In this document: positions 1 to 36,117 of the stretch, piece by piece
Numbering within the stretch: the first letter of the stretch is position 1
How the letters are laid out: every line of letters starts with the position of its first letter
DNA from: Thermoplasmata archaeon
GTDB lineage: Archaea > Thermoplasmatota > Thermoplasmata > Methanomassiliicoccales > Methanomethylophilaceae
NCBI GenBank assembly: GCA_015063235.1
Contig: SUSW01000015.1
Span: 1-36,117, forward strand
Reading direction: 5' to 3'
Length of the DNA stretch: 36,117 bases
Translations under genes and position numbers: made by a program
The notes under the pieces: generated by a model
Told to the model about the DNA's origin: nothing
Seen by the model: the letters and a program-made list of their open reading frames with translations, nothing else
The model's database searches: none

Positions 1-265
1 ATTGAGAATCATACTCTAATCCCCACCAAAAATTATCGGAGTGTGCCATGACTCCCATTTCATACCCTGGAGCAGGATTCTTCGACGGAAAGACATCGAT
101 TGTTCCGTTATTGTACACCCAATCTACGCCGCCCAATTGACCCGAGAGATGCAAACCTTCGGCATCCAAGTCTTGATTGTCATCATAGATCGCCACTGCG
201 GATACCATCACTACACCAACTATGAACAGCGATGCGATGGCAATTTTATCTCTATTATGATTCAT
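1..265 (-). CDS. Secreted or membrane-anchored protein, 3' part cut off by window edge
   Basis: An open frame on the minus strand starts with ATG at 265 and runs off the left edge after 88 codons. Residues 1-8 are polar and basic (MNHNRDKI), and residues 9-26 are a hydrophobic segment typical of a signal peptide or membrane anchor. The rest is an extracellular-looking stretch rich in Gly, Asn, Asp and aromatic residues. The start is supported by GAGTGAT four bases upstream and a TATA-like element about 75-85 bases upstream. I do not recognise the family. The overlapping plus-strand frame at 41-310 has no start signals and is a shadow. Confidence 0.6.
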   Translation of the reverse strand, partial: MNHNRDKIAIASLFIVGVVMVSAVAIYDDNQDLDAEGLHLSGQLGGVDWVYNNGTIDVFPSKNPAPGYEMGVMAHSDNFWWGLEYDSQ

Positions 266-337
266 GATATCACTCTTACCACATTGACGGACACATTCAG
301 GCCGTCCTAGAGTCTCTGCCGAAGCCGAACTGCTAAT

Positions 338-351
338 GTATATTAAATAAG
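338..351 (-). promoter_or_regulatory. TATA-box promoter of the left-edge secreted gene
   Basis: Read on the minus strand, this AT-rich stretch (TTTAATATAC) lies about 75 bases before the ATG at 265. That spacing would give a leader of roughly 50 bases. Position and composition match an archaeal TATA box; no start-site data were available. Confidence 0.35.
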
Positions 352-434
352 TAAAGACCTAAGAATAAAAAGTTTGTTAGCAGTTTATCAGAATATGTAG
401 TAAACCTCGATTGTGCTGTGTTTCAATAATTAAG

Positions 435-737
435 TCAATTCTCTGGCATCTGTAAGTTATATCCGGGACCCTCCGTCCTGATCAGATGGATTTCCTGGAT
501 GGCCGATGATGTGGCTACGGCACACAAGACGGTTGCAGTATATGTGAACTCTACGTACGGCAATGTGAACGGGAGTAGGGACAGGAGCAGCCCTGTAGCC
601 TTGTTCATCAACGTATGTTTCACGATGAACTTCTTGAAGAGCATGTATCCCGAGAGTGGATTTATCAATGACAATAAATTGAGAGGGCCGGCGGATTGAC
701 CTGTCAGCCCCCCCCCCCAGTTATAGAGTCTGCATCT
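435..737 (-). pseudogene. C-terminal fragment resembling a CDP-alcohol phosphatidyltransferase
   Basis: The open minus-strand frame begins just after a TGA at 738-740 and ends with TGA at 435. It encodes a hydrophobic sequence with two or three membrane segments ending in QEIHLIRT, which resembles the C-terminal end of archaeal CDP-alcohol phosphatidyltransferases of phospholipid synthesis. The catalytic D-x2-D-G-x2-A-R motif of that family, which should lie about 100 residues upstream, is absent; dapB occupies that space. No ATG or ribosome binding site is visible. The only candidate start is TTG at 674, without a Shine-Dalgarno sequence. I infer a truncated remnant left by a rearrangement. 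A small intact membrane protein is the alternative. An 11-base G tract lies inside the upstream part of the frame. Confidence 0.4.
708..718. repeat. C11/G11 homopolymer tract
   Basis: Eleven consecutive C on the plus strand lie between the dapB stop and the phosphatidyltransferase fragment. On the minus strand it is a G11 run within the fragment's open frame. It could slip during replication or be a sequencing artefact. Length changes of one or two would not open a longer frame with a recognisable start codon. Confidence 0.8.
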
Positions 738-770
738 TCAAGCTTTGGTCTCTGGTGTCAGAGTCAGATT

Positions 771-1571
771 TCAGGCAAGTACGTCTGTCATGCTGTAGAC
801 CTTGCCCTTCTTCTGGTCTACGACCCACTTGGCAGCCATGACTGCACCGGCGACGAAGACCTCGCGTGAGTGTGCCTGGTGGCGGATCTCGATCCTCTCG
901 GCGTTTCCGATGAACATGACGGTGTGGTCTCCGACGATGTCCCCTCCTCTTACGGAGTGGATTCCGATCTCCTTTCCACGGGGGCAGACGCCTTCACGTC
1001 CGTAGACGAAGTCCTTCCCTCCGAGCTCCTCGCTGATGACCTCAGCTGCTGTCAAAGCCGTTCCGCTGGGTGCATCCTTCTTCTGGTTGTGGTGTGCCTC
1101 TATGATTTCCACATCATAATCCAGACCGAGGTTCTTGGCGGCCTCCCTGCAAAGCTTGAAGAAGATGCCGACTCCGATTGAGTAGTTGGATGAGATCACT
1201 GCCGCGACGTTGTTGGAGACGATGGCGTCGGTGATGTTGGCCTTCTGCTCTGGGGACAGTCCAGTTGTTCCTATGATAAGGTTCACGCCAGCCTTGGCAG
1301 CGACGGGTGCGTTGGCGGCGGTTGCGGGAGCTACGGTGAAGTCCAGAAGGACGTCGGTCTTGGTCTCCTTCAGGACCTTCTCCAGATCCTTGGGGTCGGA
1401 GACGGGGACATCGAGCTTTCCCAGTCCGCAGATCTCTCCGATATCCTTTCCGACGTTCACGAGATCGAACGCCGCGGACACCTTCATTCCCTCGGTGGCG
1501 TTGATACGGCGAACGATCATCTGTCCCATCTTTCCACATGCCCCTACAAGGGCGGCTCTAACTTCTGTCAT
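771..1571 (-). CDS. dapB: 4-hydroxy-tetrahydrodipicolinate reductase
   Basis: Catalyses the NAD(P)H-dependent reduction step of the diaminopimelate branch of lysine biosynthesis, in the cytoplasm. The N-terminal dinucleotide-binding motif is seen at residues 10-16 (G-A-C-G-K-M-G), followed by the FTVAP and GTTG motifs. The catalytic block EAHHNQKKDAPSGTA (E-x-H-H-x3-K-x-D-x-P-S-G-T-A) is intact. At 266 residues the length is normal for DapB. I chose ATG 1571 over the in-frame TTG at 1580, because the family begins two or three residues before the first beta strand. A TATA box lies about 55-60 bases upstream. There is no other lysine gene next to it, so it looks monocistronic. Confidence 0.95.
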   Translation of the reverse strand: MTEVRAALVGACGKMGQMIVRRINATEGMKVSAAFDLVNVGKDIGEICGLGKLDVPVSDPKDLEKVLKETKTDVLLDFTVAPATAANAPVAAKAGVNLIIGTTGLSPEQKANITDAIVSNNVAAVISSNYSIGVGIFFKLCREAAKNLGLDYDVEIIEAHHNQKKDAPSGTALTAAEVISEELGGKDFVYGREGVCPRGKEIGIHSVRGGDIVGDHTVMFIGNAERIEIRHQAHSREVFVAGAVMAAKWVVDQKKGKVYSMTDVLA

Positions 1572-1625
1572 CTTAATCAACTCTGACCGCCTGTGCGGTG
1601 CTTCTGGGTGTCAATCCTGTAAAAT

Positions 1626-1633
1626 GTATATAA
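1626..1633 (-). promoter_or_regulatory. TATA box of dapB
   Basis: Minus-strand TTATATAC lies 55-62 bases before the dapB ATG. This predicts transcription starting near 1603 and a leader of about 30 bases. It is inferred from sequence and spacing only. Confidence 0.5.
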
Positions 1634-1733
1634 CGATGACAGATTGGTCTTCGGGCCATTCGTGGAACGATACCGTTTTTTCGTAATCCTGTTTAAGAAA
1701 ATCGGAAGGGTAAGGGGATGGCCTGAAGGTTAT

Positions 1734-2276
1734 TCAGGCCCATCTGTTGTAAAGGTTATGCTCCTGTCCTATCTGGTCCAGGCATCTCCCGACGACGATG
1801 TTTACGAGGTCGTCGACCGTCTTCGGCTTAGGATAGAATCCGGGGTTAGCATCAACCACCCTCACTCCCAATCTGGCGAGTTTGAGCTCGTTCTCGAGCA
1901 TAATGGCGCTCTTGGGGGTCTCTCTGGGCAGGATGATGAGTTTCCTACCCTCCTTGATGCATACCGACACGGCCCTGGAAATGAGAGTATCCCCGATACC
2001 GCAGGCGAATTTCGCTACCGAAGACTCACTGCACGGTGCCACGAACATGGCATCGTATCTGTAGCTTCCGGACGCTATGGGTGCGAACATGTCGCCGTCC
2101 TCATAGATCTGGTCCGCCATGGCATACACATCCTTGACGGAGTAATCGGTCTCCACAGGGAGGAGGGCCTTCGCTGTGGAAGACATGACAAGGGCCTTCT
2201 CTCCCCGGAGTTCCTGAAGCAGACGGATTCCGTAGATGGAACCCGATGCGCCTGTGATCGCTACCACGTATCTCAT
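1734..2276 (-). CDS. ubiX: Flavin prenyltransferase, UbiX/Pad1 family
   Basis: Makes prenylated FMN from FMN and dimethylallyl phosphate, the cofactor of UbiD-type decarboxylases. In archaea it serves UbiD-family enzymes, probably including a mevalonate-pathway decarboxylase. Family motifs are present: TGASGSIYG at residues 8-16, SSTAK, a conserved block around APCSESSVAK, and PRETP. The 180-residue length is typical. I chose ATG 2276 rather than 2297, because the family starts directly before the first beta strand and GCTGATC sits three bases upstream. That Shine-Dalgarno contains the TGA stop of the preceding zinc-ribbon gene, so the two are probably translationally coupled. No ubiD gene is in the window. 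Confidence 0.92.
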   Translation of the reverse strand: MRYVVAITGASGSIYGIRLLQELRGEKALVMSSTAKALLPVETDYSVKDVYAMADQIYEDGDMFAPIASGSYRYDAMFVAPCSESSVAKFACGIGDTLISRAVSVCIKEGRKLIILPRETPKSAIMLENELKLARLGVRVVDANPGFYPKPKTVDDLVNIVVGRCLDQIGQEHNLYNRWA

Positions 2277-2280
2277 CGGA

Positions 2281-2862
2281 TCAGCTTTTGAAGTCATCCT
2301 TGTGCTTGTAGATCATGTACGTCATGATGATGCCCACAGCCGGAAGTATGATGGCATTCAGGATATCGAAAGGTGCGAGGAAGAACGGGACAACAGCGGC
2401 GACTCCGCAGAGCGTGACCGTTCTTTTCCATTCCTTCAGCTCGCTGGCAGATGCCCCGGCCATGATAGCTGCAGCGCCGCTTGCGAGGAATATCGCTCCC
2501 ATGAGGAAGAACACTGTCTGGATAGGCATGCTGTACGAATCGAACAGATCCTTGATGGATTGATAGTCAGCCTGACTTATCTGACCGCTGTCTGCCATCT
2601 CCTTCAGCATCTCCAGGATCCCGTCGACGGATATTGCCAATATGAAGAGCATTATGGCGCCGAGGGCTGCCAGGACTCCGTATATCAATATTAGTACGGG
2701 AACAGGCGACAGCGGATTCTTCTTCGTAGAGACGTTCCTGTTTAAAGGGACTTCGCGGGGAGGCTGAGAACCGTCCACCGCGGCACCGCATTCCGGACAG
2801 AACACCGAGCCGTCTGGAAGTGTAGCTCCGCAACGGTAGCAGAACTTGTTTTCATTCGACAT
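2281..2862 (-). CDS. Zinc-ribbon membrane protein, unknown function
   Basis: The 193-residue protein begins with a zinc ribbon (C-x2-C at residues 8-11 and C-x2-C at 22-25), followed by a short linker and about four membrane segments in two pairs separated by an acidic loop. The class is common in archaea and bacteria but has no assigned activity. The ATG at 2862 lies about 25 bases downstream of an AT-rich TATA-like element (AATTATTTATC), which suggests a leaderless transcript. It is upstream of and close to ubiX, probably in the same operon. Confidence 0.75.
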   Translation of the reverse strand: MSNENKFCYRCGATLPDGSVFCPECGAAVDGSQPPREVPLNRNVSTKKNPLSPVPVLILIYGVLAALGAIMLFILAISVDGILEMLKEMADSGQISQADYQSIKDLFDSYSMPIQTVFFLMGAIFLASGAAAIMAGASASELKEWKRTVTLCGVAAVVPFFLAPFDILNAIILPAVGIIMTYMIYKHKDDFKS

Positions 2863-2951
2863 AGGTGGGTGTATGGAATCCTGATAAATAATTTGGACGC
2901 TCGGTCCGTATATCGTTCTTTTCTTACAGCTCCAGGCGCGGTATGAATATC

Positions 2952-4706
2952 TTACTTCTTCCCAGAATGGCCAGATGCACGGTTCTTCTGACCTTTCTTA
3001 TTGACCTGTGCGTTGCTGTTTTTCCTTTCGGGCTTTAGGATTATATCCTTCTGCTTCTGCTTCAGGACCATGTTGTGTTCCGACCAGACTGGATTGCCGT
3101 CCATATCCTTCCCTGTGCAGTACATCAGCGTCGATATCGTGGACGGCGTAGGCGAGAATATCTGCACCTGCTCCGGGTTGGTCCTTAGCCACCTGCTGCA
3201 GAAACCAGACAGCTCTTTCATGTGCTTCTCCCTACATCCGGGGTGTGCTGCTATCAGGTAGTATGTGAGGTACTGCTCCTTGCCGATCTCTTTGTTGATC
3301 TTGTCGAATTCATTCTTGAATTCTATGAGGATGTCGCTGCCGGGTTTGCCCATCATCCTCAGCACATCGTCGGATATGTGCTCAGGAGCAACCTTCATCT
3401 GTCCAGAAACGTGGTGTTCGCATAAATGCGTAAGGAACTCTTTCCCGTAACGCTCATCGGCCATGATAAGATCATACCTTATGCCGGAGGCAATGGACAC
3501 CTTCTTCACACCGGGGACAGAACGCACCTGCTCCAGGAGATTCATGAACGGTGAATGATCCAAGGGGAGATGCGGGCAGATTTTTGGATACAGGCATCTC
3601 CTATCCGTGCATGCACCCTTCTCCAGCTTCTTCTTGCATTCGAAGCCGTACATGTTCGCAGTAGCACCGCCGACATCTGTGATGTACCCTTTGAAACCGT
3701 CTGACGAGGCGATGCGTTCCACCTCCCTGATTATGGATTCCTCGCTCCTGCTGACCACCGTGCGTCCCTGGACCATCGCTATCGCGCAGAAGTTGCATTC
3801 GCCGTAGCATCCTCTCGACGCAGTGACTGAATTCCTGATGGTCTCCATGGCCCTCACCTCTCCCTGCGCTAGGTAATAGGGGTGGACTGCATTCTCGTAA
3901 TCGAGCTCGTATATCCTGTCGAGCTCGCTTTGAGAAAGTATGTACGACGGCGGATTCTGCACTAGGTACCTGGTGTCCTGCATCTGTGCAATGCCTTTGG
4001 CAGTGATGGGGTCGTTGTTCTCATAGAACATCCTGAATGCATGGACGAAGCTGTCAGCAGAGTCGCAGCACTCCATGTAACTGGGTGCCGTCAGATAACC
4101 GTCAGGGATCTCCTTGGAGATGTAGCAGATGCCGCGTATATCCTGCCAGTCCTGTCCATCGCGCAGGCACTGTGCTAGCTGGAGGTTAGAGCGTTCGCCC
4201 ATCCCATAGGTGATGACATCGGCTTTGGCATCGAACAGTATTGATCTCCTAATAGAATTGGACCAGTAGTCGTAGTGCACCAGTCTGCGTAGAGTTGCCT
4301 CTATCCCTCCGAGAACTATCAGACGATCTTTGCATACCCTTCTGACGAGGTTGGCGTAGACGATGCATGCCCTGTCTGGACGTTTGTTGTTTATGCCTCC
4401 GGGCGTGGAATCATCTTTACGGCGATGCTTCTTCGTCGGAGTGTAATTGGCGACCATAGAATCGACGTTCCCGGCCGTGATACTCCAAAAGAGTTTGGGG
4501 ACGCCGAGTCTTAGTATGTCGTCAGTATCATCGATATTGGGCTGACAGATCATGCCGACTCTGAATCCGTTTTCGATTAACCAATGGCCGATGATCGCAG
4601 CGCCGTTACTGGAGGAGTCTATGTATGTATCGCCCGATATGATAATGACATCAAGCGAATCCCAGCCTCTTTTACGGACATCTTCTTGCGTTATTGGAAG
4701 AAACAT
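2952..4706 (-). CDS. YgiQ-family radical SAM protein (UPF0313)
   Basis: A 584-residue cytoplasmic iron-sulfur protein. The N-terminal half resembles a cobalamin-binding-like domain, as in other YgiQ proteins. The radical SAM cluster motif C-x3-C-x2-C is at residues 300-307 (CYGECNFC). A glycine-rich strand (DVGGATANMYG) and a further C-x5-C-x5-C group follow, as in the family. The basic, Lys- and Asn-rich tail after about residue 555 looks disordered. The reaction is not known for the family, and nothing in the context settles it. A TATA-like AATAAAATC lies about 35-40 bases before the ATG, giving a very short leader. Confidence 0.88.
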   Translation of the reverse strand: MFLPITQEDVRKRGWDSLDVIIISGDTYIDSSSNGAAIIGHWLIENGFRVGMICQPNIDDTDDILRLGVPKLFWSITAGNVDSMVANYTPTKKHRRKDDSTPGGINNKRPDRACIVYANLVRRVCKDRLIVLGGIEATLRRLVHYDYWSNSIRRSILFDAKADVITYGMGERSNLQLAQCLRDGQDWQDIRGICYISKEIPDGYLTAPSYMECCDSADSFVHAFRMFYENNDPITAKGIAQMQDTRYLVQNPPSYILSQSELDRIYELDYENAVHPYYLAQGEVRAMETIRNSVTASRGCYGECNFCAIAMVQGRTVVSRSEESIIREVERIASSDGFKGYITDVGGATANMYGFECKKKLEKGACTDRRCLYPKICPHLPLDHSPFMNLLEQVRSVPGVKKVSIASGIRYDLIMADERYGKEFLTHLCEHHVSGQMKVAPEHISDDVLRMMGKPGSDILIEFKNEFDKINKEIGKEQYLTYYLIAAHPGCREKHMKELSGFCSRWLRTNPEQVQIFSPTPSTISTLMYCTGKDMDGNPVWSEHNMVLKQKQKDIILKPERKNSNAQVNKKGQKNRASGHSGKK

Positions 4707-4803
4707 GTCAATGCTTGTAAGATGCTGATGATATAGAAGATTTTATTCTTCTGTCGACATAGAATCCTGGAGAATTAGATAAATTTGTATAGATCAATAA
4801 ACT

Positions 4804-5036
4804 ATGTTATACTTGCCTAACATAACCGAATCTTAACGATTTGATTACTCCGCATCGCGGAGGTAGGTATCGCGTTACCCGGTCTAGAACTGAGGGGGAT
4901 GCACCGCAGAATAGTATCATCGTGGCCGTAGGGCTTCGGTATTGCTTTTTCGCTTAACAGCGTCTGCGAGCGCTCGCGCGATGGTAACGTTCTAACGTTG
5001 ATCAATCATTGGTAAGGCTTTGCCTTGGAACGTTAC
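4804..5036. other. Gene-free region with several inverted repeats
   Basis: No convincing frame is present. Perfect inverted repeats occur at 4804-4825 (TATGTTA/TAACATA) and 4847-4861 (CTCCGC-ATC-GCGGAG), plus the 12-base palindrome GCGAGCGCTCGC near 4968. A larger structure at 4983-5036 pairs GTAACGTTC with GAACGTTAC and encloses the small hairpin AAGGC-TTT-GCCTT. Three copies of AACGTT fall in this last part. These may belong to a noncoding RNA, a terminator, or DNA-binding sites. No tRNA or snoRNA box arrangement could be confirmed. Confidence 0.4.
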
Positions 5037-5080
5037 AGGCTCTAGGGTATTCTTGAAAAAAATACGTCCAATATGGATCC

Positions 5081-5404
5081 GCCATCTCGGAGTCAATCCA
5101 AGAAGGCAATGGGGTAACGAGACCCGCCATTGGGCGCCAAGCCCATTAGCGGGGGAACAGCACGGGCCCCAACCGAAAGGAAAGTCCCGTGCGCATTCCT
5201 GCAATCGCAGGGGAGCGCGTTAGCGCCCGAGTGTAAACAGAGCCGGGCAACAAGACCTAACACAGCAGGGGGTCAAACCCCGCTGTGGTGGGAGATCCGC
5301 TCACAGACCTAGCTCCATGCGAAGTCCAGGGCGTGTGAAACACGAACTTTCCTGTTTCCGAACATAATGCGGTGGCTAAGCCCCCGGGGTGAAGCCATCC
5401 GCAT
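5081..5404 (+). ncRNA. Probable structured noncoding RNA, family unassigned (RNase P RNA considered)
   Basis: This stretch is rich in stable local hairpins: TGGGC/GCCCA inside CCCGC/GCGGG (about 5123-5152), GCACGGG/CCCGTGC (5159-5191), CCTGC-AATC-GCAGG (5198-5211), GCGC-GTTA-GCGC (5216-5227) and ACAGC-AGGGG/CCCC-GCTGT (about 5262-5286). A long-range helix pairs AGGAAAGT-CC-CGTG near 5178-5191 with CACG-A-ACTTTCCT near 5341-5353. The element ends in an 11-bp hairpin at 5367-5404 followed by a T-rich tract. An A/T-rich box at 5055-5063 could be its promoter. AAGGAAAGTCC and, 50 bases later, AGTGTAAACAGAG resemble RNase P conserved regions in the right order. However, the canonical P4 pairing and the 3' ACAGAA..GGCUUA motif are not found. 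Frames through it are shadows. Confidence 0.5.
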
Positions 5405-5416
5405 TTCCTTTTATTG
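5367..5416 (+). terminator. Hairpin terminator closing the structured RNA
   Basis: ATGCGG-TGGCT pairs with AGCCA-(T)-CCGCAT at 5367-5404, an 11-bp stem with a single bulge. It is followed by TTCCTTTTATT. Shape and T-rich tail suit termination or a protected RNA 3' end. Confidence 0.45.
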
Positions 5417-5458
5417 TCTGTTCAGAATTGTATTTCTCTTTACGTTTCCTCCCGAATG

Positions 5459-5488
5459 TTTTTTTTCTTCAAAAAAAAAGGGGGGGGG
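5459..5488. repeat. Stacked homopolymer tracts T8, A9, G9
   Basis: Eight T, CTTC, nine A and nine G follow each other. The T8 and A9 can fold into an eight-base-pair hairpin with the CTTC loop. The rest of 5417-5690 holds no gene that I can support. Confidence 0.7.
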
Positions 5489-5695
5489 TGCTTAACATTG
5501 CAGCAATGAAGGCCTTGTATCAGAATCGATTTCGATATGTTCATATATGACAATGCTATCCGAACAACCACGGATATCAGGATTAGGTTTTCTATCCTGC
5601 CGTGGAGGATGTTTCATCTTCAGGCCGTACGGGGGCAAGGTGCCGAACGTGCGGAGATTGAGTAACTATTGTTATACGTGATTTTCTTAGCAATG

Positions 5696-5704
5696 CTTAT
5701 ATAC
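5696..5704 (+). promoter_or_regulatory. TATA box of the rps19e operon
   Basis: CTTATATAC lies about 60-70 bases before the rps19e ATG. It predicts a start near 5725 and a leader of about 40 bases that carries GAGGTAATGA directly before the ATG. Confidence 0.55.
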
Positions 5705-5764
5705 ATCATCCCATTACCAGAGTCTCAGTTAGGTCCACCCTGTGGACATTAGCGAGGTAATGAA

Positions 5765-6193
5765 ATGGTAACTGTCTACGATGTTCCTGCTGAGCAGCTC
5801 ATTCTCAAGACAGCCCAGAAGCTCAAGGAGAACGACAAGATCGTTCCCCCCGAGTGGGCAGAGTTTGTGAAGACCGGTAGGCACACAGAGAGAGCGCCTT
5901 CCCAGGATGACTGGTGGTACACTCGTGCCGCCTCCATCCTGAGGAAGCTGTACGTCAAAGGACCGATGGGATCATCCAGGCTTGCCGCCGAGTACGGCGG
6001 TTTCGCCGACAGGGGATCCATGCCGAACAAGGCAGTCAAAGGAAGCCGCAATATCGCAAGGAATTGCCTGAAGCAGCTCGAGGCCGCCGGTTATTTGGTA
6101 TCGAAGGACAAACAGGGCCGTGCAATCAGCCCAGCAGGTCAGTCCCTTCTGGACAACACTGCTAAAGAGGTCTACGACGAGATGAAGGCCTGA
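5765..6193 (+). CDS. rps19e: Ribosomal protein S19e (eS19)
   Basis: Small-subunit ribosomal protein of archaea and eukaryotes, needed for head maturation of the 30S/40S particle. At 142 residues it matches the archaeal family length. It carries the diagnostic blocks KTGRHTERAPSQDDWWYTRAA and the winged-helix core with the glycine-rich SRNIARNCLKQLEAAG. The start is fixed by the strong Shine-Dalgarno GAGGTAATGA immediately upstream. It leads a compact operon, with pdcd5 following after 14 bases. Confidence 0.97.
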   Translation: MVTVYDVPAEQLILKTAQKLKENDKIVPPEWAEFVKTGRHTERAPSQDDWWYTRAASILRKLYVKGPMGSSRLAAEYGGFADRGSMPNKAVKGSRNIARNCLKQLEAAGYLVSKDKQGRAISPAGQSLLDNTAKEVYDEMKA

Positions 6194-6207
6194 ACGGAGG
6201 CATCAGC

Positions 6208-6537
6208 ATGGACGATCCAGAATTGGCAGCATTGAGACAGAAACGCATGCAGGAGCTCCAGCAGCAGGCTGAACAGCAGCAGAGACAGCAGGAGCAGCAG
6301 CAACAGCTCGAGATGCAGCTTCAGAACGCAATGAGGCAGATCCTGACCCCAGAGGCCAGGGATAGGCTGAATAACATCAAACTCGCCAACCCTCAGCAGG
6401 GTCAGCAGATCGAGATGCAGCTTGTACAGCTCGCCCAAAGCGGAAGGATACCCGTCCCCGTCAACGACGATATGCTGAGAAGCATCCTAGGTCAGATCAC
6501 CCCCAAAAAAAGGGAGATCACCATAGAGAGGAGATAA
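6208..6537 (+). CDS. DNA-binding protein of the PDCD5/TFAR19 family
   Basis: A 109-residue archaeal homologue of eukaryotic PDCD5. The N-terminal third is a very Gln-rich helix (residues 17-40) that probably extends from the core. The C-terminal three-helix core contains [18 protein letters not shown] and ends in a basic tail. The family binds nucleic acid weakly, and the gene sits in ribosomal protein operons across archaea, as here. The Shine-Dalgarno is GGAGGCATC. The exact cellular role is unsettled. Confidence 0.93.
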
Positions 6538-6539
6538 TC

Positions 6540-6695
6540 ATGTCAAGTACTAAGGCCCCCGCAATGAAAGCTAGGCTCAACAAGAAAGTCAAAGAGAACC
6601 GCCGTGTCCCCGCATGGGTCATGATGAGAACAAGCAGGCAGTTCCTCCGCCATCCCAAGAGAAGGTCATGGCGCATGAGCAAGATTAAGGAGTGA
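6540..6695 (+). CDS. rpl39e: Ribosomal protein L39e (eL39)
   Basis: A 51-residue, very basic large-subunit protein lining the peptide exit tunnel. The sequence shows the family signature of many Lys and Arg with a Trp-containing middle ([16 protein letters not shown]) and a C-terminal RHPKRRSWR block. It starts two bases after the pdcd5 stop. It ends in GAG-TGA, and this TGA forms part of the Shine-Dalgarno GGAGTGATT of rpl31e, suggesting coupled translation. Confidence 0.96.
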
Positions 6696-6700
6696 TTCGG

Positions 6701-6964
6701 ATGGCAGACGAAATCGAGAGAACAATCGTCATCCCCCTCAGGAAGACGAAGCAGGCACCCCGCACCCGTAGGGCAAACCGTGCCGTCAAAGAGGTCAGGG
6801 AGAACATCGCAAGGCATATGAAGGCCGAGGAAGACAAGGTCTGGATCGATGCCAGCGTCAACGAGAAGATTTGGGCTAACGGAATCCGTAACCCTCCGAA
6901 CAAGATCACCGTCAAAGCTGTTAAGTTCGATGACGGTCTTGTAGAAGTCTCTCTTGCAGAGTGA
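6701..6964 (+). CDS. rpl31e: Ribosomal protein L31e (eL31)
   Basis: Large-subunit protein near the tunnel exit. It is 87 residues from ATG 6701. The upstream in-frame GTG at 6692 lies inside the Shine-Dalgarno and is not used. Family features include the ERTIVIPLRK strand, the AVKEVRENIARHM helix, IWANGIRNPPNKI and the C-terminal strand. It ends in GAG-TGA-TC, which doubles as the Shine-Dalgarno of eif6. Confidence 0.96.
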   Translation: MADEIERTIVIPLRKTKQAPRTRRANRAVKEVRENIARHMKAEEDKVWIDASVNEKIWANGIRNPPNKITVKAVKFDDGLVEVSLAE

Positions 6965-6969
6965 TCGCT

Positions 6970-7629
6970 ATGATGAGATACTCCCGTTACTCAGGCACGC
7001 CCAACATTGGCGTATTCACCGCGGTCAACGAGAGTTTCGCATTCATAGCCGGAGATGCCACCCCCGAGTTCGTGAAGGACGTGGAGGAGGCACTGCAGGT
7101 TGAAACACATTTGATGACGGTGGCCGGGTCATTCGTGATCGGGTCACTCGTCGTCATGAATTCCAACGGTGCTGTGGTATCGGGTCTTGCGGATCCAAGG
7201 GAGATAGAGATAATCGAGAAGTGTCTCCCCTGCACACCCATAGACGATGCGCTCAACGCAGCCGGCAACAATATTCTGGCGAATGATTCGGGCGCCATAG
7301 TCAATCCCGAATACTCGGACGATATGGTACGCATCATCTCCGATGCCCTTGGCGTCGAGTGTGTGCGTTCAAGCATCGCAGGCATCAACACCGTGGGCTC
7401 TGTCTGCAGAGCCACGAACAAAGGGTGCGTGTGCCATGCGGATTCCAGCGATGAGGATATGGATCTCATCATGGATGTCCTCAAGGTCGAGGCTATCAGG
7501 TCCACGGTCAATCACGGAGCGCGCATGGTGGGTGCAGGTATACTTGCCAATTCAAAGGGCGCACTCATCGGCGATGACACCACGCCCATAGAGATGGGTA
7601 AGATAGAAGAGGGCCTCGCTCTCTATTGA
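6970..7629 (+). CDS. eif6: Translation initiation factor 6 (aIF6)
   Basis: Anti-association factor that binds the large ribosomal subunit and keeps it from joining the small one. The 219-residue sequence shows the pentein-like pseudo-repeats typical of IF6: each repeat carries a loop such as VMNSNGAVVS, ILANDSGAIVNP, CRATNKGCVCHAD or ILANSKGALIGDD. ATG 6970 is preferred over GTG 6961, because GAGTGATC sits three bases before it; ATG 6973 is equally possible. The gene ends three bases from the convergent hydrolase gene. In many archaea prefoldin alpha and ftsY follow here; they do not. Confidence 0.94.
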   Translation: MMRYSRYSGTPNIGVFTAVNESFAFIAGDATPEFVKDVEEALQVETHLMTVAGSFVIGSLVVMNSNGAVVSGLADPREIEIIEKCLPCTPIDDALNAAGNNILANDSGAIVNPEYSDDMVRIISDALGVECVRSSIAGINTVGSVCRATNKGCVCHADSSDEDMDLIMDVLKVEAIRSTVNHGARMVGAGILANSKGALIGDDTTPIEMGKIEEGLALY

Positions 7630-7632
7630 TTC

Positions 7633-8277
7633 TCAGTGGTCGAAGACCCAACATTCCTTATTATCCGGCAGGTCGCTCTGTGCGATCTCCAGCTCGTTCC
7701 CGATGAAGTCCACGGCGTTGTCCGGTATCATCTCAAGGAACTTGTCCAGCGAGGAGAGCCTGAAAGAGAGTCCCCCTACCATGTAGTGCATGGGTACCGT
7801 GATGCGGGGATTGACCAGTTCGATGAGCTTCTTCACATCGGGGAGTTCCAGCGTGTAAACTTCGCCTACAGGTACGAAGAGGAAATCCACGCCTTTGATA
7901 GCTTCCAGGACATCGTCGGACGGTATGCACCCCAAATCTCCGCAGTGGGCGACGGTGATGCCTTCCATCTCGAACATGTATATTGAATTGGGGCCCCTCT
8001 CGCTGCCTTCGGCGTAATCATGGAATGTAGAAAAACCGCGGATGGTTATACCGCCTCTGACTTCAGTTTCCCCAACAAAGCCCAAAAAGTTCTGGTGCTC
8101 CCCTCTGATGACACGTGCCGCGTTGTGGTCGTAATGATCATGAGTCATGAGGACTACATTGGCGGATGCCACAGGGGGTTTGATTCCCAGAGAACGACCG
8201 TCATGGGGGTCAATTACGATAGTGGTCTCACCGTTCGAGAATTCGAAACAGGAATGGCCGTGCCATCTGATGCGCAT
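7633..8277 (-). CDS. Metallo-beta-lactamase-fold hydrolase, UlaG/UPF0173-like
   Basis: A 214-residue cytoplasmic metal-dependent hydrolase. The fold signature H-x-H-x-D-H is at residues 46-51 (THDHYDHN). Further metal-ligand candidates are His in FSTFHDYAEG, Asp in HCGDLG and His in VPMHYM. The length fits the UPF0173/UlaG group, whose known members act on phosphodiester or lactone bonds; the substrate here is unknown. It is convergent with eif6 and divergent from the DUF373 gene, so it is probably transcribed alone. Confidence 0.85.
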   Translation of the reverse strand: MRIRWHGHSCFEFSNGETTIVIDPHDGRSLGIKPPVASANVVLMTHDHYDHNAARVIRGEHQNFLGFVGETEVRGGITIRGFSTFHDYAEGSERGPNSIYMFEMEGITVAHCGDLGCIPSDDVLEAIKGVDFLFVPVGEVYTLELPDVKKLIELVNPRITVPMHYMVGGLSFRLSSLDKFLEMIPDNAVDFIGNELEIAQSDLPDNKECWVFDH

Positions 8278-8355
8278 GGTACCGCATATTTGGAGGGGTA
8301 ATTAAGGTAATCGCCCTCGCCAAATACTATTAATGTCTATGAAGATACGCGTTTT

Positions 8356-9462
8356 ATGAAGAGGACACTGGTGCTGGCAGTGGATAGGGATGACGATTAC
8401 GGCGTCAAAGGAAGAGTCATCTCCCCGGTGATCGGAATCCAGAATTGTATCTCCGCTGCCAACGCATTGGGTTTAGCGGATCCGGAGGACTCGGACATCA
8501 ACGCATTGTATGCCGCGATCAGCACATGCATGGATCTTCAGGAGGACGGCATCGATGCCGATGTCGCACTCATCTGCGGTAACGAGAAGGTCGGTCACAG
8601 GTCGGATTTGGCGGTCGTCGCCCAGCTTGAGCAGGTCCTCGACGAGATTAAGCCTGATAACGTGGTCCTGGTCGGAGACGGCGCGGAGGACGAGTACATC
8701 TATCCGATCATATCCTCAAGGTCCCATGTGGACTCTGTCAAAAAGGTCTTCGTCAAGCAGGCCCCCAACATCGAGAGCTCATTCTATGTCATCTCCAAGA
8801 TGCTCTCGGAGCCCAACAAGAGGAAGAGGTTCATAGCACCTCTGGGTATCCTCATCACAGTGATCTCCCTGTTCCTCCTGATACCTGATCTGGTCATCGG
8901 TATAATGGACAACGACATCTCTAAGCTCAGCGCCATTTCCAGGGATCTGATCCTGCTGTTCGTGGGTATCATCATCCTGATGTACGCGTACAGCTTCATG
9001 CAGAGGGTTGAGGACCTCAGCTCTTTCTTCAAGGAGGACATCCTGTCGAGGAGTACGAGGCTGGTTATGACGGCCCTCGCCATCGGTATAGTGATCATCT
9101 CTGCCATCATCTGCTACTATGAGCTCAGGGACACCTACTTCCAGAATCTGTTCCAGGAGATTATATGCTTCTGTCTCATGATGGTCTGGCCTGTGGTCAT
9201 AGGTCTGATGGTGTACATATTCGGCAGCATCATCGATGACGTCCAGGAGGAGGCTGCATTCAGAGTGAGCAACGTTTTCATCTGCGTCAGTCTGGTCAGC
9301 ATCGGAATGGTCCTGACAGGTCTATTCGATATCGCGCTGTCATTCTCGCATCCCGCGTATGACGGTATGTCCGGAATCGCGGAGATCATCATCGGGATCG
9401 TCATAACGCTGGTGGCATCAGTGGTCAAGAACAAGTACAGGCCCGACCCGGTACCGGAGTGA
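8356..9462 (+). CDS. DUF373 family membrane protein
   Basis: A 368-residue archaeal protein. Residues 1-145 form a soluble alpha/beta domain starting LVLAVDRDDDYG and containing a LVGDGAEDE loop, as in DUF373. The C-terminal half has about six membrane helices. Function is unknown. An AT-rich element (AAATACTATTAATG) about 25-30 bases before the ATG suggests a nearly leaderless message. The terminal GAG-TGA-TC overlaps the Shine-Dalgarno of mptE, so the two are likely co-translated. Confidence 0.85.
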   Translation: MKRTLVLAVDRDDDYGVKGRVISPVIGIQNCISAANALGLADPEDSDINALYAAISTCMDLQEDGIDADVALICGNEKVGHRSDLAVVAQLEQVLDEIKPDNVVLVGDGAEDEYIYPIISSRSHVDSVKKVFVKQAPNIESSFYVISKMLSEPNKRKRFIAPLGILITVISLFLLIPDLVIGIMDNDISKLSAISRDLILLFVGIIILMYAYSFMQRVEDLSSFFKEDILSRSTRLVMTALAIGIVIISAIICYYELRDTYFQNLFQEIICFCLMMVWPVVIGLMVYIFGSIIDDVQEEAAFRVSNVFICVSLVSIGMVLTGLFDIALSFSHPAYDGMSGIAEIIIGIVITLVASVVKNKYRPDPVPE

Positions 9463-9466
9463 TCAG

Positions 9467-10111
9467 GTGGACTTCTCGGAGTGGGAACCGATTTACCGGG
9501 AAATCCTGGAGGATATGGGCTACAGCAGGGCTGACGACGAAAACTCTGTACGTATCCTGAAAGCGGTCACGCTCAACTCCAATCTGATCTCAGGCGATGA
9601 TGCAGCAGAGGTCCTGAAGGATACAGCTACAGTGGTAGGCAACGCGCCGTGCCTGGAGAAGGATGCGGAGGAAAGAGGCATAGAAGGCACTGTGCTCTGT
9701 TCCGGATCCGCGGTAGGTAGGCTGATGGCCTTGGGAGTACGCCCTGACATCATATTCACGGATCTGGATGGCGACATCGGGCCGCAGATCCAAGCAAGCT
9801 CCGAGGGAAGCATTACGTTCATACACGCCCACGGAGACAATCAGGAACTGATAACGGGATACGCGCCGATGTTCAGAGGCCCTGTGGTGCTCACCACGCA
9901 ATCAACCCCGGAGTACACCGTCTTCAATTACGGCGGGTTCACCGACGGCGACCGCGCATGCTGCTTCGCACGTCATTTCGGAGTCAGGAACATCAGGCTT
10001 ATTGGTTTCGATTTCGAGAATCCCATGCCCAAGGAAGGTTCCGATCCAGAGACCAAAAAGCGTAAGCTCTAGTGGGCAAGGAAGATCATTCAAAACCTGC
10101 AAATCCTTTGA
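9467..10111 (+). CDS. mptE: 6-hydroxymethyl-7,8-dihydropterin pyrophosphokinase MptE, with in-frame UAG
   Basis: Archaeal DUF115-type kinase of tetrahydromethanopterin/folate-type cofactor synthesis, transferring pyrophosphate from ATP to the pterin. Seen: GNAPCLEKD, SGSAVGRL, FTDLDGD, HAHGDN and GFDFENP motifs. The start is GTG 9467, preceded by GAGTGATC. A TAG at 10070-10072 would end the protein at 201 residues, right after KKRKL. The frame then continues with WARKIIQNLQIL to TGA at 10109-10111. Family members usually end with a helix of the form KL-x-WA-x-x-I-I, so the extension looks like the genuine C terminus. I therefore annotate through the TAG (214 residues). The likely reading is UAG decoded as pyrrolysine; premature termination is the alternative. 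Confidence 0.85.
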
Positions 10112-10157
10112 ATCCCTTATTATAAGATGAAGGCTTACGGCGGTTTAGAGTGATCCT

Positions 10158-11786
10158 ATGGATACCGCAATGCTCGTATTGATAATCCTATTCATCATCT
10201 ATGTCCCGATATGGGTGTGGGTGTGGAGGAAACCCGAGCAGGCCGCAAAGTACCATCTTGTGAAGTACGGCCCTACGGTGATGATCAAGACGACCTTGGG
10301 TATCAAGGCCATGGGAAAGATAGGTAAGTACAAGACCTTCTGGCGCGTCTTCGGATTCATCTCCAAAGTGACCTCGGCGATCCTCTTCTTCCTCATGATG
10401 TACATGCTCATCGTCGCGATCATCGCGCTGCCTTCCAGGCTAGGAAGCGGAGGCATAGGTATCCAATACGCATTGGCCATACCCGGTTTCAACCCCATGC
10501 TCCCGCTGACCTATGGTATCGTGGCGCTTTTCATCGCTATGGTGGTCCATGAGATGGGTCACGGGATACAGTCCCGTGCCAACGACTGCGATGTGGATTC
10601 CACAGGCCTTCTTTACGGAGTGGTTCCCCTGGGGGCGTTCTGCGAGCCAAACGAGACACAGCTGAAGGCTCTGCACCGCAGGGGTCAGATGGATGTATAC
10701 GCGGCCGGGATCACAGTGAATACCTTCCTGGCGGCAATAGCTTTCGCGATAATGCTTGTCCTGGTATCGTCGGTCTCAGTGGCAGATTTCGGTCAGTCCG
10801 ATGCATCGGACTTGCCAGGAGTATATTACATCGATGAGGATTCTCCCGCATTCGTATCTGGCGTTCCTACGTCAGCATTGATTCTGGGGATAAAGGAAGC
10901 GGGTGAAGATGAGTTCCACGATGTCATCGTCAAGACGAACGGCCGTACTGTGTCGTTCGATTATGCGGATCCGAATCTGAAGATATCGCCGCTTAACACT
11001 TATATCCTCAAATACGCCACGGGCCCGAATGAATCCGATATAAAGGAATCGCAGGTATCCGTACAGATGGGAGCGCTCATCAAGACGGTGTCCAACAACA
11101 GCCCCGCGAAGTCCGCCGATCTGGAACCGCTCACGTTCCTTTATTCAATAACGCTCACTCACGGCGGTGCCACAACTGAGACGTACTTCTCCAACGCCTA
11201 TGATTTCCATACGTACATGTCCACCACTGAGGCCGGCGATCTGGCCACTGTCAAGACAGTGACGATCTCCGACGGGGGCGACATCGAGATCGTAACCCAC
11301 GATCAGGTCACACTCACATCGTCCGGTTCCCAGGGGTATCTCGGTATATCCGTCACAGACTCCGGATTCACGGTGACCACACCCTCGATAATGATCGAGA
11401 ACTCCATCAACCCATTCGCGGGAGCATCGGCCCCCATAGATTACGTTCAGGGCCTCTTCAAGTATCTGTCTGGACCGTTCAATGGTTTGGACCCCGTTCC
11501 CAACTCCATCACATGGTGGTACGATGCATCGGACTTTACATGGATAATCGTGAAGACCCTCTATTGGATCTTCTGGCTGGACATACTATTGGCTATATCC
11601 AATGCATTACCTGCCTACCCGTTCGATGGAGGCTTTTTATTCGAAGGAGGCATCAATTGGTTGCTCGAAAAGCTCGGCGTCAAGGATGCGGAGAAGCGCA
11701 AGAAGATGTCCGGGAACGCGTCCGGAGCTGTATCCACGGTCGTTCTGCTCATGTTCGGCCTGGTCCTGTTGACGTTCATAATATGA
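10158..11786 (+). CDS. Site-2-protease-like M50 membrane metalloprotease
   Basis: An intramembrane zinc protease of 542 residues. The zinc motif HEMGH is at residues 131-135 within a membrane helix. The second motif, NALPAYPFDGG near residue 485, supplies the third ligand Asp. A large extracytoplasmic region with PDZ-like sequence separates the two. Several further membrane segments are seen at both ends. The substrate is unknown; relatives cleave membrane-bound regulators or signal-peptide remnants. The Shine-Dalgarno is GAGTGATC, and a TATA-like TTATTATAAG near 10116-10125 indicates its own promoter. Confidence 0.88.
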   Translation: MDTAMLVLIILFIIYVPIWVWVWRKPEQAAKYHLVKYGPTVMIKTTLGIKAMGKIGKYKTFWRVFGFISKVTSAILFFLMMYMLIVAIIALPSRLGSGGIGIQYALAIPGFNPMLPLTYGIVALFIAMVVHEMGHGIQSRANDCDVDSTGLLYGVVPLGAFCEPNETQLKALHRRGQMDVYAAGITVNTFLAAIAFAIMLVLVSSVSVADFGQSDASDLPGVYYIDEDSPAFVSGVPTSALILGIKEAGEDEFHDVIVKTNGRTVSFDYADPNLKISPLNTYILKYATGPNESDIKESQVSVQMGALIKTVSNNSPAKSADLEPLTFLYSITLTHGGATTETYFSNAYDFHTYMSTTEAGDLATVKTVTISDGGDIEIVTHDQVTLTSSGSQGYLGISVTDSGFTVTTPSIMIENSINPFAGASAPIDYVQGLFKYLSGPFNGLDPVPNSITWWYDASDFTWIIVKTLYWIFWLDILLAISNALPAYPFDGGFLFEGGINWLLEKLGVKDAEKRKKMSGNASGAVSTVVLLMFGLVLLTFII

Positions 11787-11805
11787 CGGTAAAGGGGTGA
11801 AAAGG

Positions 11806-12750
11806 ATGATTGATATTTACGAGATGGTCAACGGAAAGGTCGCTAAGACCGATGAGATAAAAGAGGACGTCTGGATCAGTATGATCAACCCCACCGTCGA
11901 GGAGATAGATCATGTTCAGAGCGCTCTCGGGATCGACAGGGAGGCCCTCACCGCTGCTCTGGATGACGAAGAGGGTTCAAGGACCGAGGTCTCCTCCAAG
12001 TACACCATCGTCCTGGTCGACGCACCTACGAGGGAGTGGAGGAACGGACATGAGGAGTTCACCACCCTGCCCATTTCAATCACAATGACGGACAAGGCCA
12101 TCGTGACGGTCTGTTTGCAGCCTCTGTTCGCCATATCCAACATCCTTTCCTCCATGAACAAGAACATCAACACGGTGAATGTGGCGAACCGTTCACGTTT
12201 CCTGCTCCAGATTCTTTTCAGGATCGCAATCAACTACCAGTCTGACCTGAAGTACATCGAGGTCAAGCGCAATGCGATCGAGGAGTCCATACGCAAGACC
12301 ACCAAGAGGGAGGATCTCTTTGAGCTCCACGAGCTGGAATCCAACCTGGTTTATTTCAAGACCAGTCTGTCTGTGAATGCATCTATCATCGAACGCATCA
12401 GCAGGCAGTCTCGTCTGATATCATCCGCAGAGGACAGAGAACTCATAGACGACGTTATAGTCGAGACCAACCAGGCGCTCGAGATGACCAATACCTATTC
12501 GCAGATCATCAAGGGTACCAGGCAGCTGGTCGAGGCCGATCTCAACAATTCGCTGGCAACAGTCATGAGGTTCTTGACCTCCATCACTCTGATCATATCC
12601 ATACCGACCATGATAGCAAGCTTCTACGGAATGAACGTTGAGCTGCCAGGAGGTACATACGAATACATGTTCCTGGTCCTCTTGGTTCTGATGCTCGTTA
12701 TGTGCGTCGTGGCTATACTGATCCTGAAACGTAGAGGAATGTGGCGTTGA
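11806..12750 (+). CDS. corA: CorA-family divalent cation transporter
   Basis: A 314-residue protein with a soluble N-terminal alpha/beta domain, a long helix (about residues 140-250) and two C-terminal membrane helices. The pore signature GMN is seen at about 275-277 in FYGMNVELPG. It probably forms a pentamer importing Mg2+ or Co2+/Ni2+. I chose ATG 11806 because AGGGGTGA lies just upstream; GTG 11797 is the in-frame alternative. It is followed after 4 bases by the marker 2 gene. Confidence 0.92.
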   Translation: MIDIYEMVNGKVAKTDEIKEDVWISMINPTVEEIDHVQSALGIDREALTAALDDEEGSRTEVSSKYTIVLVDAPTREWRNGHEEFTTLPISITMTDKAIVTVCLQPLFAISNILSSMNKNINTVNVANRSRFLLQILFRIAINYQSDLKYIEVKRNAIEESIRKTTKREDLFELHELESNLVYFKTSLSVNASIIERISRQSRLISSAEDRELIDDVIVETNQALEMTNTYSQIIKGTRQLVEADLNNSLATVMRFLTSITLIISIPTMIASFYGMNVELPGGTYEYMFLVLLVLMLVMCVVAILILKRRGMWR

Positions 12751-12754
12751 TAGC

Positions 12755-13732
12755 ATGTCCCGTGTCACAACATTGATAGATACAGTCAGGAACTTCCCCG
12801 GCGTTACAAGGAAGCATGCCATTCATGAGGTGGTGGATATGTTCCCCACATACTCCTTCCCTCAGGTTGTTGCAGCAGAGGGGGAGGACGCAGCTGTGCT
12901 GGAGTGCGGTAATATGTGCGTACTCTTCGCGGCCGACGGGATAATGGAGAAGCTGATGAAATCAGATCCGTATCTTGCTGGATACTATGCCGTCCTCGTA
13001 AATGTCAATGATATTGCCGCCATGGGCGGAAGCCCTCTGGGCATGGTCGATGTGATGTCCTTCCAAGAGGGGGCTGTCGGAAAGGAGCTTCTGCGCGGTA
13101 TCAAGGCCGGAGTGGAGAAATTCAACGTCCCGCTCGTGGGCGGACACACTCATCCGGACTGCAATTACGATTCCCTGGACATCTCGATCATCGGTTCTGT
13201 GAAGAAAGACGATGTGCTTCTCAGCAGCACTGCCAGAGCAGGTGACGACATAGTCTTCGTTATCGATCTTGACGGCAATTTCCCCGAGTCCGTGCCCTAC
13301 ACGTATGATTCCACCACCTTCAAATCCAACAAGCTTGTTCAGGCTCAGATGGAGGCGGTATGCAAGGTCGCACAGAGACATCTGGCACACTCCTGCAAGG
13401 ACATGAGCAACCCCGGACACGTGGGCACATTGGCGATGATGCTCGAATCCTCCTCGAAGGGAGGGACGGTGGATATAAACAAGATTCCCATCCCAGAAGG
13501 GGTGGACGAATGCAAATGGGCAACGGCCTATTTCGGATGTGCCTTCGTCTTCGCCTGCGATCCGTCCCATTCCCAGGAGATAATCGACATATTCTCCGAA
13601 GTCTCATGCGCCGGAGCAGTTGTCGGCAAGGTCGATGATTCACTTCAACTGAAGCTCACAGACGGGAATGAGGCCGGAGTTCTCTTCGATTTCTCCAAGG
13701 ATATCGTGACAGGCATTAAAGTAGCAAGATAA
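12755..13732 (+). CDS. Methanogenesis marker protein 2 (AIR synthase-like)
   Basis: A 325-residue member of the PurM/HypE/ThiL/SelD ATP-binding superfamily in the lineage found almost only in methanogens (marker 2). Typical blocks are the opening RNFPGVTRKHAI, the ADGIMEKLM and VNVNDIAAMGG nucleotide-binding region, VGGHTHPD, and SNPGHVGTLAMMLE. The biochemical role is unknown; methyl-coenzyme M reductase maturation or activation has been suggested for marker proteins as a class. It is the clearest sign in the window that the host is a methanogen. Confidence 0.88.
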   Translation: MSRVTTLIDTVRNFPGVTRKHAIHEVVDMFPTYSFPQVVAAEGEDAAVLECGNMCVLFAADGIMEKLMKSDPYLAGYYAVLVNVNDIAAMGGSPLGMVDVMSFQEGAVGKELLRGIKAGVEKFNVPLVGGHTHPDCNYDSLDISIIGSVKKDDVLLSSTARAGDDIVFVIDLDGNFPESVPYTYDSTTFKSNKLVQAQMEAVCKVAQRHLAHSCKDMSNPGHVGTLAMMLESSSKGGTVDINKIPIPEGVDECKWATAYFGCAFVFACDPSHSQEIIDIFSEVSCAGAVVGKVDDSLQLKLTDGNEAGVLFDFSKDIVTGIKVAR

Positions 13733-13819
13733 TTGAATTAGTGTTACTCAATCTGGCTGTATAGAAAAACTGTCCGCCCATGTGTAATATTTTAATAATC
13801 TGAAAATGAGTTCAAGCCA

Positions 13820-14656
13820 ATGACAGAAGTGGCTGCGTCCGAATACCCTATGTTTGATAAGCATACGGAGGCTTTGGAGATAGGCTTCATAGATAACATG
13901 AAGATACCTCTGAAGCGCCTGTTTTCTTTGAAAGTGCTTATTAGTCTCGTTCTCGCGATCGTTTCGCTCATCGCTATTATGTATATCATCGAATTTGTAA
14001 TGCAGAAAGTTGCTGCATCGGGGATGACAATTAACTTCCCCTTATTGTGCCTGCTGATGCTGTCGATCCCTGCCTGGACGATCTCATTTGCTTCATCCAC
14101 TCTTCTGGAGAGGAAGCGTAAGCTCAATGCGTCGGGTACGGCCGGAATCTTGGGAAGGTATGTAGGGACAGTCATTGCCGGGACCATCCTCATGACTATT
14201 GTCTATGCAGCCGTGTATGGTATCTGGTATTGGTCCTATGGAAACATCGATCTTGATCTAGTCAACTCTTACCTGATTATGGTCTCGTTCGTAGTTCTCG
14301 CAGCCGCTCTTGCACTCTTCTTCAATTCCATCTTCGTCCATGCCTCGGCATTTACATATCTGGTCCTTTTCATCCTCATCCCGGTCCTGGCATTTCTGAT
14401 AGGTCCGTATTTCGGCATCATGCAGATGCAGGAGGTAAGTTCGTACATGCCCCTCATAGATACCATTGCCACTACAGCCACAGACGGTTTCGGAGGAGGG
14501 ACTGTCTTAACAGCATCCTTCGTTCTGAAATCCTCGCCTCCTATCCTGGCTGATGTTTCAGGTTCGGTGGTCCTCTCTGTCGGGTGGGCCCTCATATTCG
14601 TGGCGCTTACAATAATAGTCCAGTACAGGAGGGAAGCTAAGTATGAACAGCAGTAA
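13820..14656 (+). CDS. Polytopic membrane protein, ABC-2 permease-like, unknown
   Basis: The 278-residue protein has about six strongly hydrophobic helices, a cytoplasmic N terminus and a basic C terminus. The arrangement resembles ABC-2 type permeases, but no ATPase gene adjoins it and I see no diagnostic motif. An AT-rich TATA-like element (TAATATTTTAATAAT, 13779-13793) lies about 30 bases before the ATG, indicating a leaderless transcript. Its last 14 bases overlap the next gene, so both are surely co-expressed. Confidence 0.6.
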   Translation: MTEVAASEYPMFDKHTEALEIGFIDNMKIPLKRLFSLKVLISLVLAIVSLIAIMYIIEFVMQKVAASGMTINFPLLCLLMLSIPAWTISFASSTLLERKRKLNASGTAGILGRYVGTVIAGTILMTIVYAAVYGIWYWSYGNIDLDLVNSYLIMVSFVVLAAALALFFNSIFVHASAFTYLVLFILIPVLAFLIGPYFGIMQMQEVSSYMPLIDTIATTATDGFGGGTVLTASFVLKSSPPILADVSGSVVLSVGWALIFVALTIIVQYRREAKYEQQ

Positions 14657-15941
14657 GAAAGCATTGTCCGTCATGGCAGTTCTGCTTATGCTGTCCGGGG
14701 CTTTATTCATCCCTGTGACAGCTACGGATGCCGAGGAGAGGAGCCTGCCCTATGCGGACATCGATCCAGAGGATATCGAGGATGAAGCCCTGCAGGAGGT
14801 CCTTGATAAGCTGGTTGAACTGCTGAATGTCATACGCGGTGAGGCTCATATCTTCGATTTCACCTCAGATGTGGAGGAAAACCGTCAAAAGATCCACGAT
14901 TTCCTAGAGGAGGCGGCAGCGGAATTGGAAATGGATCTTCCTGAGGACGAGATCAAGAAATTGACCAACTACTTCGGTGTCATCCCCATGGTACTTCTGG
15001 CTACCACGATGTTCGACCCTGTTGGCGACATTGATATCGGCGAAGGCAGTCTGAAGGTCGCCGTAGGCATTCCCGATTTCCTTATCGAACTGCTTAAGAA
15101 CGAAGGCGAGCAGGTCGAGCTCGGAGGTTTCGGAGAGATGGGTATCCTAATGGACGTCCATTCGGATATCAACGTCAAAGCGACCGACGATGTTGAACGC
15201 ATAGGTGTCTTCGGATCCGGACTCATAACAGCTCTGAATAACGCATTGGGGTCCTATTCAAACATCGCCAAGAACCTCATAGTATGCGACGACCTTGATA
15301 TGCTGAAGGCCAGACCGGTCTCTATAGGGAAGGACTCAGAATACGCAGTGCATACGGATACGAATTTAGCGATCTACTCGTCGTTCGAGACCAATACCAA
15401 CCTCCACATGGAAGATGGCGAGTCCAAGTTTGTCAGTTTCAATATCTGTCTACATATCCGCGGAAGCATCTCCAATGAAATGGAGCGCATATCAGGAACC
15501 GGTCCTCAGACCATCAAGACCGAGCTGGATTTCAACAGTACCGATATAGATTTCGTATTCGGAATGGGCAATCTGAATTCCAAGTCCAGAGACATCCTGG
15601 TAGGCATTGATAAGATCTCCATGGATGTCGGGTATTCTTCGGACATCGACGGGGAGGTCAAGAGCTGTTCCGTCCGGAACTCCGGTGTACTGTCCATCGC
15701 CAACGGCATACTTATCTCTAGGGAGGGGTCAGAAGGCTCCGGCGATGTCCCTGTGCCCATATATGTTCCTGATAAGCCCGAACCGAGGCCTCCAGGAATG
15801 GACGACATAATCAATTCTGCCAAAGAGCAGGCGATCACCGTTCAGAAGTTCGATCCCACCACACAGTACATGGTGGGCGGGGCTTTGGCAGGAGTGGCTG
15901 TGCTGCTCATTGCGATCATCAGGTTCGGTAAGAAGTACTGA
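14643..15941 (+). CDS. Surface-anchored protein of unknown function
   Basis: A 432-residue protein with a signal peptide (residues 1-28), an acidic ectodomain with predicted helices around residues 45-110 and beta-rich sequence after, a Pro-rich stretch near 375-390, and one C-terminal membrane helix ending in a basic RFGKKY tail. This makes it a cell-surface protein with a stop-transfer anchor. I do not recognise a domain. It overlaps the preceding membrane protein by 14 bases, suggesting a two-component surface complex. Confidence 0.6.
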   Translation: MNSSKKALSVMAVLLMLSGALFIPVTATDAEERSLPYADIDPEDIEDEALQEVLDKLVELLNVIRGEAHIFDFTSDVEENRQKIHDFLEEAAAELEMDLPEDEIKKLTNYFGVIPMVLLATTMFDPVGDIDIGEGSLKVAVGIPDFLIELLKNEGEQVELGGFGEMGILMDVHSDINVKATDDVERIGVFGSGLITALNNALGSYSNIAKNLIVCDDLDMLKARPVSIGKDSEYAVHTDTNLAIYSSFETNTNLHMEDGESKFVSFNICLHIRGSISNEMERISGTGPQTIKTELDFNSTDIDFVFGMGNLNSKSRDILVGIDKISMDVGYSSDIDGEVKSCSVRNSGVLSIANGILISREGSEGSGDVPVPIYVPDKPEPRPPGMDDIINSAKEQAITVQKFDPTTQYMVGGALAGVAVLLIAIIRFGKKY

Positions 15942-15953
15942 AGAAACATGTTA

Positions 15954-15979
15954 GGGGGGATTTCTCCCCCCATTTTTTC
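15954..15979 (+). terminator. Hairpin terminator after the surface-protein gene
   Basis: Six G (15954-15959) and six C (15966-15971) pair across a six-base loop, followed by ATTTTTTC. It sits 13 bases after the stop, a strong intrinsic-type terminator layout. Confidence 0.65.
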
Positions 15980-16023
15980 AGATGAGAAGTGTCTGGCCAC
16001 AGCGGTTGTTCCCGTCTCCGGAT

Positions 16024-16300
16024 GCAAGTTGACCATTTCGCTCCTCAACCCTGCGACCCCATAAACGTCAGTGGTTCGAAGTGAGGCTGCTCCCGTCAGG
16101 ACCTGACCCGGTTTCCCCGATTAATGCTCGGTGAACAACCCTCCGGCTGTTCCCGCGGCAAACTCCGACTCTATAGGACAAGATGTCATAGTTGCTAGAT
16201 GGGCTTGCAAACATCAACGGGACCGCCCGCTGCTGTCACCCCCGCGTATTGACGATTTCGGGTATAGGACACGCCAAGCGCCCCGGTCAAGCCAAACAAA
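16024..16300 (-). ncRNA. ffs: Signal recognition particle 7S RNA
   Basis: On the minus strand the S-domain helix 8 signature is intact: GGGTCAGGTCC, a short loop, then GGGAGCAGCC (plus positions about 16084-16110). The 5' and 3' ends can pair (GGCTTGACC at 16293-16285 with GGTCAACTT at 16034-16026), as in archaeal SRP RNA helix 1/5, and a length of roughly 280 bases fits. A TATA box lies about 25-30 bases upstream of the inferred start. The ends are approximate. This RNA scaffolds SRP19 and SRP54 for co-translational targeting to the membrane. Confidence 0.85.
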
Positions 16301-16333
16301 ACCCTATTCTCAGAAGTCATAGAAAAACATTGT

Positions 16334-16341
16334 CTATATAC
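16334..16341 (-). promoter_or_regulatory. TATA box of the SRP RNA gene
   Basis: Minus-strand GTATATAG lies about 25-30 bases upstream of the inferred SRP RNA 5' end (about 16305-16310). It is divergent from the symporter promoter. Confidence 0.55.
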
Positions 16342-16375
16342 AGTTGGTAATTGGATGATTCTCCCACCATTTAGC

Positions 16376-16392
16376 GTGCCAAAAAATAGCAC
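16376..16392. promoter_or_regulatory. Operator-like inverted repeat, upstream copy
   Basis: GTGCCA-AAAAA-TAGCAC is a 6+5+6 imperfect palindrome. It lies directly upstream of an AT-rich TATA-like stretch (GTAATAAATA, about 16396-16405). A second site of the same architecture follows 56 bases downstream. Likely a regulator binding site for the symporter cassette. Confidence 0.5.
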
Positions 16393-16431
16393 GCAGTAAT
16401 AAATACAGGTTTGAGCATAATCAAGAATGCC

Positions 16432-16448
16432 ATGCTAATAATTAGCAC
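16432..16448. promoter_or_regulatory. Operator-like inverted repeat, downstream copy
   Basis: ATGCTA-ATAAT-TAGCAC shares the spacing and the TAGCAC half-site of the copy at 16376. It falls where transcription should begin if the TATA-like stretch at about 16400 is used, a position suited to repression. The ATG of the accessory gene is 18 bases downstream. Confidence 0.5.
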
Positions 16449-16465
16449 GGATTTGGTGATTGGGA

Positions 16466-16594
16466 ATGATAATATTCGGCTTGGATGACCCTTGGGTGAT
16501 CGGCGCTTACGTTGGATGCATCTTATGCGTTGTATTCTGCACATATTACAGTTTGAGAAAAGGAGACGATTCGGAGGACGATTCTGATGACTGA
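16466..16594 (+). CDS. Symporter small accessory protein
   Basis: A 42-residue membrane peptide. It starts MIIFGLDDPWVIGAY, has one hydrophobic helix (about residues 11-30) with two Cys, and ends in a very acidic tail (GDDSEDDSDD). Short proteins with the same GLDDPW opening precede sodium:solute symporters in archaea and bacteria and are named as symporter accessory proteins. GGTGATT precedes the ATG. Its stop overlaps the start region of the symporter by 8 bases, so translation is coupled. Confidence 0.8.
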   Translation: MIIFGLDDPWVIGAYVGCILCVVFCTYYSLRKGDDSEDDSDD

Positions 16595-18245
16595 AGGAGT
16601 CGATCTGACAATATTCGCCTTCATGACGTTGGTATTTGTCATCATCACGCTTCTACTCGGATGGTATGGTTACAGGAATACGAAGAACAACGAGCAGTTC
16701 CTTCTCGGGCGTAACAAGACCAATCCGTTGATCATCGCCCTCTCGTATGGAGCCACATTCCTCAGCGCGTCCGCAGTTATCGGATTCGGCGGTCAGACGG
16801 CCGTCCATGGGATGTCCCTGATGTGGCTGTGCTTCCTGAATCTTTTTGCGGGTCTCGTCGTTGCCTTCCTCATTTTCGGTAAGAGGACCAGGAGATTGGG
16901 AAGGAAGCTCGGAGCAGCAACTTTTGCCGATTTCCTCGGTAAGGTTTACGGCTCCAGAGGCATAAGAGTATTCACAGCTGTTCTCATCCTGGTCATGATG
17001 CCAATTTACGCCGCTGCCGTTCTCAAGGGCGGTGTGAACTCCTTAGCAGTCATCACAGGACTCACCGATTATTATAACGTCATTCTTATCGCACTCTCCG
17101 TAATTGTTGCTCTATACGTTGTATACGGAGGGATAATCGCCGTCATGTACAACGATGCTCTCCAGGCACTCATCATGTTCATAGGTATGGCCGTCATCGT
17201 CGTGGTCACATACAGTTACACAGGAGGAATCACTTCCGGTAACGAGGCCATGGTCAGCATATGGGAATCTAAGGTGTCCGAATTCTCCACTTTGGGGGTA
17301 GCTGACGGATTCAACGGGTGGACCGAATTCTCTACCTTCGGATCGAAGGAGTGGCTTACAGTGGTCACCACATTCATCATGGGTGTGGGTATCGGTGCAA
17401 TAACACAGCCTCAGCTTGCCGTAAGATACATGTCTGCCAAGAGCGACAGGGATCTTAACAAATCCCTTCTGATCGGTTCCATATTCATCTTCATCGTTGT
17501 TGGTGCTGCATACACCATCGGGCCGCTCACCAATGTTTATTTCTTCAACGAACACGGCGGACTCACATCCTTCCAATACATTTCGAGTCTCGGATTGGGA
17601 ACCGATTTCATCATTCCCCAGTTCATCCTGGAGATCTTCAACGATGTCACATTCGGCGAGATATTCGTTTCGTTGTTCCTGCTCTCGCTCATCTGCGCTT
17701 GTATCTCCACCATCAGTGCACTGATGCACACGATCGGTGTTTCAGGCGGATACGATCTCTTCTCTGTTTACAAGAACAGGAAGTACAAGACAAACGGCGA
17801 TGCACAGTCGGTCAATATCAACAGGGTATTCATCGTCATATTCATGGTACTGGTCGTAGTGTACTGCTATCTGATGCCCAAAGACATAATCGCCAAGGCA
17901 ACATCCATCTTCATGGGTCTGACTGCTGCAGCTCTGCTCCCGGCATACTTCCATTGCCTCTACTCCAAGAAACCTGACAAGCTTGCCGCTATCATCAGTA
18001 TCTCTGTTGGTTCAATTACATATGCGTTCAGTGCATTGTTCATCAACAAAGGGATGAGCATATTCCTGCCTGTCTGCGAATGGATATCGGGTCAGCCAGT
18101 GCTATTCCCGGATTCGACGATTGCCTACATCGATCCTTTGGTCCTATCGCTGCCTCTTTCGGTGATTGCGCTCGTACTAACAATAATTGTAAATAAAAAC
18201 AGACTAATAAAGGACCAGGACATAAGTCCGAGTGAGGATCTGTAA
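16587..18245 (+). CDS. Sodium:solute symporter family transporter
   Basis: A 552-residue, 13-helix transporter of the SSS family. The N-terminal YGYRNTKNNEQFLLGRNK and SYGATFLSASAVIGFGG sequences match the family core, where an unwound helix 1 and helix 8 bind substrate and Na+. The substrate cannot be told from sequence; relatives carry proline, pantothenate, acetate and others. It is preceded by the small accessory peptide and followed with TAATG overlap by a winged-helix protein. The two operator-like sites upstream suggest it is conditionally expressed. Confidence 0.9.
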   Translation: MTEGVDLTIFAFMTLVFVIITLLLGWYGYRNTKNNEQFLLGRNKTNPLIIALSYGATFLSASAVIGFGGQTAVHGMSLMWLCFLNLFAGLVVAFLIFGKRTRRLGRKLGAATFADFLGKVYGSRGIRVFTAVLILVMMPIYAAAVLKGGVNSLAVITGLTDYYNVILIALSVIVALYVVYGGIIAVMYNDALQALIMFIGMAVIVVVTYSYTGGITSGNEAMVSIWESKVSEFSTLGVADGFNGWTEFSTFGSKEWLTVVTTFIMGVGIGAITQPQLAVRYMSAKSDRDLNKSLLIGSIFIFIVVGAAYTIGPLTNVYFFNEHGGLTSFQYISSLGLGTDFIIPQFILEIFNDVTFGEIFVSLFLLSLICACISTISALMHTIGVSGGYDLFSVYKNRKYKTNGDAQSVNINRVFIVIFMVLVVVYCYLMPKDIIAKATSIFMGLTAAALLPAYFHCLYSKKPDKLAAIISISVGSITYAFSALFINKGMSIFLPVCEWISGQPVLFPDSTIAYIDPLVLSLPLSVIALVLTIIVNKNRLIKDQDISPSEDL

Positions 18246-18529
18246 TGAGTGGGGCTGTCGACATCAACGTGCTTGCTTTCGAAGAGAAGCATCTGATATC
18301 AATCATGATGTTCCTGTCAATGAATGGAGAATGCCGTAAAATCGAGATTTATGAGAACGTCTCTTCAAATCCTCGTATTCCAGACAAGTTGGATCGTTTG
18401 GAGGCTCTGGGTCTGATCACACAGACGCCCAGGTCAGACTCCAGGTCCATCACCATCGGCCTCACCGAGAAGGGAAAGATTGTTGCGGCCCACTTCGTAG
18501 AACTTGACAAGATCATCAAGAATATCTGA
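18245..18529 (+). CDS. Winged-helix DNA-binding protein, possible cassette regulator
   Basis: The 94-residue sequence has a helix-turn-helix (about residues 30-65, ending LDRLEALGLIT) and a beta wing (RSDSRSITIGLTEKGKIVA), typical of MarR/ArsR-like archaeal regulators. It overlaps the symporter stop by one base (TAATG), so it belongs to the cassette. It is the natural candidate to bind the paired sites at 16376 and 16432, but that is inference. Confidence 0.75.
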   Translation: MSGAVDINVLAFEEKHLISIMMFLSMNGECRKIEIYENVSSNPRIPDKLDRLEALGLITQTPRSDSRSITIGLTEKGKIVAAHFVELDKIIKNI

Positions 18530-18600
18530 AACCATTGCCGGAGCCATCCGGCACTATACTTTCACATACTGCTAAGTATCATCTAACCATACCACCGCCT

Positions 18601-19407
18601 ATGCAGGAGAAGGCCCTGGAATTAAGGAACGTATCCGTCGTCAGAGACGGAGTCCATATCCTCAGTTCGATAGATATCGACATCTTCCGGGGCGAAAACG
18701 TTGCTATCATAGGGGCCAACGGTTCCGGTAAAACAACTCTTATCAAACTCCTGCGCGGAGAGATCCGTCCATATTTCGAAGAAAAGGACCCTCCTATTAT
18801 GAGGTTATTCGGTTCGGACAGGTGGAATCTATTCGATATACGCAGCCGTATGGGCGTCGTATCCATGGATCTTCAGAATTTGTTCGATGAATCAATCACT
18901 GTATCCGATGTCATCTGTTCAGGTTTCTTCAGCAGCATCGACGTCTTCCGCGGTATGACCGTCACCGATGAGATGAGGGCAAAGGCGGCTTCCGTAGCTT
19001 ATGTTATGGGTATTGATGGCATCCTGTCCCGCTCAATCGGCTGTCTGTCCTTGGGCGAGTTACGCAGGGCGCTGATAGCCAGGGCAATGGTCTCAGATCC
19101 GGAGATGCTCGTTCTGGACGAGCCAATGACTGGTCTGGACATAGTAATGCAATCCAAATTCAGGAGGATGTTCGACATCCTAATTCGCTCGGGCGTGAGC
19201 ATTGTCATGATAACACATGACCTCTCCGACATACCGTCTTCAGTCGACCGTATCGTCGCTATGAAAGAGGGCCGTATCCTGATGGATGGGCCGAAGGGAA
19301 AGGTTCTTACCGATCGCAACATCTCCGAAGTATTCGGAGAAAGTATTAAGGTCATACAGGATAACGGGTCCTACAGCATGCATCTTGTGGAGGGGGGAGA
19401 GAATTGA
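18601..19407 (+). CDS. ABC transporter ATPase domain protein, orphan
   Basis: A 268-residue ATP-binding cassette protein. It has Walker A GANGSGKTT, signature CLSLGELRR (LSLGE in place of LSGGQ), Walker B LVLDEPMTGLD and switch His in MITHDL. I chose ATG 18601, where the domain begins (ALELRNVSVVRDG); a longer frame back to TTG 18535 has no start signal. No permease gene adjoins it, so either the partner is encoded elsewhere or the protein acts without one. Its TGA overlaps the TTG start of the next gene by 3 bases. Confidence 0.85.
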   Translation: MQEKALELRNVSVVRDGVHILSSIDIDIFRGENVAIIGANGSGKTTLIKLLRGEIRPYFEEKDPPIMRLFGSDRWNLFDIRSRMGVVSMDLQNLFDESITVSDVICSGFFSSIDVFRGMTVTDEMRAKAASVAYVMGIDGILSRSIGCLSLGELRRALIARAMVSDPEMLVLDEPMTGLDIVMQSKFRRMFDILIRSGVSIVMITHDLSDIPSSVDRIVAMKEGRILMDGPKGKVLTDRNISEVFGESIKVIQDNGSYSMHLVEGGEN

Positions 19408-19904
19408 AACAGATATGTTCTGGCTGCGGATCGGAGATTCCCGAAGGCAGCGATTTCTGCTACGCTTGCGGAGCCTGGGCGAAGAACTCCTACAAGGTCA
19501 ACGACGAAGGCACGATACTCTATCTCCAATATTGCATGAAGTGCGGAAAGGAACTTGTGCCGGGTGCAGAATATTGTTCCCACTGCGGAGCAAAGACCAA
19601 GGATTCCGAGATACCCATCAACATCAACAGGAGCAAGAAGCTCAAGATGACCAACCTGGACTTCGTCGCCATCCTTCTTGCTGTCGTCCCCGGACTGTTC
19701 AATATCTTCGGGCTCGGACAGGTCATTCAGAGGAGATGGTCCAAGGCGTTCGTCTACGTCTGTGCAACCGCTATCTTCCTTTACATCTATCCTGCGATGA
19801 TGGAATCCTCTAACGGCCGTGTCATCATGATCGCCCTGCAGATCGGTTTCTTCATCATGTCGGTACTTGATGTGTTCAAATGTATCGCAACAAAGGGGGC
19901 ATGA
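19404..19904 (+). CDS. Double zinc-ribbon membrane protein
   Basis: A 166-residue protein starting at TTG 19404, supported by the purine-rich GGAGGGGGGAG just upstream. Two zinc ribbons are seen: C-x2-C...C-x2-C at residues 5-22 and again at 44-61. Two or three membrane helices follow. Small zinc-ribbon membrane proteins of this layout are common and uncharacterised. It overlaps the ABC ATPase end and stops one base before the rfcL ATG, so it is part of the same transcript. Confidence 0.75.
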   Translation: MKQICSGCGSEIPEGSDFCYACGAWAKNSYKVNDEGTILYLQYCMKCGKELVPGAEYCSHCGAKTKDSEIPININRSKKLKMTNLDFVAILLAVVPGLFNIFGLGQVIQRRWSKAFVYVCATAIFLYIYPAMMESSNGRVIMIALQIGFFIMSVLDVFKCIATKGA

Positions 19905-19905
19905 C

Positions 19906-21354
19906 ATGGACTGGACGGAGAAGTACAGGCCGCAGTCTCTCGACGAGGTCATAGGGAATCCTGCCGCTGTGAATACTCTGAGACAGTGGGCCGAGTCCTG
20001 GAACAACGGTATACCTGCTATGAGAGCGGTTGTCCTGATAGGCACGCCGGGAATAGGCAAGACCACCTCCGCAGAAGCCCTGGCCAGAGACATGGGCTGG
20101 TCAATCATCGAGATGAACGCTTCCGATCAGCGTACCGGGCAGGCCATAGAGGATGTCGCCATCAGGGGGTCCAGATTCAACACGTTCTCCGATGACGGCT
20201 CGTATCTAGATACAGGAAAAGGGCAGCGCAAGCTAATAGTTCTTGACGAGGCCGATAATTTCTTCGGGAACTCGGACAGGGGTGCGATCCCTGTCATTAC
20301 AAAGCTGATCAAAGAGACCCTACAGCCTGTGATCTTGATAGTCAACGACTTCTACGAACTGTCGAGGAAATGCAGTGCGGCCAAGACCAACACCGTTCAG
20401 ATAACCTTCCAGAGACCTAAAGCAATGTCCGTCGTGAAGGCATTGAACAGGATTGCGGAGAAGGAAGGGAAGACCGTTGATCCCGATGCAATGGACATCA
20501 TAGCCGAGAAGGCCAACGGCGATATGCGTGCAGCCGTGAGGAATCTGGAAGCACTCTGTCTCGGCACAGATCATGTCACAGCAGAGATGGCCGAAGGCAT
20601 TTCCGCACGCGACAAGCGCAGCGATATGTACGCCCTGATGTCCGCCATATTCAGGTCGCAGGATGCGATGAAGGCACGCCGTGTGATGATGGACGTCGAT
20701 GCCGATCCCGAAGAGGTCAGTCTGTGGGTCGACGAGAACCTCCCATATGAATACCTTGACACCGGGGATCTAGTCAGGGGCTATGAGAAACTCTCACGTG
20801 CAGACATCTATCTGGGAAGGGTCAGAAACCGCCAGTACTACGGATTATGGTCCTATGCAGGCGATATGATGACTGCCGGTGTCAACACAGCCCGTATGTC
20901 CGGCAGATTCTCACATGACCGTCTGCATTTCCCATCGTATCTTTCCAAGATGTCGAGGAGCAAGGCGGCCCGTTCCCTGAGGAAGTCCATATGCCTCAAG
21001 CTGGCGATATACCTCCATACCTCGACAAAGAGGGTGGATCTCGACATACTGCCATACATCAAGAATCTCCTGGCTAACGATACGGAGATGCGTGTCATCA
21101 TCACAAAGGAGCTGGAGCTAGAACCCGAGGAGCTGGGTTTCCTGCTTGACAAGAAGCCTGATTCCAAGGATGTCAAGGCCGTATTCGCCGCGATCGAGGA
21201 AGAAACGGCTCAGAGGATGGAATCCAGGAAATCGTCGGCCAAGGCCGAGATAAAAACTGCCGAGCCAGTACCCGAACCCGTTGAACAGATGAAGCCCGTG
21301 AAGAAGCCTGTAGCGGATAAGAAGAAGAATCAGGCAAGCCTTTTCGATTTCTGA
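19906..21354 (+). CDS. rfcL: Replication factor C large subunit
   Basis: Clamp-loader subunit that, with RfcS, opens and loads the PCNA ring on primer junctions. The 482-residue protein starts at ATG 19906 (MDWTEKYRP, the canonical opening). Walker A GTPGIGKTT is at residues 46-54 and Walker B LDEAD at 113-117. The C-terminal domain follows, then a charged linker. The last residues QASLFDF form a PCNA-interacting PIP box (Q-x2-L-F-x-F). No rfcS is in the window. GGGGG precedes the start, and TGA-GGTGG at its end forms the Shine-Dalgarno of taw1. Confidence 0.95.
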   Translation: MDWTEKYRPQSLDEVIGNPAAVNTLRQWAESWNNGIPAMRAVVLIGTPGIGKTTSAEALARDMGWSIIEMNASDQRTGQAIEDVAIRGSRFNTFSDDGSYLDTGKGQRKLIVLDEADNFFGNSDRGAIPVITKLIKETLQPVILIVNDFYELSRKCSAAKTNTVQITFQRPKAMSVVKALNRIAEKEGKTVDPDAMDIIAEKANGDMRAAVRNLEALCLGTDHVTAEMAEGISARDKRSDMYALMSAIFRSQDAMKARRVMMDVDADPEEVSLWVDENLPYEYLDTGDLVRGYEKLSRADIYLGRVRNRQYYGLWSYAGDMMTAGVNTARMSGRFSHDRLHFPSYLSKMSRSKAARSLRKSICLKLAIYLHTSTKRVDLDILPYIKNLLANDTEMRVIITKELELEPEELGFLLDKKPDSKDVKAVFAAIEEETAQRMESRKSSAKAEIKTAEPVPEPVEQMKPVKKPVADKKKNQASLFDF

Positions 21355-21363
21355 GGTGGCCGT

Positions 21364-22299
21364 ATGGATGAGAACTACCGGAACCTTCTGATAAAACAGC
21401 AATACAGGCTGTACAACGATCACGCTGCAGTCAAACTGTGTCACTGGATGAAGGAGAGCATGCTCCATGAGCGCCATTGCTACAAGCAGGATTTCTACGG
21501 TATCGAGAGCCACAGATGCCTTCAGATGACTCCAGCAATCAATGAATGCAGCCATCTTTGCACGTTCTGCTGGAGGGTCCAGAACAATGATTACGAGGTC
21601 AAGGACTGGGCTGAGCCGAAGGATATGCTGGATGCCCTGATCAACGAGCAGCGCAAGCTCATTCAGGGATTCAAAGGAGATCCCAGATGCGATCCCCAGA
21701 GGTTCCAGGAAGCCATGAATCCCAATCAGGTAGCTATATCTCTTGCAGGCGAGCCCATTACATACCCCTATCTTTCGGATTTCATCAAGGAATGCCATTC
21801 CCGCGGGATGACCACCTTCTTGGTCACCAACGGGACGTATCCGGAAAGGCTTGAGGCCCTGGAAGAGCTTCCGTGCAAGACCTATGTTACCGTTGCGGCC
21901 CCCAATGAGGAGATATACAAGAAGGTCTGCCGTCCCAAGATCAAGGACGGGTGGCAGAAACTTATGAGGACTCTGGAGCTCATGCCATCTTTGAATACAG
22001 GTACGGTCATCCGCCACACTCTGGTAAAGGGCCATAATCTGGGGTGGATCGATGATTACGCCCGTTTGGACAACATCGCGGAACCGGAACTCATCGAGCC
22101 GAAGGGGTATGTGTTCGTAGGCGGTTCCAGGCAACGTCTTTCCATGGATTGCATGCCTTCATTCAAAGAAATAACCGATTTTGCAAATGAGTTGGGACCC
22201 AAGGTGGGGATGGAGATCATCCGTCAGAGGGAGGACAGCCGTGTCGTCCTTCTTGGCCACCCGGGTCAGGAGCTCGATGTGCGCAAGCTGAGGTCCTGA
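21364..22299 (+). CDS. taw1: 4-demethylwyosine synthase (TYW1/Taw1)
   Basis: Radical SAM enzyme that condenses pyruvate with N1-methylguanosine-37 of tRNA-Phe to make the tricyclic wyosine core. The cluster motif C-x3-C-x2-C is at residues 62-69 (CSHLCTFCW). Additional Cys residues at the N terminus (26, 39, 52) fit the second iron-sulfur cluster of the family. Other family blocks are SLAGEPITYP, VTNGTYPE and the long C-terminal domain. The length of 311 is typical for archaea. It follows rfcL by 9 bases. Confidence 0.94.
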   Translation: MDENYRNLLIKQQYRLYNDHAAVKLCHWMKESMLHERHCYKQDFYGIESHRCLQMTPAINECSHLCTFCWRVQNNDYEVKDWAEPKDMLDALINEQRKLIQGFKGDPRCDPQRFQEAMNPNQVAISLAGEPITYPYLSDFIKECHSRGMTTFLVTNGTYPERLEALEELPCKTYVTVAAPNEEIYKKVCRPKIKDGWQKLMRTLELMPSLNTGTVIRHTLVKGHNLGWIDDYARLDNIAEPELIEPKGYVFVGGSRQRLSMDCMPSFKEITDFANELGPKVGMEIIRQREDSRVVLLGHPGQELDVRKLRS

Positions 22300-22305
22300 T
22301 GAGAA

Positions 22306-22587
22306 TCAGAACTTGATCACGCCTGTCGCGAAGAGGCAGACGATGGCTATTATGTGCACGGCGAGGAAGATGTAAACCAACTTGAACTTGATCTTCTGTG
22401 TTTTGTGCCTTACTGCAAGCATCCCTGCCGTAGCCCCGAAGGGTCCCAGAAGGGCCAGGAAGAGGAGTGTGGATTCTCTTGTCCTCCACTGATCGTTCAT
22501 CGCCTTGTGCTTATCCCACACAAACACCAGGAAAGCGATGATGTTCAGCACCGCATAGATGGCTAACCCTATGAACAGATAGTTCAT
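22306..22587 (-). CDS. DUF1294 family small membrane protein
   Basis: A 93-residue protein with three hydrophobic helices and the family blocks VWDKHKA, WRTRESTLL, LLGPFGATAGML and RHKTQKIKF. Function is unknown. It is expressed from the flavodoxin-like gene, whose TGA stop lies in the GGAATGATATC element before this ATG. It is convergent with taw1, with six bases between the two stops. Confidence 0.85.
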   Translation of the reverse strand: MNYLFIGLAIYAVLNIIAFLVFVWDKHKAMNDQWRTRESTLLFLALLGPFGATAGMLAVRHKTQKIKFKLVYIFLAVHIIAIVCLFATGVIKF

Positions 22588-22591
22588 GATA

Positions 22592-22999
22592 TCATTCCAG
22601 TTTTGCTATGAAGTCATCAACAGCCGAGGGCAATCCAGATCCGTTCAGCTGTTCGGATTTCTTATTGAAGCAAACGACATCTGCGACACCTAGTGTTTCC
22701 GCTATGTTTTTGACCTGCTCTTCAGTCCTTTCATCCTCTTTGGAGATGATGACGTACAGATACGTCTTCTTCGTTTGGAGGACCTCTCTGTTGTTGGTCA
22801 CGAATTCTTTGACGAGCTTGTCAGGGGATCCGGTGTTGTTCGCAGTTCCCAGAATAACCGTATCATATGCATCCAGATTAAGCCTCATGAGGTCTTTGAG
22901 GTTGAATATGTCTGTGTTTGCCTTGATAGAAATATACTTGGCGATCGGCATGTTGCCTTTTGTGAGCAGACCGGTCGCGTAAATCAGTGCTTTTGCCAT
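22592..22999 (-). CDS. Flavodoxin-like domain protein
   Basis: A 135-residue protein that starts with a phosphate-loop-like segment (IYATGLLTKGNMPIAKYI), followed by DTVILGTANNTGSPDKLVKEF and YVIIS, as in flavodoxin-domain proteins of the Flavodoxin_5/HemG type. It probably binds FMN and carries electrons or reduces a small substrate. GAAGTGATGGG precedes the ATG. An AT-rich TATA-like element with a small inverted repeat (CCTTAT/ATAAGG, about 23040-23056) lies upstream. Confidence 0.72.
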   Translation of the reverse strand: MAKALIYATGLLTKGNMPIAKYISIKANTDIFNLKDLMRLNLDAYDTVILGTANNTGSPDKLVKEFVTNNREVLQTKKTYLYVIISKEDERTEEQVKNIAETLGVADVVCFNKKSEQLNGSGLPSAVDDFIAKLE

Positions 23000-23068
23000 C
23001 CCATCACTTCTGCTTCAGTAGCAGCATCGGGTGCATCTACCTTATTTTTTATAAGGTTTGGTCGGAAT

Positions 23069-23620
23069 TCAATGTCCCAGGGGCACCGGGGGCTGCTCGC
23101 CTTTGAAGTATCTCTCGACCACCTCGGGAGTTACCGTGGTGCACATGATCTCCGCCGCGTGGTTGCCTTCTTTGTCATAAGGGATGAGAGCATCCTTAGC
23201 CATATAGGGGAAGATGCCCCTCTCCGCTGCAGCGAAATAGGTGGTGGCCACACAGAACTCGGTGAGCATGCCTGCGAACAGGGCGCAGTCGATTTCATTC
23301 TCTTCAAGAATGTTCTCCAGATCAGTCTCTTTGAAGCAGTTCATGTGCTGCTTGTGGACAACGATGTCGGTATCCGCGGATACGATTCCGGGAAGCCATT
23401 CGTCTCCGTCATCGCCGTTGTAGCCGGTATGGGAGGAACCGTCGAAATGGATGAATATGACCGGAGCTCCGTGCCTTCTGAAGATATCAAGGAAGACATT
23501 GATGTTCCTAACTGCTGAGGACATCCTTTCCTCCCAGTCATCCGTATTCAGCGAGAATTTGCGCTGCGGATCTATCACAATCAGAGCAAGATGCTTGCCC
23601 CACACGTAGTCCCTTATCAT
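23069..23620 (-). CDS. Isochorismatase-like cysteine hydrolase
   Basis: A 183-residue enzyme of the family that includes isochorismatases and nicotinamidases. The catalytic triad can be placed: Asp17 (VIDPQRKF), Lys90 (VVHKQHMNCF) and Cys123 (EFCVATTYFAAAE). It probably hydrolyses an amide or vinyl-ether bond; the substrate is unknown. A TATA-like CGTATATCC about 20 bases before the ATG indicates a leaderless transcript. It is divergent from the secreted protein at 23734. Confidence 0.85.
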   Translation of the reverse strand: MIRDYVWGKHLALIVIDPQRKFSLNTDDWEERMSSAVRNINVFLDIFRRHGAPVIFIHFDGSSHTGYNGDDGDEWLPGIVSADTDIVVHKQHMNCFKETDLENILEENEIDCALFAGMLTEFCVATTYFAAAERGIFPYMAKDALIPYDKEGNHAAEIMCTTVTPEVVERYFKGEQPPVPLGH

Positions 23621-23733
23621 GCTGGATGAATGTGGATATACGTTAATACCGTTTGCTATGGGTGTTGACCTTTACACTAAGAATAAACAACCTTTGAATT
23701 AATTTAAATATGAATTCTCTATCGAGGTAATCG

Positions 23734-24432
23734 ATGTCCAGGAAGTTGTTACTCCTAGCTTTGGCCGTCGTATCATTCGCGGCGGTCTGCGTAAGCTTGG
23801 ATCTAGCGGCGGCTATGGACTCGGAAGCGGAGGCTGATCGCCCTACTGATCAGCAGGATAGGAACATGCCTGATCCGATGCGTGGTCACATGGAACCTCC
23901 CCGTGACAACCCGCCCATGGATGGTCCTAAGCCCCCCTGCACTTTGCAGGATCGCATGCCCCCCATGGACGGCGGAATGGATCTGCAGAAAAGAATCGAG
24001 CCAAGACCGGAACCGGGACAATTCGGCCCTAGGTCCGAGCAGCCTGAATATCAGCATGATGCTTCGCCGGAAGTGCTCTCAGCACATCTCAGGCCGATGA
24101 TCGACGGTGACATTTCCGAATTCGACCCCGGATTCGTCAAGGATGTCATTGACTATGCCATGGACAGTGGAATGGAGGAGATAGCAGAGCTGCTTATGAA
24201 GAAGCTAGCTGCCAATTACGAAGCCTACCTTCACACCATGATGAACATCGGAGCGATCGATACCCGTGCAAGCGGTTTCGACGATCATATGGATGAAGTA
24301 TCGGATTTCGAGCTCGTCGATGATGACGAAGAAGATCCTGAGGATCCTTTGCCCTTCTCAGAGCCCGCACCTTCTCAATACAATCCGTTCAGAGAGTTCT
24401 CTGAGCCCCGTTTCGCCCTTCTGGAGCTGTGA
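23734..24432 (+). CDS. Secreted Pro- and Asp-rich protein, unknown
   Basis: A 232-residue protein with a cleavable-looking signal peptide (residues 1-27, ending AAAM). A low-complexity stretch rich in Pro, Met, Asp and Arg follows (about 35-110), then a helical segment (about 115-170) and a very acidic tail. No known domain is recognised. GAGGTAATC precedes the ATG and a TATA-like AATTTAAATATG lies about 25 bases upstream. It may bind a cation or a surface polymer, but nothing in the sequence proves it. Confidence 0.65.
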   Translation: MSRKLLLLALAVVSFAAVCVSLDLAAAMDSEAEADRPTDQQDRNMPDPMRGHMEPPRDNPPMDGPKPPCTLQDRMPPMDGGMDLQKRIEPRPEPGQFGPRSEQPEYQHDASPEVLSAHLRPMIDGDISEFDPGFVKDVIDYAMDSGMEEIAELLMKKLAANYEAYLHTMMNIGAIDTRASGFDDHMDEVSDFELVDDDEEDPEDPLPFSEPAPSQYNPFREFSEPRFALLEL

Positions 24433-24434
24433 AC

Positions 24435-24452
24435 GTTCTGTATTAACAGAAC
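24435..24452. promoter_or_regulatory. Perfect inverted repeat before the VTC cassette
   Basis: GTTCTGT-ATTA-ACAGAAC is a perfect 7-base inverted repeat starting two bases after the preceding stop. It has no T-rich tail. The central TATTAA could be part of a TATA box, so the repeat may be an operator for the downstream cassette rather than a terminator. Confidence 0.4.
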
Positions 24453-24504
24453 CCGCACAATTGCGCATAAACCACAGAACACAGCCAACAAGGAAGGAAA
24501 AGAA

Positions 24505-24600
24505 ATGGGAAGAATAAACCAAGGAAATAAGCAACCGATACTATCAGTATCATCAGTTCATCTCATCTTTTCCGAAGCTGAAAAGCTTCAGAAGGGATGA
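24505..24600 (+). CDS. Small ORF leading the DUF4956-VTC cassette
   Basis: A 31-codon frame (MGRINQGNKQPILSV...) begins after the purine-rich AAGGAAGGAAAAG. It ends in GGA-TGA-TC, where the stop lies in the Shine-Dalgarno of the DUF4956 gene. A perfect hairpin, GAAGCT-GAAA-AGCTTC, spans its last codons. It could be a leader peptide tuning the cassette or chance; no family is recognised. Confidence 0.35.
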   Translation: MGRINQGNKQPILSVSSVHLIFSEAEKLQKG

Positions 24601-24605
24601 TCGGG

Positions 24606-25292
24606 ATGGGCAGCATATTCGACAGTCTGTTCGATTCCGTGGATTCAATGGGTCCGCAGGAATTCATAATATGTGTGTCAGCAGCCCTGGCCATAGGGTT
24701 CGTGATATCGGCCATCTACATGTTCAGGAACAATTACAGTAAGAGCTTCGCACTGACGATCGCGATCCTGCCTGCTATCGTTGCAGTAGTGATCATGGTA
24801 GTAAGCGGAGACATCGGAGCAGGAATAGCAGTAGCAGGAGCATTCAGTCTCGTAAGGTTCCGTTCAGCACCCGGCTCGGCGAAGGAGATCGTAATAATCT
24901 TCCTGGCCATGGCCACCGGTCTCCTCATCGGAATGGGATTCCTCGCATACGCAGCAATATTCGCAGTCATAATCGGCCTCGTTATTCTGGTCTGCAATAC
25001 CGTGAAGTTCACGGAGAAGAAGACAGAACAGGCGGAGAAGGTGCTCAGGGTAACTATCCCTGAAGACCTCGACTACTCATCAGACATAGACTCGGTTATA
25101 GACGAATACACCTCATCGATGGAGCTCGTCTCTGTCAAGACGGTGAACATGGGAAGCATGTTCAAGCTAACATACAACATAACACTGAAGGACCCTAGCA
25201 AGCAGAAAGAGCTCATGGATAAGATACGCGTAAGGAACGGCAATCTCGAGGTTGCACTCATGCGCAGGGATTTGGTGGAATCCAACCTGTGA
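24606..25292 (+). CDS. DUF4956 family membrane protein
   Basis: A 228-residue protein with about four membrane helices in the first 125 residues, including the family block GAFSLVRFRSAPGSAKEI, and a soluble C-terminal domain. The start is taken as ATG 24606 because GGGATGATC precedes it; ATG 24597, overlapping the small ORF stop, is possible. DUF4956 proteins travel with VTC-type polymerases and CotH-like or Cthe_2159-like surface proteins, exactly as here. The role is unproven; assembly or export of a surface polymer is a reasonable guess. Confidence 0.87.
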   Translation: MGSIFDSLFDSVDSMGPQEFIICVSAALAIGFVISAIYMFRNNYSKSFALTIAILPAIVAVVIMVVSGDIGAGIAVAGAFSLVRFRSAPGSAKEIVIIFLAMATGLLIGMGFLAYAAIFAVIIGLVILVCNTVKFTEKKTEQAEKVLRVTIPEDLDYSSDIDSVIDEYTSSMELVSVKTVNMGSMFKLTYNITLKDPSKQKELMDKIRVRNGNLEVALMRRDLVESNL

Positions 25293-25301
25293 GGTACTAC
25301 C

Positions 25302-26150
25302 ATGGAAGCAAAGACGATATTCAAAAGATACGAACTGAAGTACGTGCTGGATCGGAATCAGTACAAGACTGTGGAGCAAGCGCTCCAGAAGCATATGGTT
25401 CCGGACAGGTTCGGCCACAGCTCCATACGCAACCTGTACTTCGACACAGAAGATTTCCTCCTGGCAAGGCGCTCCATAGAGAAGCCTCTGTACAAGGAGA
25501 AGCTGCGTTTCCGCAGCTACGGTTCCGCAGATGCGGAGAAAGAGATCTTCGTGGAACTGAAGAGGAAGTACGAGGGGGTAGTATACAAAAGAAGGCTGTC
25601 CATGCCTTCGCAGAAGGCCATGGGTTGGTTTTCCGGAACCGAAGAACCTCCCAGCAGCCAGATAGGCGAGGAGATAGACTTCTTCAGGACCAGGTATCAA
25701 GGGATCCGTCCCGCCATGTATCTTTCGTACGAGCGCGACTCATACGCGTCAACAGATGAAAGCGACCTCAGGATAACGATAGATTCACGCATACTTTCGA
25801 GGACTGAGGATGTAGATCTGAGCATGGAGCCTTCTGGCAACGAAGTATTGCCGGAGGGCTACAGGGTGATGGAGATCAAGACCATGTACGGTTATCCGAA
25901 GTGGCTTACTGAGCTTCTATCAGACTGCAACCTGTACAAAACATCATTTTCCAAATATGGGAACGCATACAAGGAGATGATACTGGGATTCAGACCGGAA
26001 GAGGTCTGTCTTCCTCAATTCGCCGGCCGCATATGTTTCGGAAATGCTATAAACCATCAGTCAGCGGGCCTTAAACCCGTTGACGCAGAAACCGCTTACA
26101 GCCGTATGACGACGGCTGCTTCGATCAAAGGAATAGGGATGATAGAATGA
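25302..26150 (+). CDS. VTC-domain (polyphosphate polymerase-like) protein
   Basis: A 282-residue soluble protein of the VTC/CYTH-like tunnel fold. The opening FKRYELKYVLD, the RNLYFDTEDF strand, EIFVELKRKYEG, YKRRL and the late VMEIKTMYGYPKW carry the Lys, Arg and Glu residues that line the triphosphate tunnel in this family. Relatives polymerise ATP gamma-phosphate into polyphosphate, or act on other nucleotides; activity here is inferred. TGA-GGT precedes the start, and the gene ends in ATGA overlapping the next start, so the cassette is tightly coupled. Confidence 0.87.
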   Translation: MEAKTIFKRYELKYVLDRNQYKTVEQALQKHMVPDRFGHSSIRNLYFDTEDFLLARRSIEKPLYKEKLRFRSYGSADAEKEIFVELKRKYEGVVYKRRLSMPSQKAMGWFSGTEEPPSSQIGEEIDFFRTRYQGIRPAMYLSYERDSYASTDESDLRITIDSRILSRTEDVDLSMEPSGNEVLPEGYRVMEIKTMYGYPKWLTELLSDCNLYKTSFSKYGNAYKEMILGFRPEEVCLPQFAGRICFGNAINHQSAGLKPVDAETAYSRMTTAASIKGIGMIE

Positions 26151-27973
26151 AAGGCAGCATATTGGCGGTGATTGCGGCGGCAGCCATAGCAGTCATCGGA
26201 GGAGCAGTCTTCTTCATGAACGGAAACATGAATGACGACACTCCTGCAACAGAGGTCGACGAGACCTCAAGAGACACGGTCATCGAGATCGATACAGGAG
26301 AGAGTACGGACCAGGGCGTTTCCAATGCCGATAATAATACGTCAACGGATTACACTTTCACCGTAACATATGTCAGCGGAACAGAAGGTGCATACCAGAT
26401 AACAAACGGAACGGGAGGGTACACTGTGACTTTCAGCAACATCTCTGCAGATTCCGAATATTCCATAGCCGGTGTACTGAACGGTAACATCGTCATCGAA
26501 GCAGGAGATTTCGATTTCGATTTCGATCTCAACGGAGTGACTATCACATCAACAGCAGAGGTCCCCATCTGCATAACATCAGGGGAGAACGTATCGATAA
26601 CAGCAAAGAAGAACACTACCAACTATGTATACGACAAGCGTTCGGCGGTATCCGAAGAGGACATATCCGCAAGCATCTACAGCGATTGCGATCTGAAGCT
26701 TAAGGGCAACGGGAAACTCGTCGTTGTCTCTGACAGCAACAACGGAATCCACTCCAAGGATGATCTGACCGTGAAGAACCTCACACTGTATGTGACATGC
26801 GTGGACAACTGTCTCAAAGGCAATGACAGCGTGGAGATCACATCAGGTACCATCACTCTGAACGCCACATCCGGCGATGGTATAAAGACTTCCAACAGCG
26901 AGCTCGGCAGCAAAGGTGTCCAGCGCGGATCGGTTACGATCAATTCGGATGACGGCGACACATCTCTGACCATCAGGGCTTACTGCGACGGAATAGACAG
27001 CGCATTCGATGTGCTTGTTGAGGAGACTCAGGGCTACAGCGTCTACATAGACATAATGGCAGGGATCGATGCTACGAATACCGAATCCTATGTGACCTCC
27101 GGTCCAGGAGGGATGCCCGGTGGAGCCCCAGGCTGGGGAGGACAACCGGGCGGAGGCAGCTGGGGTCAAGGAGGCCCTGACAGCACAGGAAACAATAACA
27201 AAGCATCCTACTCCTGCAAAGGAATCAAGGCGAACAACTCGATAGGCATCAGTTCCGGTACGGTGATAATCGATGCGTACGATGACACGCTCCATGCCAA
27301 CAATGACGAGACCATCGAATCCGGAGTTACTCCCACCGGTAACATCACGATATCCGGCGGAAAAGTAACGCTCAACAGCAAGGATGACGGAATCCATGCC
27401 GACGGTACGCTCACTATTTCCGGAGGGTTCCTGAAGGTCAACGGAAGCTATGAGGCGCTGGAAGGTGCTTACATCGTCATATCCGGAGGTGAGATATCTC
27501 TGATATCCACGGATGACGGAGTCAATGCCACTTCACGCGGACTGAAGCTGTCCGGCGGATACCTTTATGTCTACGCCGGAGGCGACGGGCTCGACTGCAA
27601 CGGAAGCTCCATATCCTTCGAGGGAACAGATGTGATTATCATCTCCACCAGCGGAGGAAACTCGAGCATAGATGCCGATTACAGCTACTCCTACTCGGGA
27701 GGCAGCGTGTTGGCCATCTGTCCCAGCGGAATGACTCAGGAGGTCACCGGATCCTCAGCATTCAGGAGCTACGGAAGCCAGCAGTCATTCGGCAGCCTCA
27801 GCAAGGGAACGGTCGTGACGGCTACCGTCAACGGTACGGCAATGCTTGCAGTGAAGATGCCCGCATCCCTGAGCAACTGTCTCGCGGTCTATATCGGGTC
27901 AAGCTCAGCCACTATCAGCTCCGGAAGCTCATCGCTCACTCTGAACGATGACGGAGCCTATGTGAGAGCATGA
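26147..27973 (+). CDS. Cthe_2159-like carbohydrate-binding surface protein
   Basis: A 608-residue exported protein. An N-terminal hydrophobic anchor or signal (about residues 3-25) is followed by a Thr/Asp-rich linker. Then come beta-helix repeats with the signature LNGVTITS, SGEN, KGNGKL, GIHSKDDLTV, GDGIK and DDGIHADGTLTISGG. A Gly/Pro-rich loop (about 323-345) interrupts the solenoid. The family, first described in a clostridium, binds acidic or cellulosic polysaccharide. The 4-base overlap with the VTC gene indicates a shared function. Highly repetitive Ser/Gly/Asp codon blocks differ from its neighbours. Confidence 0.82.
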   Translation: MKGSILAVIAAAAIAVIGGAVFFMNGNMNDDTPATEVDETSRDTVIEIDTGESTDQGVSNADNNTSTDYTFTVTYVSGTEGAYQITNGTGGYTVTFSNISADSEYSIAGVLNGNIVIEAGDFDFDFDLNGVTITSTAEVPICITSGENVSITAKKNTTNYVYDKRSAVSEEDISASIYSDCDLKLKGNGKLVVVSDSNNGIHSKDDLTVKNLTLYVTCVDNCLKGNDSVEITSGTITLNATSGDGIKTSNSELGSKGVQRGSVTINSDDGDTSLTIRAYCDGIDSAFDVLVEETQGYSVYIDIMAGIDATNTESYVTSGPGGMPGGAPGWGGQPGGGSWGQGGPDSTGNNNKASYSCKGIKANNSIGISSGTVIIDAYDDTLHANNDETIESGVTPTGNITISGGKVTLNSKDDGIHADGTLTISGGFLKVNGSYEALEGAYIVISGGEISLISTDDGVNATSRGLKLSGGYLYVYAGGDGLDCNGSSISFEGTDVIIISTSGGNSSIDADYSYSYSGGSVLAICPSGMTQEVTGSSAFRSYGSQQSFGSLSKGTVVTATVNGTAMLAVKMPASLSNCLAVYIGSSSATISSGSSSLTLNDDGAYVRA

Positions 27974-27979
27974 TTCCAT

Positions 27980-27997
27980 GTCCCCCTTTTGGGGGAC
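27980..27997 (+). terminator. Hairpin after the Cthe_2159-like gene
   Basis: GTCCCCC-TTTT-GGGGGAC is a perfect 7-bp stem six bases after the stop. The T-rich loop makes it stable, but there is no long T tail. Likely a transcript end for the cassette. Confidence 0.5.
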
Positions 27998-28043
27998 TCA
28001 AACCCTTTCCAATCCTTTTATACGGTCCTCCCGATACACCATC

Positions 28044-28985
28044 ATGGCCTACGACGTGAAGATGATTGACAAGGAACGCACCGAAGAACTCCTTGGATCC
28101 TGCAGTTCCCTCAACTACTACAGGGTCAAGGCCGATATCAACGGCATCTGCATCGAGCTCTTCTGCGAGAATAAGGATTATGTCGACATGTGGACGGATA
28201 ACTTCTACCACATGTCCGATACGGTACGTTCCCATGCCAGGATATACTGCATCAATGATCCTTCGGTCGATCTTCATGCCGAATACGACCTGTCCACATT
28301 CACGATGTTCCTTTTCAACTTCGACTACTACGGATGGATAAAGAGCGTTGCACTTGGCATAGCAGGCAACATACTGGAGCAGGCCCACGGAATCTATTCC
28401 GTCCACGGGGCAGCCATCGATGTTGACGGAGCAGGCGTCACGCTCATAGCCCCCTCGAAGACTGGTAAGACCACCCAATCTTGGGGGCTTCTCAGAGTTG
28501 ACAATGCCCACCTGATCTCGGACGACTGGTATTTCGTTCAGTTCGGTTGCGGAAGGCCCAGGATAACGGGTTCTGAGAAGAACTGCTACATAGATGCCGA
28601 TATAGGCGATGTTTGGGAGGAGTACAAGCCTCTCGTCGTAGGAGTAAAGTTCGATAACAAGGGCAGGGGGATCGGCAACGTCAGATGGGTGAGGGGAGAA
28701 GGATCCGTCATCCCCAAGACCGCCATGCATACGGTAATACTACTGAAAAGGGATAACAGCGACACCGAGGTCGTAAGGGAGCTTGATGTCGAAGACGCAC
28801 TTGCCTATCTGGAATCCCATGATTTCTGCAATCCGCATCAGCTCATCCGCGATGAAAGGAGTGTGTCCCTCCGCCGGGATTTTTTCAGGGAGTATCTGAC
28901 CCAATGCAAGGTATTCATGGTGAACACGATCTGTCCTGCAAAGGAGACTCAGGAACGCATCAGACAGATCGTCAGCGGAACCTGA
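28044..28985 (+). CDS. HPr kinase/phosphorylase-like P-loop protein
   Basis: A 313-residue protein. The first 110 residues are an unrecognised alpha/beta domain. Then a block like the C-terminal kinase domain of HprK follows: VHGAAIDVDGAGVTLIAPSK with Walker A at 136-144 (APSKTGKTT), and LISDDW at 158-163 where HprK has its DD motif. No HPr or sugar phosphotransferase genes are near. The partner may be a small protein or metabolite. TATA-like CTTTTATACGG lies about 25 bases before ATG 28044, so the message is leaderless. The ORF extension upstream of it covers this promoter. Confidence 0.75.
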   Translation: MAYDVKMIDKERTEELLGSCSSLNYYRVKADINGICIELFCENKDYVDMWTDNFYHMSDTVRSHARIYCINDPSVDLHAEYDLSTFTMFLFNFDYYGWIKSVALGIAGNILEQAHGIYSVHGAAIDVDGAGVTLIAPSKTGKTTQSWGLLRVDNAHLISDDWYFVQFGCGRPRITGSEKNCYIDADIGDVWEEYKPLVVGVKFDNKGRGIGNVRWVRGEGSVIPKTAMHTVILLKRDNSDTEVVRELDVEDALAYLESHDFCNPHQLIRDERSVSLRRDFFREYLTQCKVFMVNTICPAKETQERIRQIVSGT

Positions 28986-29673
28986 AAGGCAGAGGAGAAT
29001 CCACCGTCATGCTGTCTGGCGTCACCAGGCAGTCATACACCAGTATCCTGACTCCCTTCCTGTAGGCCTCTTCGAGGACAATTCCGAATTCTTTATGGGT
29101 GGAATAGTTTGGAATGAATGATTCCATGCCTTTCATCTGAACAATGAGCGCAATATAGCATTCATAACCCTCATCCAGGGCATCCATGAGGCCTTTCAGG
29201 TGCTTAACTCCGCGTTCGGTCGGTGCATCAGGGAACATGCAGATGCCGTCGAACTCCAGAGTCACGCCTTTGACTTCGATGAAGCATCTCCTTTCGCCAT
29301 CCTCAACATAGAAATCAAACCTGGAGTCGCCGTGAGTGAATTCTGGATGAATCTCAGGATTCCGGCCGAAGAGTCCAGAAACAGGTATGAACTCCTTGAA
29401 AGCAGCATTGGGAGCCTGAGAATCGATATTGATCAAGGTTTTTCCCTTATAGGCAGCGATGAGGTCGTAGCGGGTCTTCCTCTCGGGATTGCCTGAATCG
29501 AAAAGAACTACTTTGGTCCCGGGTACCAGAATCTCCCTGCACCTGCCCGTGTTCTTCACATGGACCGTTTCCATCCTGCCGTCCACGTCCACCTTCGCTA
29601 CGAATCTGTTGGGGCGGCTGACGAAAGTCCCTGTTGTTACCCGGTCGTACCTCATATTATTCGGTCTGGACAT
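28972..29673 (-). CDS. sfsA: SfsA family DNA/RNA-associated nuclease-like protein
   Basis: A 233-residue member of the SfsA family. Landmarks are FVSRPNRFVAKV, HVKNTGRCREILVPGT, SRFDFYVED, FIEVKGVTLE and FPDAPTERGVKHLKGL. The fold has an N-terminal OB-like domain and a C-terminal domain with restriction-nuclease-like D...E-x-K residues. It was named for an effect on sugar fermentation in E. coli, but the molecular role is unclear. The 3' end overlaps the convergent P-loop gene by 14 bases. ATG 29673 was chosen over the TTG just upstream. Confidence 0.93.
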   Translation of the reverse strand: MSRPNNMRYDRVTTGTFVSRPNRFVAKVDVDGRMETVHVKNTGRCREILVPGTKVVLFDSGNPERKTRYDLIAAYKGKTLINIDSQAPNAAFKEFIPVSGLFGRNPEIHPEFTHGDSRFDFYVEDGERRCFIEVKGVTLEFDGICMFPDAPTERGVKHLKGLMDALDEGYECYIALIVQMKGMESFIPNYSTHKEFGIVLEEAYRKGVRILVYDCLVTPDSMTVDSPLPFRFR

Positions 29674-29768
29674 CAAGCTTCACGAAAAGCATCAAAAGAT
29701 GATTTCCGATTGTGTTCGTATCCTGCGGTCGGAATAAGGGGTTTTATTTATAAATAGTTTAAAATCAG

Positions 29769-29787
29769 CCGAAGAGTTCGCCTTCGG
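29769..29787 (-). terminator. Hairpin after the small secreted gene
   Basis: CCGAAG and CTTCGG pair across a 7-base loop, 13 bases after the stop at 29800 on the minus strand. The downstream ATTTTAAAC is T-rich. It would end the short transcript before sfsA. Confidence 0.4.
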
Positions 29788-29799
29788 ACTCTAATCGAT

Positions 29800-30051
29800 T
29801 CATAGTGCTAGATACGGTTGGACCAGGTTCTTGAACCTGTTGATCAGCGCCTCCAACTTCTCCATGAACCATATTTTCAGGTTGTCGAAGAATCCGTGAC
29901 CATTGTCATCAGACGCGTCATAACTGTTGTCGTCGTAGCTGTATAAGGGTTCCCAGTCATCATAATAAGGGGCATCGTTTGTAGTTTCTTCAATCACTCT
30001 CGCATCCGAATCATTCAATATCCCCGTAACGGCGAAAGCGGACAATACCAT
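29800..30051 (-). CDS. Small secreted protein, possibly frameshifted at its start
   Basis: An 83-residue sequence starts with a hydrophobic segment, then has an acidic Asp/Tyr-rich linker and a C-terminal amphipathic helix (FFDNLKIWFMEKLEALINRF). No ribosome binding site precedes ATG 30051. An ATG at 30124 lies about 30 bases after a TATA-like AATATACG, as expected for leaderless genes here. Removing one G from the GGGG run near 30105-30108 would join it to this frame, giving a 107-residue protein with a better signal-peptide n-region. It may be a frameshifted gene, a sequence error, or a short protein as drawn. Confidence 0.45.
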   Translation of the reverse strand: MVLSAFAVTGILNDSDARVIEETTNDAPYYDDWEPLYSYDDNSYDASDDNGHGFFDNLKIWFMEKLEALINRFKNLVQPYLAL

Positions 30052-30309
30052 CGCAGCACTACGACCAATGCGAAAGCGCGGGATCCTGTCAGGATATAGC
30101 AGTTTGCCCCGCTATCGAACTCATTCTATCTTTCTTATACATAATATTAATCGTATATTGCGCAAGCCTATAATGAACTGTTTTCTCATTATATCTATTT
30201 AAAAAATTGAGTATATGTGCAGTTTTTTTTTGCAAACGTTCTCATATTGATCAGTGAGTCCTAAAGGGGGAGTTCGGATACAACGCCTGAGCCTTGTACA
30301 TTCAATCGA

Positions 30310-32208
30310 TTAGAATTCTGCGTCCGCTTCAGGTAAGGTCTCTTCCGATTGAGATTCATCCGCTGCAGTTTCATCTTCGACATACGGCCTGGTATAGTTA
30401 TCGTCTTCAAGCATAAGATAGGACATCGTTATCGCCGGATAGTGTGCTTTGACGATCCTTCCGGTATTCAGGATCATGGTACGGAGATAGTTATCCTTGA
30501 CGAACGACACGACGTTGCCGCCGCTGTAGCGGTCTACAAGGCAGATTATCTGGAAGAAGGTGTTGAGTATATTGTCAGTATATCCTTCGTACCCGTACCT
30601 GGAGGCGGCCTTCCTAACGCTGGGTCTGAATGTATCGACGAAATCATGGTAGTCGTCCTTGTGGTTATACAGACTGAGGATCGTCTTCACGATACCGCCG
30701 TGATCCTTGACGATATCTGTGAGGACCTTCGGGTTGCTGCGGCCGACATACACGGTATTCACGAAATCGATCTCGACGACATCGTAGTAGAACTCTCTGG
30801 TACCGAGGGCATCGAAGAACTTCTGGACGAATCCGACGTTGATCTCCTCCATATATCTGAAACCGCCGACACCTTTGAATTTTGCCATGTTGTAGAACGG
30901 TACAGCATCCTTGCCCACATAGGCCATTATGTTGGCAAGCATGGCAGTGTTGAGTGTTGGGTCGTGATCCGGATTCAGGATTATCCTTTTCCCGTACCTG
31001 ACGAAACCGTATTTTGCGGTGGGGATGTAGGTCACCGGATCATCAGGGTTGGTGGTATACCAGATGTTGTCATAGCGAGGGTCGGTCGGCGATGGGCGGC
31101 CGGCCCCATCTTCATAGAATCCGCAAAGAGGGGTCTCGAAACAGAGGCCATAGACATCTTCTTGTGTCAGTTCGATATCACCAATGTACTCCTTGACTCT
31201 GCCTTCCGCTATGGAGTCGGAGATGTTCCTGGACAGGAGGTTACAGCCTGCTGCGGTCCTGCTGTATCCTGCAATGAGGAGTTTGGTCTTCCCCTTTATC
31301 CCGAATTGTTTTATCGATGCACGCAGGGCATCCAGTCCGGCCTGGCCAGAAAGAGCGAATCCTGTATGGTCTCCGCTGCGGCCTATCATCACATTGGCAG
31401 CGAATTCAACCGAATAATGGGCTCCGCTGAGCACCAGGAAGATCAGATTGTATCCGTTCCATGTCTTGCACCCTACGGCAACATCAGTGGATTCGATGGT
31501 GGGGAGCGAACTGTATACGTCATTCACGTAGACGTCTCTGCAGCCTAGGTTCCTGAGAAGCCTCTGGATGTTGCCCGATCTCTTCGTAGGATCTGCATCC
31601 TCGGTGCAAGCGGCCAGTTCGAGATTCATGGCCAGAGTCATAAGATGAGGGTTATATTCCGTCGCTGGAGCGTTGAAGAAGGAGTCTCCGTAATAGAGGA
31701 ACATGTCATCGTTGCCTTCTGTGAACCAGTTGAACCCTTTGAAATAGTACCTTTCGACACCGTTCGTATTCCTGGTCTGTAAGAAATCGATAGTGATGCT
31801 GATATCCTCTTCTGTCTGGAAATCGATGGAAGGTTTCCCGTCCAACAGCGTACCGACCAGGGTGCCTTCGGTTATGTTATCGAATCTGAAAGTGTACTCC
31901 AGTGTATGAAAAGCGGATTCCGTACGGAACTTTACTGTATTCTCCTCAGCAATTACGATCGGAGCATCGGACCAGGCGGATTCCTTCCCTGTGTAGATTA
32001 TAGTAGCAGACTTAGGTATCCGGACATCAGGTGCTATCTCTTTCGTCTTTCCCCTGCGAAGGGCAATTGAGAAATCCTTGGCGCCTTCATTCCAATCATC
32101 CAGCGCAGCTATCCTGACGCTGTTCTTATAATCGATAAGGTCGACGGCAGTCGTAGAAGCAATGGCGACACCCTCAAGAACAGTCGGCAGGATATCCTTG
32201 CGTTTCAT
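30310..32208 (-). CDS. Lipase-like alpha/beta hydrolase, large, unknown substrate
   Basis: A 632-residue protein. The nucleophile elbow is seen as GYSRT at residues 314-318 (G-x-S-x-T in place of the usual last Gly) in KLLIAGYSRTAAG. It is preceded by a strand with LIFLVLSGAHYSVEF, a layout close to class 3 or Mbeg1-like lipases. The N-terminal 200 residues are beta-rich. There is no signal peptide and the C-terminal tail is very acidic. ATG 32208 was chosen because a TATA-like CTATATATTC lies about 25 bases before it. The frame extends 134 codons further, but that part overlaps the divergent metal-transporter gene. Confidence 0.65.
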   Translation of the reverse strand: MKRKDILPTVLEGVAIASTTAVDLIDYKNSVRIAALDDWNEGAKDFSIALRRGKTKEIAPDVRIPKSATIIYTGKESAWSDAPIVIAEENTVKFRTESAFHTLEYTFRFDNITEGTLVGTLLDGKPSIDFQTEEDISITIDFLQTRNTNGVERYYFKGFNWFTEGNDDMFLYYGDSFFNAPATEYNPHLMTLAMNLELAACTEDADPTKRSGNIQRLLRNLGCRDVYVNDVYSSLPTIESTDVAVGCKTWNGYNLIFLVLSGAHYSVEFAANVMIGRSGDHTGFALSGQAGLDALRASIKQFGIKGKTKLLIAGYSRTAAGCNLLSRNISDSIAEGRVKEYIGDIELTQEDVYGLCFETPLCGFYEDGAGRPSPTDPRYDNIWYTTNPDDPVTYIPTAKYGFVRYGKRIILNPDHDPTLNTAMLANIMAYVGKDAVPFYNMAKFKGVGGFRYMEEINVGFVQKFFDALGTREFYYDVVEIDFVNTVYVGRSNPKVLTDIVKDHGGIVKTILSLYNHKDDYHDFVDTFRPSVRKAASRYGYEGYTDNILNTFFQIICLVDRYSGGNVVSFVKDNYLRTMILNTGRIVKAHYPAITMSYLMLEDDNYTRPYVEDETAADESQSEETLPEADAEF

Positions 32209-32224
32209 GGTTGCGACACTACTG

Positions 32225-32310
32225 CCGAATATATAGATATCAGTATGCGTTGCTGTCCATAAGAGTTCCGAATCCGTATATCTTTTTTGATTATCGATAA
32301 ATATAGATTC
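32225..32310. promoter_or_regulatory. Divergent promoter region
   Basis: Between the lipase-like gene (minus) and the metal exporter (plus), TATA-like boxes point both ways: CTATATATTC at about 32230-32240 for the minus strand and GATAAATATAG at about 32295-32305 for the plus strand. Each lies about 25 bases from its ATG, so both transcripts are probably leaderless. Confidence 0.5.
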
Positions 32311-32326
32311 AGTTCTACTCAAATAC

Positions 32327-33448
32327 ATGACTAAGAACGATGCAGCACTGGGCGGCAGGGAGAAGATAATCATCCGCACCAGTATCATCGGTATTCTGGC
32401 AAACATAGTTCTGGCATCCTTCAAAGCCGTTGTCGGCATACTCACCAATTCTATAGCAGTCACTCTGGATGCAGTTAACAACCTGAGCGATGCGCTGTCC
32501 TCCGTGGTCACTATTATCGGTACAAAGCTCGCAGCTAAGAAGCCTGATAAGAAGCACCCTTTGGGATACGGGAGGATCGAGTATCTGAGTACTATGATCA
32601 TCGCAGCCATCGTTCTTTATGCAGGTATCACGTCGATGACGGAATCCATCGACAAGATCATCAATCCCGAGGTGGCAGATTACTCTACGGCATCTCTGAT
32701 AATAATCGCATCCGCGGTCGTGGTGAAGATCGTTCTTGGAAGGTATGTGAAAAGTGTTGGTGAGAAGGTCAATTCAGGTTCGCTCATTGCATCCGGTACC
32801 GACGCCCTGTTCGATGCCATCCTGTCCGCCTCAGTCCTTGCGTCGGCTTTCATATACATCTACTTCGACATAAGTCTGGAAGCTTATGTGGGTGCCGCAA
32901 TTTCGGTATTCATAATCAAATCGGGAATCGAGATGATCCGCGATGCGGTGGATGATCTCCTCGGTAAGAGGGTGGATAAGGAATATTCCGATAAGATCAA
33001 GGAAACCATCTGCAAGGATGAAAGGGTTTCCGGAGCTTACGATCTCATATTGCACAGCTATGGCCCCGACAGGCTCATAGGTTCCGTCCATGTGGAGGTA
33101 CCTGGGGAGATGACAGCTTCTGAGATAGATTCACTCGAGAGGGATCTTGCAAAGGGCGTCTACCTTGAGCATGGAGTAGTTTTGGCAGGAATAGGGATCT
33201 ATGCTTCAGATGAATCGGAAGCATCCAGCACGATTCTTTCGGAGATAACCCGGATTGTCATGTCCCACGACGGGGTCCTGCAGATGCACGGATTAAGAGT
33301 AGACATCGAGAGGAAGGTCATCAATCTCGACGTGATAATCGATTACGCGCTCGAGGATCGCGAAGCTCTGTTCGCGCAGATCCGTCAGGAGATCCTATCC
33401 AAATTCCCGGATTATGATATCGAGATGGTCCTGGACATAGATGTGTGA
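32327..33448 (+). CDS. Cation diffusion facilitator family metal exporter
   Basis: A 373-residue membrane protein with six helices and a C-terminal cytoplasmic domain that is longer than usual, apparently two ferredoxin-like parts. The helix 2 site reads LDAVNNLSD (N51-x3-D55) and the helix 5 site GTDALFDA (D160-x3-D164). In Zn2+ exporters both are H-x3-D; Asn/Asp replacements point to Mn2+ or Fe2+, though this is inference. KKPDKKHPLGYGRIE is the conserved loop after helix 2. Confidence 0.92.
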   Translation: MTKNDAALGGREKIIIRTSIIGILANIVLASFKAVVGILTNSIAVTLDAVNNLSDALSSVVTIIGTKLAAKKPDKKHPLGYGRIEYLSTMIIAAIVLYAGITSMTESIDKIINPEVADYSTASLIIIASAVVVKIVLGRYVKSVGEKVNSGSLIASGTDALFDAILSASVLASAFIYIYFDISLEAYVGAAISVFIIKSGIEMIRDAVDDLLGKRVDKEYSDKIKETICKDERVSGAYDLILHSYGPDRLIGSVHVEVPGEMTASEIDSLERDLAKGVYLEHGVVLAGIGIYASDESEASSTILSEITRIVMSHDGVLQMHGLRVDIERKVINLDVIIDYALEDREALFAQIRQEILSKFPDYDIEMVLDIDV

Positions 33449-33481
33449 ACGGCTCCCCGCCTCTGTCCGTATTCTGGGCGA

Positions 33482-34978
33482 TCATTCCCTTATGTATCTG
33501 TCCCCGCCGAGCAGGTCATCCGTTATAGAATCACATTCGCTGAATGAGCTTAGGAGGACGTCCTTCTGGCTCCCCACATAGTCTACTATTCTGTCCTCGG
33601 ACAGCTTCAGTAGATTGCGTAGAGTGTAGATACTGGTCAGACCGGTGTACGTCCTGGACCCGTCCAGTTCGGTGCTGTCCACAGTTATGCTCCTGACTTC
33701 CTTTCCAGTTTCGTCCGTGTACACGCGGACATTGTCGGAGAACTCCAGCATGTGCCCGCCGCCACCTTCACTCAGGTTGTTCTTGATGTAATCCGCCAGC
33801 TCCTGCCCGGTGAAGCGGAATGTCAGCATCTTCCCGGAGTAGGGAACGGCATCCAGCGCCTTGAACAGACTGATGTCCCCCTTTGCGATGCCTGTACCGA
33901 ATGAATCGACACTGAGCATCGAGATATCGGCATCCGTCAAGGTCAACAGGTAGCCCATGCAGAACTTGGCCAGGTCGTTCTCCTTCCCACCACCCATATC
34001 CTTGTAGCCGGTCAGATCCAATTCGGTTGAGGATATCTTCCTGTTTCCTATCTCAATTGCCAGCTCATGAGCATCGCGGACGGCGCCGTCCACATCCTTG
34101 TCGTCGAGTTTTTCATCTTTGTAAAGAATGCCATCATACACGCCGGCTATACGGGATGCGATTCCGACATACTTGCTGTAGCATCCAGCATCGACGAAGT
34201 ATGTATCCGAGGGGATGAGGGGCCGTTCTTTGTCAATGAATTTCCCGTGCTCCATAGGGCTGTGGCTGTGGCCGTTTATACATAAATCTATGCCCTCGAC
34301 TTGGGAGCACACTATGTCGGATGGCGATAGGTAGTTTTTCCCAATGCCCAGATGCGACAGCAGCACGATTGCATCGACTCCCTTACCCTTCAGTATCCCC
34401 ACCATGTCTTTAGCGGATTCGACCGGGTCTTCGACGTACAGGTCGCTCTTGAGGTCTACCGTCAGGTCGTTGATCTCCGGAGTGAGCAGGGCAAAGAATC
34501 CGATCCTGACACCCTTCTTCTCGATTATCTCGTATTGCTTGAAGACGGGTTCGTCGCCTGGACGGAACAGGTTAGAACAGATTACTTTGGAATTCAGGTG
34601 GCCTAGCTGATCAATCATGATATCCGGGGAAAAATCGAACTCATGGTTGCCGATCGTAACCAAATCGTATCCAACTTGGTTCATCGGTATGATGGCATAA
34701 TCTCCCTGGGTGGCGAAGAGCATATTGTTCCCGCCCATGAAGTCGCCCACGTCGACCGTGAACACTGTATATCCCTGCTCCTCGTACCGTTCTTTCAGGA
34801 CCGTTGCTGTGGAGAATCCGAGAGTACCGTCATCGTCGCCTATGCGGCCGTGGGTGTCACCAGTGTGGATTATTATGAAATCCTTGGGCTCGCTTTCATT
34901 GGACGTCTGGAACGCCAGGACCAATGCGGCAATCACGCATACGGCTGCTACGATGAAGATCGCTATCTTCCTGTCCAT
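33482..34978 (-). CDS. 5'-nucleotidase/metallophosphoesterase family surface enzyme
   Basis: A 498-residue exported enzyme with an N-terminal membrane anchor (residues 5-23). Metal-binding motifs of the calcineurin-like fold are clear: HTGDTHGR, VDVGDFMGG, GNHEFDF, LLSHLGIG and GHSHSPMEHG. A C-terminal 5'-nucleotidase substrate domain follows (GTGIAKGDISLFKALDAVPY). It probably releases phosphate from nucleotides or related esters outside the cell. A TATA-like GTTTATAACG about 25-30 bases before the ATG suggests a near-leaderless transcript. Confidence 0.9.
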   Translation of the reverse strand: MDRKIAIFIVAAVCVIAALVLAFQTSNESEPKDFIIIHTGDTHGRIGDDDGTLGFSTATVLKERYEEQGYTVFTVDVGDFMGGNNMLFATQGDYAIIPMNQVGYDLVTIGNHEFDFSPDIMIDQLGHLNSKVICSNLFRPGDEPVFKQYEIIEKKGVRIGFFALLTPEINDLTVDLKSDLYVEDPVESAKDMVGILKGKGVDAIVLLSHLGIGKNYLSPSDIVCSQVEGIDLCINGHSHSPMEHGKFIDKERPLIPSDTYFVDAGCYSKYVGIASRIAGVYDGILYKDEKLDDKDVDGAVRDAHELAIEIGNRKISSTELDLTGYKDMGGGKENDLAKFCMGYLLTLTDADISMLSVDSFGTGIAKGDISLFKALDAVPYSGKMLTFRFTGQELADYIKNNLSEGGGGHMLEFSDNVRVYTDETGKEVRSITVDSTELDGSRTYTGLTSIYTLRNLLKLSEDRIVDYVGSQKDVLLSSFSECDSITDDLLGGDRYIRE

Positions 34979-35248
34979 GAAAATAAATGCACAAACTCCG
35001 TTATAAACGGTAGGAAGCGCTGAGCTCCTTTGTAAATTCCTTTAAACCCAATCCCTAGATGGGTGTACATCGGCATGTGCAGGACATCTTTGAAGGCCAT
35101 TATCGACCGAAAGTACCTTACGGAAAGCAGATGCTGATTGATCGTTGGACTATCATCTTTCAAAGAGGACTTCTGGTTATTCTTTACTGTGCACCTTTAA
35201 CCCGAGTTCGACAGATTTTCTCATCGGAACATCCGTCAAACTGCCGGT
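34979..35248. other. Intergenic stretch, no supported gene
   Basis: Apart from the promoter of the nucleotidase gene near 35005 and the flank of the transposable element, I see nothing convincing here. The minus-strand frame at 34963-35163 lacks start signals and family features. Confidence 0.5.
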
Positions 35249-35274
35249 GCCCCTGCCCTTTTGGAGGGCGGGGC
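35249..35274 (-). ncRNA. Hairpin at the 3' end of tnpB, candidate omega-RNA scaffold / element right end
   Basis: GCCCC-T-GCCCT pairs with AGGGC-GGGGC at 35249-35274, three bases past the tnpB stop. In IS200/IS605 elements the guide (omega) RNA is made from the 3' end of tnpB and ends near the element's right boundary. The hairpin is in the right place. A second hairpin, GGGTTG/CAACCC, lies at about 35305-35321 within the coding end. The element boundary and target site could not be fixed. Confidence 0.4.
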
Positions 35275-35277
35275 TGT

Positions 35278-36117
35278 TCACCCTGTTGTCGCAAGGGAAG
35301 GGTTGCGGGTCAACCCAAGGCGGAGTATGTTCACAGACGCGTTCAGATCGCGATCCATAGTCAGACCGCATACAGGACATATATGCACCCGGTCACTCAG
35401 CTCCTTGTGCACCATGTTATGGCATCTGGAACACATCTGCGATGTGTTCCTCGGATCCACCAGGATCAGCTCGCGGCCAGCTTCCATCGCTTTGTCGGAG
35501 ATCCTCTTCCTGAGCATACCCAAGGAACCATCGTTGTAGGATATCGTCATGTTCGGAGACTTTGAAACGGATCTGAGACCTTTTATCGATAGGTCCTCCA
35601 TCACTATCGTGGTATGGTTCTTCACGATATCCAATGAAGTCTTCTCCACGTAGTCCTTCCTTCTGTTGACGATCCTTCTGTACCTGTGATTTAGACGGCT
35701 TTTCGTCTTTCTGTATTGTTCGGTGTTGGTCAGCGTTCCTGACAGCCTTTCTCCGGTCTTCCTGAACCCGTCTATCGCTTTGGAGTATTCATGATTGTTC
35801 TCATAGACCGTACCATCCGATAGTACGGCAACGTTGGACACACCGATGTCGATACCTGCAGGTCTTGGCAGTTCCATCCGGAACATCCCGTTCGCGGCGA
35901 TATCCATCTACCCGCATTCGGCGGCGATGTGATGCCTGCATATCTCATCAGGCTATCCGTATTGGATTGTGGCGAAATACTCGTAATGAGTGCCGATATC
36001 CTTCCTTGAGATGATGACGGTTTTGGGTTCTCCTCTTATCGGCGTCGATTGGTTGTAGCATCTCAGAGTGCCTTTCATCTTTCCTAGCGAGAGGAATCTG
36101 CGTTCTCTTCCTTTGGC
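35278..36117 (-). CDS. tnpB: TnpB RNA-guided nuclease, partial, with two in-frame UAG codons
   Basis: The frame runs off the right edge and continues to TGA at 35278. RuvC motifs are intact: Asp in GIDIGVSN, Glu in IVMEDLSIKGL and Asp in MDRDLNASVNI. The zinc ribbon has CSRC...CPVC. TAG codons lie at 35953-35955 and 35908-35910. Upstream of both, the same frame still reads TnpB-like sequence (KTVIISRKDIGTHYEYFATI), with no TAA, TGA or frameshift. The ATG directly after the second TAG (35907) would give a 209-residue truncated protein. TnpB from IS605-type elements uses a guide RNA to cut DNA and promote element maintenance. No tnpA is visible. Either UAG is read as pyrrolysine or this copy is decaying. 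Confidence 0.8.

What the first reader, a model, noticed from the sequence alone, without database searches (positions are those of the whole stretch)
9467..10111. Cofactor-biosynthesis gene mptE appears to be read through a UAG codon
The mptE frame meets TAG at 10070, directly after KKRKL, and then continues WARKIIQNLQIL to TGA. From memory of the DUF115/MptE family, the C terminus usually carries a KL-x-WA-x-x-I helix, so the post-TAG residues look like genuine protein. In Methanomassiliicoccales UAG can be decoded as pyrrolysine. This would place pyrrolysine, or efficient readthrough, in an enzyme unrelated to methylamine use and needed for a core cofactor, so its C-terminal helix would depend on Pyl supply.
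Basis: partly seen in the sequence, partly recalled or inferred. Interest (0 to 1): 0.78.

Follow-up and report, generated by a model that had tools for sequence, protein, structure and literature searches.

The report
Pyrrolysine codon inside archaeal pterin enzyme
A gut-type methane-making archaeon has a stop codon (TAG) inside the gene for a pterin-cofactor enzyme and very probably reads it as the rare 22nd amino acid pyrrolysine, which extends a behaviour already described in its close relatives.

Summary
Frame 9467-10111(+) is an MptE-like pterin kinase gene with TAG at 10070-10072, then WARKIIQNLQIL and TGA. In the 29 best relatives read codon by codon this position is a sense codon (Ala, Ser, Gln, Gly, Arg, Val or Cys) followed by WAxxI, so the stretch after the TAG is real protein. 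The genome holds pylT (anticodon CUA), pylS, pylB, pylC, pylD and six methylamine methyltransferase genes with one in-frame TAG each. In a 254 kb sample, 11 of 212 called genes meet a TAG (six methyltransferases, mptE, four others), and each frame continues into a domain, repeats or a tail matched in relatives, so no clear TAG stop remains; a relative without detectable pylS ends 10 of 72 genes on TAG. TAG thus behaves as a sense codon, and residue 202 is most likely pyrrolysine at a variable position. Incorporation is not shown, and an assembly error cannot be excluded. Pyrrolysine codons in unrelated proteins are published for this order ('Ca. M. alvus': 16 beyond methyltransferases; ISO4-H5: 46 genes in all; ISO4-G1: 25 in all, 9 of them methyltransferases). 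A new member of a known kind.

The parts
9467..10111 (+). mptE-like gene (6-hydroxymethyl-7,8-dihydropterin pyrophosphokinase family), 214 codons with TAG read as an amino acid, ends at TGA
10070..10072 (+). in-frame TAG, codon 202, inferred pyrrolysine; lies between invariant K200-L201 and nearly invariant W203
10073..10108 (+). coding after the TAG: WARKIIQNLQIL, carrying the conserved KLxWAxxI tail
10109..10111 (+). TGA, the inferred true stop

Best explanation
The TAG at codon 202 of mptE is decoded by tRNA-Pyl(CUA), charged by PylS with pyrrolysine that PylB, PylC and PylD make, giving a 214-residue enzyme with pyrrolysine at position 202, a variable position just before the conserved WAxxI tail. 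The codon probably arose by neutral substitution at this tolerant position in a cell where TAG is hardly used as a stop, and was kept because the cell reads TAG well. Shown here: the TAG, the conserved tail, the Pyl genes, and the lack of clear TAG stops in a 254 kb sample. Inferred: the incorporation, its efficiency and the neutral origin.
For: 29 of 29 best relatives have a sense codon there and the WAxxI tail; 17 of 17 genome contigs relatives that reach the place continue in frame, 15 of them not among the 29. PylS over its family cut-off; tRNA-Pyl with anticodon cta; PylB, PylC and PylD over their equivalog cut-offs. Positive controls in the same genome: three of four mtmB matches (the fourth is partial, at a contig end) and two of two mttB matches have one TAG each; an mtbB gene has one TAG and its PF09505 match runs through it. 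Stop use in 254,118 bases of the own genome: 176 TGA, 25 TAA, 11 TAG among 212 called genes. In all 11 the frame goes on: 6 methyltransferases; a TerB_N protein and a BspA-type LRR protein; a protein whose G081 relative aligns across the TAG; a 134-aa protein for which 6 of 8 relatives aligned (L081-L088) reach the place and have a sense codon; and mptE. Control with the same caller: G110, without PylS over the cut-off, ends 10 of 72 genes on TAG, seven with 2-16 further codons and three with 65-85 codons that score below zero. Fisher p 6.7e-7 for 0 of 212 against 10 of 72, 5.8e-6 if one TAG stop is granted to the own genome.
Against: No peptide or read data. Among the 135 of 147 order genomes with a match, the TAG is in this genome only, so it is not conserved. 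The 12 codons after the TAG are too few to look coding by codon usage (score -0.7). The raw TAG share (11 of 212) becomes 0 of 212 only after I reassigned the 11 by looking at each; the 134-aa case (7 further codons) and the TerB_N case (best Pfam stretch passes the TAG by about five residues) are the weaker ones. The sample is not random. No PYLIS-type Rfam hit in the window and no unusual RNA fold after the TAG (z -0.42), though a review reports that element as not essential; the same passage gives about 20-30% apparent efficiency for an introduced amber codon, so efficient reading should not be taken for granted (PMC2933860). The nearest relatives have GTC at the site, which is not one step from TAG.
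Confidence: 0.85

Rival explanations
1. A base error in the assembly, or a minority strain variant, turned a sense codon into TAG; the real gene has an ordinary residue at 202.
For: The window lies in an unnamed assembly of 54 contigs, 87% complete, and the TAG is private to this genome. Reads were not available.
Against: Other in-frame TAGs occur in the same genome in the methyltransferases and in four further called genes. One of those four is also present in a second genome, G082, in a 99% identical copy, so in-frame TAGs are a real feature of these genomes. This does not prove the mptE base itself.
Confidence: 0.08
2. TAG really stops translation and the 201-residue protein without its conserved tail is the product (recent truncation or a functional short form).
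For: The Pfam match (51-184) and the match to the solved enzyme 8sd5 (2-189) lie wholly before the TAG; the codon is private to this genome.
Against: Residues on both sides of the TAG are among the most conserved, and 29 of 29 relatives read keep the tail. No clear TAG stop was found among 212 called genes. Against the nearest relative the seven codons after the TAG show three synonymous and no amino-acid changes (read by eye); weak, since these changes may predate the TAG.
Confidence: 0.05
3. The TAG is read, but by a different suppressor or near-cognate tRNA, inserting a standard amino acid.
For: Not excluded: only the window and one 18 kb stretch were scanned for tRNAs.
Against: A dedicated tRNA-Pyl(cta) with its synthetase and the pyrrolysine synthesis genes is present and would suffice.
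Confidence: 0.02

Closest known systems
Putative Pyl-containing non-methyltransferase proteins of 'Ca. Methanomethylophilus alvus' (Borrel et al. 2014, PMC4153887; passages, section 12)
   Same: [quoted passage not shown] the authors already propose that this may make Pyl incorporation essential for growth.
   Different: MptE is not in their table of putative Pyl proteins; different species.
In-frame amber genes of ISO4-H5 (46 genes, PMC5011839, passages) and ISO4-G1 (25 genes, PMC4824259, section 3)
   Same: Both counts include methyltransferases (9 of the 25 in ISO4-G1). In ISO4-H5 core genes (adenylate kinase, phosphoglucose/phosphomannose isomerase, two geranylgeranyl reductases) and ten insertion sequences carry amber codons. 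A genome whose contig length equals that of ISO4-G1 (1,593,503) falls in the genus of the window's genome.
   Different: mptE is not among the genes named in the text that I saw; G073, taken from its length to be ISO4-G1, has TCC (Ser) at the site.
[quoted passage not shown] 2009; title seen in reference lists only; paper not held)
   Same: Pyl in a protein other than the methylamine methyltransferases, explained by neutral evolution (from its title; details recalled).
   Different: Different enzyme; a Methanosarcina lineage (recalled).
Archaeal code with all TAG codons read as pyrrolysine (a paper of about 2025, recalled; not found in the held library)
   Same: TAG as a plain sense codon for pyrrolysine.
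   Different: Rests on memory only; whether this species is covered there is unknown.

Membership tests
Pyrrolysine-decoding genome | tRNA-Pyl with anticodon CUA | tested here: met
   L052:7697-7767(-), tRNA-Pyl (cta)
Pyrrolysine-decoding genome | pylS, pylB, pylC and pylD | tested here: met
   all four over their curated cut-offs
Pyrrolysine-decoding genome | methylamine methyltransferases with one in-frame TAG | tested here: met
   three of four mtmB matches (fourth partial) and two of two mttB matches; one mtbB
Pyl-containing protein (MptE) | homologues carry a sense codon at the TAG and the frame continues into conserved protein | tested here: met
   29 of 29 read; 17 of 17 that reach the place (of 18)
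Pyl-containing protein (MptE) | pyrrolysine residue seen in the protein | not testable with these tools
   no proteome data
MptE (6-hydroxymethyl-7,8-dihydropterin pyrophosphokinase) | family match and similarity to a solved enzyme of this name | tested here: met
   PF01973 E 2.6e-20; PDB 8sd5 E 6.4e-29 over residues 2-189; no NCBIfam model matched
MptE (6-hydroxymethyl-7,8-dihydropterin pyrophosphokinase) | enzyme activity | not testable with these tools
   no assay
Genome with TAG fully reassigned to pyrrolysine | no gene ends on TAG | tested here: inconclusive
   no clear TAG stop among 212 called genes in 254 kb (14% of the genome, not a random sample; ORFs under 60 aa left out); the rest not surveyed

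The most novel reading that the evidence does not exclude
In this species TAG is no longer a stop codon at all but a sense codon for pyrrolysine, so the whole cell, through enzymes such as MptE in pterin-cofactor synthesis, depends on making pyrrolysine even when no methylamine is used.
Probability: 0.6. Interest if true: 0.5.

Novelty: new member of a known kind. Interest (0 to 1): 0.35.

Why it matters
It adds a conserved cofactor enzyme to the proteins that appear to depend on pyrrolysine, in a genome whose sampled part shows no clear use of TAG as a stop. That gives a concrete test of whether pyrrolysine became essential outside methylamine metabolism. It also means that standard gene calling cuts such proteins short or splits them.

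Tried and rejected
Sequence signal for Pyl insertion: no Rfam PYLIS hit in the window (the only hit is the SRP RNA), and the 100 bases after the TAG fold no better than shuffles (63 of 200 fold at least as well); not needed. Structure of the C-terminal tail: structure prediction was tried six times and each time the machine was busy; given up, so that the tail is a helix is not tested here. TAG count by a crude ORF list: 6 of 41 window ORFs of 60 aa or more ended on TAG; five of these were 62-89 aa and were not kept by the codon-usage caller; only mptE remained for the window. In the same-genus relative G078, 1 of 69 called genes ended on TAG, a 69-aa ORF with a non-coding-like continuation; it may be spurious or a true TAG stop. 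One search read minus-strand loci in the wrong orientation and was redone. One search, a motif search, found the tail of the 134-aa protein only in the two near-identical copies; one search aligned the others.

Full report
OBSERVATION. The frame 9467-10111(+) starts with GTG, meets TAG at 10070-10072 after KKRKL, continues WARKIIQNLQIL and ends at TGA. It matches Pfam MptE-like over residues 51-184 and the solved 6-hydroxymethyl-7,8-dihydropterin pyrophosphokinase 8sd5 over residues 2-189; no NCBIfam model matched. It is the only such match in its genome. Upstream lies a DUF373 gene (8356-9462) and downstream an M50-type peptidase gene (10158-11786).

IS THE PART AFTER THE TAG PROTEIN? Yes. 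In the 29 best relatives from the same order (L020-L048), read codon by codon, position 202 is Ala in 11, Ser in 5, Gln in 4, Gly in 3, Arg in 3, Val in 2 and Cys in 1, and each continues with W-A-x-x-I. Among 18 relatives from genome contigs (Thermoplasmata and other euryarchaeal records, a halophile, Nitrosopumilus, Poseidoniales) 17 reach this place, all 17 with a sense codon and a continuing frame; one ends with its contig. L002 and L003 among them are the same records as L020 and L022. K200 and L201 are invariant and W203 nearly so in a 12-row alignment. Of 147 genomes of the order, 135 have a match and only the own genome shows a stop inside it; counted by eye in that table, 128 of the 134 others have a match that spans position 202. 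The TAG therefore sits at a variable position inside a conserved tail and is private to this genome.

CAN THE CELL READ TAG? The genome has tRNA-Pyl with anticodon cta, PylS over its cut-off, and PylB, PylC and PylD over their equivalog cut-offs in the same cluster. The expected clients are there: three of four mtmB matches (the fourth is partial, at a contig end, and has none) and two of two mttB matches have one TAG each, and an mtbB whose Pfam match runs from 2 to 464 across the TAG.

IS TAG USED AS A STOP? I took 218 kb of further stretches and added the window (254,118 bases, about 14% of the genome; not random, since the contigs were ones that earlier calls had named, three of them carrying pyl or methyltransferase genes). 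A simple codon-usage caller for ORFs of 60 aa or more gave 212 genes: 176 end on TGA, 25 on TAA and 11 meet TAG. Of those 11, six are methylamine methyltransferases. The other five are mptE; a TerB_N-domain protein (365 further codons); a BspA-type leucine-rich repeat protein (405 further codons, with the best of seven LRR_5 stretches after the TAG); a protein with 192 further codons whose G081 relative, 36% identical, aligns across the TAG; and a 134-aa protein with 7 further codons. For the last, 6 of the 8 relatives aligned (L081-L088) reach the place, all with a sense codon and a partly similar tail, and two stop short of it; the same TAG is present in a 99% identical copy in genome G082. 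The TerB_N best stretch passes the TAG by about five residues only, so that case leans on its long coding-like extension, and the 134-aa case is also weaker. No clear TAG stop is left in the sample. Controls with the same caller: G110, a family member without PylS over the cut-off, ends 10 of 72 genes on TAG; G078, a Pyl-positive relative of the same genus, 1 of 69. Fisher test, 0 of 212 against 10 of 72: p 6.7e-7; counting one true TAG stop in the own genome: 5.8e-6. These values rest on my case-by-case reassignment of the 11; the raw shares are 11 of 212 and 10 of 72, and the G110 cases were judged by extension length and codon score only.

MECHANISM. Best supported: Pyl-tRNA(CUA) decodes the TAG and the enzyme is made full length with pyrrolysine at 202. 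A neutral origin is likely, because the position is variable; four of the 29 relatives have Gln there (two CAG, two CAA), and CAG is one step from TAG. The very nearest (G077, G078) have GTC, which is not one step away. No special insertion signal was found. A review reports that PYLIS is not essential, that amber suppression very likely underlies incorporation, and an apparent efficiency of 20-30% (passages of PMC2933860), so how much full-length MptE is made remains open. Dependence of MptE on pyrrolysine follows if the tail is needed, which its conservation suggests but does not prove; the structure prediction could not be run.

COFACTOR. In Methanomassiliicoccales the H4MPT methyl branch is incomplete and an H4F branch is present (passages of PMC10804542), and another paper states that no role for methanopterin is known in the order (passage of PMC6147122). 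MptE's product is shared by folate and methanopterin synthesis (general knowledge), so it probably serves folate here.

WHAT IS KNOWN. Borrel et al. 2014 (PMC4153887; passages, whole section 12) list 16 putative Pyl proteins beyond the methyltransferases in 'Ca. M. alvus', with 1.6% TAG stops, and propose that such codons may make Pyl incorporation essential. ISO4-H5 has amber codons in 46 genes, methyltransferases, core metabolism and ten insertion sequences among them (passages of PMC5011839). ISO4-G1 has 25, nine of them methyltransferases (PMC4824259, section 3). A genome with exactly the ISO4-G1 length, G073, is in the same genus as the window's genome. MptE is not in the 'Ca. M. alvus' table, and no held paper has both MptE and pyrrolysine. 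A recent report of an archaeal code with all TAG codons as pyrrolysine is recalled only and was not found in the library.

VERDICT. A real, well supported and, as far as seen, private pyrrolysine codon in mptE; a new member of a known kind. Open: proof at the protein level, the base itself in the reads, and whether TAG is fully reassigned in this species.

Noticed in passing
window 35278-36117(-): TnpB-like transposon protein (OrfB_IS605 and Cas12f1-like TNB domains) cut by the contig end, with two in-frame TAGs at 35955 and 35910; a 36% identical relative on contig C41 also carries one TAG. Fits the report of amber codons in insertion sequences of ISO4-H5.
   Followed up: partly
L059:1444-1845 (G000:C16): A 134-aa protein with a TAG at codon 127 is 99% identical, with the same TAG, in another genome of the genus (G082), although the mptE match of the two is only 67% identical: perhaps a recently shared gene carrying a pyrrolysine codon.
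   Followed up: partly
window 15990-16298(-): Archaeal signal recognition particle RNA, Rfam RF01857, 170 bits.
   Followed up: no
L052:1906-3180(-) and L062:1564-2901(-): A TerB_N-domain protein and a BspA-type leucine-rich repeat protein, each with an in-frame TAG and 365 and 405 further codons; standard gene calling would split or shorten them.
   Followed up: partly
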